Positions 1 to 64,000 of a stretch of 64,000 bases of DNA are shown here, one piece after another. Origin of the DNA: Rubripirellula lacrimiformis (GTDB lineage Bacteria; Planctomycetota; Planctomycetia; Pirellulales; Pirellulaceae). Numbering within the stretch: the first letter of the stretch is position 1; each line of letters starts with the position of its first letter. The DNA is taken from assembly GCF_007741535.1 (NCBI RefSeq), contig NZ_CP036525.1:5146001-5210000 (forward strand), read 5' to 3'. A program made the translations under genes and the position numbers. The notes under the pieces were generated by a model. The model had not been told where the DNA came from. It saw only the letters and a program-made list of their open reading frames with translations, and ran no database searches.

Positions 1-542
1 GCAACTCGGCTGTTGGTCGCCGTGTCACGCAGCACGATCACGGCCGCACGTGTTTGACCATTGGGCAAAAACGGCAGGTACCACATCGACTTTTCAATGT
101 CGGTTGAAACGGACGGATCCGACGACTGGTCAACCGCGACGTAGCTTTGTTGATCGAATTGCACTTCGTCGACCACGATGTCGACGGGAAGTTCCCACGC
201 GTCCACGTCTCGGTCAACTTCGTCGCCAACGTCGGGTGGGGTGTCCGAGAGTTGTTCGGCGACCAAGTCGGTCCATCGTCCGGAATAAACCAGCGGCTGG
301 TCTGCCTGAAACCGCATCAGTCGCGGCTCCCCTTGGACGGCCGCAGTTTGCCGGCAATCGGCGATTTGTCCACGCAATTCACTGGCCGCTTGCTGGACAC
401 TGCTGTCGGCCATCGGACGTCGCAAACTCGGCCATGCGACAGCACCGATCCCAACCATGATCGTCAGCACGATCATGAGTTCCAGCAAAGAAAAACCGGC
501 GTTGCGGGGACGATTCAAAACGCAACGACGCCTATTCGTCAC
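1..542 (-). CDS. Type II secretion pseudopilin, GspH-like (3' end cut by window edge)
   Basis: Minor pseudopilin of a type II secretion or related type IV pilus-like system, exported and processed by prepilin peptidase. The class III prepilin signature is clear: a short basic leader with NRPRNAG, cleavage before FSLLELMIVLTIM, then one hydrophobic helix. The rest has the loose beta-rich look of GspH (SSVQQAASELRGQIADCRQTA, then QADQPLVYSGRW). I place the start at a GTG (complement of 540-542) that overlaps the end of gspG by 11 bases, which implies translational coupling; a TTG eight codons further in is the alternative. The reading frame is still open at base 1, so the C-terminus is missing. 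It is the last visible gene of the minus-strand secretion operon. Whether it is GspH or another minor pseudopilin cannot be settled from this part. Confidence 0.8.
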   Translation of the reverse strand, partial: MTNRRRCVLNRPRNAGFSLLELMIVLTIMVGIGAVAWPSLRRPMADSSVQQAASELRGQIADCRQTAAVQGEPRLMRFQADQPLVYSGRWTDLVAEQLSDTPPDVGDEVDRDVDAWELPVDIVVDEVQFDQQSYVAVDQSSDPSVSTDIEKSMWYLPFLPNGQTRAAVIVLRDTATNSRV

Positions 543-1026
543 TCGAGTCGGATGATTCCGACTCATCTTCGCCCTCGGCAGGCTGGTTTCCAATGTCATC
601 GTCGGTTCCGGCTTGAGAGTCGGGACCTGCCGAGAAGATGCGTGGGAAGGCTGGCTGTGAACTGCTGCTGCCACCTTCGACGGCATCAAATTCGTATTCA
701 AAATCGTTACCCCAGGGGTCTAGCGGCAGCTTGCTGCCGTCGATGTAGGGCCCCGCCCACTTGCGAGCCAACCGCTCGTCATCGGGTGCTTTCAACAAAG
801 CTTCCAATCCATCCTCGGTCGCTGGGAACACCTTCATATCGACCACGTACATTTTCAGCGCGGACGCCAAGTTGCCGATTTGAACCTCGGCGGTACGGAT
901 GTCCGCTTTCTGTTGCGATCCCAACAATCGTGGCCCGACCATCGCGATCAACCCGACCAAAATGATCAACACGATCATCAATTCCAGCAGCGTAAAACCG
1001 CTGCGTTGACGACTTCTACGTTTCAT
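532..1026 (-). CDS. gspG: Major type II secretion pseudopilin GspG
   Basis: Major pseudopilin that assembles the piston-like pseudopilus of the type II secretion system across the inner membrane and periplasm. The 164-residue protein starts with a basic leader and the processing site RSG/FTLLELMIVLIILVGLIAM, with Glu at +5. The GspG core follows: QIGNLASALKMYVVDMKVFPATEDGLEALL, then WAGPYIDGSKLPLDPWGNDFEYEF and FSAGPDSQAGTDDDIGN, which is the conserved calcium-binding C-terminal loop region. The last about 18 residues are an acidic Ser/Asp/Glu tail not usual in proteobacterial GspG. The ATG lies 15 bases after the gspF stop, so the genes are co-transcribed. Identity is secure. Confidence 0.95.
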   Translation of the reverse strand: MKRRSRQRSGFTLLELMIVLIILVGLIAMVGPRLLGSQQKADIRTAEVQIGNLASALKMYVVDMKVFPATEDGLEALLKAPDDERLARKWAGPYIDGSKLPLDPWGNDFEYEFDAVEGGSSSSQPAFPRIFSAGPDSQAGTDDDIGNQPAEGEDESESSDSSDE

Positions 1027-1041
1027 AAGACTTTCTTTCTT

Positions 1042-2262
1042 TTAGTTCACTGTTGAATTTAAATCGAAGACCGGCAGCAGGACGCCCACGATCACGAACA
1101 TGACCATGCTGCCAATCAAAACTAACATCAATGGTTCGATCATCCGAACCATCACTTCCAATTGCCGTTCGACCTTGCCGTCGATGCGGTCGGCGATTTT
1201 GACCAGCACATCGTCCAGCGTATTTGATTCTTCTGCGATGCGAATCATGGCCATGATCTGGGGCGGAATCAATCCGCTAGCGGCCAGCGGTTTCGCCAAC
1301 GTGTCCCCTGTCGTGATGTTTTCGGCCGACTTCAGCATGGCTTGCTGCAGCAGCCGATTGCCGGTCGATTCACTGCTGATTTTCAGCGACTTCAACAGCG
1401 GCACGCCATTGCGAAGCAAGGTCCCCAAGACCCGACACGCGCGAGAAACGGCCGCGTCGTGAAAGATGTCGCCCATCACGGGAATCTTTAGCTTCCAGGT
1501 GTCCCAGTTCGTGCGTCCACTATCGGACGCCAAGTATTTCTTCAAGCCAACCACGATCGCGACCGCCGGAATCGGCAACAGTAATCCATAATTCAGCAGG
1601 GTATGGCTGACGGCCAACAACAGCACCGTGATCATTGGCAGACCCGATCCGGTCGCTTCCAATCGATCAAAAAATGGCTGAAACTTCGGCACTAAAAACA
1701 CCATCATCAACGATGTGATCAGTGTACCGACGACACCCAAGATGATCGGGTACGCCAACGCGCTGACTATTTTCGAACGCATTTCATCTTGTTTGCACAG
1801 GAACACGCTGGTTCGCTGCAGCGACTCTTCCAGAAACGCGCCTTCCTGTCCGGCGCGAACCATACTGAGCGTCAATTCGGAAAAGATCGCGGGCTCGGCC
1901 GCCATCGCTTGATCCAGGGTCGCACCTTCGGCAACGGCATCGTGAATCCGTTTGGCGGCAACCTGCAAGCGCGGGTTGATCGTCACGTCGCCCAAAATCG
2001 ACAGGGCTTCCAACATCGGGACGCCGTTGTTCAACAGGTCCGCAAGCTGCGTACACAGGTCGGCGATCTGTTCTTTTTTGACTCGCTGGGGAAACTGCAA
2101 ATTGTTGACATTTCCCAACGCCGGTTTCACATCCGAAACACTGACGGGATACAACGTTTGTTGGCGCAATCGCTGCATCGCTGCCCGACGCGTTTGAGCC
2201 GCGATGGTGCCGACACGCCGTTTTCCCGTCGCGGTTTTGGCGACATATGCGAAGTCTGGCAT
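1042..2262 (-). CDS. gspF: Type II secretion inner-membrane platform protein GspF
   Basis: Polytopic inner-membrane platform protein that couples the GspE ATPase to pseudopilus assembly. The 406 residues match the family length. The opening MPDFAYVAKTATGKRRVGTI is typical of GspF/PilC. Two homologous T2SF domains (about 70-190 and 272-395) each have the conserved short helix motif (LADLLNNGVPMLEALSIL and LGTLLRNGVPLLKSLKIS). Hydrophobic segments are visible at about 165-190, 217-240 and 375-400. It sits 4 bases after gspE and 15 before gspG, the classical gspE-F-G order. High confidence; the only ambiguity is the general GspF versus PilC naming, settled by the neighbouring gspG and gspD. Confidence 0.95.
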   Translation of the reverse strand: MPDFAYVAKTATGKRRVGTIAAQTRRAAMQRLRQQTLYPVSVSDVKPALGNVNNLQFPQRVKKEQIADLCTQLADLLNNGVPMLEALSILGDVTINPRLQVAAKRIHDAVAEGATLDQAMAAEPAIFSELTLSMVRAGQEGAFLEESLQRTSVFLCKQDEMRSKIVSALAYPIILGVVGTLITSLMMVFLVPKFQPFFDRLEATGSGLPMITVLLLAVSHTLLNYGLLLPIPAVAIVVGLKKYLASDSGRTNWDTWKLKIPVMGDIFHDAAVSRACRVLGTLLRNGVPLLKSLKISSESTGNRLLQQAMLKSAENITTGDTLAKPLAASGLIPPQIMAMIRIAEESNTLDDVLVKIADRIDGKVERQLEVMVRMIEPLMLVLIGSMVMFVIVGVLLPVFDLNSTVN

Positions 2263-2266
2263 GTTT

Positions 2267-3961
2267 TCAGTCCGCCTTGGTAACGCGTAGCACTTCTTCT
2301 ACGGTCGTCAGGCCACTGCATGCTTTTTCCCAACCATCGCTACGCAAAGTTTGCATCCCTGCTTCGATCGCCGCTTTCTTGATCAAATTGGACGCCGCAC
2401 GCTGGGTCGCCAAATCGCGAATCTTGTCGTTCGTGACCAGCAGTTCATAGATTCCCATTCGGCCTCGGTAGCCAGTGCCGCGGCATTGATCACAGCCCTG
2501 TGGCATGTACAGCGGGCCGTCAAGTTTTTCGAGCGGGAAATCTTCTGGAAGGTCGGCAACGTTGGGTTGGTATTCTTGGCGACAGCTAGAGCAAAGGCGA
2601 CGCACCAAACGCTGCGCCATGATGCCCTCGACCGTGCTGGCAACCAAAAACGGCTCGACACCCATGTCGCACAAACGCATGAAGGAACCGGCGGCGTCAT
2701 TGGTGTGCAGCGTGCTGAACACCATGTGACCGGTCAACGAAGCTTGAGTCGCGTTCTCTGCCGTTTCCAAGTCACGAATTTCACCGATCAGCACCACATC
2801 GGGGTCGTGTCGCAGAATCGCTCGCAGGCAAGCCGCAAACGTCAATCCAACCTTCTGTTGGACTTGGATCTGATTGATCCCTTCAAGCTGATACTCGATC
2901 GGGTCTTCGGTCGTGATGATCTTGGTGTCTTCGGATTTGATCTCGTTCAGCGAGCTGTACAGAGTCGTCGTTTTCCCGCTTCCCGTCGGGCCGGTGACCA
3001 ACACGATCCCGTGCGGCATCCGAATCAGTTTTTGATACTTTTGATACGTGTCTTCCGGCATCCCGATGTCACGCAGCGACAAACTCAGGTTCGATTTGTC
3101 CAAAACCCGCATCACGACGCCTTCGCCGTGCAACATCGGGATGATCGAAACCCGCAAGTCGATTTCGCGTCCGGCGACCCGCAATTTGATGCGACCGTCT
3201 TGTGGCACTCGCTTTTCAGCGATGTTCATCTTTGCCATGATCTTCAAACGGCTGACAATCGCCGCTTGGAACTGGTTCATTTCTTGCGGCACGCTCTGAC
3301 GTTGCAAGACACCGTCAATGCGGTAGCGAAGCTTCAATCGATTCTCTTGGGCCTCGATGTGAATATCACTCGCTCGCGTTTCGACTGCTTCGCTAAGGAT
3401 TTCGTTGACCAAGCGAACGACGGATGCCTGAGCAGCCGCTTCGGCGTCCTCGGATCCGTCCAGCTGCAACTCTTCGAGCATCTGGACATCGCCGCTCTGC
3501 TGACGCTGCATCGCGATCAGCCCGTCAATCGTTTCCGCACCCACGCCCAAATTTTGCTTGATCAATTGGCGGACGTTTTCAGGCGGCGCGACGACCGGAC
3601 GGACCTCCAGCGACAAAGCGCTGGCGATCGTGTCGAAGGCGCCGAACGCGAACGGGTTGCTGACGGCCAACCGAATCCAGCTGTCGCTCTTTTCAAGCGG
3701 GAAGACTTCGTAGCGGTGAATCATCTTCAGCGGGAAGCCGTCCAACGCCGACGGATCCACTTCGACATCTTCCGTATCAAGCCATTCCAAGCCCATCACG
3801 CGAGCGGTTTCGGCTAACAGCGCGACGTCGCTATCAAAGTCCCACTGCATCGCCAAACTGCCCAATTGGCTGCGATCCCGCAGCGAATCGGCGACCTGCC
3901 GAAGTTGCAGTGCTGTCAGGGCTGGGGCGATTCCATCTACTTGCGTAATCATGGCTTGCAT
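2267..3961 (-). CDS. gspE: Type II secretion ATPase GspE
   Basis: Cytoplasmic hexameric ATPase that powers pseudopilus extension. Seen in order: an N1E-like domain (LLAETARVMGLEWLD), the N2E region with SDIHIEAQ and LKLRYRIDGVL, Walker A GPTGSGKTTTLYSS, the Asp box, Walker B DPDVVLIGEIRDLETAENA, the His box STLHTNDAAG, and a tetracysteine zinc module (CSSC...CDQCRGTGYRGR) that separates GspE/PilB from PilT. The open frame extends to a TTG at 4114, but the extra about 50 residues look non-coding in composition, so I prefer the ATG codons at 3961 or 3952 (564 or 561 residues). The stop lies 4 bases before gspF. The next gene upstream, the giant module protein, ends 4332, so gspE is probably part of the same minus-strand unit or has its own promoter in 3962-4331. 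Confidence 0.93.
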   Translation of the reverse strand: MQAMITQVDGIAPALTALQLRQVADSLRDRSQLGSLAMQWDFDSDVALLAETARVMGLEWLDTEDVEVDPSALDGFPLKMIHRYEVFPLEKSDSWIRLAVSNPFAFGAFDTIASALSLEVRPVVAPPENVRQLIKQNLGVGAETIDGLIAMQRQQSGDVQMLEELQLDGSEDAEAAAQASVVRLVNEILSEAVETRASDIHIEAQENRLKLRYRIDGVLQRQSVPQEMNQFQAAIVSRLKIMAKMNIAEKRVPQDGRIKLRVAGREIDLRVSIIPMLHGEGVVMRVLDKSNLSLSLRDIGMPEDTYQKYQKLIRMPHGIVLVTGPTGSGKTTTLYSSLNEIKSEDTKIITTEDPIEYQLEGINQIQVQQKVGLTFAACLRAILRHDPDVVLIGEIRDLETAENATQASLTGHMVFSTLHTNDAAGSFMRLCDMGVEPFLVASTVEGIMAQRLVRRLCSSCRQEYQPNVADLPEDFPLEKLDGPLYMPQGCDQCRGTGYRGRMGIYELLVTNDKIRDLATQRAASNLIKKAAIEAGMQTLRSDGWEKACSGLTTVEEVLRVTKAD

Positions 3962-4331
3962 CGCTTTGGTGAGGGCCAAAAACCTGCATCCAGCGAATTC
4001 GGACGCTGCAAAGTCACCGTCGCCGAGGTCGACGCGAGCAGGGCTCACGAAAACAGCAGTGGGGACTGAGCAAGCCTCGTTCGCCGAGACGCTGCTATGC
4101 CGCCGATCAACCAACCGACTGTGAATTCACGTTGCGTGATTTCACCGCCTGCTAATCTGACGACTGCCTTTGGCTTCGTTGGGGGTGGGATCGGGGACCA
4201 AATGACGACCTTGTCATTGGCGTGTCCCGACTGATTTAGGTGGGTATCAGCTTTAAATTGTAGTGAAATCGGCTGACTGAGTCAAAGTGTGTCTGTTAGG
4301 CACCGTCGGCAAGTGAGCCGAAATCTGACCG

Positions 4332-7300
4332 TTAGCGGCCTCTGCCACTGCGGCTGCTGCGTGTGAATTGCCGTAAAACCTGCTCCATTTGCTCTGCATT
4401 GATCGTTTGCAGTGGAATAATCCTCATTCTGCCTGATCGATTGCTAACTGCCTGCTGATCGACTTGTTTGACAAAATCACGGATTTCTTCGGACAGTTCG
4501 GGGGGGGCTCGCATCACGATCGAATTGCTGATGTCATCGGCGCTCAGGGTCAACAGCGGCCCCGACGTTTCGGCATTGATCTGTTCCAACATCGATGCCA
4601 CTTCCGCAGAAACCCCTTCCGGAATCGATATCTGTGGCCGATTGCGGCCTCGTGATAGTTGGCTGCTGTACACCGTCCGCAGCATGCTCTCCACACGCTG
4701 CACGTCCGTGTTCACGATCGGAATGATCTGCGGCGTTGCCAACTGCAACGAATCGATGAATTCACGCGAATCGAGAACCGCCAACAGGTCCTCGATCACG
4801 CCTCGGGTCGCCCGTGAACTCTGGACGATCAAGGCATTGATACGCGTGTCAGCGACGATCCGAGTTTGCGACATGTCGCTGGTCAGCCGCGATCGAGCAC
4901 TTGCACGGCTTTCCTGAAACAGATCCGTCAGCAAATCTTCCAAATCCTCGGCATTTCCATGTTTCAGCACATAGATCGACAGATTGCCGCTTTCGGCGAC
5001 CGCTGTCATCGGTGGGTTGACAGCGACTTCTAACAACTTTGCCAGCATATCGACGGCCTCGGCATCTTCCGACGCGATGACCCATTGGCCGTCGCCCGGC
5101 AAAATCAACACCGCGGGGCTGTCGTGGGTGCCAGGCTTCGCGGCCTCGATTTGCCCCCCGGTGACTTCGGTGGTGACCAGTTCAACAGCCGACTCGGCGA
5201 CCGATTCATTGGGGCGGGCGATCCCACGCAGGTCCGCGGATGCTGAATTCTGGGTCGGAATCGACTTTGCACCATCGCCGGCGTCGGTATCGCCTGGCTC
5301 CGGAGCGGCTTGTTCAGTATCGGGGTCGGTCGAACGGATCACCTGCAGCGGGTTTTGGCGAAGATTGGGCCAGACCCGCCGTAGCTGTTCCAGCAGCGAA
5401 TCGGAATCTCGGCCAACCGAGACGGTTCGCACACGAGAGCCTGAGCCCGAGATTCCAGCGGAACCTTGGCCGGTACTGCTATCGGCCTGCACAGATTCAC
5501 CAAGGCGACCGAGTAAGGTTCGAATCTCACCAAGCTGCTGCGTTGTCGCTCGGATTAACAATTGCTGACGATCTTGGTCGACCGTGATCGCCGGGACTTC
5601 ATTGGTTGGCAGATCCGCAAACAGCGAATTGACCGCATCACGCGCCGAATTGGGATCGTTCTCGCGAAGCGGAAAGATCGCCAGTTCACGTTCGGGCGGA
5701 TCAAACTGCTGCAGCGTTTCTTCGACCAGATTCAATTGTTCTTCGGTTCCAATGACCACCAGCTGTTCGTTGTAAAAGTCGTAGCGAACATCGACGGTGG
5801 GGCGGGCATCGGCGAACAAGCTTTCCACGGCGTCGGCCACATCATCCCCATCGATTCCCGCAAGCGAGAAAGCTTTCAAGCGGCGATCACGGGTCAGGGG
5901 ATCGACGCGATCCATCTGCTGGATCACTTGCTTGGCGATTTCTTGTTCACGTGGCAATCCAACGACGAACACGGTTCCGCTCTCGTCGTCGGCACTGACA
6001 CCCACGGTCGATCGGCGACCGAAAGCTTGCTGCAGTGCATCGACAACGGTTTGGGGATTTGCGTTGGCCAACGCGTACGCATGCAAATCGGTGGATCGCG
6101 CCGGGGCATCGTTGATCTGTTGAACCAGGACCGCGATCTCTTTTTGTTCTTCCGCAGACGCAGAAACGATCAGAGTGTCGTTGACCGAATCGGCACCGAT
6201 CGTCGCTTGCGGGAACGTCGCCTGCAGAGCCAGACGCAGTGTCGCAGCGTTGCCATTTTCAAGTGCATAGCTCTGTGTGGTCTGCTGCCCGCCGACGTTC
6301 ATCTGTTCGACAAACGCCTGGATCATCTGTTGGTCTTCTTCGCTTGCCGATACGATCAGACTGTTGCTGCGGGAATCGGACGAAATAGTTGCGTTGGGGA
6401 AACTAGCTTGCAAGGCCAAGCGGACGGCCGTCGAATTGCCCGTCTCCAAAACGTAGTTCTGGGTGACTTTCTTCCCATCGGCGTTCATCGACTGGATCAC
6501 CTCGGCGATCTTTTCATGATCCGATTCGCTAGCCGCAACAATCAGATGGTTGCTGGTGGAATCGGCAGAAATGGTTGATCGGGGAAAACTGGACTGCAAC
6601 GCCGAACGGGTGATCGTGGCACGACCATTTTCCAACACATAACTTTTGGTCAGCTTCGTTTCGCCCGCGTTCAGCGAATCAAATAGTTTTGCAATTTCGA
6701 CATGCTCGGCATCAGTCGCCGAGATGATCAACCGGTTGTTGAGCGTGTCTGCGGCAATTTTGGCACGGGGAAAGGATCCTTGGATCGCGAGGGACAGAGA
6801 ATATGTCGTGCCTTCGTCCAACCCGTAACTTTTGGACGTCCGCTGCTTGGTCGGATCCGATTCCATGCTGTCAATCGCTGCGGAGATGCGTTCCAGAATT
6901 GCTTTGGGTGCGGTCACGATCAACCGATTGCCGATCCGGTCTGGCGTGACACGAGCCGTCGGTGCCATTTGCGTGACGGCGAGTGAAAGCGAAGTCGCGT
7001 CGGCATCGCCCAAGACGAACACCTTGGTTTCCGCATCGTCCATCTGCCGGTCATCGTATTGCTGGATGAACGCTTTGATCGTTTCGTGGTCCTCGGCGGT
7101 GCCGGTTGCAGCGACCGTTTTCCCAACCGTATCGGCGGCAAAGACAACTTTTGGCAGAAGAGTTGTCAGCACTCGCACCGCACCGGTCGGGTCGCCGAAA
7201 TCCAGCGGATAGACCTGCGACGTAGTCGCCTCTGGCTCGGGAACCTGTTCCTGCAACTGTTCCAACCAAGCCGCGTATTTGGCGTGTTCGGTCGCCGACG

Positions 7301-10300
7301 CCACCAACAGAATTCGTTCGGGGTCGCCGCTCGGCAACAACCTGGCACGCGGCACTTCGGTGGAAACCCCGGTGACGGCTTGCTGTGTCAAATCTTTGCG
7401 AATGGGATAGACATGCAGTTCACGCTGGCCCGCTTGAGCAAACACTTTTTCGAGTTCTTCGATGGTCTGCGAGATTCCCGCGTGTTCCTGTTCGGTAGCC
7501 GCGATCACCAAACGATTGGTTCCGGCACCACTCAGAATTTTTGCAGCGGGATGACGCTCGGTTAAGAAAGTTTGGAATGCGGTGGGATCGGCACGATCCA
7601 GCTCGAATGCCTGCACTTTCGTTTCGGGCGCCGGCCCGGTCTGGTCCAACAGTTTTCCCAGCAACGCCGTGACTCTTTCGTGATCTTCGGGCGACGCCAG
7701 AATCATCACCTGGTTGGGATCGGCAGCCCCGGTCACAACGATCGTCGCACTGGGGACGGTGGTAGCCAAGACACTGGCGAACGCCGTGCGAATCTGTGCG
7801 GTGGTGTCGTACAGACGTGGTTCCAGATTCGATCCTTCTTTATCGGCCCTGGACGTTTTCTCTAAGACTTCCGCAATCTTCCCCTGCATCTCTTTGGACG
7901 CCAGAACAGTCAATTGCCCGTTGGCGGTGTCCGCACCGATGGTGGCGGCGGGAAACAGCGACATCAGCACCAATCGAGTGATCGCCACCTTTGCGGGGGT
8001 GACCTGATAGACCTCGATTTCCCGGCGACCTTCGGCCGTGACAGTTAGCTGCTCGATCGCCGCAGCAACACGTTCGTGTTGGTCGTCACTTGCCCACACG
8101 ACAATTGCTCGATTGACAACGTCCGTGCTGATGATCGCTTGTGGCGCAATTTGATTCAGCACCGCTGGCAAGGTCGTCAAATCGCCGATCGGAATACTAT
8201 AGGTTTCCACCCGCATCTCTTCGCCGCTGCCCGACATATTGAGTCGTTCGATCGACAGGCGGAACGATTCATGGTCGTCGGCATTGCCAGAGGCCACGAT
8301 CCGGTTGCTTTTGACATCCACCGTCAGTTTCATCCGCGGCCACAGCGATTGCAGCGTGGGCAGCATGGTCGCGGCTTGCAATTCGTTGAGCTCGTAAGCA
8401 CGAATTTCTTCGCTGGCGAACTTGGACGCGGGTCGATCGACCTCGTTGATCAGCGTTTTGATCCGGCCATGATGAGCCAGAGTCGCCGTGACCACCAACT
8501 GCTGACGACGATCATCAGCGATGACAGTCGCACCATCGATGGCTTGATCGATCAGCAACTTGACATCCGACGCTTGGGCCTCGGCCAGACTGTACGCCAG
8601 CAAGATCAGTTCTTGATCGACCGGCATCGGCTTGCCAAGTTCCTGCACAAACTGATCGATTTTCTGGTGCGCATCCTCGGTTGCCATGATCATCAATCGC
8701 CGACCTGCGGTGTCGACCGTGATGGCACCGATCGGGGTAAATGTGCCACGGCTTCCCGCAGCGGTGGCGGATGCAATCACCGGTGCCAACAAGGTTTGCA
8801 GCTCGGTCGGTGTGCGATCTTCGCTGTGATAACTCTTGAGCACCAATTCCGGGTTTGCAGGCAGTTCGTCCGAGATCTGCGTCAACAGTTCGGAAATCTT
8901 GCCGTGCGTGTCTCGTTCGGCCCATACGGTCAGCTGGCCCGAAGCAGCATCGGCGGTAACTCGGACTCCGGGGAAGCGGATTGCCAACAGTTCACTGAAC
9001 AGTGACGGGTCGCGTTTTTCGAGATCGTAGATTTTCGGCCACTGCAGCATCGTTTGGGGCGTTGCCTTTCGGATCTGTGCGACGACTTCGGCCAAACGTG
9101 CTTGGTGTTCTTGGGTAGCCCACACCAACAACTCGGATGAACCATCTTCGCCGGCCGGACGAACGATCGGTTGGACACCGGGAAGCTGTTCGGCAAGGAT
9201 GGGCAGGAACTCTTGCCAACGGGCCAGTTCAGTCGCCGACAATTCATAAGTCTGCAGCACGCGATCGGGTGGACTTGGCAATGCGGTCAGCAATTGTGGC
9301 AGCATCCCTTCCAGTCTGGCTTTCTCTTCGCCGCTGCCCAGCAAGATCAGCTGCTGGGCTTCGGTGCCCAACCAAACCTGTGCTCGCGGCACGACTTTGG
9401 TGACGGTCGCCAGCCATTCGACGGATCCCGGCCGAGGCAACTCGAACGCGTGCAGAAGGACGCCGCTTTCCAGGTCCGCCCCACGCCAACGCTGGATCAC
9501 CTGATCGGCCAAAGCGATGTCTTGGTCACTGCCATGCACGACAACCGTTCCCAGCGAACGATTTCCGACGACTTGGGCTGTCGGAATCATCGTCTGCAGC
9601 GCCGTGGAGATGACGGTGGACTGCACCGGGTCGACCTGAAACGCTTTGACTTTCATGTCCGACTTGGTCGCGGTAATGCCCATCGCGGTGAAAGCGTCGG
9701 CAATACGACTCTGTTCGTCCGGCGAAGCGGTGACCATCACTTGGGCCGCGACAGTGTCGACACTGACCGTTGCCCGCGGTGCGATTGCGGTGACTTGCTC
9801 GCGAATCTGTTCTTCACTTCCGCTGCGAAGCGGATAGGCAACCGAAACATTCGCCGGCGCCGCCTCGATTTCGGCTCGCATCTTTTCGACGGCGGTCTGG
9901 ATCGCAGTTTGCTGCGTAGGAATCACGAAAGCGGTCAGCAGCCGCGTTTTCTCGTCGACTGCGATGCGATCGCTACCGACCAATTCTTTCATTTTGTCCA
10001 ACACGACGGTCGGATCAAGTTCACCCAGTGCATAGGCGGCAAAGACGGGTGCGGGTGGTTTTTCGGGCTTGTCCGGTTTCGGAACCGCTCGTGGTTCGGG
10101 CACCGTGTTGATCAATACATTGATCGTATCCATTTTGCCGGCCGTCTCGACAACCAACAGTTGCTTGCTTTTCGGTAGGGCGATCGCACGACCAAACGAA
10201 CCAAGGTACGGCTGAACCTCTTGGATGACCGCGTCGACCGGGCGGTTGCCGAGCGAGAACAGAACGCTGACCAATTCAAATCTGCCGCGACTTGGCAATT

Positions 10301-11084
10301 CTTCCAGCGGTACGCGTGGAATCAAATCGATGGGGATCGAATTGGATAGCTGCAATACCGTCAGCATCTTTTCGCGACGGACCAACGTGTAGCTGCGAGT
10401 CAGCAGCACGCTGTTCAGCAGATCGATTGCCTCCGATGCGTTGTAGGACCGCGTGTCTGTGTAGGTGAACGTGCCGGGGGGCACTTGGTTCATCACCAAC
10501 GTCAGACCTTCTTGACGTGCGAACCAATCCAACACCTCGCCCCAAGGCTGTTCGCGAAATTGAAATCGCAGTTCACTGGTCGGACCGCTGGTGGTCCACT
10601 TTTTAAATTGGTCGGCATTCAACGTGTCGCGAATTTTTCGGTCGATCGCGATCAGCTTCTGATTCTTGTCCGCGGCATCGGATGAAACGTTGATCTCGGT
10701 CCGCTGTGCCAGCAGACTTTGAATCTTAGCGCGTTGGACGTCGCCAAGCCCGAGTTCGTCAGCGACGTCGGGGTGAACCAGACGACTGACTTGGGCAAGC
10801 GGAAACGGGCTTTGCAACGGATCGGAGGATTCGGTTTGGACAGCCACCACTGGCGCAGCGGCCACTGGTTCCTTTGCCACCGGTTCTTCCGTTACCGGTT
10901 CGGCCGCCACCGGTGTATCCGTCGCGGGTTCTGCCGGAAGCGGCGCTGCAACCTGCGCAGGTTCAGCCGCTGGCGTATCCGCGGCAGCAGACGTTTTGGC
11001 GGGAGGTTCGGCTGAGGCGGAATGCAGAGGTGCACAAAGCGACAGCAGAAAGACTAGATGAATCAAGTCTCGGGGAGGCAGCAT
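4332..11084 (-). CDS. Giant secreted protein of about 27 tandem secretin N-type modules
   Basis: 2250 residues, predicted periplasmic. Order: signal peptide (about 1-25, LIHLVFLLSLCAPLHSASA), an Ala/Pro/Glu-rich segment (26-90), a helical domain with LGLGDVQRAKIQSLL (100-165), an STN-like domain (171-250), then about 27 modules of 60-85 residues to the C-terminus. Each module has the secretin N1-type beta-alpha-beta-beta-alpha pattern: an opening Y/F strand, a helix ending in P-A, an ADTxxNxLIVxA strand pair, and a helix starting EDHExI. One module (about 1800-1960) is split by a Ser/Asp/Glu-rich insert. No secretin barrel follows. The ATG at 11084 puts the signal peptide first; the longer frame begins with a TTG at 11156 and adds non-signal sequence. 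It lies between gspE and the divergent gspD, so a structural role in the secretion channel is inferred. The family is not one I can name. Confidence 0.85.
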   Translation of the reverse strand: MLPPRDLIHLVFLLSLCAPLHSASAEPPAKTSAAADTPAAEPAQVAAPLPAEPATDTPVAAEPVTEEPVAKEPVAAAPVVAVQTESSDPLQSPFPLAQVSRLVHPDVADELGLGDVQRAKIQSLLAQRTEINVSSDAADKNQKLIAIDRKIRDTLNADQFKKWTTSGPTSELRFQFREQPWGEVLDWFARQEGLTLVMNQVPPGTFTYTDTRSYNASEAIDLLNSVLLTRSYTLVRREKMLTVLQLSNSIPIDLIPRVPLEELPSRGRFELVSVLFSLGNRPVDAVIQEVQPYLGSFGRAIALPKSKQLLVVETAGKMDTINVLINTVPEPRAVPKPDKPEKPPAPVFAAYALGELDPTVVLDKMKELVGSDRIAVDEKTRLLTAFVIPTQQTAIQTAVEKMRAEIEAAPANVSVAYPLRSGSEEQIREQVTAIAPRATVSVDTVAAQVMVTASPDEQSRIADAFTAMGITATKSDMKVKAFQVDPVQSTVISTALQTMIPTAQVVGNRSLGTVVVHGSDQDIALADQVIQRWRGADLESGVLLHAFELPRPGSVEWLATVTKVVPRAQVWLGTEAQQLILLGSGEEKARLEGMLPQLLTALPSPPDRVLQTYELSATELARWQEFLPILAEQLPGVQPIVRPAGEDGSSELLVWATQEHQARLAEVVAQIRKATPQTMLQWPKIYDLEKRDPSLFSELLAIRFPGVRVTADAASGQLTVWAERDTHGKISELLTQISDELPANPELVLKSYHSEDRTPTELQTLLAPVIASATAAGSRGTFTPIGAITVDTAGRRLMIMATEDAHQKIDQFVQELGKPMPVDQELILLAYSLAEAQASDVKLLIDQAIDGATVIADDRRQQLVVTATLAHHGRIKTLINEVDRPASKFASEEIRAYELNELQAATMLPTLQSLWPRMKLTVDVKSNRIVASGNADDHESFRLSIERLNMSGSGEEMRVETYSIPIGDLTTLPAVLNQIAPQAIISTDVVNRAIVVWASDDQHERVAAAIEQLTVTAEGRREIEVYQVTPAKVAITRLVLMSLFPAATIGADTANGQLTVLASKEMQGKIAEVLEKTSRADKEGSNLEPRLYDTTAQIRTAFASVLATTVPSATIVVTGAADPNQVMILASPEDHERVTALLGKLLDQTGPAPETKVQAFELDRADPTAFQTFLTERHPAAKILSGAGTNRLVIAATEQEHAGISQTIEELEKVFAQAGQRELHVYPIRKDLTQQAVTGVSTEVPRARLLPSGDPERILLVASATEHAKYAAWLEQLQEQVPEPEATTSQVYPLDFGDPTGAVRVLTTLLPKVVFAADTVGKTVAATGTAEDHETIKAFIQQYDDRQMDDAETKVFVLGDADATSLSLAVTQMAPTARVTPDRIGNRLIVTAPKAILERISAAIDSMESDPTKQRTSKSYGLDEGTTYSLSLAIQGSFPRAKIAADTLNNRLIISATDAEHVEIAKLFDSLNAGETKLTKSYVLENGRATITRSALQSSFPRSTISADSTSNHLIVAASESDHEKIAEVIQSMNADGKKVTQNYVLETGNSTAVRLALQASFPNATISSDSRSNSLIVSASEEDQQMIQAFVEQMNVGGQQTTQSYALENGNAATLRLALQATFPQATIGADSVNDTLIVSASAEEQKEIAVLVQQINDAPARSTDLHAYALANANPQTVVDALQQAFGRRSTVGVSADDESGTVFVVGLPREQEIAKQVIQQMDRVDPLTRDRRLKAFSLAGIDGDDVADAVESLFADARPTVDVRYDFYNEQLVVIGTEEQLNLVEETLQQFDPPERELAIFPLRENDPNSARDAVNSLFADLPTNEVPAITVDQDRQQLLIRATTQQLGEIRTLLGRLGESVQADSSTGQGSAGISGSGSRVRTVSVGRDSDSLLEQLRRVWPNLRQNPLQVIRSTDPDTEQAAPEPGDTDAGDGAKSIPTQNSASADLRGIARPNESVAESAVELVTTEVTGGQIEAAKPGTHDSPAVLILPGDGQWVIASEDAEAVDMLAKLLEVAVNPPMTAVAESGNLSIYVLKHGNAEDLEDLLTDLFQESRASARSRLTSDMSQTRIVADTRINALIVQSSRATRGVIEDLLAVLDSREFIDSLQLATPQIIPIVNTDVQRVESMLRTVYSSQLSRGRNRPQISIPEGVSAEVASMLEQINAETSGPLLTLSADDISNSIVMRAPPELSEEIRDFVKQVDQQAVSNRSGRMRIIPLQTINAEQMEQVLRQFTRSSRSGRGR
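6110..6839 (-). repeat. Four near-identical 61-codon modules inside the giant protein
   Basis: Within the giant gene, four consecutive modules are much more alike than the others. They open with KSYGLDEG, KSYVLENG, QNYVLETG and QSYALENG and share SFPxAxIxADSxxNxLIVSASExD. The other modules only share the fold pattern. This points to recent in-frame tandem duplication. Confidence 0.85.
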
Positions 11085-11584
11085 GGATTTGGATCCGGCG
11101 GGAGCTTCGCAATTCGGAAGCTTGTCGAGGCGGGTTCTTGGTACGAGTTGAACCAAATTATCACTCTAATCTGTCAGCACGCTCGGTCAAGCAACGCCGA
11201 CCCCGCAAACGGACCGTCAGAGCCTTCATCGGAACAGCAACCAACCGAATGTCGCCCGGCGATTCAGCACACAAACGTCGCGATGGTGTACCTGCATCGG
11301 ATCAAGATGGACGCAGCAATGGCAGCACTTTTTGATCGACTCGAAAATTTGCGGAATCGATCCCATGGGCGTCCAAACAGGCCATCGGCCCCGCGATTTC
11401 CGGTGCGGAACCCGCACGCCTGCGCTTTGTCGGCTTTTCGTCAGCGGGTCTCATGCGTGTCAGCGATTCGATCGATTTGCCTTGACACGCACACTTTGCC
11501 TTTCATAGATCGCATCATTGATCACCATTTTAGGCGGCAGACGGCGCTGCGTGACGAACACTACCACGAAAGCCAGAAAACAGG
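11085..11584. promoter_or_regulatory. Divergent intergenic region between giant gene and gspD
   Basis: 500 bases between two divergent secretion genes must hold both promoters. A possible sigma-70 type pair for gspD is TTGACA at 11482-11487 with ATAGAT at 11505-11510 (17-base spacer); the -10 match is weak. No clear inverted operator or RNA structure was seen. Confidence 0.35.
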
Positions 11585-14500
11585 ATGTCCAAGGTCCGGC
11601 AGAAACTCATACACGCACTGGTCGCGCTCATGGCCTCGCTCTGCGTTGTCGATAGCGTTGCCCAAGGCGACGAAACCGCGGAAACGATATCCTACGTGAC
11701 GCGTCATCGAAGCGCCGCAGAGATCGAGCAGGTGTTTGCGCCATTGGTAGCGAATTCACCCGAAGCAAAAATTCGACTCGGTACGCAAAACGATCGGATC
11801 TCCGTCGCTGGGCCACCTTGGGTCCATGATCTGTTCCAACAGGTTCTGCAACGCGTCGATGTCGCCAAGACGAATTCATCGAGTTCGCCCGACTGGATCG
11901 CCGAACCAGCCAACAGTGGCCGACCGAATCGTGCTGCTGTCACCGTTCCGCCAACCCGGATGCCCAGCACCGATACCAGCAACGCGTCTCGATCGGCGTC
12001 CACCCATTCGCGGGCTCGCACTAGCGGCGTCAGTGCTACTACCACCCCACCCAACCGAGCCGCCAACGTCGAAACGACCAGACGGCTGATGCCGCTACCG
12101 ACCGGACAATCGCAAGTCATCCGTGATGAACTGCTACGACTGTTCGGCCAGCGATTAACAACGACATCCCCCACCGGCGGGCAAGCACCGACGGGACAAT
12201 GGTTGCTCGCTACCCCCTCGGGTACTTTGAAGATCGCATTCGACTTGGATCGAGACGATGTGTTGGTCGATGGCCCCGCTTCGACGGTGGACCAATTTGG
12301 ACGCTTGCTCTCTGCCTTGGTCGGACGCTATCAGCGGCAACCCACTTCGCTGACCGGACAGCCTCAGCAACGTGTTTTGATGTTGCAGCCTGAAGTGCAA
12401 GCCGATGTGCAACAGATGCTTCGATCGACTAGACGCAACAACCACGCCCACCCCCACAGCGACGGTGCCAGCGCGGACGATCCCAACGCCCGACTGCTGT
12501 TCCGTTTGACCGGACTGCGACAAGACGCTGCGGAGGTGACCGAAGAATTACCAGCCCCCCCAGGTAGTCCGGCCCGCGGCAACGATGACCAGAACAACGG
12601 CGACCAAAACAACAATGCTGCGGCCAACCCAACCAATCGTGCCGCGAACCCACGAACCGAAAGTCCGTCGCTGCCGCAACTCGAAGGCGTCGAAGTCCAA
12701 ACGCTGCCGGACCTGGATGCGATCATCCTGAGGGGACGTGATCAAGATCTTGACCAGTTGGCGGAGATCATCCGCGAAATGGAACTGCTTAGCCGCCAAA
12801 CCCAACCGGCCATCGAGGTCATCCACCTCGAACACACCCAATCGCAAAGCATCACCGAGCTGATCGAAGAGACGCAAACGAGTTTGCTGGGGACACGCCA
12901 GGGACGCGCCACGGTGACCCCACTGGGCAAACCAAACGCCATCCTGCTGCTCGGATGGGGCGACGCAGTCGTTGCGTTGAAGGATCTGATCAGCAAGCTG
13001 GATCAACCCGTTCCACCGGAAAGCCAGTTCAACCTGTTTCGGCTGAAATACGCATCGGCGGCTGCGGTGCAACAAACCGTCACCACCTTGTTCGCCAATC
13101 GCCAGGGGGGGCTAACACCGACCATCCAAGCGACGATCGATACACGCACCAATTCGCTGATCGTTCACGCTGCCCCCAGAGACATGCAGGAAGTGGCTCG
13201 TTTGGTCGAACGACTCGATACGCTCGATGGCGGAACCGTCCAGCGAACTCGAGTCTTCGAGATCCGAAACGGACTTGCTGCTGATGTCGCCGAAACACTT
13301 CGCGAAACCATTTCCACGGCGGGCACGAATGCGCGTCCGAGTGCGATGGAGCTGATGCTAGATGGCATGGGCCGTGGCGAGACCATTTTGTCTGGCATTC
13401 TGGACAATGTTCAAATCACGGTGGATGCGAGAAAGAACAGCTTGATCGTCACATCACCGGCGGAGAACTTCGAAGTGATCGAAGCTCTGATCGACAAACT
13501 CGATTCGCCGGGCATGGTCGCCAAGATCAAGATCTTCCCCATTCAAAACGGGGACGCTGCCAGCCTGATCCAAACCCTGCGGTCGCTGTTGCCCAGCCAA
13601 GCAGGTGCCGATCCGGTGACGAGCGCCCAACTGTCCAGTTCCCCAGGTGAATCATCCTTGGCTCCGCTGCGGTTCACCGTCGATGTTCGCAGCAACAGCA
13701 TCATCGCGACCGGATCGGACGGCGATTTGAAGATTGTCGACGCATTGCTAATGCGGTTGGACGAAGCCGACGCGATGCAGCGACAGAACATCGTGTATCA
13801 GCTGAAGAATTCACCCGCGGTGGATGTCGCGTTGGCGATTAACGAATTCCTTCGCAACACGCGGCAAGTTGAAAACGCATCGCCCGCCACATTGAACCCC
13901 TTCGCACAGCTTGAAAAAGAAGTGGTCGTGGTTCCCGAACCGGTATCCAACAAGTTGATTGTCAGTGCGACGCCGCGCTACTTCAACGAGATCCGGACGA
14001 TGATCGAGAAATTGGACGAACAACCGCCTCAGGTGATGATTCAAGTCCTGATCGCAGAAGTCGCCCTGAACAATACCGATGAATTTGGTGTCGAACTTGG
14101 CATCCAGGACTCGGTCCTGTTCGACCGCAGTCTGCTGGGCGACTTGTTGACCGTCACCAGCACAACAAACGTGACATCGCCGGGTGGAGCAGTCACTTCG
14201 ACGACCCAACAAAACGTCGTCTCTGCCACCAATGATCCTGGCTTTGGCTTCAACAGCGTTGATCCGCTTGGCAACAGCGGTTCATCCCAAGCGTTGGCCA
14301 ATGCTGGGGACGTCGGCGGCCAAGGGCTTTCCAACTTTGCACTCGGTCGATCCAACGCCGAACTTGGCTTTGGCGGTTTGGTGCTATCCGCAAGCAGCCA
14401 GAACGTCAGCGCATTGCTAAGAGCGTTGGAAGAATCGCGCCGCTTGGACGTTCTGAGCCGACCACAGATCCTAACGCTGGACAATCAATCGGCATTCATC

Positions 14501-15355
14501 CAAGTCGGCCAACGCGTCCCTCGGATCACCGGTTCTACGATCACACAGATTGGCCAACAAAACACGATCACGATGGAGAACGTCGGATTGATCCTGGGCG
14601 TGACGCCAAGAATCAGCCCCGAAGGCAACGTGACGATGGAGATCGACGCCGAGAAATCCGAAGTCGGTCCGGAATCGGAAGGCATCCCCGTTTCGGCCAC
14701 CGCCGACGGTACCGTCGTGCGAAGCCCAAGAGTCAACGTGGCCAGTGCCCAAGCAACCGTGAGCGCCGCCGATGGCGAGACCATCGTGCTGGGCGGACTG
14801 ATTTCGACCAAACAAAAGCAATTGCATCGCAAAGTGCCTTGGTTGGGCGACATTCCGATTGTGAAACACCTGTTCCGTTACGATTCAGTTTCGAACACGC
14901 GAGCCGAACTGTTGATCATTCTGACACCCCATATCGTGCGATCCGAAGCCGACATGGAAAGGCTGAAGCAGACCGAGATGGCTCGAATGAGCTGGTGTGC
15001 GTGCGACGTATTCGATCTGCACGGGGAAATCATTGGCCAACCGATGATGGATTCGCTGCTATCGGATCCTGGCCAAGTCGACGGCGTCGAAGTGATCTAT
15101 CCGTACGATGACCCACGTGGTCAGCGTGCTTGGGATCCATCCGACAATCCAACCTTGCACGACCTTCCGATCGGAAACGAAAGCGTCATGGAAGTAGCAC
15201 CGAACGATTTCACGTGGCCCGAATCAACGATGGCACCTAAGAATGGCGTGACACCCGATTTCCCCTTTCCAAGTGAATCGACGATGCTGCCGGGCAGTGT
15301 TCCATCTAGCAATCCTGATGTCCCCACCGGCTCTGGTATCAGGGGGAATTTGTAA
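11585..15355 (+). CDS. gspD: Type II secretion outer-membrane secretin GspD, N-extended
   Basis: Outer-membrane secretin forming the exit channel. 1256 residues, nearly twice the usual GspD. A signal peptide (HALVALMASLCVVDSVAQG) is followed by about eight N-type modules (roughly 35-815) where canonical GspD has N0-N3; clear ones include NLFRLKYASAAAVQQTVTTLF, VFEIRNGLAADVAETL, IFPIQNGDAASLIQTL and IVYQLKNSPAVDVALAI, each with a TNSLIV or SNSIIA strand. Low-complexity Asn/Pro linkers occur at about 120-160 and 330-370. The secretin barrel region (about 817-1125) has VMIQVLIAEVALNN, VLSRPQILTLDNQSAFIQVG, VGLILGVTPRISPEGNV, VSAADGETIVLGGLIS and VPWLGDIPIVKHLF. About 130 residues follow the barrel. 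The stop codon overlaps the start of the next gene (TAATG). Confidence 0.93.
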   Translation: MSKVRQKLIHALVALMASLCVVDSVAQGDETAETISYVTRHRSAAEIEQVFAPLVANSPEAKIRLGTQNDRISVAGPPWVHDLFQQVLQRVDVAKTNSSSSPDWIAEPANSGRPNRAAVTVPPTRMPSTDTSNASRSASTHSRARTSGVSATTTPPNRAANVETTRRLMPLPTGQSQVIRDELLRLFGQRLTTTSPTGGQAPTGQWLLATPSGTLKIAFDLDRDDVLVDGPASTVDQFGRLLSALVGRYQRQPTSLTGQPQQRVLMLQPEVQADVQQMLRSTRRNNHAHPHSDGASADDPNARLLFRLTGLRQDAAEVTEELPAPPGSPARGNDDQNNGDQNNNAAANPTNRAANPRTESPSLPQLEGVEVQTLPDLDAIILRGRDQDLDQLAEIIREMELLSRQTQPAIEVIHLEHTQSQSITELIEETQTSLLGTRQGRATVTPLGKPNAILLLGWGDAVVALKDLISKLDQPVPPESQFNLFRLKYASAAAVQQTVTTLFANRQGGLTPTIQATIDTRTNSLIVHAAPRDMQEVARLVERLDTLDGGTVQRTRVFEIRNGLAADVAETLRETISTAGTNARPSAMELMLDGMGRGETILSGILDNVQITVDARKNSLIVTSPAENFEVIEALIDKLDSPGMVAKIKIFPIQNGDAASLIQTLRSLLPSQAGADPVTSAQLSSSPGESSLAPLRFTVDVRSNSIIATGSDGDLKIVDALLMRLDEADAMQRQNIVYQLKNSPAVDVALAINEFLRNTRQVENASPATLNPFAQLEKEVVVVPEPVSNKLIVSATPRYFNEIRTMIEKLDEQPPQVMIQVLIAEVALNNTDEFGVELGIQDSVLFDRSLLGDLLTVTSTTNVTSPGGAVTSTTQQNVVSATNDPGFGFNSVDPLGNSGSSQALANAGDVGGQGLSNFALGRSNAELGFGGLVLSASSQNVSALLRALEESRRLDVLSRPQILTLDNQSAFIQVGQRVPRITGSTITQIGQQNTITMENVGLILGVTPRISPEGNVTMEIDAEKSEVGPESEGIPVSATADGTVVRSPRVNVASAQATVSAADGETIVLGGLISTKQKQLHRKVPWLGDIPIVKHLFRYDSVSNTRAELLIILTPHIVRSEADMERLKQTEMARMSWCACDVFDLHGEIIGQPMMDSLLSDPGQVDGVEVIYPYDDPRGQRAWDPSDNPTLHDLPIGNESVMEVAPNDFTWPESTMAPKNGVTPDFPFPSESTMLPGSVPSSNPDVPTGSGIRGNL

Positions 15356-16389
15356 TGATCAAGCACCCAATTCTAAATCGGTCGATCGCGTTGGCGACCC
15401 TGTTGAGCGCTTTGACCGGATCCATCGGCTGCCAATTTGTTCCTGACCGGCCGTCATGGTCGACCAAGCTGTTCGAAAAGGAAGAAGTCGCCGTCGTTCC
15501 TACTCGCATGATGGTGATGTGGGCCGACACGATCTTGCACCAACCGCAACAACCCGGCGTACGCGGATTCGGCGGCCGAATCTATTTTTACAACGGACAA
15601 GATGCCGACCCCGTGAAGGTCGATGGTGGGTTGGCGGTCTATGCTTTCGATGCGAACGACCTAACCCCCCAATCGACCAAGCCAAAACGCAAGTTTGTGT
15701 TCACGGCCGATCAATTCGCCGAACACATGAGCCAGACGTCGATGGGGACCTCGTACAGCGTGTGGTGCCCTTGGGACGAAGTCGGTGGCTACAACGAACA
15801 GCTCAGTTTGATCGTTCGCTTTGAAGGACGAGGCGGCGGCGTTGTCATCTCCGACTCGACCGTCAAACTACTACCAGGCATGAACCGACCCGCAGAGGTT
15901 GTGGAAGCGGAAAGCCGTGAATATCAGGCAGTGACGCAGGCATCGGTTTCCGGCGATACCACTTCGGCACCTCAATTGGCCGCGTTCAACAAGAACGCAT
16001 TGCCCAAATCCGCGATACCACCGCGCCGTCAAACGCAAACGATTGACCTGCCACCCAGCTTCTACCGTCACCTAAGCGGACCGGCCGACCCATTGCTGGA
16101 AACGACGATTCCGTTAGCCCCTAGCTCGGCCGAATCGGGTTCAACGGATGCTTTGACAACCGATTCGGCACCCGCCGAGGAAACGCAATCCTACCTTCGA
16201 CAGCCGTATCCGTTTCGGACACTCGGCGACGAACAATTGGACGCTGCCCCACACGGGACACGTCAACAGTCGCTGCCAGCGGGATGGATCCAATCGTTGC
16301 CGAAAACACCTCGGTACGGCTATTCGCTTGGCCAACGCAGCAGTTCCCTTCACCAACCGGCGGCGGCCCCCACGGCGGACACCCCTTAG
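15355..16389 (+). CDS. Secretin-linked lipoprotein, unknown function
   Basis: 344 residues with a lipoprotein signal: basic start, hydrophobic ALATLLSALTGS, then lipobox SIGC. The next 150 residues form a compact domain (VVPTRMMVMWADTILHQP, GFGGRIYFYNGQD, VDGGLAVYAFDAND) with a beta-rich look; the rest is Pro/Ser/Thr-rich and probably disordered. The ATG overlaps the gspD stop by one base and is preceded by AGGGGG at good spacing, so it is translationally coupled to the secretin. I do not recognise the family. Its place suggests a pilotin-like or channel-associated role, which is inference only; small pilotins of the GspS/PulS type look quite different. Confidence 0.75.
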   Translation: MIKHPILNRSIALATLLSALTGSIGCQFVPDRPSWSTKLFEKEEVAVVPTRMMVMWADTILHQPQQPGVRGFGGRIYFYNGQDADPVKVDGGLAVYAFDANDLTPQSTKPKRKFVFTADQFAEHMSQTSMGTSYSVWCPWDEVGGYNEQLSLIVRFEGRGGGVVISDSTVKLLPGMNRPAEVVEAESREYQAVTQASVSGDTTSAPQLAAFNKNALPKSAIPPRRQTQTIDLPPSFYRHLSGPADPLLETTIPLAPSSAESGSTDALTTDSAPAEETQSYLRQPYPFRTLGDEQLDAAPHGTRQQSLPAGWIQSLPKTPRYGYSLGQRSSSLHQPAAAPTADTP

Positions 16390-16556
16390 CGGTGACGACC
16401 GGTGCGATTTTTCGATGCCAAAAGGTAACCACGGTTCATCCGGCGCACGGCACCCGAGAGTCACCGATTGATTGGCAAACGATCGCGTCTAAACGGCGCG
16501 GCTGAAGCATTTCTTGGGGGCCACGTTTGGACGGCCAGTCAATGGATGCCGCCTGA

Positions 16557-17276
16557 TTAGCTGCAGACGAACCGGCTGGGGAACGATGCCCTGCGATTCA
16601 CCATGGTCGCCATCTGATCGGCATCGAAGATCACAATTTTGCGGCGACCGACGTCGATCAGTCCCTCGGATCTCAATTGGCCAAGCAAGATGGTGACCGT
16701 TTCGCGAGTGCTTCCCATCAGGTTGGCAATTTCCTGGTGCGCCAACTTGATCCGCAGACGAACGCCATCGTTCCCGCTGACACCAAACTGTTCGGCCAGA
16801 TCCAACAACAAATGAATCAGACGGTCGCGATTGGATTGGAACAGCAAGTTCTTTAACCGCCGTTCCATTTGATGCCGCCGCAGTCCGATCATTTTTGCCA
16901 GCGAGATTGCGACAGCGTGGTTCACTGCGATGAGGTTTTGCAGTTCAACGGCTGGGATCACCACCACCATCGTCTTTTCGACCGCCTCCACATACTCGTC
17001 TCGCTGATCCGGATCGAAGATCGCCAGCTCGCCGAACAACTGGCCCGGTTCTACAAAGGCCAAGATCGACTGCTTGCCGTCACCGGTCAGGTTGCAAACC
17101 TTTACCAAGCCGGACTGGATCAGGAACACGCTATCGGCTGGCTGGCTAGGCAGATAGATCGGACTACGTGCCGGGTACAGCCGCGACCGGCTGCAGGATT
17201 CGAGCCTTCGAAGCTGTGCTGGCTGCAACTTTCGAAAGAGATCGCTGTTACTGAAGTGCCAAATATGCTGCGGCAT
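16557..17276 (-). CDS. Crp/Fnr-family transcriptional regulator
   Basis: 239 residues. N-terminal cyclic-nucleotide-binding-type beta barrel (about 15-125: SVFLIQSGLVKVCN, ILAFVEPGQLFGELAIFD), dimerisation helix (about 130-165), and C-terminal winged helix with LAHQEIANLMGSTRETVTILLGQL, the Crp-type recognition helix (ETVT). The PGQLFGELA stretch resembles the Crp phosphate-binding cassette, but the Arg-Ser pair that contacts cAMP in Crp is not evident, and the four Fnr cysteines are absent, so the ligand is unknown. It stands alone, with gspD-linked genes ending 170 bases away on the other strand. Confidence 0.9.
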   Translation of the reverse strand: MPQHIWHFSNSDLFRKLQPAQLRRLESCSRSRLYPARSPIYLPSQPADSVFLIQSGLVKVCNLTGDGKQSILAFVEPGQLFGELAIFDPDQRDEYVEAVEKTMVVVIPAVELQNLIAVNHAVAISLAKMIGLRRHQMERRLKNLLFQSNRDRLIHLLLDLAEQFGVSGNDGVRLRIKLAHQEIANLMGSTRETVTILLGQLRSEGLIDVGRRKIVIFDADQMATMVNRRASFPSRFVCS

Positions 17277-17411
17277 GCCATCTTCCTAGGCGATAGGTTC
17301 CGCTGGCCGGTGCAGACATCCCGCACGTCCGGTGACTCGCAGATCTGTTAGGTAGACGAAGCTGAAGATGGATCCTTACAAGAAAATCGACCGGAACAGT
17401 TCGGGATGCCC

Positions 17412-17669
17412 CTATCCATTGGATTGCATGGCTTTGGCGATTCGTCGCTTGGCGTCGTCAGGCAACCGCACCGTGGGGTCCTTTTCATACTTGGCGACCT
17501 GTTCCAATTCCCGTGACAGGCTGCTTTGAAACAGCACCTGGTCACGCCGAAATGCAGCACACAACCGGCACATCTTCAGATGCATCCAGACCGACATACG
17601 CTTGCCCAGCGGCAAGGGCCGATCCAGCGACTGGGATATCAGTTCAGAGATTTGTTTGCACGTTAACAT
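17412..17669 (-). CDS. Small zinc-finger anti-sigma factor candidate
   Basis: 85 residues. The N-terminal part has the ZAS-type zinc pattern: MLTCKQISELISQSLDRPLPLG, then HLKMCRLC (H-x3-C-x2-C) with the first Cys at residue 4. There is no transmembrane helix, so it would be a soluble anti-sigma factor. It starts 11 bases after the stop of the ECF sigma gene, the usual arrangement for a sigma/anti-sigma pair in which the zinc protein holds the sigma factor inactive. The C-terminal half is charged and unassigned. Confidence 0.75.
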   Translation of the reverse strand: MLTCKQISELISQSLDRPLPLGKRMSVWMHLKMCRLCAAFRRDQVLFQSSLSRELEQVAKYEKDPTVRLPDDAKRRIAKAMQSNG

Positions 17670-17680
17670 CGCAGAGCTGC

Positions 17681-18283
17681 CTATTCATCCTGTTCTTGAA
17701 GCCAACGAAATTTGATGCAGTTGGCAAGGCGCAGTCGCGCACGATGCAGCAACACCCACAGATTGGACGAACTGATCCCCAATTCCTTACAAATTTTCGC
17801 CGATTCGCAGCCCTCCATTTCTCGCAGCAAAAACGCACTGGACTGCCGCTTGGGAAGCGTCCCCATGCACTTTTGAAAGATCGGCCAGAATTCTTCTTTG
17901 TCGACCGAATCGAGCGGTTCTAGCAGGGTCTCGCGGACGTTCTGGCTCCAGTTACCTTTGCGGTCGAAAAACGTCCCCAGCGGCTCTCGATTCTCTTCGA
18001 TGTCGCCCAGATCGTCGGACAACGTGTATCGATCTCGCTGGCGAACGAAATCAACGACCTTCCGTTTCAAGATTCCCATCAGCCAACCCTGCAGCGAACC
18101 AGTCCCGGAGTACTGGCTACGATGCTCCAGCCCGGCCAAAAACGTTTGCTGGACCACCTCCTCGGCCGACTCGGAATCCCGCAGCCGCGACAAGGCGTAC
18201 CGATACAACGCATCACCGTATCGATCCACCCATAGAGCGGTGTCGGCCGGCGATTCGGGGTCCGTTGTTACCATTTGGTTCAT
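17681..18283 (-). CDS. ECF-type RNA polymerase sigma factor
   Basis: 200 residues with the two ECF domains. Sigma region 2: YGDALYRYALSRLRDSESAEEVVQQTFLAGLEH, then SLQGWLMGILKRKVVDFVRQ (the -10 recognition helix region). Region 4: TLPKRQSSAFLLREMEGCESAKICKELGISSSNLWVLLHRARLRL, a helix-turn-helix contacting the -35. A loop of about 40 residues joins them. The gene is followed at 11 bases by the zinc anti-sigma candidate, so it is probably controlled by sequestration. Target promoters cannot be read from the window. Confidence 0.92.
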   Translation of the reverse strand: MNQMVTTDPESPADTALWVDRYGDALYRYALSRLRDSESAEEVVQQTFLAGLEHRSQYSGTGSLQGWLMGILKRKVVDFVRQRDRYTLSDDLGDIEENREPLGTFFDRKGNWSQNVRETLLEPLDSVDKEEFWPIFQKCMGTLPKRQSSAFLLREMEGCESAKICKELGISSSNLWVLLHRARLRLANCIKFRWLQEQDE

Positions 18284-18779
18284 AGCATCTCAATCAGCGA
18301 AAAGACCTGTCCCGTTGGTGGCGGCCTAGATTGTGTCGTCACGCGGTACGTCACGCCCCCCCCGACCGATCTCGGCTTTTCGTAGCGGAAGTCGTCACTA
18401 CGTTTCCCCAAACCGCATCACCGAAGCCCCCCCGACAAGGGTTGCAGGTTCGCGGCGGAGGGATGCCGAGTTCAGCAGTAATGACCAAAGCGGCCAATGA
18501 CTCGCCACCCGCGCCAACAACTCGGCAAAGCCAACGCATGGACGCGTAAAAGCAGGCGTTCGAACCTCGCATGGCGGGTGGTGTATGATCGTCGTTGATT
18601 CAAGGAATACTGAAACATCCGCCATCGCGGGTGCAACGCCAATCAGCATCGCCCCCCGCCTTTACCGCGGTGGAGCACCAACGAATTCAGCCTCCCTTCC
18701 CTCGCTCAACCCTTCCCTCGCTCAACCCTTCCCTCGCTCAACCCTTCCCTCGCTCAACCCCTCGCGACCGAACCTTCCT
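18284..18779. other. Intergenic region upstream of sigma factor and SGNH esterase
   Basis: About 500 bases between divergent genes. It holds promoters for both sides and, at its right end, a 16-bp tandem repeat (listed separately). Open frames that cross it have no homology I recognise and no ribosome-binding site. Confidence 0.5.
18696..18759. repeat. 16-bp tandem repeat, four perfect copies
   Basis: Unit CTTCCCTCGCTCAACC, four exact copies head to tail, ending 20 bases before the esterase ATG. The position covers the expected 5' leader of that gene. Confidence 0.95.
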
Positions 18780-19490
18780 ATGTACCGACGACTTGGCCTG
18801 CTGTTCTGTGCTCTGATCTGCGTTTGCGTTTCGGCGACGACGTCTTCGGCGCACGACGAACTGACAATCGGTTTGATCGGCGACTCCACCGTCGCGACAA
18901 CTTATGGCTGGGGCCCCGCTATCGAAAAACGATTCGACACGCACACCAAGGTCCTACATTTCGCCAAGAACGGAGCCACGCTGGATTCACTCTCGGACCG
19001 CCTAGACGTACTATTGAAACTGAATCCTGACTACGTGTTCATCCAATTCGGACACAATGACCAAAAGCGGTACGGCACGGACCAGTATCAAGAAAAGCTG
19101 ACGTCCTATGCCCAGCGAGTGAAGAACGCGGGCGGCAAAGCAGTCATTTTTAGCTCGGTCACTCGCCGAAACTTTGGCAAGGACGGAAAAATCTCGCCTC
19201 GACATGCAGGCTTGAAAGCCACGCTACCCGACTTTGCAAAAACAGCCGAAGCGGTCGCCAAGGAACAGGATGCTGCGTTTATCGACCTGTATCACCTCAG
19301 CGTCGAACACCACAATGCAATCGGGCCGGTGGCCAGCGCGGCCTACAACTCCGACGAGAACGACCGAACCCACTTCAGCCCAACCGGCGCCGATGCGATT
19401 GCCGACCTGATTGCCGGGCAACTGAAGACGATCGATCCGCGGATCGCCAAACACTTGGTCCCCCCGAAATCGGATTCGCCAGCGAACTAG
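18780..19490 (+). CDS. Secreted SGNH-hydrolase (rhamnogalacturonan acetylesterase-like)
   Basis: 236 residues with a signal peptide (LGLLFCALICVCVSATTSSA). All SGNH blocks are present: block I IGLIGDSTV (Ser nucleophile), block II Gly/Asn in AKNGATLDSL, block III FGHND, block V DRTHFSPTGA (Asp-x-x-His). GDSTV and the DxxH spacing match rhamnogalacturonan acetylesterase-type enzymes that deacetylate pectic or other polysaccharides outside the cytoplasm. The ATG at 18780 starts the signal peptide; the same frame is open to 18585 but that part is encoded by the tandem repeat and is unlikely to be translated. Substrate is not determinable. Confidence 0.88.
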   Translation: MYRRLGLLFCALICVCVSATTSSAHDELTIGLIGDSTVATTYGWGPAIEKRFDTHTKVLHFAKNGATLDSLSDRLDVLLKLNPDYVFIQFGHNDQKRYGTDQYQEKLTSYAQRVKNAGGKAVIFSSVTRRNFGKDGKISPRHAGLKATLPDFAKTAEAVAKEQDAAFIDLYHLSVEHHNAIGPVASAAYNSDENDRTHFSPTGADAIADLIAGQLKTIDPRIAKHLVPPKSDSPAN

Positions 19491-19532
19491 CAGCGGACTA
19501 GCAGCGAAAGCTGCCGTGGGGGGAGCCCCGAA

Positions 19533-19612
19533 CCAGGGCACGTCGATACCAGGGCACATCGATACCAGGGCACATCGATACCAGGGCACGTCGATACCAG
19601 GGCAAATGGAAA
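19533..19612. repeat. 16-bp tandem repeat downstream of the SGNH esterase
   Basis: Unit ACCAGGGCACGTCGAT (or with CATCGAT), four copies at 19533-19596 and a degenerate fifth to 19612. It fills the gap between the esterase stop and the convergent broken gene. Confidence 0.92.
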
Positions 19613-19625
19613 CCAGAGCAGCTGG

Positions 19626-20389
19626 CTACTCGGTTTGGATCGGTCCCATGTACTGATTCGCCACGACGACGTCATCAAACCAGACACGATTGACATGACC
19701 GGGCGTGCCGCTGGTCAGGTAGAGGTATAGCCAAACGAAGTTGACGTTCAGGTCCACTCGCCACGGCGGACCTTCAACGATTCATCGCGAACGGATAAAT
19801 TCCCCCAGCTTTGGCCACGCGGCGGGCTGGCACGCATGTCACACCAATAGGTGTAGTAGACCCAAGTCCAGCTTTTCCCAAACGGTTCGATGCCCACCCA
19901 GAATGACTTGTCGCCGTCGGTCGGTTGCCCGGCGCGGACAGAGGGCCAGCCGGTCGACGGATGATTGCCGCCAACGCAGGTTCCGAAATGATGAACCGGT
20001 TCACAGTCCTCTGCAAACTTGACGTACATCCGCGTGTAGATCTTGTCGTACCCTTCGTCGATCCTGCGATACAGGTCGGCTCCGGACCCTTTCTCGGCAA
20101 CCTGACTGATCAACATCGATTGGTTGCCATGACTGGACTCGGGCACATCTTCGCTCAGCGACATGACCTCGGGATTGCCAACGGTTTCCCATCTCTGGCC
20201 GATCGCGTCGAGATCGCCGAGTTCAAAGTTCTCGCAAAAGATCACGCTGGGATCGCTTTCGATTCCAATATCACGCGAATACTTCGCGGCAATCCCGCCT
20301 GAACCCGGCGGCTGCTGCCCGTCGACGCTCGGTGCAAACCCCAAGGCCAAAATCAAAACCGACAGCAGAAAGTGGTAGCGCACGGGCAT
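19626..20389 (-). pseudogene. Secreted protein gene with frameshift and probable internal deletion
   Basis: Starts with an ATG at 20389 and a signal peptide (PVRYHFLLSVLILALGFAPSVDG). The frame continues through VIFCENFELGDLDAIGQRW, KIYTRMYVKFAEDCEPVHHFGTCVGG and FWVGIEPFGKSWTWVYYTYW, a secreted beta-sandwich type common in planctomycetes (lectin/glucanase-like; function unknown), then stops at 19748 right after RRGEWT. In the next frame, immediately beyond, a coherent ending reads LNVNFVWLYLYLTSGTPGH then VNRVWFDDVVVANQYMGPI, stopping at 19626. This end belongs to the same kind of protein. I infer that a frameshift, probably with loss of the segment usually lying between GEW and the NVNFVW strand, disrupted the gene. 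A sequencing error is possible but would not explain the short spacing. Confidence 0.7.
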
Positions 20390-20450
20390 CGGGCAAGCCA
20401 AAGTGTGGGAGGAAATCTCTTCCGGTCATCCGGTCGTTCCACTGCGATCG

Positions 20451-21311
20451 CTACTGGTGGTCCGAAGCCGCACTGAATCGTTCGGCAAGGAAGGCGATCA
20501 TGGTGTCGCCGGCCAACTCGTAATACTTGCCCAGATTGTGGTTGGTGTCCTTTAGCGTGACCGTCTTGTGCGTGATCCCCAGCGGCTGAAGGGTCTTTGC
20601 CAAAGGAATGAAAGCGTCCGGCCGATCTTGGTCTCCATTGATCGTCAACAGTGCGAAGCCATGCCGTTTCAGCTTGTCGGCGTGATCGATTGCGGCCGGC
20701 AATAGCGGACTGTCTTCGCCACTGCCACGCCACGACAAAGCACCTCCCCAACTTCCCGCCGCACAAAATAGTCCGGGGTGCTCAATGGCCAACGATACCG
20801 ATCCAGCGCCACCCATCGAAAACCCCGCCACCGCTCGGCCGGACGGATTCCGGTTGGTTGGATACTCAGCATCGATCAACGGGATCAGCTCGTCCACAAT
20901 CATCGTTTCGACGTCGCCGCGATAGCCGCTCATCCCACCGTTGGGGAACACGCAAATCGTTGGCGGAAACTGGTCTTGGCGGATGGCGGCCGCGACGCGC
21001 GACGCAAAGCCTGCCGAATCCGACGCCTCCGACCCGCCCGCCCCATGCAGGAAATAGATCACTGGATATCGGGTGGCGGCGTCACCGTCCAAGCCTGGGG
21101 GCGTCCAGACGACGTAACCGACGTCATGCCCCATCGCCCCACTGGGCAGCACATGATGAACCAGACCTTTCACGTCCGGGATCTTCGGATTGACCCATTG
21201 AATCTCGCGTTTGCGGGTAACCTCGCGTCTGCCGGCGGCTGCCCCTTTTTCCTGGGACGAAACCTGTTGTGGAATCAACAAAAGTGCCACGATCAGAATC
21301 GAATTTCGCAT
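20451..21311 (-). CDS. Secreted alpha/beta-hydrolase esterase
   Basis: 286 residues, esterase-D / feruloyl-esterase-like fold. Signal peptide MRNSILIVALLLIPQQVSSQ; oxyanion strand VIYFLHGAGG; nucleophile elbow AVAGFSMGGAGS (Ser); acid Asp in LLTINGDQDRPD region; His in KDTNHNLGKYYEL. These are the catalytic Ser-Asp-His elements. The ATG at 21311 begins the signal peptide; the frame extends nine codons to a TTG. It lies 62 bases upstream of the broken secreted-protein gene, on the same strand, suggesting a former two-gene unit for an extracellular substrate. Exact substrate unknown. Confidence 0.85.
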   Translation of the reverse strand: MRNSILIVALLLIPQQVSSQEKGAAAGRREVTRKREIQWVNPKIPDVKGLVHHVLPSGAMGHDVGYVVWTPPGLDGDAATRYPVIYFLHGAGGSEASDSAGFASRVAAAIRQDQFPPTICVFPNGGMSGYRGDVETMIVDELIPLIDAEYPTNRNPSGRAVAGFSMGGAGSVSLAIEHPGLFCAAGSWGGALSWRGSGEDSPLLPAAIDHADKLKRHGFALLTINGDQDRPDAFIPLAKTLQPLGITHKTVTLKDTNHNLGKYYELAGDTMIAFLAERFSAASDHQ

Positions 21312-21454
21312 GCTTTGGTTCGGCCGTTTACGAGTCAATCAACAAACCTTGGACGGTCTTGGTCACCGGTCAGTTTAATGGAAACAGACCGCTGACATCG
21401 GCATGATGCGACTCGACTTCGGGGCGCCCGTTTTACGTGACGGCTAGTGACCGA

Positions 21455-23947
21455 CTAGCGACACAGAAACGGTGCGGTCCGGCTCTTCTTGGACTTGGCG
21501 ACTTTCGCAGGTGGCCCCTGGGCGACAATCCGCCCGCCCTTATCGCCGGCCCCAGGCCCGATGTCGATGATCCAGTCACTGTTGCTGGCAACCTGCATGT
21601 CGTGTTCGACCATGATGACGGTGTTGCCCGCCTCCACCAGCCCGTTCAACTGAGACATCAACATCGACACGTCCGCCGGATGCAGCCCCGTGGTTGGTTC
21701 ATCCAGGACGTACAGAGTGTCGCCACGCTGTGCACGCTGCAGCTCGGACGCCAGCTTGATTCGTTGCGCCTCGCCGCCCGACAACTCAGTCGCAGGCTGA
21801 CCAAGACGCAGGTAGCCGAGACCGACGTGCAACAGGGCATCGAGTGCACGCAGCACCGGTGTTTCATCCGCGAAAAATGCGTGTGCCGATTCGACGGTCA
21901 GGTCCAGCACTTCGGCGATGTTCTTGTCCCGATAGGTGACTTCAAGCGTGGCATCGTTGTAACGTTGCCCGCGACAAACCGGACACGGCGTATAGACGCT
22001 AGGCAGAAACAACAATTCAACGCTGACGAAGCCCGCCCCTTCGCAGTTCGGACAGCGTCCCTTGGCAACATTGAACGAAAACCGACCGGCATCGTATCGA
22101 CGGGATTTTGCTTTGCGAGTCAACGCAAACAACTTGCGGACGTGATCGAACAAACCGGTGTAGGTGGCTAGGTTCGATCGAGGCGTTCGACCGATCGGTT
22201 TCTGATCGACGGTGATCAAACGTCGGACATGATCCATACCGTCGACGATGCTTCCGCCGGTCGACGTTTCTAGCTCTTGCTCCAACAGGTCGGCTTCGCC
22301 CTCGGGAGCATCGACCTCTTTCTTTTGACCGAGCGCTTCGCCGACCAGTTCGACCACTGCCTGACTGACCAAGCTCGATTTCCCGGAACCCGACACGCCG
22401 GTAACGGTCGTCAGCACGCCAAGCGGAAAATCGGCGTCTAGACCGCAAAGATTGTTCCGCTGGACTTGCTGCAACTTCAGCCAGCCCGTGGGCTGGCGCA
22501 GCGCGTGCTGGGATTCGGGTTGGGGCGAAAACAGACACTTGGCCGTGTGCGACTCTTTGACTTCACGCAAACCGTCTAGCGGGCCACTGTAAACCACTTC
22601 GCCGCCGTGGGTCCCTGCCTGCGGTCCGATATCGACGATCCAATCCGCATGCTCGATCACGCTGACGTCGTGCTCGACGACAAATAACGAATTGCCAGAC
22701 TGTTTCAGTTCGTCCAAGGCCCCCAACAGTGCCTTGGTGTCGGCCGGATGCAGACCCGCCGAGGGTTCATCAAGAACGTAGACGACGCCGAAGAGTTGCG
22801 AGCGAATTTGAGTGGCCAATCGCAACCGCTGCAATTCGCCTGGCGATAGGGTGGGCGTGCTGCGTTGCAGTGACAAGTATCCCAAACCAAGGTTGGTCAG
22901 CGCTTCGACACGGGCCAGAATGTCGCTGGCAATCCGCTGGGCGACAATCGCTTTCTCGCGATGCAGATCGCTTGCCGATGGTTTTGCATCGGCAGCATCA
23001 CGCAACCGCACAGCCAGTTCGGTCAGCGTCAATTGAGACAATTCGCCAATGTCCAGCCCCGCAAACTTGACCGACAACGATTCACGCTTCAGCTTTTTCC
23101 CATCACAGTCCGGACACTGTGAAATCTGCATGAACTGCGAGACACGTTTCTTGGTGCGGTGACTCTGCGTCGTCGTGAACGAATGCAGCACGTAGCGACG
23201 GGCGCTGGTGAAGGTCCCCATGTACCTTGGCGCTGCGGACTGCTGCGGATCACCGGCTTCGCTTAGGCCCGACCGTGTGTAGACGGGAACGACGGGAGTT
23301 TCGTCGGTAAATAAAATCCAGTCGCGAGTCTTCTTGGGTAACTTCTTCCACGGCTTGTCGATGTCATGACCGAGCGAAACCAGAATGTCACGCAGGTTTT
23401 GGCCCTGCCAGGCCGGCGGCCAAGCGGCAATAGCCTGCTCTCGAATCGACTTGGTGTCGTCGGGAACCAACAACTTTTCCGTTACCTCGAACACCCGACC
23501 GATGCCGTGACACCTGGGACATGCCCCCTCGGGCGTATTCGGCGAAAACGAATCGGCATACAGAATTTTCTGGCCGCGAGGATACTGACCGGCACGCGAA
23601 TACAGCATGCGGAGGCCGTTGGAGATCGTCGTGACGCTGCCCACCGATGAACGCGCCGACGGGGTTCCCCGCTGCTGTTGGAGCGCCACCGCGGGCGGCA
23701 ACCCATCGATCGCATCGACGTCCGGTTCCCCCACCTGGTCGATCAATCGGCGTGCGTAGGGTGATACCGAATCGAGATACCGACGCTGCGATTCGGCGAA
23801 CAACGTGCCAAAGGCCAGCGAAGACTTTCCCGAACCCGAGATCCCCGTGAAGACAACGAGGGCGTTCCGAGGCAAATCGACGTCGATATTCTTCAGATTG
23901 TGGACACGCGCCCCCCGCACTTGAATGCAGTGGTCTGGGTCACACAG
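21455..23947 (-). CDS. uvrA: UvrA-family excinuclease ATPase (short, UvrA2-like)
   Basis: Two ABC ATPase modules for DNA-damage recognition. Seen: Walker [16 protein letters not shown], first zinc cluster [12 protein letters not shown], signature [12 protein letters not shown], Walker [12 protein letters not shown]; second Walker [12 protein letters not shown], second zinc cluster CPNCEGAGF...CPVCRGQRY, signature [15 protein letters not shown], Walker [12 protein letters not shown]. About 830 residues against about 940 for housekeeping UvrA, with [18 protein letters not shown] as in UvrA. The start is unresolved: the frame has no ATG before [15 protein letters not shown]; candidates are CTG (23947), GTG (23920) or another rare codon. 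The longer frame to 24313 runs through a tandem repeat, a terminator and a tRNA, so it is not real. UvrA2-type proteins are linked to DNA-drug tolerance; this is family knowledge, not shown here. Confidence 0.85.
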
Positions 23948-24050
23948 GACGTTCTTGGCTTTTTTCCGAGCGATGACTGATTCTCGTAAGGGGAGAGTTG
24001 GGCAACCGGTGCTTTGACCCCGGCAATCGACGCGGCTGCCTCGGCCGCAA

Positions 24051-24133
24051 AAAACACGTGACGCCCGAAAACACGTGACGCCCGAAAACACTGGCAGCCC
24101 GAAAACACTGGCAGCCCGAAAACGCTGGACACC
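24051..24133. repeat. 17-bp tandem repeat between uvrA-like gene and tRNA-Ser
   Basis: Unit AAAACACGTGACGCCCG twice, then the variant AAAACACTGGCAGCCCG twice, then a partial fifth copy. It adjoins the tRNA terminator and precedes the uvrA-like coding region. Confidence 0.92.
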
Positions 24134-24176
24134 AAAAAAAACACCCCACAGAACAAGTGTTCTGCGGGGTGTTTTT
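24132..24176 (-). terminator. Intrinsic terminator of tRNA-Ser
   Basis: On the minus strand, AACACCCCGCAGAACA and TGTTCTGTGGGGTGTT pair almost perfectly (one wobble) and a run of eight T follows. It lies 9 bases past the tRNA 3' end. Confidence 0.9.
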
Positions 24177-24184
24177 ATCGTTAG

Positions 24185-24267
24185 CGGAGGACACGAGACT
24201 CGAACTCGCAGCCCCTTGCGGGGTACCTCAGTTCCAGTGAGGCCGCTCACCAATTCGCTTATCCTCC
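24185..24267 (-). tRNA. tRNA-Ser (anticodon GGA)
   Basis: 83 bases, no encoded CCA. Acceptor GGAGGAT pairs with GTCCTCC, discriminator G. Anticodon stem CCTCA/TGAGG holds the loop CTGGAAC, giving anticodon GGA, reading UCC and UCU. Variable arm CCCC-GCAA-GGGG marks a class II tRNA, and the T arm is GCGAG-TTCGAGT-CTCGT. The short D stem is the weakest part. Confidence 0.93.
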
Positions 24268-24373
24268 GTTGCCGCCGGCTATTCCCAGCGACGGGTGTTC
24301 TCGAGCGACGCATATCTTGGCCGCTCGGAACGTTTTGATCAAGGTCGGATACGCTGCCCCAACCAAGAAATCG

Positions 24374-25765
24374 TTACAGCGATGTTTTTGCACCGCTGAT
24401 CAGCTTGATGAATTCATCATTACTGACAAACCGCCCCAACTGCTTGGTCAATTGTTCCATGGCATCGCAGGGGTGCATCGAACTGAGCGTTCGTCGCAGC
24501 ATCGTGACCGCTTCGTAGGTTTCTTCGTCGTGCAACAATTCTTCGCGGCGGGTACCGCTCTGCGAAATGTCGATCGAAGGCCAAACGCGGCGATCGGCCA
24601 AGCGGCGATCCAGGACCAATTCCATGTTCCCGGTCCCCTTGAACTCTTGGAAAATCGCTTCGTCCATCCGGCTGTTCGTATCGACCAGGCAGGTGCCCAC
24701 GATCGTCAACGAACCACCTTCTTGGAAGGCGCGAGCGGTGGCGAACAATTTCTTCGGCACGTCCATCGCCTTGATGTCCAAACCACCCGACATGGTTGCT
24801 CCGCCACGACCGGATCGCCCCACCCACTTATTGAAGGCACGAGCCAATCGGGTGATCGAATCGAGCATCAGGAACACATCTTGGCCCATTTCGGCCAAGC
24901 GTTTCGCCCGATCGATGACCAATTGGCTAAGCCGAACATGACTTTCGACGTCCATATCCAGACTGCTAGCGATGACTTCGCCGTTGACGATGTTCCGCTT
25001 CATGTCCGTGACCTCTTCGGGTCGCTCGTCAATCAACAGCACCATCAATTTGACGTTGGGATGATTCTCTGCCATCCCAGTCGCGATGTCCTGCAGCATG
25101 ATCGTTTTACCGCTGCGGGGCGGGGCGACGATCAAGGCTCGTTGGCCCAGTCCCATCGGAGCCAGAAGATCGATCACACGGTTGGTGACCGGTCGCTGAC
25201 CGCGTTCAAGACGCAGCCACTTTTCTGGGTTGATGGCCGTCAGAGTGTCGAAGTTCGGGACTTCCGGATAATCCTCGGGCTTGATGCCGTCCACGTCCAG
25301 GATCTCGCGAACTCGCGGTCCCTGTTGGCGGCGTGCCTCTTGGACCATCGCTTTGATCTGGACACCTTGTCGGAGCCCGAACTTTTCGATCATCGTGCCC
25401 GGCACAAATGGATCGCTTCGTTCGCGAGAGTAGTTGTTTTCGGTGGTCCGCAGGAATCCGTAACCATTGGGATGCAGTTCCAGAATGCCTTCGCCTTCTA
25501 GCAGCGGAGCATCGTTGGAGATTTCTGGTTCGCGATCGACACCACCGTTTTGGTTGTTGCCATTGCCGCCTCCACCGCCGCCTCCGCCACCACCGCCTCG
25601 GCGACGACGACGAACACGAGGTTTTCCGTTTTGGCCACCGCCACCGCCTTGGCCTTGGCCACCACCGCCGCCACCACCTTGGCCTCCGCCGTGATTGGGC
25701 CCGTTACCGTTGCCCGAACCACCGGAACCATTCCGATTGCGATTACTGCGTTTCTTTTTCGCCAT
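24374..25765 (-). CDS. rho: Transcription termination factor Rho with Gly/Arg-rich N-terminus
   Basis: 463 residues. Residues about 1-80 are low complexity (Gly, Asn, Gln, with a run of five Arg) and replace the usual N-terminal helix bundle. The primary RNA-binding cold-shock-type domain follows (GILELHPNGYGFLRT, DPFVPGTMIEKFGLRQG). ATPase core: Walker A VAPPRSGKTIMLQ, Walker B KLMVLLIDERPEEVTDM, Q-loop region TMSGGLDIKAMDVPK, R-loop GTGNMELVLDRRLADRRVWP and arginine-finger region SGTRREELL. All catalytic elements of a working RNA helicase are present, so this is the housekeeping Rho. The gene stands alone; the ATG is the only plausible start. The about 1 kb upstream of it carries no gene and could hold a leader. 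Confidence 0.96.
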   Translation of the reverse strand: MAKKKRSNRNRNGSGGSGNGNGPNHGGGQGGGGGGGQGQGGGGGQNGKPRVRRRRRGGGGGGGGGGGNGNNQNGGVDREPEISNDAPLLEGEGILELHPNGYGFLRTTENNYSRERSDPFVPGTMIEKFGLRQGVQIKAMVQEARRQQGPRVREILDVDGIKPEDYPEVPNFDTLTAINPEKWLRLERGQRPVTNRVIDLLAPMGLGQRALIVAPPRSGKTIMLQDIATGMAENHPNVKLMVLLIDERPEEVTDMKRNIVNGEVIASSLDMDVESHVRLSQLVIDRAKRLAEMGQDVFLMLDSITRLARAFNKWVGRSGRGGATMSGGLDIKAMDVPKKLFATARAFQEGGSLTIVGTCLVDTNSRMDEAIFQEFKGTGNMELVLDRRLADRRVWPSIDISQSGTRREELLHDEETYEAVTMLRRTLSSMHPCDAMEQLTKQLGRFVSNDEFIKLISGAKTSL

Positions 25766-26797
25766 TTGTCATCCAGAAGGCTAAGCCGATGCCGATTCGC
25801 TCTTCGTCATTCTCCTGCCTGCGGGGGCAAAGGAGAAACAAGAACGGGCAAGGGGGTCAGCGAGTTTGAAGAAGTACCGCATCGTTAGGAACGAAGGAAT
25901 AAAGCTCTGGAAATAGAAATCGCGGTTCATTTCTATCAGAGACGCCGGTTGCACCGTTCTGCGACTGCCAACACCCCACCACCGTGACGGGCTGGCAATC
26001 AAAATGCCATGCTCGTATCGCTGGTCACGCCAATGAACATCACCAAACGGCGATCAATGACGGGGGAAAGCCAACAGAATCAGATCAGTGCCGAATCGAA
26101 ATCGTGGAAACAGATATTCGTTTTGTCGAAGGGACCAGCCAATGAAATCGCCAGCGGACCGAAACACGATTCGACGGAAAGCTTCATTGCCCAGAAGGCA
26201 CAACATCAGTGACAGGACTGCGAATACATCCCAGACCTGCGTTTAACGAGCGAGATGACCAACAATGGCATAACACTCGGCGGCATCAGAAGGACCGATT
26301 CCGCATCGAATTACCGAATGAAATTCGTCCAGACCGTCAACAAGACGGTGTCTGGGTAAACTTCGCGAAAAAATTGCCGGCGTCCTACGCCGAAAACTAC
26401 TCGCATCGAAGCAGCGGTAACATCAAACCGCCGTGTGTCTCCGATTGATTTGACCTGGGAGTCCAGTCTCAATATTGATCAAGACCCCAAATCCAGGGTC
26501 GCCAGTTTCCTCGGCTAGATCATGCGGTCGCGTCAAGCGGGGTCGCGGTTGAGAGGGACAAAGCCAGGTCGTCCGGGAGAGGTGTCAGATCGACAACCGG
26601 CCAAGACATCTGTGTCTAAGACCAGGGATGCCGAATCAGCACCTTCATGACTTTTCTGAAATATAACCTGCTGACCCCCAATGTCAAGCCCGGAATTGCC
26701 ACCCCTGATGCCAGCTGAACTTTTTCTCTCCCGAAAAGGCAAATTCTTCGGTCCCCCGAATTCGATAGAATCTCGTTCCCAGACCGCCTGCCCAGCT
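25766..26797. other. About 1 kb without a supported gene, upstream of rho
   Basis: Short frames occur on both strands, but none shows a ribosome-binding site, family motif or coding-like composition. The sequence is somewhat AT-richer than its neighbours. It must contain the rho promoter; a long Rho leader with Rho-dependent autoregulation is possible, as in other bacteria, but no specific element could be identified. Confidence 0.4.
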
Positions 26798-27262
26798 TCA
26801 CGCCAGATCGATCGGCGAGATCAGATGCGACGTCACCGGTCGTCCGTCGATCACATGTTCTTTCAAAATCCGGTCGATCACCTGCGGCGTACAGGATCCG
26901 TACCACAAGCCGTCGGGCATCACCGCCATGATCGGACCACCCCGGCAAACTCCAATGCAGCCGACCGCGACTCGCATGGCACGAACCGAATCGTTCGATT
27001 TCGATGACTTCAGCCCCCACTGTTTCATCCGGCTCTTCAAGTGTTTCCAGGCGGCCGCCATTTCTTTCCCGCTGGCACATTTGGCCGTCTTTCGGTCCAT
27101 GCACATCAGGATCACTTTCTGGCCGGGACCGAGTCCCAACTTTTTTGACCGAGAGCGAGCAGACTTCAAATCGGGCTTCGGCAACGGGGCCAAGCGGTCT
27201 GCCCCACTGCGGTCAGCGGGCGACTCAGCGGCCGATTTGCGTGCTCCGGCGTCATCTTTCAC
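26798..27262 (-). CDS. Thioredoxin-like [2Fe-2S] ferredoxin
   Basis: 154 residues. The first 45 are charged and probably disordered; the rest matches thioredoxin-like 2Fe-2S ferredoxins (NuoE-like/Fd1 type). Cysteines in KVILMCMDRKTAKC (C-x8-C) and VGCIGVCRGGP (C-x3-C) are the four iron-sulfur ligands, followed by the family ending MAVMPDGLWYGSCTPQVIDRIL then EHVIDGRPV. The start is a GTG at 27262 with CGGAG upstream. It is divergent from the next small gene and lies near a bacterioferritin, which hints at an iron-related neighbourhood. Electron partner unknown. Confidence 0.85.
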   Translation of the reverse strand: MKDDAGARKSAAESPADRSGADRLAPLPKPDLKSARSRSKKLGLGPGQKVILMCMDRKTAKCASGKEMAAAWKHLKSRMKQWGLKSSKSNDSVRAMRVAVGCIGVCRGGPIMAVMPDGLWYGSCTPQVIDRILKEHVIDGRPVTSHLISPIDLA

Positions 27263-27380
27263 AGCGAAAAGCTCCGATCAGGAGGATGGAAACGATTGTT
27301 TTAGTCGTTGACGGCCCCACCAGACGGGATACCATTATGCTACTGAGAACGGTTATCAACAATATCGCCCGAGCCACTTG

Positions 27381-27695
27381 ATGCCCACAGAAACTCTGAT
27401 CAGCGTTTTGCCGACTGACGACGACCACAACCGGTTGGTGATTGTGATCCAGCGTGGCGAGCCCGACGATTGCGAATCGGGCGGTGACCGAATGATGCTA
27501 CGCCAGGAATCGTATTCGCCTGACGTGGGCTGGTTCACCCAGAGCTGCTTGCCGATTCAACCGGAACAGATGGCCGGCTTGAAAGCCGCCCTCACCGGAA
27601 ACTCTGCCAGAAATCTGCATCGACCGTCGCGATCGCACTTCGAAGCTTCCCCCGTGCTCAGCTTCTGCGAAGCCGCAGCCGCCCGAGTCGGATAG
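27381..27695 (+). CDS. Small conserved-looking protein, unknown function
   Basis: 104 residues, ATG at 27381, no signal or membrane segment. A beta-rich start (SVLPTDDDHNRLVIVIQRG) is followed by LRQESYSPDVGWFTQSCLPI then QPEQMAGLKAAL, a pattern (GWFxQ...LxPEQxxxLxxAL) I associate with small planctomycete hypothetical proteins. The last 30 residues look unstructured. It is divergent from the ferredoxin gene with 118 bases between them. No function can be given. Confidence 0.6.
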   Translation: MPTETLISVLPTDDDHNRLVIVIQRGEPDDCESGGDRMMLRQESYSPDVGWFTQSCLPIQPEQMAGLKAALTGNSARNLHRPSRSHFEASPVLSFCEAAAARVG

Positions 27696-27745
27696 ATCCC
27701 CGTTGGCCGTGATGCCACGGGCGTGGGGGCGGTGTGGGGTGTGGA

Positions 27746-27775
27746 TTCCCGGCCGCTCACGCGATCACGGCTCAC
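27746..27775. repeat. Dispersed repeat B, copy 1
   Basis: TTCCCGGCCGCTCACGCGAT followed by CACGGCTCAC; matches 40111-40140 at 29 of 30 bases. Both are preceded by GCCACGGGC, so the shared element is longer, with a variable middle. Confidence 0.85.
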
Positions 27776-27784
27776 TACAATCGA

Positions 27785-27809
27785 CAAACCCTTGGCGGGT
27801 CTCGCAACC
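27785..27809. repeat. Dispersed repeat C, copy 1
   Basis: CAAACCCTTGGCGGGTCTCG then CAACC; 22 of 25 bases match 34075-34099. It lies just beyond repeat B, between the small gene and bacterioferritin. Confidence 0.6.
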
Positions 27810-27866
27810 AACGGACCGCCCCGGCGTTCCAATCGAACGCCGACACGTTGCTCCGAAACGAACTCT

Positions 27867-28319
27867 CTAGCCCGATTTGCGTGCCGAATTGGCTGCTGAG
27901 GCGGTGCTGGTGTCACGCAGCAACTTGGTGTACTCGTCGACGCCTTCTTGTTCGTCGTTGAGAATGTCTTCCAAGAAGACCACCAGGGCACGATTTCCTT
28001 CGGCAAGTTCCAGCGCCTTTTCGTACATTTCCACGGCCTTGGCTTCGAATTCCAGGCTGAACTGCAACACTTCGAATAGGTCGCGAGACTGTTTGATTTC
28101 GTTGCGAGTGGCGACTGGCACACCGCCCAACGCGACAATCTTGTTGCCGATCAATTGAGCGTGACCGAACGATTCCTTGGCATCGCCGATGAACTTATCT
28201 GCGTAAACCTCGCGCCAAACGCCTTCGACGATGAAACTGGCCTGCGAGTACTGGGCGACGCCAGTCCATTCGTGCTTCAGGATTTCGTTCAGGTGCGCGA
28301 TCAATTCTTGGTTAGCCAT
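27867..28319 (-). CDS. bfr: Bacterioferritin-like ferritin
   Basis: 150 residues, four-helix ferritin-like protein for iron storage. Di-iron ligands sit in the expected helices: Glu in LNEILKHEWTGVAQY, Glu-x2-His-type AKESFGHAQLIGNKI, Glu in FSLEFEAKAVEMYEKALEL, and EDILNDEQEGVDEYTKLL. The start at 28319 (MANQELIAHLNEIL) is the family start; a 15-codon longer frame exists. Length is close to Bfr (about 158). The haem-binding Met of true bacterioferritin is not obvious, so it may be non-haem. It lies close to a 2Fe-2S ferredoxin gene; bacterioferritin-associated ferredoxins reduce Bfr in other bacteria, but this ferredoxin is of another type. Confidence 0.85.
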   Translation of the reverse strand: MANQELIAHLNEILKHEWTGVAQYSQASFIVEGVWREVYADKFIGDAKESFGHAQLIGNKIVALGGVPVATRNEIKQSRDLFEVLQFSLEFEAKAVEMYEKALELAEGNRALVVFLEDILNDEQEGVDEYTKLLRDTSTASAANSARKSG

Positions 28320-28600
28320 GGAAAACGTCCTTATTCCGGTGCGATCAAAAGGTAAGTGCGACAAGCAATTTTAGCGATCCGCCAGTTGCGACAGAAGGGC
28401 TCGCCCGGCTGGTTGGGGGATCCACGGGGCCAACCTCGCCAACGAATCGCTAATCGTCAAAGTCGACACAATCTGCACTTTCCACAGAATCCGCTCAAGT
28501 GGTACCAGCAGTCAGGCCGATGAGAGTCCAGCGCGGAAAGAGTTTTCGCCTCCCAACCTAAAATGCTCTCCATGCCATTCGACGACAGGAATCTGATTCG

Positions 28601-29758
28601 ATGAAAGCGGTAGCCCTAACCCTGATGACCACCATCGCAATGACGTTGATGGTCGCCAGCCCTGCCAACGCTGAAATCGCTTGGCAAACGAATCTTCGCA
28701 CCGCACACGCCAAGGCCCAGGCCGAAGGAAAGCTGTTGCTGCTGCACTTCTTTACCGACAACTGCGTCTGGTGCGACCGGCTAGAAGAAGGCGCGTTCTT
28801 GGATCCGTCGGTCAACTCTGCGATCGAAGAGAAGTTTGTGGCGGTCAAGGTGCACGCCGGCCAAAGCCCCAAGCTGGCCGAAATGTTCAAGGTCACGAAA
28901 TTCCCGACGGATGTTGTCGTTAATATCGAAGGCAAAACGCTGTCCCACGGCGTCAGCCCTCAACAACCCGATCGATACATCGCGATGTTGGTCGGTGCTG
29001 TCCGCAGTGCTCCCACGCCTGCCGCACCCGGTTCGCCGATGATCGCGGGCACACCTGCTGCTGCACCGCCCGCTGGTGCTCCTGCCTATGCAGTTGCCGC
29101 CAAGCCGACCGAAACCGCCGCCGCACCGGTTGGTCCCAAGTCACCACCCGCATCGACAGCCGCTAGCTGGGAATTGCCCAGCGGGCCCAATGCGATTGCC
29201 GCCAAGAATCGCTTGGTCAGCAACAGCACCGAAGGACTCTCTTTGGCCATGCCAGGCGATGTCGCCAGCCCGTCGCCAGCCAAAGCGGTGGAATCCTCCA
29301 AGCCAGCCAACACGTCGGTCGCCGCAGCGAAACCGGCTGCCAGCAAGCCAGCGGCCGCAAAGTCCTCGTCCCATCAACCTGAACTGGCCATGGACGGTTA
29401 CTGTGCCGTTACCGTGGTCGACGATGCCGAGTGGGTCGAAGGCAGCCCCGAATTCGGAGTCATCCACTTGGGCAAGCTGTACTTGTTCTCCTCAGACGCC
29501 AAGAAAAAGAAGTTCCTGGCTCAACCGGTCCCCTACACACCCGTGCTGAACGAGATCGATGTGGTCCGTTTCTTCGAAGAACAAGTGATCGTGCCGGGCA
29601 AACGTGAATGGGCCATGCAAGATCCGTTCAACAAACGAATGTTCTTCTTTGCCGACAAAGCGTCCATGCTGCACTTCGAAAACACCTACGAACGCTATGT
29701 CGACGCCGCCATCGACGTCATGGACAAAGCCGTCAAAGAATCGAACCCCGGTTCGTAA
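28601..29758 (+). CDS. Secreted thioredoxin-fold protein with C-terminal YHS-like domain
   Basis: 385 residues. Signal peptide (ALTLMTTIAMTLMVASPANA), then a thioredoxin_7/DUF255-like domain (about 25-130) with a CVWC motif at 55-58 in LLLHFFTDNCVWCDRLEE and cis-Pro strand VTKFPTDVVVN. An Ala/Pro/Lys-rich linker (about 135-255) leads to a domain with LAMDGYCAVTVVDD, GVIHLGKLYLFSSDAKKKKF, a YHS-like metal-binding pattern with a single clear Cys, and a final KRMFFFADKASMLHFENTYERY segment. A periplasmic thiol-redox role, perhaps in metal handling, is inferred. The gene ends at a strong terminator (29807-29839). Confidence 0.82.
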   Translation: MKAVALTLMTTIAMTLMVASPANAEIAWQTNLRTAHAKAQAEGKLLLLHFFTDNCVWCDRLEEGAFLDPSVNSAIEEKFVAVKVHAGQSPKLAEMFKVTKFPTDVVVNIEGKTLSHGVSPQQPDRYIAMLVGAVRSAPTPAAPGSPMIAGTPAAAPPAGAPAYAVAAKPTETAAAPVGPKSPPASTAASWELPSGPNAIAAKNRLVSNSTEGLSLAMPGDVASPSPAKAVESSKPANTSVAAAKPAASKPAAAKSSSHQPELAMDGYCAVTVVDDAEWVEGSPEFGVIHLGKLYLFSSDAKKKKFLAQPVPYTPVLNEIDVVRFFEEQVIVPGKREWAMQDPFNKRMFFFADKASMLHFENTYERYVDAAIDVMDKAVKESNPGS

Positions 29759-29806
29759 GGAACAACTCGTCAGCGATCCAGCTGATCGAAGTCAACCATT
29801 CCAAAG

Positions 29807-29839
29807 AGCCTCGTCGATCAAAATCGGCGAGGCTTTTTT
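29807..29839 (+). terminator. Intrinsic terminator after the thioredoxin-fold gene
   Basis: AGCCTCGTCGAT and ATCGGCGAGGCT form a 12-bp stem (one wobble) around CAAA, followed by six T. It lies 49 bases after the stop codon. Confidence 0.9.
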
Positions 29840-29913
29840 CGTTGCCATGCCGCATCGTCAAAACGCATGGCCCGCTGCCCCAAACGGTGCGCAGTCGACA
29901 CCCATCGTATCGA

Positions 29914-30406
29914 CACCCATCGTTTAACCGCGTGGGCATCGCCCCGTGCGTTCACCCACCAAAACGCGCGGCCCGATAGGCACGCGGTGAAACGACCGCA
30001 TGAACTGGACCGCATATCGACACCCATCGTTTAACCGCGTGGGCATCGCCCCGTGCGTCCACCCACCAATACGCGCGGCCCGATGAGGCACGCGGTGAAA
30101 CGACCGTGTGGACTGGACCGCATATCGACACCCATCGTTTAACCGCGTGGGCATCGCCCCGTGCGTCCACCCACCAAAACGCGCGGCCCGATGGGCACGC
30201 GGTTAAACGAGCGTGTGGACTGGACAGCACATCGCCCCCCATCGTTTAACAGCGTGGGCATCGCCCCGTGCGTCCACCCACCAAAACGCGCGGCCCGATA
30301 GGCACGCGGTGAAACGACCGCATGAACTGGACCGCATGGACTGGACAGCATATCGCCCCCCATCGTTTAACCGCGTGGGCATCGCCCCGTGCGTCCACCC
30401 ACCGAT
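29914..30406. repeat. Array of about five 107-bp units, each an imperfect palindrome
   Basis: Units begin at 29914, 30021, 30129, 30236 and 30357 (the last partial) with a period of 107-108, except one of 121 that carries an extra 14 bases. Within unit 3, CGTTTAACCGCGTGGGCATCG without its last base (30136-30155) pairs with the matching arm to 30209 over 21 positions with two mismatches; the loop is 32 bases. Other units keep the arms with one or two changes. Neither strand has a coding signal; frames that cross it are by-products of the repeat. Confidence 0.93.
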
Positions 30407-30438
30407 ACGCGTTTGCTGCGTGATGGGCTCGTAGATCG

Positions 30439-30720
30439 CTACTGGTTGACGCCGATTTCTTGTTCGGCATAACCGGGGCGGACGCCTGACAGGATGGCTA
30501 CACCGCAGGTGAAGGCCGCGACCGCGATGGCGGCCCATACGCCTCGCGCGACCGGTTTCCCGTAACGACTGCGCACCGCTTGGATGCTGCGCAACTGGTA
30601 AGGCTGGTCCCAGGGGCCGACGGCGATGAAAGTTGCGATCATCGACATGGCGACCGATAGACCGCCGACCAGGGGTTCGTCGTAACTCAAGTTGTCTCTC
30701 CTACCTGACTGCCGCAACAT
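30439..30720 (-). CDS. Small membrane protein, unknown function
   Basis: 93 residues with two hydrophobic segments, SVAMSMIATFIAVGPWDQPYQ (about 20-40) and GVWAAIAVAAFTCGVAILSG (about 60-80), joined by a basic loop (SIQAVRSRYGKPVARG). The ATG at 30720 lies 18 bases after the stop of the HEAT/TPR gene, so the two are probably co-transcribed. No family recognised. The 3' end abuts the palindromic repeat array. Confidence 0.65.
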   Translation of the reverse strand: MLRQSGRRDNLSYDEPLVGGLSVAMSMIATFIAVGPWDQPYQLRSIQAVRSRYGKPVARGVWAAIAVAAFTCGVAILSGVRPGYAEQEIGVNQ

Positions 30721-30737
30721 GCGATCGGACTCGCTAC

Positions 30738-31409
30738 TTACGAATCGTTGGCCTGGCGCAGTTTTCGTTCGATCATACGAATTTGGGCGCGAGCGTTCTC
30801 CAGATCCGGACAGATATCCAGGCTGCGTTTCAGCGCCGACACAGCCGCTTCGCCATCGCCCAACATCAATCGGCATCTGGCTAGCCCCTGCCAAGCCGGA
30901 TAATGATACCGGCAATGCCACAGACACGCACTGTACGCCGCTTCGGCTTGAAAGAAGTTCTCGAGGCCGTGCCAACAGATCGCCAGTTGGTGATGGGCTT
31001 CGGCGTACAACGGAGCCTGATCCACCAAGATCATCGTCGGCGCAAGTGCGCCGGCGTACTCACCGCCATCGTTCAGGTGCATCACCTTCAACAATTGTTG
31101 GTGGTGCATCGGAGCAGCGTCGCGTACCAACAGGGCGCGGAACGAATCGTCCGCCGCCAACCGGACTCCGCGATCCGAATCGCAGAGCGCACGGCCCAGC
31201 GGTTCAATCGCCGAATGATCTCCCAACATGCCCAGAGACAAGGCCGACGCACGCCGCAGTTCCACATCACCACGACGCAACAGCGACGTCAAAGTGGATT
31301 CGCAGTAGTGATCGTCCACATCGGAAGCGAACTGAGGCGAATCCGCGGAGTTCAAGTAACGACGATAGGCGGTCGCTAGTCGAGTGGTCCTGACCAAGGG
31401 TGTAGTCAC
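30738..31409 (-). CDS. HEAT- and TPR-repeat protein
   Basis: 223 residues. First half: HEAT/PBS-lyase-type repeats (LTSLLRRGDVELRRASALSLG, SAIEPLGRALCDSDRGVRLAADDS). Second half: TPR repeats (YAEAHHQLAICWHGLENFFQ, PAWQGLARCRLMLGDGEAAV, ALKRSLDICPDLENA). Such a combination suggests a protein-binding scaffold; no enzyme motif is present. I chose a GTG at 31409 because GGAG precedes it at suitable spacing and the repeats start soon after; the frame runs on to a TTG at 31535. A downstream small membrane protein gene overlaps the same transcript. Partners are unknown. Confidence 0.7.
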   Translation of the reverse strand: MTTPLVRTTRLATAYRRYLNSADSPQFASDVDDHYCESTLTSLLRRGDVELRRASALSLGMLGDHSAIEPLGRALCDSDRGVRLAADDSFRALLVRDAAPMHHQQLLKVMHLNDGGEYAGALAPTMILVDQAPLYAEAHHQLAICWHGLENFFQAEAAYSACLWHCRYHYPAWQGLARCRLMLGDGEAAVSALKRSLDICPDLENARAQIRMIERKLRQANDS

Positions 31410-31970
31410 AATCTCTCCGTCGTGTGGGGTTACGCATCGTTCGTTTCGCCGAGGCAAGCCATTTTGGCTCCACCGCAACCGGATCACGAATCCGTCATCG
31501 CTGGCCCGTTCTGCTGGATCGTTGTTGGTGGCCAACGCGAGGCATGTTAGTCACGCTCCAGTGCCGGACAAGGCTCCCTGAGCCAATCGCGGCGGCTACG
31601 GACCGCGGCGAACACCTGTAATGGAACGATCCAAGCCAATAAAGAGCGTCAGCGGACCGGCAGCTGGTTGATATCCAAGGTCCAATCCGCGTAGCCTGGT
31701 CAATACAGGGGCTACCGCGGGGTCCCCTGCGTCGCGGCTATACTGGTCGAGTCTAGTCACAGCGGCAGGCGGCAACAACTGGCCAAAACCCAGTGTTTTT
31801 CGCAATTTCGGGTGATTTCGGGCCGATCCGCTTTCGCCAAACACAGCCCCCCACAACACCCTGTCTTCGCGGTCATCCAACTTGATGGATTCCTCACAAA
31901 CCACCTAGGCGATCCAGTGTCAACAAATGTCGGGCAGTCGCCCAGCACGGTGAACCCCAAGGGTGTGCCA
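31410..31970. other. Intergenic region between divergent genes
   Basis: About 560 bases. A frame continuous with the STN-like gene runs back to 31812, but the signal peptide begins only at 31971, so this part is taken as leader. No RNA structure or operator recognised. Confidence 0.4.
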
Positions 31971-33140
31971 ATGTCAGAAAAATCGTCACGAGACTTCCTG
32001 TTTTTAGCCAGACTTTTGGGCGGCATGATCGTTTGGACCGGTTTGGGCGCTTCGGCAGTTCTGGCTGCATCCCCGGTCAACGAGTTGTCCGAACGCGACC
32101 GCAGTGTCCGCGCGATGGCTTCGCCTACCACGGGGATCATCAATGGATTGCCATTTCGTGACGCCATCGACCGATTCACCAGCGGTGTGAAGGTCAACGT
32201 TTGGCTGGACCGCCATATCGACCCAACCGCCCCGGTTCAGATTGGCCAGGTTGGGCCCACACCGTTTGCAGCGATCGACAGCATCGCCGCATCGCGGGGA
32301 TGCGTGGTGCACTGGGTTGCCGGCGTGGTGATCGTCGGACGCGCTGAATGGGTGGACCGCGTTTCGGCGGAAGTGATGTCGTTGAAAACCAAGGGCGACC
32401 GCGATGTCGCCGCGCAAATCCACTGGGACGCTCTAGCGACCCCTGACGAGGCGCTATCAGCATCGCTGGACCGATCAGATCCGGGCGGGACTGCAGCACC
32501 AAATGCATCGCTGCCCCATGACCTGTGGCCGGCGACCACTTGGCATGACATCCATCGCGATGTCGCAACTTTGTTGGTCCGCAGCCAGTTTCTGGATTTC
32601 GACGACGCCGAATCCGTATCGAAAGCCGTGCCGGCCGAGCAAGTGACGCGGTTGTATCGATGGCCGGATCTGACCACCGTCCGTGAAGCCATCCAAAAGG
32701 AAGACGCGGGGGCGAAAGTCCGAGTCAACGACGCGGCGCTGCTGATCCGAGCAACCGCGAAAGCACACCGGATGGCCGTGCAAGCGATTCTGTCCACTCC
32801 GATCGAAGCTCCCAACGACCGTGCGGGAAACCAGAATCGGGCTGGAAACCGGGGCGGCAATCCAGCTGCGAACCCGCCGGCCGGTGCAGCAACCGGCAGC
32901 GATATGCCGCGATTTTCGTTGAAATCAAAGACAGCCGCTCGCAACGCACTGAACCAACTTTGCCAAGCCGCCGGTCGAACTTGCCGCATCGAATCGACGG
33001 CTGCGGCGGCTTGTGAAGCGATCGTACAGATCGAAGAGTCCGACGTGACGCTGCCTGATCTGATCGGCAAGGTCGCCGCCCTGGCGGGATGCCAAGCGAC
33101 CTGGACGGACACCGAAGTGGTGATCTCGGTGGCTCCCTAA
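31971..33140 (+). CDS. Exported protein with STN-like domains, unknown function
   Basis: 389 residues. N-terminal signal or anchor (DFLFLARLLGGMIVWTGLGASAVLAAS). An STN-like (secretin/TonB short N-terminal) module follows: LPFRDAIDRFTSGVKVNVWL then FAAIDSIAASRGCVVHWVAG and VVIVG. A similar one closes the protein: TAARNALNQLCQAAGRTCRI, VTLPDLIGKVAALAGCQATW, EVVISVAP. Between them lie a helical stretch (DVATLLVRSQFLDFDD...) and an Asn/Gly/Pro-rich linker (about 280-310). Paired cysteines in the last module could form a disulfide. No barrel follows, so it is not a secretin itself. A link to the T2SS locus at the other end of the window is a guess. Confidence 0.65.
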   Translation: MSEKSSRDFLFLARLLGGMIVWTGLGASAVLAASPVNELSERDRSVRAMASPTTGIINGLPFRDAIDRFTSGVKVNVWLDRHIDPTAPVQIGQVGPTPFAAIDSIAASRGCVVHWVAGVVIVGRAEWVDRVSAEVMSLKTKGDRDVAAQIHWDALATPDEALSASLDRSDPGGTAAPNASLPHDLWPATTWHDIHRDVATLLVRSQFLDFDDAESVSKAVPAEQVTRLYRWPDLTTVREAIQKEDAGAKVRVNDAALLIRATAKAHRMAVQAILSTPIEAPNDRAGNQNRAGNRGGNPAANPPAGAATGSDMPRFSLKSKTAARNALNQLCQAAGRTCRIESTAAAACEAIVQIEESDVTLPDLIGKVAALAGCQATWTDTEVVISVAP

Positions 33141-33297
33141 CGCTTCGATTCGGCCACCGGTTTCGAAAATTCCGCGTCCCCGAGCGCTGTCACCGGGCCA
33201 TGGACGGGCACTTTGTTTGGATCCACCGGGGTCAGCAAGTCATGTGGATTTGCACCGAACCCCGCCCGTGACCGTCACGATCCGCAGAGTCTCAGCG

Positions 33298-33969
33298 ATG
33301 TCGAAACGCGTTTCCCACGGTCTTCTAGACCCGTTTGTCGGTCCCTGTTTGCAATCGCTGTACCCGTACCTGTCGATCCCCAAGCGGTTTCCGCCGGAGG
33401 GCATCGTGTTGGTGGGACACCTATCGGCGATCGCCGGTGCGATCGGGTTTGCGTTTAGCACATCGACATGGTGGGGCGGCGGATTGGCCTCTGCCGGCGT
33501 GATCGGCAATCACTTGGCCGACTGTGTGGACGGCACGCATGCTCGACGCACCGGGCAATGTCGAAACGGTGGGGAACTGTTGGACCATTTCACCGATCCA
33601 CTCTCGTTCGCCTATTGGATGATCGGCATCGGGGTGGCCGCAGGCAGTTTGCAGATGGCACTGGCCGCAGTGGTGATTCTGTTCGCGATCGCGGTCCTGA
33701 CCAACATCAAAGCCAAGCTGGTTGGCGAGTTCACACTGTCCGCGTTCGGCCCGACCGAGCTGAAAGCAATCCTGGTCGGATCGGGCCTAACGATCGCGTT
33801 GGTGCACGCCTTTGCACCGGAGTGGGCGGTGATCACCACCGCTATCGGCTTTGCAGCGTTGATCACCGTCGGTGCGATCCAGTTGCCGGTCCAACTGTAT
33901 CAGTCGGTGCGGGACGTGAACCAGTTCGGCGGCCAACCCGACACCAGCGAATGGGAAGTACGTCGATAG
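33298..33969 (+). CDS. CDP-alcohol phosphatidyltransferase family protein
   Basis: 223 residues, polytopic. The family signature D-x2-DG-x2-AR-x8-G-x3-D-x3-D is complete: DCVDGTHARRTG then GGELLDHFTD, giving all four catalytic aspartates and metal sites. About five hydrophobic helices follow and precede it (IVLVGHLSAIAGAIGFAFS, SFAYWMIGIGVAAGSLQMAL, VVILFAIAVLTNI, AILVGSGLTIALVHAF, AVITTAIGFAALITVGAI). It transfers a CDP-activated lipid to an alcohol at the inner membrane; which one (ethanolamine, choline, inositol, glycerol-P) cannot be read. The ATG at 33298 is preferred to a GTG ten codons upstream. Confidence 0.88.
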   Translation: MSKRVSHGLLDPFVGPCLQSLYPYLSIPKRFPPEGIVLVGHLSAIAGAIGFAFSTSTWWGGGLASAGVIGNHLADCVDGTHARRTGQCRNGGELLDHFTDPLSFAYWMIGIGVAAGSLQMALAAVVILFAIAVLTNIKAKLVGEFTLSAFGPTELKAILVGSGLTIALVHAFAPEWAVITTAIGFAALITVGAIQLPVQLYQSVRDVNQFGGQPDTSEWEVRR

Positions 33970-34672
33970 CCCCAACGGAACCACGACGAATCTCCCAACG
34001 ACGAATCTCCTATGACAAATCCACCGTAGCGAATGCCGCCAAGACTGTCGGCAATTCCCCCCCCCTCAACGGCCCAAACCGTTGGCGAGTCTCGCTACCG
34101 ATGGCTGCGAATCAAGATGACCACCCAAATCGGTCGTTGGGGACGCCGTCTTGGGAGTCCACCGCGGGAGGGTTGCGGGGCAGAGTCGCCGGGTGTTGCG
34201 GATTTTACGGGGAGTGCGGCTCCCACATTCCGGGTGGTTGATGGCGGCCAGGCAAGAGCGGTACCTGGCAATCTGTTCAGGGAGACGCCCAATCGAGGCG
34301 ATCGAGCCTGCATAATCGTCAAACTTGATACCGCCGTTCATCCAGGGCCCCCAATCCTCCCGTTTTGCCCTGGCGTTCTCTTTTACGTGCTTAACGCTTC
34401 ACACGTAGACGATGTAGTCAGTGCATCGAGTTCCTCTTTGCCAGTGAGCACAGCTTACGCGGATCGGATTATCCGCGGCAGTGGTGCCACTAGCAACCTG
34501 GGATGCCAGATCATCGACAGTCGCGACGACAGTTTTAGTCTCCGACGCGTTTTGATCAGCGTGCCATTTCGCACGGGGGAATTTCGAGTGTCACGTTACC
34601 GATGCCGGAGCATCGGGAGTTTCAAGCTGCGTCCAATGCAACACATGTGTTGTTTCCTGTGGAGAATTGAAG
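33970..34672. other. About 700-base leader region of the YTV gene
   Basis: No supported gene. It contains a direct duplication (ACGACGAATCTCC twice near 33985-34010), a nine-C tract near 34057-34065, dispersed repeat C at 34075-34099, and a small GGGAG-CTCCC hairpin near 34213. The promoter of the downstream YTV gene must lie here. Confidence 0.45.
34075..34099. repeat. Dispersed repeat C, copy 2
   Basis: CAAACCGTTGGCGAGTCTCG then CTACC; 22 of 25 bases match 27785-27809. Confidence 0.6.
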
Positions 34673-36442
34673 ATGAAAAGGCTGTGGTTGTTGCCGGCCG
34701 TTGCGATCATTGCGATCGTTTCGGGGGCTAAGTCCGCTAGCGCCGCTTATTGTGGTGCAATCAGTTATCAAGGCTGTAGCGATTGTGGTTCAAGCGTTGT
34801 CGATGGCGGAACGATCGCCGGTGACGGTGCGATTGTTGAAGGAGCTGTTGCAGACGGTTCGATGGGTGCCCCGGTTGCCGGCGGAACCTACACCGTGATG
34901 CGAACAGTTCAAGAAACGGTTTACGATCAAGTAGAGGAAACTCGCTATCGTAGCCGTAATGAAGTGTATTACGAAGACAAAGAAGTACAGGGCACTCGTA
35001 CCGTCCCGTACACAGAGCAAAAAGAAGTTCAGTACACCGTGATGGTTCCTTCGTACGAGACCAAAACTCGCACGATCAACTACACCGTGATGAACAAGGT
35101 CGTCGAGAATCACTCGAAGACGATCAACTACACCGTCAAGGTTCCTGTTTACGAAACCAAGACTCGTACGATCAACTACACCGTCAACAAACCGGTGTAC
35201 GAGACTCATCAAAAGACGATCAACTACACGGTGAAGGTTCCTGTTCGGGAAACTCGCCAAAAGACGATCAACTACACCGTCATGAACCCGGTTCGTGAGA
35301 ACCACAGCAAGACGGTGAACTACACCGTCATGGTGCCAGTTCGTGAGCAAAAGTCTCGCACGATCAACTACACGGTCTACAACACCGTGCAAGAGCAAAA
35401 AGTTCGCACCGAGAACTACAGCGTTGTGGTTCCTGTGACGACGACCAAAATGGTCACCGTCAAGGGTGGACATTGGGAAACGATCAGCGAAGAAGTTCCT
35501 GGCAAGATGATGCGTCGCACCGTCCGCGAGCCAGGTACTTGGACGTTTGATCCATCGACCTGCCGCAACGTGTACTGCCCCGGTGCTTGCCGAGTGGAAT
35601 GCGTTCAAGGTTGCCCAACGACCGTCTGCAAGAAGGTTTGGGTTCCTACCTGCGAGCAAAAAGAAGTGACCTGCACTTCTTACACACGAGAATGCCGCAC
35701 CCGTGAAATTCCTTACACCGTATGCCGTAAGGTTCCTGAGTGCCGCACCAAGGTTGTTAACTACACCGTCTGCAAGATGGTTCCCGAGTGCCGTAGCAAA
35801 GTTGTCAACTGGACGACTTGCAAGATGGTTCCCGAGTGCCGCAGCAAAGTTGTCAACTACACCGTTTGCAGCACCGTCTGCGAACAACGATCGAAGGTCG
35901 TCAACTACACGACTTGCAAGATGGTTCCCGAATGCCGCACCAAGACTTGCAACTACACCGTTTGCCGTACCGTTTGCGAACCACGTAGCAAAGTTGTGAA
36001 CTACACGACCTGCAAGATGGTCCCAGAATGCCGCACCAAGACCGTCTCGTACAAAGTGTGCAAGATGATCCCAGAATGCCGCACCAAGACCGTTTGTGTC
36101 AACAAGTGCCGCACTGAGTGCTTCACCAAGACCGTTAAAGTCGCCAAGTGCCGTAAGGTTTGCGAACCTTACACCGTCACCAAGTGCGTTCCCCGAGTTG
36201 TCTGCAAGCAAGTTCCAGTTCAAGTTTGTGCACCTGCACCAACTTGCTGCGATCCTTGCTCGGCCGGCATCAGCTCGGCTTCGGACATGGGCTGCGGATG
36301 TGCTTCGGATTGCGGTTGTGCAGCACCTAGCTGCGACGGCCCAGTCAAAAGCTTGCTGAAGAACATCTTCGGCGGCTGCCACCACGACTGTGGCTGCGAC
36401 AGCGGCTGCGAAGTTGCACCATCCTGCGGATGTGGCTGCTAA
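34673..36442 (+). CDS. YTV-repeat, cysteine-rich cell-wall-type protein
   Basis: 589 residues, exported (signal LWLLPAVAIIAIVSGAKSASA). The body is a tandem array of about 20-residue units of the planctomycete YTV type (Pfam YTV). The first array (about 70-250) has KTINYTVxxPVxE units with no Cys; a non-repeat bridge with GGHWETISEEVPGKMMRRTV and CRNVYCPGACRVECVQG follows; the second array (about 325-530) has KVVNYTVCKMVPECRS units with two Cys each. The tail is rich in Cys/Gly (GCGCASDCGCAAPSC). YTV proteins were reported from Rhodopirellula cell envelopes; cross-linking by disulfides is a reasonable inference. SD GGAG lies 8 bases before the ATG and a strong terminator follows, consistent with high expression. 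Confidence 0.93.
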   Translation: MKRLWLLPAVAIIAIVSGAKSASAAYCGAISYQGCSDCGSSVVDGGTIAGDGAIVEGAVADGSMGAPVAGGTYTVMRTVQETVYDQVEETRYRSRNEVYYEDKEVQGTRTVPYTEQKEVQYTVMVPSYETKTRTINYTVMNKVVENHSKTINYTVKVPVYETKTRTINYTVNKPVYETHQKTINYTVKVPVRETRQKTINYTVMNPVRENHSKTVNYTVMVPVREQKSRTINYTVYNTVQEQKVRTENYSVVVPVTTTKMVTVKGGHWETISEEVPGKMMRRTVREPGTWTFDPSTCRNVYCPGACRVECVQGCPTTVCKKVWVPTCEQKEVTCTSYTRECRTREIPYTVCRKVPECRTKVVNYTVCKMVPECRSKVVNWTTCKMVPECRSKVVNYTVCSTVCEQRSKVVNYTTCKMVPECRTKTCNYTVCRTVCEPRSKVVNYTTCKMVPECRTKTVSYKVCKMIPECRTKTVCVNKCRTECFTKTVKVAKCRKVCEPYTVTKCVPRVVCKQVPVQVCAPAPTCCDPCSAGISSASDMGCGCASDCGCAAPSCDGPVKSLLKNIFGGCHHDCGCDSGCEVAPSCGCGC

Positions 36443-36548
36443 GTATCGCTTCGAAGCGAAAGTAACTCTCGCCTGGGGCGGCTAACCATCGCCGACCCGG
36501 GCGAGGCAGAGGAGAAATGGATTCGCTGGACGTAGGCGAAAAACGAAG

Positions 36549-36587
36549 CGGGTCGCGACTTTGCAAAAGGTCGCGGCCCGTTTTTTT
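36549..36587 (+). terminator. Intrinsic terminator of the YTV gene
   Basis: CGGGTCGCGAC and GTCGCGGCCCG pair (one wobble) around a 10-base loop, then seven T. Confidence 0.88.
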
Positions 36588-37100
36588 ATGCGCCAACCGA
36601 TTCTCCAATTTTGCTTCCCAAAAAACCGTCCCCGTTCCGCCCCCAGCCAGGGAACGAGTTTCACGCGCGAAAATTTCCCAGATCCGATCGACAACAAGCA
36701 GTTTCACGATCGAAATTTTCACGCCGCAAAATGATCCGGCGGGGTCAAAATTTCACCGCCGCGTATTTTACGCAAAGCCCCCAAAGACACCCCGTCGCCC
36801 GCAGATCAAACTGACCGATCTCGCTCAGCGACTTCCAACCGAAGGCTGGCGCCCGGTAATCACTGCTGCAATCGGTCCGCAAGACCGAAACCCGCAATTT
36901 CCGGAAATATTTATCCTTTTCCGTGTTGCCTAACGGTGGGGGACCGCTAGGTTGGATAAGATGGACAGAGTTTCTGGTTGCGGCGAATTTTGTGCGCGCG
37001 ATGAACGAACGTCCCTCCCGCCTCCCAAACGGTACCTGTCCGCAGGCCACCGCTCATTCCGTTTCAAAATTTCTGAGACACCCCACCAGGGACCATCCAT
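36588..37100. other. Intergenic region upstream of the DUF1573 gene
   Basis: About 510 bases with no supported gene; frames present lack start signals. It should carry the promoter of the DUF1573 gene. Confidence 0.4.
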
Positions 37101-38093
37101 ATGATCCGCCACTTCGCCTTGGCTTTTTCCGTTGCCGCCTGCCTGGCATCCACCACCGTTGTTGCCGCCGATTGGACAGCCACGGCTTTCCCGATCAAGA
37201 CGCACGACTTTGGAACTGTCGCGGTCGCAGCCAAAACGGAATTCGTGTTTCCGGTGGTCAACACGATGTCCAGCACGATGCACATCCAAACGGTCCGGGC
37301 TAGTTGTGGGTGCACGACCCCGATTGTGCAAAACCAATACATCGCTCCCGGCCAAACCGGATCGATCCTGGCTCGCTTCAACACGGACACTTTCAAAGGC
37401 AAAAAAGGCGCGACGCTGACCGTCGTGATCGACCAGCCCTTTTACAGCGAAGTCCGCCTGCGAGTGGATGGTTACATCCGCAGCGACATGGTCTTCTTTC
37501 CTGGTGCGATTGAATTCGGTCGATCCAACCAAGGCGAAGCCGTATCGAAGTCCACCAAGGTTCTGTACGCCGGACGCAGCGATTGGCAAATCGTCGATGT
37601 TCGAAGCAACAAACCTTGGCTGATGCCCGCCGTCAAAGAAACCGTTCGCGAAGGCGGTCGCGTCAACTATGAACTGACGGTCGATCTTCGCGAAGACGCG
37701 CCCACCGGTTTCTTCCAAGACGAAGTCGTGGTGGTCACCAATGACCGCAGCATGCCCAACGTACCGCTACGAGTTTCCGGACAGGTCGAATCGGCTCTTT
37801 CGATCTCGCCACAAGCCGTTGCCCTCGGGTCGCTGAAGCCAGGCGAGGGGATCACGCGAAAATTGGTTCTGATGGGCCAGAAGCCTTTTCAGATCGAATC
37901 CATCACCGCGGAAAACTGGGACGTGAAGTACGAAGCGACTTCGGATTTGAAGAAGGTTCACATCGTCAATCCAACCTTTACGTACACCGGTCAAAATGCG
38001 GGCCCGCAAAAAGTTGCCTTCGAAATCAAGACCGCAGGCGATGATTCGGTGACCGCCAAAGGCGTCCTGACCGCCGACGTCCGAGGCCAGTAA
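37101..38093 (+). CDS. Exported DUF1573-domain protein
   Basis: 330 residues, signal peptide (FALAFSVAACLASTTVVAA). An Ig-like DUF1573 domain (about 35-120) carries the family hallmark: HDFGTVAVAAKTEFVFPVVN, VRASCGCTTPIV, then APGQTGSILARFNT. Two more beta-sandwich segments follow (about 125-215, VFFPGAIEFGRSNQGEAVSK; about 225-330, ALSISPQAVALGSLKPGEG), giving three Ig-like repeats. The domain is widespread in planctomycetes and has no defined biochemical role; a structural envelope function is likely. The ATG follows CCAGGGA. Single gene, convergent with the ROK kinase. Confidence 0.88.
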   Translation: MIRHFALAFSVAACLASTTVVAADWTATAFPIKTHDFGTVAVAAKTEFVFPVVNTMSSTMHIQTVRASCGCTTPIVQNQYIAPGQTGSILARFNTDTFKGKKGATLTVVIDQPFYSEVRLRVDGYIRSDMVFFPGAIEFGRSNQGEAVSKSTKVLYAGRSDWQIVDVRSNKPWLMPAVKETVREGGRVNYELTVDLREDAPTGFFQDEVVVVTNDRSMPNVPLRVSGQVESALSISPQAVALGSLKPGEGITRKLVLMGQKPFQIESITAENWDVKYEATSDLKKVHIVNPTFTYTGQNAGPQKVAFEIKTAGDDSVTAKGVLTADVRGQ

Positions 38094-38162
38094 CCTCTGC
38101 CGCCGAAACAAACCGTCTTGGGATTCGCTTGAATTCCTTCAGCGGTTAGGTGGGGCTGGAGG

Positions 38163-38185
38163 GGAATTTTGGCGAATCCCACTAC
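38163..38185. repeat. Dispersed repeat A, copy 1
   Basis: GGAATTTTGGCGAATCCCAC then TAC; 21 of 23 bases match 44238-44260. Here it runs into the stop codon of the ROK gene. Confidence 0.8.
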
Positions 38186-39231
38186 TTGCCCATCGCGTGG
38201 GCCAAGGCTCCGATCACGGACGCTTGATCGCCACAGACCGAAAAGCTGAATTGGTCGAAGTTTCGAAATCCGTCCAGTGCGTTGTCGTAGTATTCGGTCT
38301 GGACCAATTCGAGGTACCGCTGTTTCAGCGGATCGATCATGTCACAGACCCCACCACCGATCACCAGCCGATCGAAGTCGCCCAGGTAGTTCACCATCAG
38401 CATGGTGATCCCTAAAGCCCGCGCTTGATCGTCCAACAGTTCGACTGCCAGGGGATCGCCGTCGGCCGCCAATTCTCGCAATTGCTTGGCCTTGTCTTTC
38501 ATGCTGCAGGTTTGACGGTTCAGCGGATGGGCCTTGTATTGGTCCAGCGTCAACCGATAGCTCAATTGGTGAGTCAGCGCAGTGAGTGAAATCGCGCTCT
38601 CCGATGTGCAGTAGGCGTTGCCGACCTTCAGGTTGCGATCATGTTCATATCGAAACGCATGGACTGGCAGCATCAGGTGACCCGCATGACCGGCCCGCCC
38701 TTGGCTACCCTGAACCGGAATGCCGTTGCGAACTTCGCCGCCTCCCAGCCCCGTACCAACGGCGACCATGAACAGGGAATCGAAGTGATCCGCCTTGCCT
38801 TGCATTGGCGAATCGTCCCAGTGAATCAATCCCGTTCGAATCGCCGATTCACCCACCGCGGCTGCCTGGCCATCCCCGATGTAGCGAACCGGGACCGCGA
38901 TGCCGTCGCAGGCCCAGGCAATCTCCAACCGCTGGCGGATCGGACACTTGTTCCACAACCTGGAATCCAAATTTGGCGTCGACAACAGCACGCCGTCTAG
39001 CGTCGCCGGTCCGGGCGTTGCCAGCGTGATCGACGACACCTCGTCTTCGGATCGCCCCAGCTGATGCAACTGTTGCTTGATCTGGGCAACGATGTCCGCG
39101 ATCGTAGCGTCGGGTCCATCGATCGACCGAGTCGCAAATTGATCAGAGATGCAAAGCACCCGGTGCTGCGAGTCGCCGATCGCGATCGTACTGGTGGTAC
39201 CGCCAACATCAACTCCGACAAATAACGACAC
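38182..39231 (-). CDS. ROK-family sugar kinase
   Basis: 349 residues. ATP-binding phosphate-1 motif FVGVDVGGTTSTIAIG at the N-terminus, sugar-binding IGDGQAAAVGES, phosphate-2 VAVGTGLGGGEVRNG, ROK signature QGRAGHAGHLML and C-terminal adenosine motif LVIGGGVCDMIDPL. The usual E of the ROK E-x-G-H segment is replaced by A, and only scattered Cys are present, so the zinc-binding motif is altered; the substrate could be glucose, mannose or another sugar. The start is a GTG at 39231 with AAAGGA nine bases upstream. Single gene, convergent with the DUF1573 gene. Confidence 0.85.
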   Translation of the reverse strand: MSLFVGVDVGGTTSTIAIGDSQHRVLCISDQFATRSIDGPDATIADIVAQIKQQLHQLGRSEDEVSSITLATPGPATLDGVLLSTPNLDSRLWNKCPIRQRLEIAWACDGIAVPVRYIGDGQAAAVGESAIRTGLIHWDDSPMQGKADHFDSLFMVAVGTGLGGGEVRNGIPVQGSQGRAGHAGHLMLPVHAFRYEHDRNLKVGNAYCTSESAISLTALTHQLSYRLTLDQYKAHPLNRQTCSMKDKAKQLRELAADGDPLAVELLDDQARALGITMLMVNYLGDFDRLVIGGGVCDMIDPLKQRYLELVQTEYYDNALDGFRNFDQFSFSVCGDQASVIGALAHAMGK

Positions 39232-39356
39232 GTTACTATTTCCTTTGAAATGATGAATCGGCTAACAAGCCATTCAACCAAACCGTCCGAGACCAGCGAT
39301 TGATGGTACCGTATTCATTTGGTTCGGGGACCATCATTGTGAAAGGTGCATTGAAG

Positions 39357-40028
39357 ATGCTTGGCTCTATCACCAACCGAGGCCTGCTGTATAGCGTGGG
39401 TATCATCGTGAACCGAATCATCCCTGAACATTGGTTCCGGTTTCGCATCTTCCGCGTTTTCGAGCTCGCACCAGCCGCCGAACGCCGCAGCCAAGGCGAA
39501 CAGCGCAGTGTCGCATCAGCGTCAGACGAACTCTCATTTCGATGGTGCCAAACGGACGAGGACTTCGCGGCTGCGAACCGGCTGACATACTATTCGTCAC
39601 CGCAGGAATCCATCGCTGCCGATGCGCCCAAGAGTGCCTGTCTTGCGATCGACTGGGCGGAACCGGTCGGCGGCGTTTGGTTGGCGCAGCAATGTTTCGA
39701 TGAATCCGATCTGGGGCTCCACTTCCAGCTCGCCGACGACCAGCAGTGGCTGTTCGCAGCCTTCGTCGCCAAGAGCCACCGCCGAAAGGGCATCTACCGC
39801 AAATTGGTCAATCACGTTCTCCAGGACCAATCGCTGCGAACCTTCGCGTCGATCAACCCTACCAACAAGGCGTCGATTGCGGCCCACACACCGTTCATCC
39901 GCCGCACGGCAGGCACCTGTGTCGCCGTGCGAATTTTTGGTTGGGCCAATTGCTGGGCGACCGCTGGCTTGAAAATCCAAAAGACCGACGCTGGCAATGC
40001 AATTCAAATATCGGGTGAATCGACTTAG
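39357..40028 (+). CDS. GNAT-like acetyltransferase domain protein
   Basis: 223 residues. The N-terminal part (ITNRGLLYSVGIIVNRIIPEHW then FRFRIFRVFEL) is a basic/hydrophobic leader; the centre has the GNAT core with GGVWLAQQCF, then QWLFAAFVAKSHRRKGIYRKLV, the V-x-x-x-x-R-x-x-G-I/G-x-x acetyl-CoA loop, and INPTNKASIAAHTPF. The loop is RRKGIYRK rather than Q/RxxGxG/A, so activity is uncertain. The ATG at 39357 follows AAAGG; frames open further to 39300 (TTG) exist. No operon partner. Confidence 0.65.
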   Translation: MLGSITNRGLLYSVGIIVNRIIPEHWFRFRIFRVFELAPAAERRSQGEQRSVASASDELSFRWCQTDEDFAAANRLTYYSSPQESIAADAPKSACLAIDWAEPVGGVWLAQQCFDESDLGLHFQLADDQQWLFAAFVAKSHRRKGIYRKLVNHVLQDQSLRTFASINPTNKASIAAHTPFIRRTAGTCVAVRIFGWANCWATAGLKIQKTDAGNAIQISGEST

Positions 40029-40110
40029 CAACGATCCCATTTGACGCCAGTGGCCTGCTGATTGAATCAAACTTTTAACGGCGATGGTGAGGCCACGGGC
40101 AATGGGGGGC

Positions 40111-40140
40111 TTCCCGGCCGCTGACGCGATCACGGCTCAC
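40111..40140. repeat. Dispersed repeat B, copy 2
   Basis: TTCCCGGCCGCTGACGCGAT then CACGGCTCAC; 29 of 30 bases match 27746-27775. It lies between convergent genes. Confidence 0.85.
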
Positions 40141-40155
40141 GAAATCAGCAGACCA

Positions 40156-43014
40156 TTAGACCAGCGACGCGATCCACTTGGTCCATTCCGCCATGGATTC
40201 TTCGGTGATGGTCGATGCAGGCAGCGGTGGCAACTTCGTGCTGGCTGCGACCCCTGGTGTTTGCGCCCGAACCGAGAGGCATCCGTTGACATTGATCTCG
40301 AACCCAATCATCCGTGACGTCAACACTTGTTGGTCGCTGCTTTCACCCGCGGTGATCTCGTAACGGCCCAGCGAGTGCCAATCGTGCCCGTTGACCCCCG
40401 AGGATTCGACCAACGACAACGTCATCGATTTCCGATTGGCACTGATTGTCAACCGCCGGTTGGTCCGTGCGGGCAGGGACGTGCCTTTCGGGATGATCGG
40501 CAGGATGCGGCGTCGCCGTTTGGCGTCTTCGATGACGATCCCAATCGCTTGGCTGGTAACACCCCGTGGCGGACCGATGACGTCACCACGACCCGGCAAT
40601 TCGGCCGCCAAACAGGCCGCCGCACCGCGAGCAACGTCTGCGCGTTCGACGGTTCGGCGCACCGCATCGGAACGCAAACCGGCCATCACGGCATCACGGA
40701 CTTCGCCAATGCGCAGGATCGCTCCCATCGTGACGCTGATGTCGATGTCCTTCATCGAAACCGACGCCTGTGCACAGGCTTTGCGGACTGCGATCAAGAT
40801 CCCTGCAATCAGGCCTTCGCAGTTCTGCAGCCATTGTGACCGAGTCACGGTCACGGACAATTCGGTCCCAGGTTTGACCAGTTGCAGTCGCCGACTTTTG
40901 GGAGCCACCAACTTGATGGTCGCTGTGGGCGAAAGCAGCAAGCTGTTCATCGCCTTTTCGCAGCCGATCTGCAGACTGGCTGCCGTCCGACTGGATTGAC
41001 GCGGATCAAAACCAAACTGATTCGTGAATGCGTCGGCCGCCAAGTCCACCAACCGGTGCAACCACGGCAACGACCCTTGGTGCCAGTGTCCGGCGGTCGC
41101 CAATTGGTGCAAGCGAACCGAATCCCGACGCATGACAGCCACTTCCAATGATTGCCCGGACACACCGACAAACAGCACCGTTTGTTCTTTTTGGGCATCG
41201 CCCAGGTCCAGGGATCGATCGGCAAACCCGCCCGGCAAAGACGCGTCGTCGGGAATCAACAAGGACTGCACAGCGGCGACCGAGCGATCGACCAATCGAA
41301 CCGACGGGAAACCGGCCATCTGTGCCGACTGCAGAACACTGCGCCGGTGCAACTGGTCGTAACTGGCGGGGATGGTGATCGCGGTTGCCAGTGGCCCCGG
41401 ACTGCCCGGCCACGCATTGAAGCGAATTTTCCGAAGCAAGATCGCAACCAGGACTTCCGGCGGACAAGATCGGCCAATCACTTTGCGATCCATCAATGGC
41501 TTGCCGATGTACATGGGCAGACAATGGACTAACGATTTGGGCGACTCGCTCCGCCGCTGGATCGCATCTTGGCCAAAGATCAATCGATCTTCGTCACTGG
41601 CAATCGCCATGCGAAACAAGGGGCGATCATCCCCACCGGCTGGCAACGGGTTTACGCCGCCAAGCGGGGACGCGGCGGCCGTTGCCGAATAGAACATGCC
41701 ATAGTCGATCGCGAACACCTTGGACGATGCTCCGGACGTTGAACCGCCCGATTGAGTCGATCCGCCGCCGAAGGTAGACGAATCGTGGTTCGCAATCCGG
41801 TTGGCGAATTCGGTCATCCAGACGGGTGCATCGACCTGGTTGGCGTATTGGCCCAAATCATCGATGACTTCGTCCAACGATGCGTATCGTTCGTCAGGCT
41901 TTTTGGCCATCATCCGCGAAAAGATATGAGCGAATCGAAGATCGACGTCGCCGCGTGCCTGCATCAGATCGGGAATTTCCCCGTGCCGGTGGCCGTAGAC
42001 TTGGTCCAAGTATTCGCCAGTGAACGGCGGACTAGCCGTCAACAAAAAATACATCGTCGCACCGAGCGAATAGATGTCGCTGCGTGCATCGGCTTGGTCG
42101 GGATCTTCCAGTTGTTCCGGTGACATGAAAGGTAGAGTTCCGACCAAACGCCCCTTCGAACTCGGTTCGGCTGATTCTTTGGCCGACGCTTTCCCGGACG
42201 GCGAGTAGTATTCGGCCGCATTGATTCGGGCCAACCCCAGGTCCAATACTTTGATCGTCCCATCGGACGCACGCATCAAGTTGCCAGGTTTGACGTCCCG
42301 GTGGATGATGCCAGCACGGTGGGCGTGCAATAGTCCCAAAGCGGCCTGACGAATGATCGCCGCCGCCTCGCCCACGCCTAGCGGACCACGTGTTGCAACC
42401 CAACGCGTCAGCGTCATGCCGTCCACGAATTCCATCGCCAGATAGTGAATCCCCTGCTCGGATTCGCCGGCATCAAATGCGGTCACAATGTTGGGATGCA
42501 TCAAACGCGATGCGGCCAGCACTTCGGCATAAAATCGCTGGACCGCCGTCACCTCCTTCATCCGTTTGATCGGCAGCATCTTGATCGCCACCAACCGCTG
42601 CATCCGCGTGTGCTCGGCCAAATAGACGTTGCCCATGCCGCCGGATCCAATCAATTTTTGGATCACGTACCCGCCGATTTGCTTGGGCACGTCGTCATCC
42701 ACCTGAGGCGACGAAGCCATGGAAAAATCCAACGAATCGGAATCAGCCATAAAACTGCCAAAAGCCCGCGTGGGCTCGTCCGTGATCGGCAAATTCTCGC
42801 TCGACGAAGATCCTTGGTCGGAGGATTCGAAATTTTCGATCGTCGGATCCCCGTCGATCGATGAAAGGTTCGCGACGGATGAAAGGTCTTCCGAAGATGA
42901 AACATCCTGATCCGCTGCACCGGGCGCAGGGGAATCGGACGCAGGCGAATCGGACGCTGGGGAATCGGGTTCCGAGGAACCGGGCGCCGGTGAATCCTGG
43001 CCCGGCAGCGACAT
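40156..43014 (-). CDS. Ser/Thr protein kinase fused to a degenerate Hsp70-like domain
   Basis: 952 residues from the ATG at 43014; the frame is open to 43356, so rare upstream starts (for example GTG at 43188) are possible, but it must end before hemC at 43251. N-terminal Ser/Asp/Pro-rich disordered region (about 1-105). Kinase domain (116-391): Gly-loop IGSGGMGNV, Lys in [17 protein letters not shown] in place of [14 protein letters not shown] Gly/Ser linker leads to an Hsp70-like NBD (about 433-860): [13 protein letters not shown] (phosphate 1), [20 protein letters not shown] then [28 protein letters not shown] (phosphate 2), [10 protein letters not shown] (adenosine), and an SBD-beta start ([20 protein letters not shown]). 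The Hsp70 catalytic Glu and Asp positions and the GGGT loop are replaced, so the domain is probably not a working ATPase. No transmembrane helix. Divergent from hemC. Confidence 0.88.
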
Positions 43015-43250
43015 GCCATCCGACAGGGGTTTCGACGGTTTCGCGCCAAGCGACGTTTTCTCGCCAAACGACTGGTGTTCTTCGGAGGACAAAGCGTGTC
43101 GATAAGTTTCAGGTGAAAGAGAGACAAGATTTTGGTCTGAAAAACATCCCGCGTTCTCATCATGCGTGCCTTCGCTATGATACTGCACAGAATCAACCCA
43201 GGCGTCGCATTTCTCGCTTCGCCCCTGCCCACGCCAGTTCCTTTGGTCCC

Positions 43251-44180
43251 ATGAAGCTTCGAATCGCGACCCGACAAAGCCCGCTAGCACTGTGGCAAGC
43301 CGAGCACGTAGCGGCCCGTTTGGCCGACGCGGGCTTCGAATCCGTGTTGGTGCCAATGGTCAGCAGCGGGGATACCGACATGCGTCCGATTGATGGCACC
43401 CGCCAAGTCGGCTTATTCACCAAAAGGATCCAACAGGCCTTGTTGGACGACGAAGCCGACGTGGCGGTCCATTCGCTGAAAGATCTGCCCACCGAGGTCA
43501 ACGAACAATTGGCCCTGGCCGCCGTGCCGCCGCGCGAGACCGTCGCCGATTGCTTGGTTTCCAAATCGGGCATGACATTATCGGACGTTCCCCAGGGTGG
43601 CCGAGTGGGGACGGGCAGCCGCCGCCGCGCAGCCCAATTGCTAAGCCGACGTCCCGACCTGCGCGTCGAATCGATCCGCGGCAATGTGCAGACACGACTC
43701 AGCAAGTTGGACGTGGCCGAGGAAGGCGCCGACGGCCCATTCGATGCCATCGTGTTGGCCGACGCTGGCCTGGTGCGATTGAAGATGCAAGACCTGCCGC
43801 GTTACCACTTTACCTTTGACGAGATGCTGCCCGCGCCCGGGCAGGGTGCACTGGGGATCGAAGTCCGATCGGCCGACGCTGAATCACACGCCGCCATTGC
43901 AACCTTGGATGACATCGAAACGCGAGCGTCGGTGACGGCCGAGCGAACTCTGTTGGCGTCGCTGCACGGTGGCTGTCTGGCTCCCATCGCAGCGTATGCA
44001 AATGTCGCTGGCGGCAAGCTGCGACTGTCGGCCGTCGCCCTTAGCCCCGATGGCAAGAATCGCATCGACGAGTCGGCCGAGATCGATTTCGAATCGGACC
44101 TGGCCGCGGCGATCGAATTGGCCACGAAGGTGTCTGATAAAATGATCGCGGCCGGAGCGATCGAAATGGTCCGCGGCTAA
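43251..44180 (+). CDS. hemC: Hydroxymethylbilane synthase HemC
   Basis: Porphobilinogen deaminase: polymerises four porphobilinogens to hydroxymethylbilane in tetrapyrrole synthesis. 309 residues. [21 protein letters not shown] is the family start. Conserved segments include [72 protein letters not shown]-type [22 protein letters not shown], and the dipyrromethane-cofactor cysteine in [13 protein letters not shown]. Start ATG at 43251. Single gene, divergent from the kinase-Hsp70 gene. Confidence 0.96.
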
Positions 44181-44237
44181 CGCACGCTGGAACCGTCAGG
44201 GCCGCTGGTGGACTCCGACGAAAATGTTGGTGGGGAG

Positions 44238-44260
44238 GCAATTCTGGCGAATCCCACTAC
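44238..44260. repeat. Dispersed repeat A, copy 2
   Basis: GCAATTCTGGCGAATCCCAC then TAC; 21 of 23 bases match 38163-38185. It lies between convergent hemC and the ABC permease gene. Confidence 0.8.
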
Positions 44261-44310
44261 GTTGAGGTCCGGCGGTTCGAAGCCACCGCACAACCATGAC
44301 GCCTAACGAT

Positions 44311-46905
44311 TTACGCCGGGTCTTTTAGCTTTTCAAGGCGTGCGGCTTCCCTGCGGACCTGTTGGGCGGTGGCCGGAAGATACGACATCCCTTCCACCCA
44401 TTGGGTTAACGTGTATTCCAACTGCCGCGAACCCGGCTGGTACAAACTCCCCAGCTTGGCTTGCAGAAAGTCGTCACGCCATTGTTCACGACTGGCGACG
44501 GTTACGAACAATCCACCGTCCCTGATCTGTTCGATCATCTGTCGTGTGAAGAGGTCAACATATCGATCGGCTCGATTTCTTTCGATCCAGTAACGGTGCG
44601 CCCGCCCATCTAGCATTTTCACGCCTCCGAACGAGTTCCACAGGTGTCCGAAGCCGACCGTGTTCCAACCGTGCTGATACCGCCGCCACTCATGAATCAC
44701 CGCGATCCGGCGTGAACGACGCCGCAGATCATCCGAGGGAATCATATCTACCAGCGGCTTGTCGCTGACCAGCGATTTCATCGTCGGATCGGCATTCAAA
44801 GCGTGCAGCGCCAATCGCTCGGCTGGTTCCGCGATTCGGACCAATCCAATCAAGCCTTCCTGACCGTCCAAGACAAGTTGCCGAACCTCTCGCGACCATT
44901 TCAACAACACCTCCGTCGCCAACTGCCGATTGACGACGGCTCGCATGACTGCATCCTGCGTGGTTTGACCATCACCGGAATCCTCCGTCGTCGCGCCAGC
45001 GGGGCGAGCCCCCACCGAGTCAGCAAGTTCGGTGATGGCAGAATCGAGATCGGCGATGGCGGAATCAAGTTCCATCCCCATTGCATCGCTATTCTGATCC
45101 TCTTCGCCCAGTGCGACGGACAAACCAAGGTTCAAGGACGCCAAACTCACTAGCCCCCTCAGTTCGGAAAATCCGACATGAAAGCCAATCGTTTCCGCGT
45201 CATCGAGCTCTAGCCTCAGCCGATCCGTGATCTGAGGGCGAATGTGAGTCCCAGCGGTTATCGGGCTCATCGCTTCGAAAGAGATCGCGCGTGATATCGG
45301 AAGGTCGTAGCTAAGGCCTTGTCGAGGATTTTTTGCCGCTGGGATCGATTCCGCCAACATGCTCCGGCGCCAACCGTCCATCTGCATCGGTGTCGTCACC
45401 CACCGGGACGCCATCACGATCAGGATCGGCAGTGCCGCGGCTGCCACCGTCCAAGCGACCACGCGGACGTGAAAGCCACGGTCCATTCGCCCGTCCAACC
45501 AACGTCCAATCAAACGCCACGATGCGAATAGCAACACCGGCGGCACCGCCAACATGGCCCATTGATATCCCACGTAGCCCGTCAAAAATATGACGGTCAT
45601 CATCAGCGAAATCATCGCGAACGCGGGCGTCGCAAAGAACGACAATACTGGCCGTTTGACCCACAACGAAACCAGTTGTCCGCAACCATAAAACGCAAAC
45701 CACCAAGCAACCGAAATCGGTTCCATGTCGCCCATCCGTTGGGGTCCATCCTGGCTTTGCTGAGTGACAAATACCATCGCGATCAAGAACAACGCCGGTA
45801 CCAACGTCGGAATGATCCGCGTCAACCAGATTTGTGATTTAGAAATTCCGCGATCGGCAAAGAAGGCACATTGGCGGCGAACCGAGTCACCATAAAAGGT
45901 GAGCGCCCCCAACCACATCAATGCTAAAGTCGTCACCGGTATCGCCAGCTCGGCCATGGCGTGCATGGGCCGGAAATAGTTTCGTGAAGTTGACATCACA
46001 CACAACACGAAGACGATGACGACCATCGGCAATACAGCCAATTGGACCTGTCGCCATTGTTGCCAAAGCAGTGCGAAAATCGGCGAAGGTCGATACAGCC
46101 CAACAACAGCCATTGGCGGCGGACGATAGGCTTCGGCTGTGACAACAGCGCCCATCGGATTCGAGAGAGTCTTTTCGGTGTCCAACAAACGCCGGCGAGC
46201 CAACCATCGCTGCAACACAAACAGCCCAGCCAAAAACGCCATCCCCACCGCAATTAGCCGCCACCACTGCCACGCCGGGGCCGTCATGTCGGCCAACGAA
46301 TTTGCGTAGCGGTCGTCCATCAAAATGGTTGCGATCACGACGATCACGTACCACGTGATCGAAACGATCGGCAGCAATGCCACCAGCGCCGCTACCGGTG
46401 ATCGCAATGCATACGAACTGGCAAATCCAATCAGCAGCAACGTGGCACTAAAGAACATCGCTTGCAAAACCCCGGTCATCGTCAACATGCCGGGGAACGC
46501 CCGTGCAACATGCTGGTCAGAGTGAGGCAACGCCCATATGCAGATCCACAAAGAACAGGACGCCAACAACCAAGCACCGGCAACGGCCAGTGCCGAGACC
46601 AAGAGCTTCGAGTCCGCAATCAGCTGCCATCGAAGCGGCAGAGTTCGCAGCCAGCGAAACGTGCCTGTTTCTTCTTCGGTACCGATCAACATCGCCGGGG
46701 CGCCGATGGCGACTAGATTGGGCAGCAACACCCACATCATCACGGCAATCACCATCGCCGCACGGCCGCCGTCATCGCTGGTCGCAGAGACGAAGGCAAC
46801 CAACAGTGGAGCAGCAAGAATTGCGATCCCGATGGCCAGCAACAACGGCTTGATCATCAAACCGTCTTTCCAAACCAGCCGTTGCCAAATTCGTTGTGTG
46901 TTCAT
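44311..46905 (-). CDS. ABC-2 type permease with large extracytoplasmic C-terminal region
   Basis: 864 residues. Two sets of about six hydrophobic helices (about 20-255 and 290-500), for example LLLAIGIAILAAPLLVAFVS, VALVALLPIVSITWYVIVVI, AVLPMVVIVFVLCVMS, AMISLMMTVIFLTGYVG and VAWTVAAAALPILIVMAS. The first helices resemble ABC-2 permeases (IGTEEETGTFRWLRTLPLRW is the cytoplasmic coupling segment). After about 500 there is an about 360-residue soluble domain without motifs I recognise. The gene is third in an operon after a GntR regulator and an ATPase, as in the YtrA-type systems. ATG at 46905; the frame is open 18 codons further. Transported substrate unknown. Confidence 0.85.
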   Translation of the reverse strand: MNTQRIWQRLVWKDGLMIKPLLLAIGIAILAAPLLVAFVSATSDDGGRAAMVIAVMMWVLLPNLVAIGAPAMLIGTEEETGTFRWLRTLPLRWQLIADSKLLVSALAVAGAWLLASCSLWICIWALPHSDQHVARAFPGMLTMTGVLQAMFFSATLLLIGFASSYALRSPVAALVALLPIVSITWYVIVVIATILMDDRYANSLADMTAPAWQWWRLIAVGMAFLAGLFVLQRWLARRRLLDTEKTLSNPMGAVVTAEAYRPPPMAVVGLYRPSPIFALLWQQWRQVQLAVLPMVVIVFVLCVMSTSRNYFRPMHAMAELAIPVTTLALMWLGALTFYGDSVRRQCAFFADRGISKSQIWLTRIIPTLVPALFLIAMVFVTQQSQDGPQRMGDMEPISVAWWFAFYGCGQLVSLWVKRPVLSFFATPAFAMISLMMTVIFLTGYVGYQWAMLAVPPVLLFASWRLIGRWLDGRMDRGFHVRVVAWTVAAAALPILIVMASRWVTTPMQMDGWRRSMLAESIPAAKNPRQGLSYDLPISRAISFEAMSPITAGTHIRPQITDRLRLELDDAETIGFHVGFSELRGLVSLASLNLGLSVALGEEDQNSDAMGMELDSAIADLDSAITELADSVGARPAGATTEDSGDGQTTQDAVMRAVVNRQLATEVLLKWSREVRQLVLDGQEGLIGLVRIAEPAERLALHALNADPTMKSLVSDKPLVDMIPSDDLRRRSRRIAVIHEWRRYQHGWNTVGFGHLWNSFGGVKMLDGRAHRYWIERNRADRYVDLFTRQMIEQIRDGGLFVTVASREQWRDDFLQAKLGSLYQPGSRQLEYTLTQWVEGMSYLPATAQQVRREAARLEKLKDPA

Positions 46906-46974
46906 CGTACCCATGCCAAGACAAGTAAACCGCAGACCGCAAACGCCAAAATCCGTCAACCCAATCGCGTCGGG

Positions 46975-48003
46975 CTAACGATGCAGCGAATGGTCCGTGA
47001 TAGAGCGTGCAGGGACTGTTTGACCAGCAACCGCATGCTCGGATGTCCCCCGACGATCGTTCGGTCCATTCATGCCCGGACCAATCGCATCTGAGTTCAG
47101 CGCTGCGGGCCGGACGGCGCGGTCGTCACAAACCGCGACAAAAATTTCTTCTAGCGTTGCCGGTACCGCCACGGCATCGGTCACACCGCTATCGGGACCG
47201 TAGAACGCACGCCAATCGTCCGACAAGTCCGACACGACCCATCGCATCTGACGCCCATTGCGTGATTCGCACAGCACGTTGCCCGCGGGCACGGCAACCG
47301 TTGTACTGGCGTGATCCAACGTTGCCGTCACGATCAACGTCCTGGCCCGCAACGTTTCCAACGGCTCGCATACTTTCAACATCCCCTTGTGGACGATCGC
47401 GACCCAGTCTGCGACACGCTCCACCTCGCTGATCTGGTGGCTCGACAGCAGCACGGTTCGGCCCAGCGCCGCCCGATCGACCATCGATTCCAAGAACTGA
47501 CGCCGCACCATCGGGTCCAAACCGCTGGTCGGTTCGTCCAAAATCAGAAGCTTGGGGTCATGTGCGGTCGCAAGCGCTAGGGCGACTTTCGCTCGCTGGC
47601 CTTTGCTCATGTTCTTTAGCCGAACGCCCGTCGGAACATCAAACGCCGCCAACAACTCCAGATACCGCAGCGGAAACGCGTCGTCGTAAAACGCCGATGT
47701 GAACCAACCGATTTCCTCTGCCTTCATCCAGTCGTATAGCGCCGGTGCATCCGACACATAGCCGATCGATTGCCGGATTTGCATCGCACCATCGGACGCC
47801 GAGTGGCCCAGCACCGTGGCGCTCCCCGAATCGGGCTGAACAAAGCCGGTCAGGATGCGAATCATCGTCGTCTTCCCCGCCCCGTTCTCGCCAAGCAGCG
47901 CGAACACGACACCCTCGGGCACTTCCAGCGACAAGTGATCCAGTGCCTGAGTGCGACCGTACCGTTTGCAGACATTTCGAAGCGAGATGATGGAGTCAGA
48001 CAT
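46975..48003 (-). CDS. ABC transporter ATP-binding protein
   Basis: 342 residues. ABC ATPase core: Walker A LLGENGAGKTTMIRIL, Q-loop SIGYVSDAPALYDW, signature LKNMSKGQRAKVALALA (SKGQ, a common variant of LSGGQ), Walker B KLLILDEPTSGLDP, H-loop LLSSHQISEVER. The last 130 residues form a C-terminal domain with no named family. ATG at 48003 (MSDSIISLRNVCKRYG) is the ABC start; the frame is open to 48156 within the GntR gene's stop region. 69 bases separate it from the permease gene. Confidence 0.92.
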   Translation of the reverse strand: MSDSIISLRNVCKRYGRTQALDHLSLEVPEGVVFALLGENGAGKTTMIRILTGFVQPDSGSATVLGHSASDGAMQIRQSIGYVSDAPALYDWMKAEEIGWFTSAFYDDAFPLRYLELLAAFDVPTGVRLKNMSKGQRAKVALALATAHDPKLLILDEPTSGLDPMVRRQFLESMVDRAALGRTVLLSSHQISEVERVADWVAIVHKGMLKVCEPLETLRARTLIVTATLDHASTTVAVPAGNVLCESRNGRQMRWVVSDLSDDWRAFYGPDSGVTDAVAVPATLEEIFVAVCDDRAVRPAALNSDAIGPGMNGPNDRRGTSEHAVAGQTVPARSITDHSLHR

Positions 48004-48073
48004 AGGACTAGTCCCTCGAGAACGCGTGGTTTGGTGATAAGTTTGGTGAGTTGGCAAAGACGCTGCGTCGCAC

Positions 48074-48547
48074 CTATCCACTGGATCCGGATGCCGAATC
48101 ATCCGGCGACGGCGACTGGCCGCCGGACGCTGAATCGGATCCGTTTTCAGATGCAACCGGCGCCGAACTTCCCGACTGCTTGGCCAGTTCCAGCTCGAAG
48201 ATTGTCCGCAGATCGTCCGCCGTCATGCCGCCGGACAACGCATCCGCCATCGCACGACGCACGGCATCGGCGACCAAGGAATTGCGAGCCTTGGTGCAGC
48301 GAGTGATCGCATCGCGGCGGACAATCATGCCTCGCCCCCGCAGCGGCTCTAGCACCAAGTCACTCTGCAGCTCGGTATAGGCCCGTGCGATCGTGTTCGG
48401 GTTGATGGCCAAGTCACTCGCCAACTGCCGAACACTTGGCACCATCTGGCCACCCACCAAGACACCGTCGGCGACCGCCAACTTCACTTGCCGGACGATC
48501 TGTTCGTAAATGGCGACGTCGCCAGAAGGATCAATTGAAAAAAACAT
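48074..48547 (-). CDS. GntR-family (YtrA-type) transcriptional regulator
   Basis: 157 residues. Winged helix (about 10-75): DPSGDVAIYEQIVRQVKLAV, GGQMVPSVRQLASDLAINPN, TIARAYTELQSDLVLEPLRG then GRGMIV, the GntR DNA-binding domain. A short C-terminal tail of about 60 residues ends in a Ser/Gly/Asp-rich stretch, so no large effector domain, as in the YtrA subfamily that controls adjacent ABC transporter operons. It is first in the operon with the ATPase and permease, and an inverted repeat 27-46 bases upstream of its start could be its operator. Confidence 0.9.
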   Translation of the reverse strand: MFFSIDPSGDVAIYEQIVRQVKLAVADGVLVGGQMVPSVRQLASDLAINPNTIARAYTELQSDLVLEPLRGRGMIVRRDAITRCTKARNSLVADAVRRAMADALSGGMTADDLRTIFELELAKQSGSSAPVASENGSDSASGGQSPSPDDSASGSSG

Positions 48548-48573
48548 TCGCACCACTCGCCGTAAGAGACCCG

Positions 48574-48593
48574 TGTACTGCCGTAATAGTACA
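48574..48593 (-). promoter_or_regulatory. Inverted-repeat candidate operator of the GntR operon
   Basis: On the minus strand TGTACT-8 bases-AGTACA, a perfect 6-bp inverted repeat, lies 27 bases upstream of the GntR ATG. YtrA-type regulators bind palindromic sites at their own promoters, so autoregulation is inferred. Confidence 0.6.
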
Positions 48594-48653
48594 GCAGCTC
48601 TAGCCGAGTGTCAAGACTTTGCGGCTCGTATATCCGGCCGGCAGTTACGTTGC

Positions 48654-48731
48654 GTTCGTAGTACCGGCTTCAGCCGGCTTCGGTAGCCCCGACGATCAGG
48701 CTCGATTCCGCCTAAAGTCGGTACTACAAAC
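48654..48731. repeat. Imperfect palindromic (REP-like) intergenic element
   Basis: GTTCGTAGTACCGGCTTCAG then CCGG (48654-48677) pairs with 48708-48731 over 24 positions, 20 of them matching; the loop is 30 bases. It lies between two minus-strand transcription units. I recall GTAGTACCG-type palindromes as frequent in Rhodopirellula-like genomes, but did not check this. Confidence 0.75.
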
Positions 48732-48757
48732 GGTGCGGATGGACTTTCCGTCCAAGC

Positions 48758-48790
48758 AAAAAGAAACCTCTCCGGGATTACCGGAGAGGC
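48758..48790 (-). terminator. Intrinsic terminator of the Gld/DUF4340 operon
   Basis: On the minus strand CCTCTCCGG and CCGGAGAGG form a 9-bp stem around TAATC, followed by TTTCTTTTT. It lies 78 bases past the stop of the DUF4340 gene. Confidence 0.88.
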
Positions 48791-48867
48791 TTCGAAATTC
48801 ATCAGGGATTGACCGCCGCGGAATCAACGGCGGCGGTCTGGATCCCAAATCACGCAATACCAGCGGA

Positions 48868-50916
48868 TCAGTTGCCGGGGAATCCGGCGCCTGGGTTACC
48901 GAACGAAGGCATCTGCATGCTAGGGCCACCGGTCGATGGTGGTCCGGCAGGAGTTGATGAACCAAACAGGTCTTCGCGTTTGATCCGCAACTGCGAATAG
49001 GTGCCTTCGGGAATGACGTAGTACCAGTCAGCGAATCGTTCGTTCAGTTCACGCACCCTGCGCTGAGCCGCTTCAAGTTGATCTTTCCGTGCATCCAACT
49101 TGCGTTGGTTTTCTTTCGTAATCTTCTCTTGTTCGGCTTCCAAACGTTCTTGAAGCTCTTCTTGCGTTAACTGTTGATCATCCGCCTTGGCGTCCGCATC
49201 ATCGGCTTTTTGCTCTGGTGCATCGGCCGGCTTCGCATCATCGTTCTCTGCGTCAGGATCATCTTCAGTACCATCCTGCGCCTGACCGGTTCCCGATGCC
49301 TCGCCTTCGCCAGCGGTTTCGGTTTCGCCCGACTTCTCTACGGCTTCTTCGCCGGCTTCTGTGCCCGCATCGCCGGAAGTCGGTTCCGCCTCCGACGGCT
49401 GATCAGACTCCTGTGGTTTGTCCGATTCGGCTGGCATGTCTTCAGCGGCTTCTTCGGCAGCCGGCTCGTCACCGCCCTGCTCTTCTTCGCTAACGTCTTC
49501 CTTTTCGGTTTCAGCGGGTTCCTCGGTTTCAGCAGGCTCCTCTGCTGCCTCTTCCTTCATCTCGGCCTCTTCGGCGGCAGGCTCGGCTTTGGTTGCTTCC
49601 TCGCTGGCGGGTTCGTCGACCTCCGCGGCAGGTTCATCGATTTTGGGCGGGTTCAGCATCGCATCGAGTTCTTCTAGAGTTTGCGGGATCGCCCGCAGTT
49701 CTGGCACGGGGAACTTCGATTCGTCGACCATGGTGGTGACGAACAGGTAGCGATTGACACCACTATCGGATGCTGTTTCGCTGCCTTCGGCGTCGCCGTC
49801 CTCGGTTCCAGCATCTTCGCCGGACCCGACACCTGCGATGTTGCCGAAGCGGATCAGATACTTGACGCCGTCCTTCAACGACACGCTCAGTTCGCCGTTA
49901 GCCGACAGAATTTCTGCTTGGCCATCGGCACCTGCTTCGATCGGATAGAAACCACGCTGAGCCAAGGATGCGATTGCATCTTGGTTGGACAGCAAGTCAG
50001 CACTGGCTTTTAGCGTTGCGCTAACGCCCTCTGGCTTGCGGAACACGTTGACAATTTTCAAGTCATCCAATGCATTCTTCAGCTCGTTCAGCTTGGTCTT
50101 GTTCAGCTCTTTGCCAGCCGGGATTTCGACGTTCTTGCCTTCCACTCGCGGGTCGTTGGGATCAAATTCCTGCAGCGAAGCCAGTTCATACTGAGCCCCA
50201 TCCAATTTGATATCGGCGGTATATTGGCGGCTAAGCGAGATGCCTCGCTGGCCCAACGTCGCGGTGTAGTCCTTGATCTGCAGACTGTCGATGTCGATGC
50301 TGCTTAGCTGCAGCAAGTCGTCTTCGATCCAGTCGCGGAAGTTGGTGGTCAACGGTGATTCGTCGAACTTCACGACGTAGACCGGATCCTGGTTCGGAAT
50401 GCGCACATACCGTTTGGTGGGATCGTCTTTCAGTGCGTCCCCGATGATCAACGACGCCAAGACTTCCTGGGCTTCGTTTTTGAAGGTCACCAATCGACCG
50501 ACGCCTTCGTCACCGACTTCTAGATCTTCGAGCGCCGGTTCGGCGACGCCCAGATCGTCATGGTCTTCGGCGTTTTCGGTTTGGATATCCAAAATCTTGA
50601 CGCCCACCAGCGCGTTGGCCGCATCCTTCATCTGTTCGATCGCGTCGGCCGGGTAGCCTTCGCGTGAAGGGATCGTCCACAAGCCTGATTCGCGGTCCTT
50701 GCGGACTTCGAACGTGTCCAAAGTGCCTTGGGTTTCGTCGAACGTGACGACCTTCATGCTGGCCGCAGCCAACGGATCGGTAAACGTTTCGAACAGCATC
50801 TGACCAGCTTCGTTATCCGCTTGGGTAACGGGCCGGGGCCAAGCGACCAAAGCAGCGACGCCAGCGACAACAGCCGCAGCGCCCCAGAACAGTCCAGTTT
50901 TCTTGCCTTCGTTCAT
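48868..50916 (-). CDS. DUF4340-domain protein with long acidic linker
   Basis: 682 residues. One N-terminal transmembrane helix (TGLFWGAAAVVAGVAALVAW), then two DUF4340-type regions (about 40-190: FDETQGTLDTFEVRKDRE, WTIPSREGYPADAIEQMKDA; about 190-400). Residues about 420-580 are almost entirely Glu/Ala/Pro/Asp and surely disordered. The C-terminal part has a coiled coil (QERLEAEQEKITKENQRKLD) with FADWYYVIPEGTYSQLRIKR. DUF4340 proteins follow Gld-type ABC genes in many planctomycetes, as here, where the gene follows the GldF-GldG fusion after 105 bases. Role unknown; a periplasmic partner of the transporter is inferred. ATG at 50916. Confidence 0.85.
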   Translation of the reverse strand: MNEGKKTGLFWGAAAVVAGVAALVAWPRPVTQADNEAGQMLFETFTDPLAAASMKVVTFDETQGTLDTFEVRKDRESGLWTIPSREGYPADAIEQMKDAANALVGVKILDIQTENAEDHDDLGVAEPALEDLEVGDEGVGRLVTFKNEAQEVLASLIIGDALKDDPTKRYVRIPNQDPVYVVKFDESPLTTNFRDWIEDDLLQLSSIDIDSLQIKDYTATLGQRGISLSRQYTADIKLDGAQYELASLQEFDPNDPRVEGKNVEIPAGKELNKTKLNELKNALDDLKIVNVFRKPEGVSATLKASADLLSNQDAIASLAQRGFYPIEAGADGQAEILSANGELSVSLKDGVKYLIRFGNIAGVGSGEDAGTEDGDAEGSETASDSGVNRYLFVTTMVDESKFPVPELRAIPQTLEELDAMLNPPKIDEPAAEVDEPASEEATKAEPAAEEAEMKEEAAEEPAETEEPAETEKEDVSEEEQGGDEPAAEEAAEDMPAESDKPQESDQPSEAEPTSGDAGTEAGEEAVEKSGETETAGEGEASGTGQAQDGTEDDPDAENDDAKPADAPEQKADDADAKADDQQLTQEELQERLEAEQEKITKENQRKLDARKDQLEAAQRRVRELNERFADWYYVIPEGTYSQLRIKREDLFGSSTPAGPPSTGGPSMQMPSFGNPGAGFPGN

Positions 50917-51021
50917 TGGGAAAGATTTTAGGTTTAAGGTATTAGGCGTTAGGTAAAACAACGGTGGCTTTGGGATCGGGCGTTGGTTTTGATTGAAAAC
51001 CAAACGCCGAATCCGTAACAC

Positions 51022-53955
51022 CTACTTCAATCGGCTCTTGCTGATGTTTTCGCGTTCTCGCAGTCGCCGAGCGGCGAACACGATCACGCCAACCACCAAC
51101 GGTGGGATGCATGGCAGGGTGACCGCAGCGGCTTTGACCTTGTTCTGAATCTTGGTCACTTCGTCGGCTGCGGCTCGTTCGATATCACGCACTTTCAGTT
51201 CGCGATCCCGTTCCAGTTTGGTTCGCTTGACGTCCAGTTTGCGTTGTTCCAGTTCCTGTTGGGTTTGGAACGTTTGCAACTTGGCCTGCAATTCGGCACG
51301 CGAAACATTGCCATCGGCGTTCTGTTTCTGCAGCTTCTCGACCTCTTCTTGCAGTTCCTTCATGCGAGCCTGCTGAGCCTCTTGGGCATCGCGGATCGCA
51401 GCATCGTATTCCGTCTGGAAATCTTTACTGCCATTGCGAACCGCGGTGCGAGCCTCTTCCTTGACCGAGTCGATCATGCGTAGGGAAGCAAAGATCGGCT
51501 CGTGCTTACGAACTTCGATGAAATCGTACTGGCCGGTCAGCCAGTCGATACAGTTCAGCACGAAGGTAACGTTTTGAAACTGGAACCGTGCCTCGGTGAC
51601 AACGTTCGGATCCGCTCGGATCATCAGGAACTCGGGCAACATCATGTCCGTGTCGGCCACGTACACCGCTTTGATCCCCGGCGCGTTGGTGTCCGGTTTG
51701 GACTGCTGCTCGGCTGGGTCTGCCGCACCGTCCTCGCCTTCGCCTTCGGCCTGTTCTGCGTCGTCGGCGGCCGCACGCGTGGCGCCTTCGATCGCCATCG
51801 CGATGGGGATCGATGGTTTGATGCCCTTGGTTTCGCGAGCCACCGTGGTCTGACCGGTCATGATCTGCTGCATCTTGGTGCCGTCGATCAAACCGCTAAG
51901 TCCACCGGTTTGTAGCAGCGGCGTGTGCTTCAGCGGCGATCCGGCCTTGGCCAACACGGCACCAGCGACAATCCCTAGCACCTCTTGCATGCCCGACGTG
52001 ATTGGGTTGTCTTGGCTTAACGCCATTCCCATTTCGGCACCTGGTGCCTCTTCGTCGATAAAGATCCATAGCTCGTTAGCCTGGTCGTCCAGGGTCGGGT
52101 ACGGATTGTGTTGTTGCCACACCAAATCAGGCGTGTACATCTCTTGCATGCCGGCGCGTCCTGGGATCTCGACGCCTAGCAGGTCCCACAACTGGCGAAT
52201 GTCGGCCTTCGGTTGTGGTCCACCACCGCCACCAAACATGCCGCCGGGAGCCTGTTTCGGCGACCCCGTCGGTGTGATGTAGCCTGCACCGACCGGCGCG
52301 GGATCTTCAAAGATCGCCACTGGCACACCGGCTCGGATGGCTTCCAGCAAACGGTCGAACTGTGGCGGTGCCAACGAAGATGGCTGGACGCACAGCAAAG
52401 CGGCGTAGACATCCGGCGACACCGGCGAATTCAAATCGACTTCTTCGACTTCGTATTGCTTGCCAAGTTCGTCCATCAACGGGTGACGGGGAACCTGTTG
52501 CATCGACATGCCGCTCATCACGGTTCCGCCGGTCAAGCGAGCGTCGGTTGCGACGATCCCCAGTCGTTGGCGAGCCCCGGAAGCGACCGTGTTGATCGAA
52601 CGAACCAGTTCGTATTCCACCGGGATGCCGTATTCGAAGATTGGCACGGTGACCTTTTCTAGACCGGACTTGAATGCCGCCCCCATGATCAATTGTTTCT
52701 GCTGGGACGCACCTCGTTCCTTGACCATCCGCGTTTGCGGCGCGATCCCGAAACGTTCTTCGGCTAGCGCGGCTTCGTCCGAAAACAGTTCGATGTCGTC
52801 ATACAGATTGACGGTAATCTCGCGTCCACGGGCGGCCGCTTCGCTGCGGAATTCCTTCAACAGGTTGATCAGTTCGTAGCGAGTCTTGGCGTAAACCTCG
52901 GGGATTTCCTTGCTGATGAACGCGTCGATGACGATCGGGCGATCTGAATCCAATTCGCGAATCAGCTTCTTGGTTGCGGGCGCCAGCGACGACACTTTGC
53001 CTTCGGTAAAGTCATGGCGGAACACGTCTCGGCTGCGGAACAGGATCACCGCACCAGCCGTGACGACGACCAACGCCAACACGCGGGCAATGTAGTGCCA
53101 AGCCATCGTGTTGCCATCTTTGCCACCGGTCCAGTGACGTCGGCCGATCAGCACCATACAGATATAAAGTGCGACAGCGGCGACCAACACGAAGTAGATG
53201 ACCGACGACGAACTGACCACCCCGCGGCCAAAGTCGTCAAAGGGGCGTGCGATTCCGCTAGCGGCAATCCACTTGGCAATGTTCTGGTTGGGCGAAACGG
53301 ATTCGACCAAGGACGCGAACGCCAAAGGTGCGTTGAACAACGCCCCCAGGATGAAGCCCACCGTCAAGTTGCCGGTCAAGAACGACGCGATCATGCCGAT
53401 CGCAATCATCGTCAGACCGACAAAGTAATAGCCTAGGTAACTGGTGAAGATCAGTCCCGTGTCCAATTCACCTTCGGTCAGGATCGCCAGGGTGACAAAC
53501 GTGCTGATTTGGCTGAACAGGAGCGAAGCGGTGAAAATCGCTGCGGCCGCCATGTATTTACCAATCACGATGTCAAAGTCATCGGCGGGCAACGTCAGCA
53601 GCAATTCGTCGGTGCCCTGCCGCTTTTCTTCGGCCCAGATCGACATGGTGATCGCAGGGATGAAGACCAGCATGATCAGTGGAAACCAATAGTTCAGTTG
53701 GTCCACGGTGGCCAGGTTCTGGTTAAAGAACTCGTACGGCCAAAATGCGGCGACCGAGGTCAGGAACACGAAGATGCACAGGAACACATACCCGGTCGGG
53801 TTGCTGAAGTACCCGACGAAGTTGCGTTTCATGACCGCAAAGGCAGCCTGCTTCGTCCCGGCCAGCAGTGCCACGATGGCAACCAGCAAAGCCAGAAAGA
53901 CGAGGTCGTGAACCAACAGACTCAAAAGGGCGGTGGTTACGTTATTGAGCGCCAT
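51022..53955 (-). CDS. GldF-GldG fusion: ABC-2 permease plus Gldg domain
   Basis: 977 residues. First third: six hydrophobic helices of an ABC-2 permease (LVFLALLVAIVALLAG, VFLCIFVFLTSVAAFW, WFPLIMLVFIPAITMSI, IFTASLLFSQISTFVTLAIL, YFVGLTMIAIGMIASFL, VGFILGALFNAPLAFASLV) as in GldF, with the coupling motif WAEEKRQGTDELLLTLP. After a helix near 290 comes a GldG-like region (SLAPATKKLIRELDSDRPIV, VYAKTRYELINLLKEFRSEA, QRLGIVATDARLTGG, ALLCVQPSSLAPPQFDRLLE). A long coiled coil (about 855-935) and a last membrane helix close the protein. In Bacteroidetes these are two proteins of the gliding ABC transporter; whether motility is the role here is doubtful. ATG at 53955. Confidence 0.85.
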   Translation of the reverse strand: MALNNVTTALLSLLVHDLVFLALLVAIVALLAGTKQAAFAVMKRNFVGYFSNPTGYVFLCIFVFLTSVAAFWPYEFFNQNLATVDQLNYWFPLIMLVFIPAITMSIWAEEKRQGTDELLLTLPADDFDIVIGKYMAAAAIFTASLLFSQISTFVTLAILTEGELDTGLIFTSYLGYYFVGLTMIAIGMIASFLTGNLTVGFILGALFNAPLAFASLVESVSPNQNIAKWIAASGIARPFDDFGRGVVSSSSVIYFVLVAAVALYICMVLIGRRHWTGGKDGNTMAWHYIARVLALVVVTAGAVILFRSRDVFRHDFTEGKVSSLAPATKKLIRELDSDRPIVIDAFISKEIPEVYAKTRYELINLLKEFRSEAAARGREITVNLYDDIELFSDEAALAEERFGIAPQTRMVKERGASQQKQLIMGAAFKSGLEKVTVPIFEYGIPVEYELVRSINTVASGARQRLGIVATDARLTGGTVMSGMSMQQVPRHPLMDELGKQYEVEEVDLNSPVSPDVYAALLCVQPSSLAPPQFDRLLEAIRAGVPVAIFEDPAPVGAGYITPTGSPKQAPGGMFGGGGGPQPKADIRQLWDLLGVEIPGRAGMQEMYTPDLVWQQHNPYPTLDDQANELWIFIDEEAPGAEMGMALSQDNPITSGMQEVLGIVAGAVLAKAGSPLKHTPLLQTGGLSGLIDGTKMQQIMTGQTTVARETKGIKPSIPIAMAIEGATRAAADDAEQAEGEGEDGAADPAEQQSKPDTNAPGIKAVYVADTDMMLPEFLMIRADPNVVTEARFQFQNVTFVLNCIDWLTGQYDFIEVRKHEPIFASLRMIDSVKEEARTAVRNGSKDFQTEYDAAIRDAQEAQQARMKELQEEVEKLQKQNADGNVSRAELQAKLQTFQTQQELEQRKLDVKRTKLERDRELKVRDIERAAADEVTKIQNKVKAAAVTLPCIPPLVVGVIVFAARRLRERENISKSRLK

Positions 53956-54247
53956 CAGATCTTTAGGTTGAGTGAAAGGAACTTAGGTCCGCGGTGGGGG
54001 ACCGCGGTTGATCGGCCGACGCTGGCCAGCCGATCGAAGTGGGATAGGACGGGCCGCAATGACCCGTTTCGTCCGCGATCCGAGTCGCGGTAGACCGGCC
54101 AACACGGGGCGGCCGATCGCATTGATTTTTCTTACAACACCGGTTGGCAACCGTTCGGGGGCTGGTCGGGCGTTGCCCACGGTTCGACAAATGAAAGCGT
54201 CCCGCGGGCGTCAATCCGGCGCGGGCCGGTAGCGGGGGATCGACGCT

Positions 54248-55009
54248 TTACGACGTGGTCAGGTTGTGGAAGGCATCGTCCAGGTCGCCTGAACCGATTT
54301 CGCGCAGCTTCGCCACGTCGCCGTCGTACACGACACGACCTTCGTTGATCATCACAACGCGGTCCGCCATCGCTTCGACTTCCTGCAGAATGTGCGTGCT
54401 AAGCAAAATGGTCTTCGTTTCGCTCAATCGCCGCATCGTTTCCCGCACTCCGCGAATCTGGTTGGGGTCCAGACCGGCGGTCGGTTCGTCCAGAATCAGC
54501 ACATCGGGTTCGTGCAACAAAGCCTGGCTCATGCCGACTCGCTGCTTGAAACCTTTGGATAGTTTGCTGATCGCCTTGTACATCACGCTGGACAGGTCAC
54601 AGATGTCGACGACCTTTTCGATGCGATCTTTTTTGAGCGTCTTGGACATGCCGCGGGCGTCGGCAAAGAACTCCAACATGGTCAGCGGAGTCATTTCGGG
54701 GTACAGCGGGCCATTCTCGGGGAGATACCCCAGGTGGCGGCTACCCTCGATACGGTTTTCCATCATGTTGTGACCGGCGATGCGGGCGGTACCTTCGCTG
54801 GGGGCGATGTAACCGGTCAACATTTTCATCGTCGTGCTCTTGCCGGCACCGTTGGGGCCTAAGAACGCAACCAATTCGCCTTCGCGGACGGAAAACGTGA
54901 CATCACGAGCCGCAGCAAACGGGCCGTAAAATTTGCTCAGGCCTTCTGCCTCGATCATCGGCCGGGCGGCCTTGACCGAAGTGTCGGGCGACGGTGAGTT
55001 ATCGGACAT
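54248..55009 (-). CDS. Gld-type ABC transporter ATP-binding protein (GldA-like)
   Basis: 253 residues. ABC ATPase: Walker A FLGPNGAGKSTTMKML, Q-loop YLPENGPLYPEMT, signature ISKLSKGFKQRVGMSQAL, Walker B VLILDEPTAGLDP, H-loop LLSTHILQEVEAMADR. Length and motifs fit GldA or a generic CcmA-type ATPase; the assignment to GldA rests on the next genes. ATG at 55009; the frame is open 19 codons further. 292 bases separate it from the GldF-GldG gene; they contain no gene but several GC-rich inverted stretches. Confidence 0.9.
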   Translation of the reverse strand: MSDNSPSPDTSVKAARPMIEAEGLSKFYGPFAAARDVTFSVREGELVAFLGPNGAGKSTTMKMLTGYIAPSEGTARIAGHNMMENRIEGSRHLGYLPENGPLYPEMTPLTMLEFFADARGMSKTLKKDRIEKVVDICDLSSVMYKAISKLSKGFKQRVGMSQALLHEPDVLILDEPTAGLDPNQIRGVRETMRRLSETKTILLSTHILQEVEAMADRVVMINEGRVVYDGDVAKLREIGSGDLDDAFHNLTTS

Positions 55010-55388
55010 TCGTTTCCTGTTCAATCCTTGGACGGGGTGATGACGGGAAATATAGCCGTCATCCATCAGATCTCAAGCTGACGTTACGACACCGCAAGGG
55101 GAACGGTTCGCGCCGAATCCTCCAAGATCACCCCAATCGCGGGGAAAACAGCCAGCTGAGCGAAAACCGGGAAAATGCGTCATTCGGCCCTGAGGCCTTG
55201 CATCTCAACGCCGACAGGCAAAGTGAACACAATGCCACATCCGTCAATCTGGTCGCGTCGAACCCCGCCGGAATACCGTACGGAGCCCAAAATTGAAGTA
55301 GCAGACTGAAAGCAAGTTAGCTTGTCTGACGAAACTGCGGTGGCGGCTTGGTGGAAAGATCGATTTCTGAATCAGATGCGATGATGCT
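55010..55388. other. Intergenic region upstream of the Gld-type operon
   Basis: About 380 bases, no supported gene. It should hold the promoter of the GldA-type gene; no specific site was recognised. Confidence 0.4.
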
Positions 55389-55670
55389 TCAATCGCGTGG
55401 CTTACCGTCAACCCGTTGAATGCTGACGATGATCTGAAATGGAACGTAGCGACGCAAACCACCAAGATCTTTCTTGTGAGCAGGGTTACCAAATTCGCTG
55501 GAAACCAACCCCGTCACGAATTCTCTTCCCAGAACATGAACCACCGTTGGATTCACCAATGTCGCCTCTCCGTTGATGCAGTAGGTGCCGGGCGGCAACA
55601 ACATTGAGTCGTCTGCCGAAACGACAGAAGTAGCGATCAGAAAAGCAGAAAGAAGAAATAGACGATTCAT
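55389..55670 (-). CDS. Small secreted protein, unknown function
   Basis: 93 residues. Signal peptide MNRLFLLSAFLIATSVVSA, then a short beta-rich chain with a single Cys (LLPPGTYCINGEATLVNPTV, YVPFQIIVSIQRVDG). ATG at 55670 starts the signal peptide; the frame is open 22 codons further, but that part reads as leader. No family recognised. Single gene. Confidence 0.55.
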   Translation of the reverse strand: MNRLFLLSAFLIATSVVSADDSMLLPPGTYCINGEATLVNPTVVHVLGREFVTGLVSSEFGNPAHKKDLGGLRRYVPFQIIVSIQRVDGKPRD

Positions 55671-56054
55671 GCGAAACGCTAGGCTGCCATTCACGATTGT
55701 CAAACGATTGCTTTTTAAAAACGCAAAAGCGACCACTCGCTGTGCCCAATAGGTCGCGTGGCTTTGGTCACGCTTTCGCGTTGCCTACTGAACCAACGGT
55801 TGTTCGTCCATCGATAGGTTTCATGCGATGGCTCAGTGGGCGGACAGTAAAAACCGCGAAGCGGAATCGGCTCGGAGGATCGTTGACGTCGAGAAAATCG
55901 GCGCAGTGCTGTGATGCGAGGTACGAACACCGTTGCCAAAATTTGGACGCAAGCAACTAATTTCGAAATTGGCTCCCATGCTCGCCGCCGACGCTTCCGG
56001 TGCGCTGCCGCGTCACCCACCAAGCGGGAATGTAGGCGACTTCACGCTAGATCC
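55671..56054. other. Intergenic region, no gene seen
   Basis: About 380 bases between minus-strand genes. No frame with support; nothing structural recognised. Confidence 0.4.
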
Positions 56055-56588
56055 CTATACATGGGTCCGCAGTTGCTTTTGCATCGGTATGCAGGGCAGA
56101 GAGATTCCGCGTGGCGACTGGTACATGCCGCGTCGCTGGCCAACGAAACCACAGCGGCGGTAAAACGCGGCTGCATTCAGCGTTGAATCCAATGTCAATC
56201 GCGTCAAGCCAGCCGTGATCGCAACCGATTCCAAGTGGCCCATCATCTGCCGCCCAATCCCCATGCCCATGTGACTAGGGTGGACAAAGATCGCATCGAT
56301 CTGGCCGGTCAAACCATCTAGCGTGCCCGTCCCCACGACTTCGTCGGCAACGGTTGCAACCCACCAACGGTCGACCACCGCTTCGACGAACGAGTCCGCC
56401 ATTTCGCCAGATGTCCAATCCGCCAACAGGCCATCCGGATAGTGCCCCGCACAATGGGACAAAATCGCTGCACGGCGAATCTCCCACACTCGGCTTGGGT
56501 CCGCGTGGTTGGCTTTTCGAATGATCGGATTCACAGCGGCTTCGCCGAAAAAATTCTGTTCAACGGGTGCGGTGGTCGCCCGGGCCAT
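56055..56588 (-). CDS. GNAT-family N-acetyltransferase
   Basis: 177 residues. GNAT elements: IIRKANHADPSRVWEIRRAA, WWVATVADEVVGTGTLDG, then IDAIFVHPSHMGMGIGRQMM, the acetyl-CoA loop (H-M-G-M-G-I-G), and LTLDSTLNAAAFYRRCGFVG, the C-terminal strand-helix. The substrate is unknown. ATG at 56588 is used; the fold begins only at a GTG (56534), which is an equally good start. Divergent from the sulfatase gene with 210 bases between. Confidence 0.85.
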   Translation of the reverse strand: MARATTAPVEQNFFGEAAVNPIIRKANHADPSRVWEIRRAAILSHCAGHYPDGLLADWTSGEMADSFVEAVVDRWWVATVADEVVGTGTLDGLTGQIDAIFVHPSHMGMGIGRQMMGHLESVAITAGLTRLTLDSTLNAAAFYRRCGFVGQRRGMYQSPRGISLPCIPMQKQLRTHV

Positions 56589-56798
56589 CACGATCGCTAG
56601 GATGGACACGAGTCTCGTTTGCCCCAACCAAGAACCAACGGGATATCACTTGGCGGCAATGCGACTGGCTACAATGGTTGCGGACGACTTGCATTTTCGC
56701 ATCCCCCCCTGGTCTGCGTTTTTTCGAAGTCACCTGTCCCTTGCCCGCTGCCCCCCTTCTGTTTCCCTGCCCCCTGCCCTTTCCCCGGAGCCGCTCCT

Positions 56799-58979
56799 GT
56801 GATTTCGCTGCGACTGTTCGCCTTCGCGATTTTGGCCAGCGCCGGTCTTTCGACCGGATTTGCCAAACAACCCAATATTCTGTTCGTATTCTCCGATGAC
56901 CATGCACCGCAAGCGATTGGTGCCTACGGATCGAAGATCAACGAAACGCCCAATATGGACCGGATCGCCAAAGAAGGCGCGATCTTCCAAAACTCATTTT
57001 GCGCCAATTCAATTTGCGGCCCTTCGCGGGCCTGCATCCTGACCGGCAAACACAGTCACAAGAACGGGTTCCTGCACAATGGGAACCGGTTCGACGGGTC
57101 ACAGATGACCTTTCCCAAACTGATGCAGGATGCCGGCTACCAAACCGCCATCATCGGCAAGTGGCACCTGGGGACTGACCCGGTCGGTTTCGATCACTGG
57201 GAAGTCCTCCCCGGACAAGGCAGTTACTACAACCCTGACTTCTTGCAAATGGACGGCAAGCGAAAACGGTACCAGGGCTACTGCACCGACATCATCACTG
57301 AAAATGCCTTGGCATGGTTGAAACAGGATCGCGATCCCGACAAGCCGTTCATCATGATGTGCCAACACAAGGCGCCACACCGCAACTGGTCGCCACCGCC
57401 ACGCTACTATTCGCTTTACGAGGACGTCAGCATTCCGGAACCGGACACCCTGTTCGATGACTATGCCGGACGTAGCGATCTTTTGAAGTTGAACGAGATG
57501 TCGATTGCCAATCACATGCATTGGGGGCACGACATGAAGTTCAAAGGCGAGAACCAGTTCCCCGATCATTTTGCCGGCAGGCATAACAACGGCGAATACG
57601 CTCGCATGACCAACGCACAGAAAGCCGCCTGGGACGAAGTTTACGAACCCCGAAACCAGGCCTTCATCGAAAAGATGAAAGCGGGCGATCTGACCGACCG
57701 TGAAGTCGTCCAGTGGAAGTATCAACGATACATCAAGGACTACCTGCGCTGCATTCAAGCGGTCGACGATTCGGTGGGTTCGCTGTTGGACTACCTGGAC
57801 GAATCCGGTTTGGCCGAAGACACCATCGTGATCTACAGCAGTGACCAAGGTTTTTACCTAGGCGAACACGGCTGGTACGACAAGCGTTGGATGTTCGAAG
57901 AATCGCTTCGAATGCCGTTCCTAATCCGTTGGCCTGGCGTGATCAACCCGGGTGTGGAATCCACCGCGATGATCCAGAACATCGACTACGGTCCGACGTT
58001 TCTGGACGCTGCCGGTGCGCAGGTGCCTGCCGAAATGCAGGGACGAAGCATGGTCGAAATGCTACGCAACCAAGGCAAAGAATCGGCGACCTGGCGTGAT
58101 GCCATCTATTACGCGTACTACGAAAACGCAGCCGTGCATGCGGTTCCGGTCCATGATGGTGTGCGAACCGATCGCTACAAGTTGATGTTCTTCCCGCGTT
58201 CACGGCAGTGGAACCTGTTCGACCTGGAAACCGACCCTACGGAAATGACCAGCGTCCATGCGGACCCGGCATACGCGGACATCTTGGCCGGAATGCAAAA
58301 ACGCTATCGCGACCTGCGTCAGTTTTACGACGTCAACAGCGCCACCATCCCAGCGACTCGCGGCGACGAACCCAATTGGGCCAAGCGAGATGCTGCGATG
58401 ACGAAAGCCGCTAAGAACTCCGACGTCGACTTGGTGTTCATCGGCGACTCGATCACCCAGGGATGGGAAGGTGCCGGCAAAGACGTTTGGTCCCAGTTCT
58501 ATGGTGACCGCAAAACGCTGAACCTTGGGATTGGCGGTGACCGGACCGAACATGTGATTTGGCGATTGACACATGGCAACCTGGGCAAAATCAAACCGAA
58601 GGTAGCGGTGTTGATGATCGGCACCAACAACACGGGCCATTTCGATCAGGATCCGTCGCAAGTCGCCGCTGGCGTGCAAGAGATCTTGGACATTCTGGCC
58701 AAAAAGCTGCCAGACACAAAAGTCGTCCTGCATGGCATCTTCCCACGTGGCAACGGGCCGTTGGACCTGAAGCGATTGAACAACATCGCGATCAACCAAC
58801 AGATCCGCCGCATGGCAGATGGCGAAAGAGTCCAGTTTGTTGAGTTTGGCGATCAGTTCCTGGAAGCCGATGGATCGATCAGCCCGACGATCATGCCGGA
58901 CAAACTGCACCTGACCCCCGAAGGCTATCGCCGCTGGGCTAGCGCACTGGAACCCGTCTTGAAAGACTTGGGGCTGTAA
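56799..58979 (+). CDS. Secreted sulfatase fused to an SGNH hydrolase
   Basis: 726 residues, GTG start at 56799 with CCGGAG upstream. Signal peptide ISLRLFAFAILASAGLSTGFA. Sulfatase domain (about 25-525): metal site PNILFVFSDDHAPQAIG, formylglycine motif CGPSRACILTGKHSHKNG (Cys at about 73), GKWHLGTDP, YSSDQGFYLGEHGWYDK, and the C-terminal GVRTDRYKLMFFPRSRQWNL. Then an SGNH domain (about 540-726): VFIGDSITQGWEG (Ser), NLGIGGDRTEHVIWRL, LMIGTNN, and DKLHLTPEGYRRW (Asp-x-x-His). Both active sites look intact. It could remove sulfate and acyl groups from the same polysaccharide. The longer frame to 56619 is not supported. A terminator follows. Confidence 0.92.
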   Translation: MISLRLFAFAILASAGLSTGFAKQPNILFVFSDDHAPQAIGAYGSKINETPNMDRIAKEGAIFQNSFCANSICGPSRACILTGKHSHKNGFLHNGNRFDGSQMTFPKLMQDAGYQTAIIGKWHLGTDPVGFDHWEVLPGQGSYYNPDFLQMDGKRKRYQGYCTDIITENALAWLKQDRDPDKPFIMMCQHKAPHRNWSPPPRYYSLYEDVSIPEPDTLFDDYAGRSDLLKLNEMSIANHMHWGHDMKFKGENQFPDHFAGRHNNGEYARMTNAQKAAWDEVYEPRNQAFIEKMKAGDLTDREVVQWKYQRYIKDYLRCIQAVDDSVGSLLDYLDESGLAEDTIVIYSSDQGFYLGEHGWYDKRWMFEESLRMPFLIRWPGVINPGVESTAMIQNIDYGPTFLDAAGAQVPAEMQGRSMVEMLRNQGKESATWRDAIYYAYYENAAVHAVPVHDGVRTDRYKLMFFPRSRQWNLFDLETDPTEMTSVHADPAYADILAGMQKRYRDLRQFYDVNSATIPATRGDEPNWAKRDAAMTKAAKNSDVDLVFIGDSITQGWEGAGKDVWSQFYGDRKTLNLGIGGDRTEHVIWRLTHGNLGKIKPKVAVLMIGTNNTGHFDQDPSQVAAGVQEILDILAKKLPDTKVVLHGIFPRGNGPLDLKRLNNIAINQQIRRMADGERVQFVEFGDQFLEADGSISPTIMPDKLHLTPEGYRRWASALEPVLKDLGL

Positions 58980-59020
58980 TCCAGTTCCCATGCGATGGCC
59001 AAGCAACTGGCCGAAAACGA

Positions 59021-59062
59021 AAAAAGCCTGCAGTGTTAAACAAACGCTGCAGGCTTTTCTTT
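59021..59062. terminator. Bidirectional intrinsic terminator
   Basis: AAAAGCCTGCAGTGTT and AACGCTGCAGGCTTTT form a 16-bp stem (one wobble) around AAACA, with T-rich sequence on either side. It lies between the convergent sulfatase and RimI-like genes and can serve both. Confidence 0.88.
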
Positions 59063-59083
59063 TTGGACATTGCTGGCGAAGGA

Positions 59084-59602
59084 CTAGCCTGCCAGTCGTG
59101 ATATCCGATTGTGTGGTTCCGCCAATTCTTCGGCACTGGCCTGATAGCGGTACTGCATCAGGTAAGCGTCTTCGTCGGTGTCTTCATAGAAGTCACGCAA
59201 GACAGAGACAGCACGGAAGCCGATCTTCTTGAAGAACAACTGTGCTTCGAGATTCGTTTCACGAACTTCTAGCATGATCCGGTTTCGACGTTCTTGCGAA
59301 AGTTTGCCCAGCAGCTTTCCGATCATCGCCAATCCAACGCCACCGCGACGCTGATCGGGACCAACCGCAAAGTTCAGAATGTGCAATCGGTTCTTATGCA
59401 ATTCGTAGATCATGAAGCCGACAACTCGGTCGCCCTCTTCGGCGACCATGCCGATGCAATTGCGTTGACGCAAGCAACGAATGAAATCGTCCTCGTTCCA
59501 CGCAAACTCAAAACTCTTGTTCTCGATCGCAAGCACTGCCGGCATGTCCCGACGGATCATCCAACGAATGTGGACACAAGTGCGCGTTTGTTCGGTTTCC
59601 AC
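59084..59602 (-). CDS. Ribosomal-protein N-acetyltransferase RimI-like
   Basis: 172 residues, GTG start at 59602 with AAGGAG at 7-8 bases. GNAT of the RimI type: IRWMIRRDMPAVLAIENKSF, VVGFMIYELHKNRLHILNFA, then VGPDQRRGGVGLAMIGKLL (acetyl-CoA loop Q-R-R-G-G-V-G), ERRNRIMLEVRETNLEAQLF then FKKIGFRAV. LEVRxxNxxAxxFY-like is the RimI hallmark. It may acetylate ribosomal protein S18 or another N-terminus; exact target is inferred. Confidence 0.85.
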   Translation of the reverse strand: METEQTRTCVHIRWMIRRDMPAVLAIENKSFEFAWNEDDFIRCLRQRNCIGMVAEEGDRVVGFMIYELHKNRLHILNFAVGPDQRRGGVGLAMIGKLLGKLSQERRNRIMLEVRETNLEAQLFFKKIGFRAVSVLRDFYEDTDEDAYLMQYRYQASAEELAEPHNRISRLAG

Positions 59603-60003
59603 CCTGGGACTCCTTTCCAGCGAAACACCATCGCACCGAGAAACCAACATCCGTTTCCCGAGCCGCCCATAGCCATCATGGCCGAGCGATTCGGAGATTA
59701 GCAGATGACTAAAATGTCACCAAGGTGAAAATGACGTTATCCAATATTTGGTACCGTCGGATCGCTGGCCGCGGACACCACAAGCGGTCGAAACTCGATC
59801 GACACAGGGTTTCATGGCGATCGAGTAACGGCGAGACTTCACGGGGCAACGCATGCCTATCCAGCCGAACTCCCCCAGCCTCGTTTGCCGGCGGCCTGCG
59901 ACGATCCTGCTACCCAAACCAAATCGCGGAACCGGTACGTTTATTCTGGTCGGCCAAGCTGACTTCCCGACTGCCCCAACCTCTTCCCCCCTCGTCGATC
60001 AAA
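59603..60003. other. Intergenic region between divergent RimI-like and DUF1697 genes
   Basis: About 400 bases; open frames here are not supported. Promoters for both genes are expected. Confidence 0.4.
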
Positions 60004-60561
60004 ATGCCAACCTGGATTGCCCTGTTCCATGCGGTCAACGTTGCAGGAAAGAACCGAATGCCGATGGGCGAACTGAAGGCCTCGCTTGAGTCCGTGAAAT
60101 GCAAAGACGTGCGCACCTACGTCCAGTCTGGGAACGTTGTCTTTCGCTCGGCGATGAAGAACAAGCGGAACCTATCGACACGACTGTTGGACGCCGTCGA
60201 AAAGGACTTTTCGTTCCGCCCGCGACTGACGCTGATGACAGCCGACGAACTGCGCGCGGCCGCAGACTGCAATCCATTTCCCCAAGGGACCGACCAACCC
60301 AAGACGCTTCACTTCTTTTTTCTTGCCGAGTCGCCCGCGGCGCCTGACATCGAAGGCATTGAGAACGCGGCGACAGATTCAGAGGCATACCGCTTGGCAA
60401 ATCTCGTTTTCTACCTTTGGACTCCGGACGGTTTCGGCAAGTCAAAGCTGGCAGCTTCGGTCCAACGCAGGCTTGGCGTGCCGACGACAGCCCGAAACTA
60501 TTCCACGGTCCTTCAGATCATCCGCATGACGGAAACCAGCGAAAACGTCGGCAATCGCTGA
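60004..60561 (+). CDS. DUF1697-domain protein
   Basis: 185 residues. MPTWIALFHAVNVAGKNRMPMGELK is the DUF1697 start; then VRTYVQSGNVVFRS, LTLMTADELRAAADCNPFPQ, KTLHFFFLAESP, LVFYLWTPDGFGKSKLAAS and LGVPTTARNYSTVLQI. The family is widespread, small and cytoplasmic with no known biochemical function. ATG at 60004; the frame is open to 59725 but the family start is here. Single gene. Confidence 0.9.
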   Translation: MPTWIALFHAVNVAGKNRMPMGELKASLESVKCKDVRTYVQSGNVVFRSAMKNKRNLSTRLLDAVEKDFSFRPRLTLMTADELRAAADCNPFPQGTDQPKTLHFFFLAESPAAPDIEGIENAATDSEAYRLANLVFYLWTPDGFGKSKLAASVQRRLGVPTTARNYSTVLQIIRMTETSENVGNR

Positions 60562-60867
60562 ATCCACGGCGCCTCGGCAATCAGCTCTTAATCGAACGAA
60601 TTTGCCGATGGCATCGATTAGCCAACCTGGCACGGCTCGTCCGAATGCTCCGCTAGCGACGCTGCTGAATGAAGTCGCTGGCCCCCGACCGGCCAAGTTA
60701 CATCCGGCATCAACGTGACCACCCCCCCGCTCTGTGAGCGGTAGGCAAGATGATTGGCGGCTAAATCCGCTCACGCCGCAAATTGTGTCTTAGGCTTCAA
60801 TAGTCGATGGGGCAATGGACTTCGATAGCTAAGCAAGTAGCTTTCAACTTGCAGACCTAAGGGGCAC
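60562..60867. other. Leader region of the signalling cluster
   Basis: About 305 bases, no gene. The ribosome-binding site AAGGGG (60859-60864) precedes the ATG pair of the REC-kinase gene. Confidence 0.45.
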
Positions 60868-62484
60868 ATGATGGGCGATCGAATCGTTCGCGTATTGGTA
60901 GTCGAGGACGACGACCTGGATGTTACGATCCTGCAAGTCGCACTCCTGCGGTCAGTTGGCACCTATCAACTGACTCATGCCAGTAGCTTAGCCGAGGCAA
61001 TCGAGGCGTCGAAGAAATCTGACTTTGACGTCATCTTCACCGACTTGGGGCTGCCGGATTCGATCGGCCTCAACGCAGTCGAAGCTCTTAGCATGGCTAG
61101 CCATTCGTCTGCCATCATCGCCATGTCGGGCCAGGACCAGGAACAGCTTTACGTGGATGCGGTCGCCTCGGGAGCCGATAACTTTCTGTGCAAAATTGAC
61201 CTGACGCCGACGGCGGTCCATCGCTGTATCCAGCAAAGCATCCAACGCATTGCACAGCGGAACGAGATCGAACGCTTGATGCAAACCAATCAAGCGCACA
61301 AAGAGATGTTGGAAAAGCAGTCGCAACAACTAGAACAACAAAACGCACGACTGCGACGCCTGTACGATTCGTCGCGAGATTTTGTGAACAACGTTTCGCA
61401 CGAGTTTCGAACTCCGCTTTGCGTCGTCAAACAGTATGCCAACCTGATCGCCGATGGCGTCGTCGGAACGGTGCATGACGAACAGCGGCGAATGCTAAGA
61501 GTGATTGAAGATCGCGTCGATGACCTGAACAACATGGTCGACGACATGCTGGACATCAGCCGTCACGAGTCCGGTCTGTTGGCGGCGAAACGCAGCCGAT
61601 GCAGCCCGAACGAAGTCGTCGATCGTGTGTTTCCCGGTCTGCAACAGCGGGCATCGATACGAGACGTTTCGCTACTGTTTGCCGGCTGCGATCCGGAAAC
61701 GGCCATCTACTGCGACGCCGAAAAAGTGTCTCGCACGCTGATCAACCTGATCGTCAATGCTATCAAATTCTCGTCCGCGGGCGATACTGTCACCATCACT
61801 GCCGTGGTGGACCACGCCAATCACGAAGTCCGATTCTCGGTCGCCGACCAGGGGCCCGGTATCCCTGCCGACCATCAAGAGATGATCTTTGCCAGGTTTG
61901 AACAAACCCACACGAGCCTAGACCGGTCGACCAAGGGCGTCGGTTTGGGACTGAACATCGCCAAGGAACTGGTGGACTTGAACCTGGGGTCGATGCACTT
62001 GACCAGCGCGTTGGGCAAGGGAAGCACGTTCGCCTTCACGGTCCCGCTAGACGAACCAGACGAAGTGGCCAAACGATTCTTCGCCCGTGCGGTCCCCGGT
62101 GAAGCAATGACGGTGTTCGTGGTCGAGCCCGTCGAGCCGAACGCGCCGCCCGAGGCGTTGACAGAAATTCATCAATTGCTGAACTACCTGATTCGTTCCC
62201 GCGACCTACTGGTCCGACAAACGCCTTCGCAGTGGACAATCGTCCTAGCCGCCGACGAGGCGGGCTGCCTGGTGTTTTTGCAGCGAGCCAGCGAAGACAT
62301 CGAATCGATCAATCGCAACCGTCCGCAAGGCAAACTGCCCAGGCTGCAACTGCGTCGCCATGCCGGCATGGTGGTCCCCCCGCCGGCCAGCACCAGCAAG
62401 CCACGCGTGGAAACCGAATACCCCGTTTCAACGTTTGTCAGCGATCTGACCACCGCAAGTCCGGAGTGCACCTATGCACTTTGA
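60868..62484 (+). CDS. Receiver-histidine kinase hybrid, cytoplasmic
   Basis: 538 residues, no membrane helix. N-terminal REC (about 8-130: VLVVEDDDLDVTILQVAL, phosphoacceptor Asp in DVIFTDLGLPDS, SG, Lys in LCKIDL), a coiled coil (about 130-165), HisKA with the phospho-His in NNVSHEFRTPL, HATPase (N box NLIVNAIKFSS, G1 DQGPGIP, G2 GVGLGLNIAKELV), then about 130 residues of uncharacterised C-terminal region. A REC before the kinase suggests the kinase is itself controlled by phosphorylation. The gene heads a cluster with three receivers and overlaps the first by 11 bases. Confidence 0.92.
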   Translation: MMGDRIVRVLVVEDDDLDVTILQVALLRSVGTYQLTHASSLAEAIEASKKSDFDVIFTDLGLPDSIGLNAVEALSMASHSSAIIAMSGQDQEQLYVDAVASGADNFLCKIDLTPTAVHRCIQQSIQRIAQRNEIERLMQTNQAHKEMLEKQSQQLEQQNARLRRLYDSSRDFVNNVSHEFRTPLCVVKQYANLIADGVVGTVHDEQRRMLRVIEDRVDDLNNMVDDMLDISRHESGLLAAKRSRCSPNEVVDRVFPGLQQRASIRDVSLLFAGCDPETAIYCDAEKVSRTLINLIVNAIKFSSAGDTVTITAVVDHANHEVRFSVADQGPGIPADHQEMIFARFEQTHTSLDRSTKGVGLGLNIAKELVDLNLGSMHLTSALGKGSTFAFTVPLDEPDEVAKRFFARAVPGEAMTVFVVEPVEPNAPPEALTEIHQLLNYLIRSRDLLVRQTPSQWTIVLAADEAGCLVFLQRASEDIESINRNRPQGKLPRLQLRRHAGMVVPPPASTSKPRVETEYPVSTFVSDLTTASPECTYAL

Positions 62485-62851
62485 ACCAACGGTCCTGGTC
62501 GTCGAAGACGACGACGCCATTCGCCATGGCACTGCGATGCGGTTGAACTTCAACGGGTACAAGGTGCTAACAGCCAACGACGGCGAACAGGGCACTCAGC
62601 TGGCGGGCCAGCATTTTCCGGACCTGATTCTGATGGACATCCGGATGCCGCGAATGGACGGGCTTACCGCGCTGTCGCTGCTGCAGCAAGACCCACGGAC
62701 GAAGGACATTCCCGTGATCATGATCTCAGCCAGCCCAGGTGACCAGGAAAAGTCGCTCGAATGCGGCGCCAAGTTCTTCCTTACCAAGCCTGTACCGAAC
62801 GGATCGATGATGGCTGCAATCGAATCCGCGTTGTCCGTACCTCAAATTTAA
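62474..62851 (+). CDS. Stand-alone receiver-domain response regulator 1
   Basis: 125 residues: only a REC domain. Acid pair VVEDDDAIR, phosphoacceptor in LILMDIRMPRMDG, Ser in MISASP, Lys in FLTKPVPN. The ATG (62474) overlaps the kinase stop by 11 bases and follows CCGGAG, so the two are translationally coupled. No output domain, so it must act by protein interaction or phosphotransfer. Confidence 0.92.
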   Translation: MHFEPTVLVVEDDDAIRHGTAMRLNFNGYKVLTANDGEQGTQLAGQHFPDLILMDIRMPRMDGLTALSLLQQDPRTKDIPVIMISASPGDQEKSLECGAKFFLTKPVPNGSMMAAIESALSVPQI

Positions 62852-62862
62852 GAACCCAAACT

Positions 62863-63252
62863 ATGTCTGAACTGAACATCCTACTGATCGACGACGATGT
62901 CGATTTCGCTGACGCGGCCGCCATGTCGCTGCGCAGCTTGGGCCACAACATCACCGTCACCCACAATTGGCTCTCGGTGATGCTGAAGCTAAAGGACGGC
63001 AACTTTGACGCCATCGTCGCTGACATTCAAACGCCAACCGGAAACGGTCTGACCGCAATGGGCTTCCTAAGCCAGGATCCCAAAATCAGCCAGATCCCCA
63101 AAGTCTTTGTCAGCGGACTCAACGATCCCGAAACCATCCAATCCTGCCAATCGCTGAACGCGATGTACCTTCACAAATCAGCAACCGTTTTCAACGAACT
63201 GTGCGCGACGATCACCTACATCGCAGCACAACGCGAACTCGCGTTGGCATAA
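62863..63252 (+). CDS. Stand-alone receiver-domain response regulator 2 (divergent)
   Basis: 129 residues, REC only. Acid triplet LLIDDDVDFAD, Asp in AIVADIQTPTGNG, Ser in VFVSGLND, and Lys in YLHKSAT, but Pro after the Lys is missing and the alpha-4 region differs from the other two, so signalling may be altered. It starts 11 bases after the preceding gene at an ATG with no strong SD. Confidence 0.85.
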   Translation: MSELNILLIDDDVDFADAAAMSLRSLGHNITVTHNWLSVMLKLKDGNFDAIVADIQTPTGNGLTAMGFLSQDPKISQIPKVFVSGLNDPETIQSCQSLNAMYLHKSATVFNELCATITYIAAQRELALA

Positions 63253-63302
63253 CCGATTCGCGAACGCAAACCGAAGTACACAAAAACATTTTGGGGCAAA
63301 CC

Positions 63303-63848
63303 ATGAATGCAAAGCCAGATTGGAATACGGCGCAAAGCGACACGCAGCCCAGCGAACTCGCAGGACCGCACACGTCACCGGGCGACGCTGGAACACACCA
63401 CAATTCCCTCAACGATGGGCCGCATACGGCGATCCATTCATCCCACCAAAAGTGCAGCTATCCGGTCGACCGACCGTGGATCCTTTGCATTGACGATGAC
63501 GTTGATTTTTCGAACGGCCTGAAATGGACACTGCAGTCCAGCGGGTTCGAAGTGGTCCGAGCATTCGAAGGCGAACAGGGGTATCGATTCGCATTCGACT
63601 TAGATCCGGCGGTCATCCTGCTGGACCTTGGACTTCCGAAGATTGGCGGTGAAGAGTGGCTGGCCCACCTAACTCTGCACCCCGACACGTCTCACATCCC
63701 AGTCATCATCGTCACGGCAATGAACGAACAGGGACTGCACGACCGACTGCTATCGCAGGGTGCCAAGGCCGTGTTTCAAAAACCCGTCAGCGCCATCGCA
63801 CTGATTCGAAAAATCAAACAACTCTCCGGCAGCGACCAGGCACAGTAA
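63303..63848 (+). CDS. Response regulator 3: N-extended receiver
   Basis: 181 residues. A 65-residue His/Ser/Thr/Gln-rich N-terminus (NTAQSDTQPSELAGPH...) precedes a REC domain: WILCIDDDVDFSNGLKW, Asp in AVILLDLGLPKIGG, Thr in VIIVTAMNEQ, Lys in VFQKPVSA. No output domain. ATG at 63303; the frame is open to 63201. The remaining about 150 bases to the window end are non-coding on inspection. Confidence 0.88.
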   Translation: MNAKPDWNTAQSDTQPSELAGPHTSPGDAGTHHNSLNDGPHTAIHSSHQKCSYPVDRPWILCIDDDVDFSNGLKWTLQSSGFEVVRAFEGEQGYRFAFDLDPAVILLDLGLPKIGGEEWLAHLTLHPDTSHIPVIIVTAMNEQGLHDRLLSQGAKAVFQKPVSAIALIRKIKQLSGSDQAQ

Positions 63849-64000
63849 CCCGGTGGACACCGAGATCCGGGCACTGCCACCGCAGAATATCTCAGCCGAC
63901 GCGTGAAACAAACGTGAAACGCAACCAAGCCGACTGCACCGAATGAATTCCATTCGGCTTGCCGGGCTTGCCGAACGGGGGTGACCGCGATGGCGGTGAC

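Follow-up and report, generated by a model that had tools for sequence, protein, structure and literature searches.

A giant barrel-less secretin N-module protein in a planctomycete type II secretion operon, a candidate half of a split secretin

The closest described relatives of the protein reported here are the secretins of the type II secretion system (T2SS), GspD (XcpQ, PulD, and others). They share with it an N0 domain followed by Secretin_N modules of β-α-β-β-α fold, and they gave its best matches in both sequence and predicted fold. The giant protein differs from them in having no barrel, in carrying 27 modules instead of three, and in not sharing its chain with the barrel. GspC is described as connecting the platform to N0 of GspD (PMC8134430). 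A module array lengthened beyond the usual, as in the giant, is described for PilQ of Thermus thermophilus, where N0–N5 form six rings 350 Å long that cover most of a wide periplasm; in 2017, it was counted among the largest characterised secretin systems (PMC5745081). In PilQ, however, the six rings and the barrel lie in one chain and belong to a type IV pilus system. In the mitochondrial T2SS, GspDN1–GspDN3 carry Secretin_N modules off the barrel chain, GspDN2 and GspDN3 being half N-domains, and a yeast two-hybrid assay indicated that GspD and GspDN1 may interact (PMC8134430). Each of these eukaryotic proteins has at most one module and lacks both N0 and a GspC partner. With 27 modules and an N0, the giant is not a protein of the GspDN type (single or half module, no N0), although the half-module at its end recalls GspDN2 and GspDN3. 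The planctomycete periplasm is described as variable and at times greatly enlarged, and crateriform structures as press-stud-like links between the membranes (PMC5394234). A full-text literature search that covered no preprints and few subscription papers gave no account of giant or split planctomycete secretins, and the word 'secretin' was absent from papers on huge proteins in a term search.

Architecture of the giant gene and its operon

The window is a stretch of 64,000 nucleotides from Rubripirellula lacrimiformis. On its minus strand, a single open frame runs from an ATG at 11084 to a stop codon at 4332–4334 and encodes 2,250 amino acids. Its parts are as follows.

4332–11084, minus strand: giant barrel-less protein of N0 and N-type modules, 2,250 aa, stop codon included in the coordinates
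11010–11084, minus strand: signal-peptide-like N-terminus, residues 1–25 (by eye)
10584–10775, minus strand: helical segment ahead of N0, residues 104–167, LTXXQ-like in some homologues
10347–10571, minus strand: N0 domain, residues 172–246 (profiles, AlphaFold model and its structure matches)
10101–10283, minus strand: N1, first N-type module, residues 268–328 (PF03958 at E = 0.024 on the segment; predicted fold)
5502–10043, minus strand: 23 tandem N-type modules, residues 348–1861 (module HMM; spacing mostly 61–79 aa)
5019–5435, minus strand: N-type module interrupted by a long linker, residues 1884–2022 (by eye)
4773–4982, minus strand: N-type module in the better conserved C-terminal region, residues 2035–2104 (module HMM)
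4461–4730, minus strand: last full N-type module, residues 2119–2208 (module HMM)
4365–4430, minus strand: C-terminal half-module, strand and helix only (by eye, from the ends of 26 giants)
4335–4364, minus strand: short Ser/Arg/Gly-rich tail after the half-module

Pfam found Secretin_N (PF03958) in 18 stretches of the giant (E = 1.2e-110) and no secretin barrel (PF00263) at E ≤ 1, and the eight barrel places in the genome exclude this gene. The NCBI model of GspD, TIGR02517, matched nine stretches with 235 bits, below its cut-off of 351.35. An iterated module HMM built in this analysis recognised 25 modules; together with N1 and the interrupted module, both assigned by eye, the total is 27. 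The earlier note had read a signal peptide, about 27 secretin N-type modules, and no channel domain from the sequence, and this content was confirmed, the signal start being placed by eye. PF07813 (LTXXQ, Spy/CpxP-like) recognised the helical segment in 13 of the 32 family members, at E = 1.2e-4 in the best case. A half N-module of strand and helix ends the 26 giants compared and could be a docking piece.

The N-terminal domain, called 'STN-like' in the earlier note, was present, and its exact identity was found to be N0 of the GspD/PilQ type. PF21305 matched it weakly in 27 of 32 aligned homologues (best 3e-4; E = 0.12 for that of the window), and the profile of the giant family matched N0 of PilQ among solved structures (E = 0.0015). 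In an AlphaFold model of residues 165–765 (mean pLDDT 82, pTM 0.32), a β-α-β-β-α-β-β domain was followed by β-α-β-β-α modules. The solved structure that best matched this model was N0-N1-N2 of XcpQ (E 3e-8); the TM-scores were low (0.12 by query and 0.32 by target) because the domain order agrees but the relative placement differs. The giant thus has the N-terminal N0 of a T2SS secretin GspD, with the Pfam part of the evidence being weak; our N0 tests have lower sensitivity to proteobacterial N0. Pfam, profile, and structure searches all placed the modules in secretin N families, and a non-secretin module family was rejected on the PF03958 match, the PilQ N0 profile match, and the XcpQ structure match.

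The T2SS setting described in the earlier note held and extends further: the giant heads gspE, gspF, and gspG, which are followed past the window by H, I, J, K, L, and M, and gspD lies divergently alongside.

2267–4114, minus strand: gspE (TIGR02533, E = 2e-187, 623.7 bits, just under the cut-off of 630.25)
1042–2262, minus strand: gspF (PF00482 over its cut-off; TIGR02120, E = 1e-97, below its cut-off)
532–1026, minus strand: gspG, major pseudopilin (PF08334, E = 8e-26; TIGR01710 over its cut-off)
3–701, minus strand: gspH-like gene, continuing past the window; then I, J, K, L, and GspM-HR in locus L001
11585–15355, plus strand: gspD, about eight N-type modules and the barrel PF00263 at residues 947–1119, N0 not detected
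15355–16389, plus strand: lipoprotein-like gene after gspD, candidate pilotin (lipobox by eye)

The giant is therefore encoded together with gspD, E, F, and G as well as other genes for pseudopilins and the platform, as expected of a T2SS component. GspD of the window passed TIGR02517 (364.7 bits against 351.35), and its barrel matched PF00263 at E = 1.6e-45. H, I, J, K, L, and GspM were named from order, size, and homology: gspK matched NF037980 (E = 3e-10) and gspJ matched PF11612 (E = 1.6e-5), both below cut-off, and family-model searches gave no match for gspL, GspM, or the lipoprotein-like gene. Homologues of this last gene also adjoin gspD in several relatives and some of the single-chain giant secretins described below. 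A small protein directly after GspM (L001:3399–4067) showed a weak BON match, and its homologue adjoins gspD in several relatives.

N0 and the barrel on separate chains

We next compared N0 of the giant with the barrel proteins. An HMM of the N0 of the giant family matched 113 barrel-less frames at E < 1e-5 among the fetched loci and none of 22 barrel frames. Four of the latter are other secretins (L006, L007, L008, and L130), one is a 280-aa fragment without an N-terminus (L162), and four repeat loci already counted (L128, L143, L147, and L157); the remaining 13 are distinct GspD-type genes whose N-terminus is present. At E ≤ 10, PF21305 had no match in any of seven GspDs; on its own, this model tests poorly for N0, as two GspDs that the N0 HMM does match escaped it. 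In a profile-profile comparison, N0 and the N-termini of the 13 GspDs gave a probability of 0.1%, whereas the probability was 99% (E = 4e-17) for the positive control, two GspDs of a different family within the class. The first N-type module begins at residue 37 in GspD of the window and near the start (residues 33–66) in seven of the 13 GspDs, this one included; in the other six, the first confident module lies further in, and one of these, L064, has a frame that continues upstream. That N0 is merely undetected in GspD was rejected, as all three tests (Pfam, N0 HMM, and profile-profile with its positive control) were negative. The sequences thus show N0 on the giant and none detectable on GspD, which places N0 and the barrel on separate chains.

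A fused counterpart was found elsewhere in the phylum. A search of 59 genomes brought up two long frames that match N0, one of 4,754 aa and one of 5,073 aa, the start of the latter appearing too far upstream. In their class, 45 of 81 genomes matched at E ≤ 1e-8, and 21 list a frame of 2,200 aa or more; 18 of these frames were examined (G163, G173, and G230 being left out). All 18, of 2,381–6,152 aa, comprised N0, 21–62 module matches (E < 1), and a C-terminal barrel. The longest, at L228:1444–19899, runs unclosed to the border of the retrieved sequence; it has about 6,150 aa (6,169 aa in the genome search), gave 62 module matches, and includes a barrel. In one chain of 4,623 aa, Pfam found 47 Secretin_N stretches and PF00263 at 4380–4545. 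Like the giant of the window, these proteins combine N0 with a long array of N modules; unlike it, they carry the barrel on the same chain, and their N0s form a group of their own in the N0 tree (99/99; some branches are long and the bootstrap has not settled). The tree did not recover the order of split and expansion. A gspK-, gspL-, gspM-, or lipoprotein-like gene lay near the single-chain giant in six of 16 loci. When modules were mapped onto the 18 single chains, module 8 of the window's GspD best matched the last module in 17, module 7 the second-last in seven, and module 6 the third-last in ten; the C-terminal module of the giant at 4773–4982 best matched the sixth or seventh from last in nine. 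GspD modules 1–3 and most modules of the giant found no place in this mapping.

The operon also encodes a possible partner of N0. In the model of the 317-aa GspM (pLDDT 87), a long helix at the N-terminus is followed by a core like that of PilO, and a small β domain lies at the C-terminus; a PilO model was its sole Foldseek match at E ≤ 0.001. The C-terminal domain compared with the GspC HR domain of 3oss_C, from the GspC–GspD complex, gave TMt 0.74 over 66 columns, an rmsd of 2.6, E = 0.017, and a Foldseek probability of 1.00. Sequence profiles gave no match between GspM and GspC, so the HR assignment rests on the predicted fold. On this model, the operon's GspM would carry at its C-terminal end an HR domain resembling that of GspC, which is known to partner N0.

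Because N0 is carried by the giant and missing from GspD, and because array and barrel are fused elsewhere, we propose that the T2SS secretin is split and hyper-elongated here, connecting the inner-membrane platform to the outer-membrane channel, and that the giant is probably its inner-membrane-proximal half. Its N0 would dock on the GspC-like HR domain at the end of the PilO-like GspM at the inner membrane, and its 27 N modules would reach outward through the periplasm. The conserved C-terminal modules and the half-module would then join the N modules of the N0-less GspD, which has the outer-membrane barrel, so that the giant and GspD together may bridge platform and channel over a wide periplasm. 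The earlier note had suggested a free scaffold, a guide filament, or a decoration of the secretin; none of these is the best reading of a protein that bears the N0 absent from GspD and that has fused single-chain counterparts. The array could take the form of stacked rings or of a flexible tether, and both were considered. If the 27 modules were stacked, they would reach about 70–110 nm, as estimated from the 350 Å of the six rings of Thermus PilQ (about 3–4 nm per ring).

Variation, linkage, and rival readings

Complete homologous frames of 1,588–3,749 aa were found in 24 other fetched loci. The median identity between the window's giant and these homologues was 48% in N0-N1, 41% in the C-terminal 320 residues, and 26–29% in the middle. 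The number of modules ranged from 15 to 47 across the 25 complete frames, and L065 has 60 in a frame open at both ends. By HMM, the window's giant has 25 modules and its two nearest relatives have 31 and 34; with module number differing among near relatives, a fixed molecular ruler is disfavoured. In seven of 31 chains, module pairs were 90–100% identical, mostly one to four places apart, and such near-identity of neighbouring modules indicated recent tandem growth. The highest identity between two modules of the window's giant was only 56%. The 95th percentile of identity was 54.5, 65.8, 50.9, and 50.0 at spacings of 2, 4, 6, and 8, and 44.2, 45.0, 40.0, 39.6, and 43.3 at spacings of 1, 3, 5, 7, and 9. 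This hints at a two-module repeat unit, with a signal driven by few proteins. The giant of G079 (L068:3010–9490) is spread over three overlapping frames, by assembly error or decay.

Such freely varying module numbers would also suit a flexible multivalent tether, which would make the same two-ended link without rings: modules strung like beads would act as a leash where the width of the periplasm varies. The near-identical module pairs are consistent with it, as is a monomer model that settles the modules and leaves their mutual placement open. On the other hand, the single-chain homologues bear their array on the barrel, and the N modules of known secretins are described as forming rings (PMC5745081, PMC5646246). 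We regard the tether as possible, though not favoured.

The earlier note had named occurrence independent of T2SS genes as a refuting result; in 100 genomes of the family, the giant was found to follow one T2SS type. GspL is a poor marker of T2SS type because a second T2SS type is present in most genomes, and GspM-HR, which falls into two types separated by score, was used instead. Type 1 and the giant occurred together in 35 genomes, the giant only in two, type 1 only in two, and neither in 61 (Fisher p = 4e-22, with kinship ignored and many genomes related in pairs). The cut-offs (GspM E ≤ 2.8e-49; middle region of the giant E < 1e-25) were chosen after the scores were seen, and G015 was left out because its frame has only 979 aa. 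The two giants without type 1 are in G024, where GspM is just below the cut-off, and G074, where gspL is cut off by the contig end; type 1 without a giant was seen in G039 and G052, whose genomes are 82% and 78% complete. G003 is also just below the GspM cut-off; it lacks the giant region, which G024 has. The 32 giant loci (the window and L039–L069) include several from related genome pairs, and 25 of them have room downstream. gspE lies directly next to the giant in 19 of the 25, and gspD adjoins it in three more (L050, L057, and L063). In the remaining three (L045, L058, and L059), the giant adjoins neither, and the operon lies elsewhere in the same genomes. These counts showed that the giant belongs to one T2SS type, as judged from the genome sequences.

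The conserved genetic link and the lack of a barrel would also fit a scaffold or guide in the periplasm that works for the T2SS but lies outside the secretin, for example as a pseudopilus sleeve or wall anchor, and the three loci in which the giant is beside neither gspE nor gspD lean the same way. Such a role is unlikely for a protein that holds the N0 missing from GspD and that has fused forms.

A duplicated N-terminal part of GspD might have taken a new job outside the T2SS, for example in binding partners at the surface or in the periplasm. A precedent exists in another family of the class, where GspD has both N0 and barrel and a short separate barrel-less N0 protein occurs in addition; because that GspD keeps its own N0, an N0 protein on a chain of its own does not act as a substitute in every case. 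The genome analysed here (8.5 Mb, one contig) encodes four barrel-less N0 proteins, the giant and one each in L003, L004, and L005, and none of its eight barrel places lies within the latter three. The N0 protein of L004 has 1,025 aa and is followed by its own gspE and gspF (L004:4686–11049); a short form like it is present in most genomes of the family, and the genes of the second T2SS are scattered across L004, L216, and L002. No T2SS gene was recognised beside the proteins of L003 (947 aa, 5611–8454) and L005 (1,042 aa, 5333–8461). Ahead of the L004 genes, the ORF list shows what look like many copies of a short repeat holding three overlapping frames open (L004:2025–2755). For the giant itself, the tight co-occurrence with one T2SS type and a partner GspD without N0 make such a new job quite improbable.

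That the giant gene is an open frame by chance, or a misassembly caused by repeats, was ruled out by the homologous frames in many loci, 24 of them complete, and by the modest identity among its own modules, even though assemblies may miscount modules in some relatives, where these are 96–100% identical.

Implications for the planctomycete cell envelope

The split secretin remains our preferred explanation, and an enlarged periplasm to be spanned by its array is plausible. A more far-reaching version, which we offer as speculation and consider doubtful, is that stacks of 30–60 rings (perhaps 70–200 nm), built either from a single polypeptide as long as about 6,150 aa or from a split pair, form the longest secretin conduits known, carry the pseudopilus or cargo across the periplasm, and may form the core of crateriform links. 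If the proposed reading is true, with 27–62 modules per array and with N0 and barrel borne by different chains, the reach of a T2SS would be an evolvable trait, and its channel could have an inner end and an outer end made by separate polypeptides. Genes of the giant type would then be concrete candidates for export over the enlarged planctomycete periplasm and for the crateriform links between its membranes.
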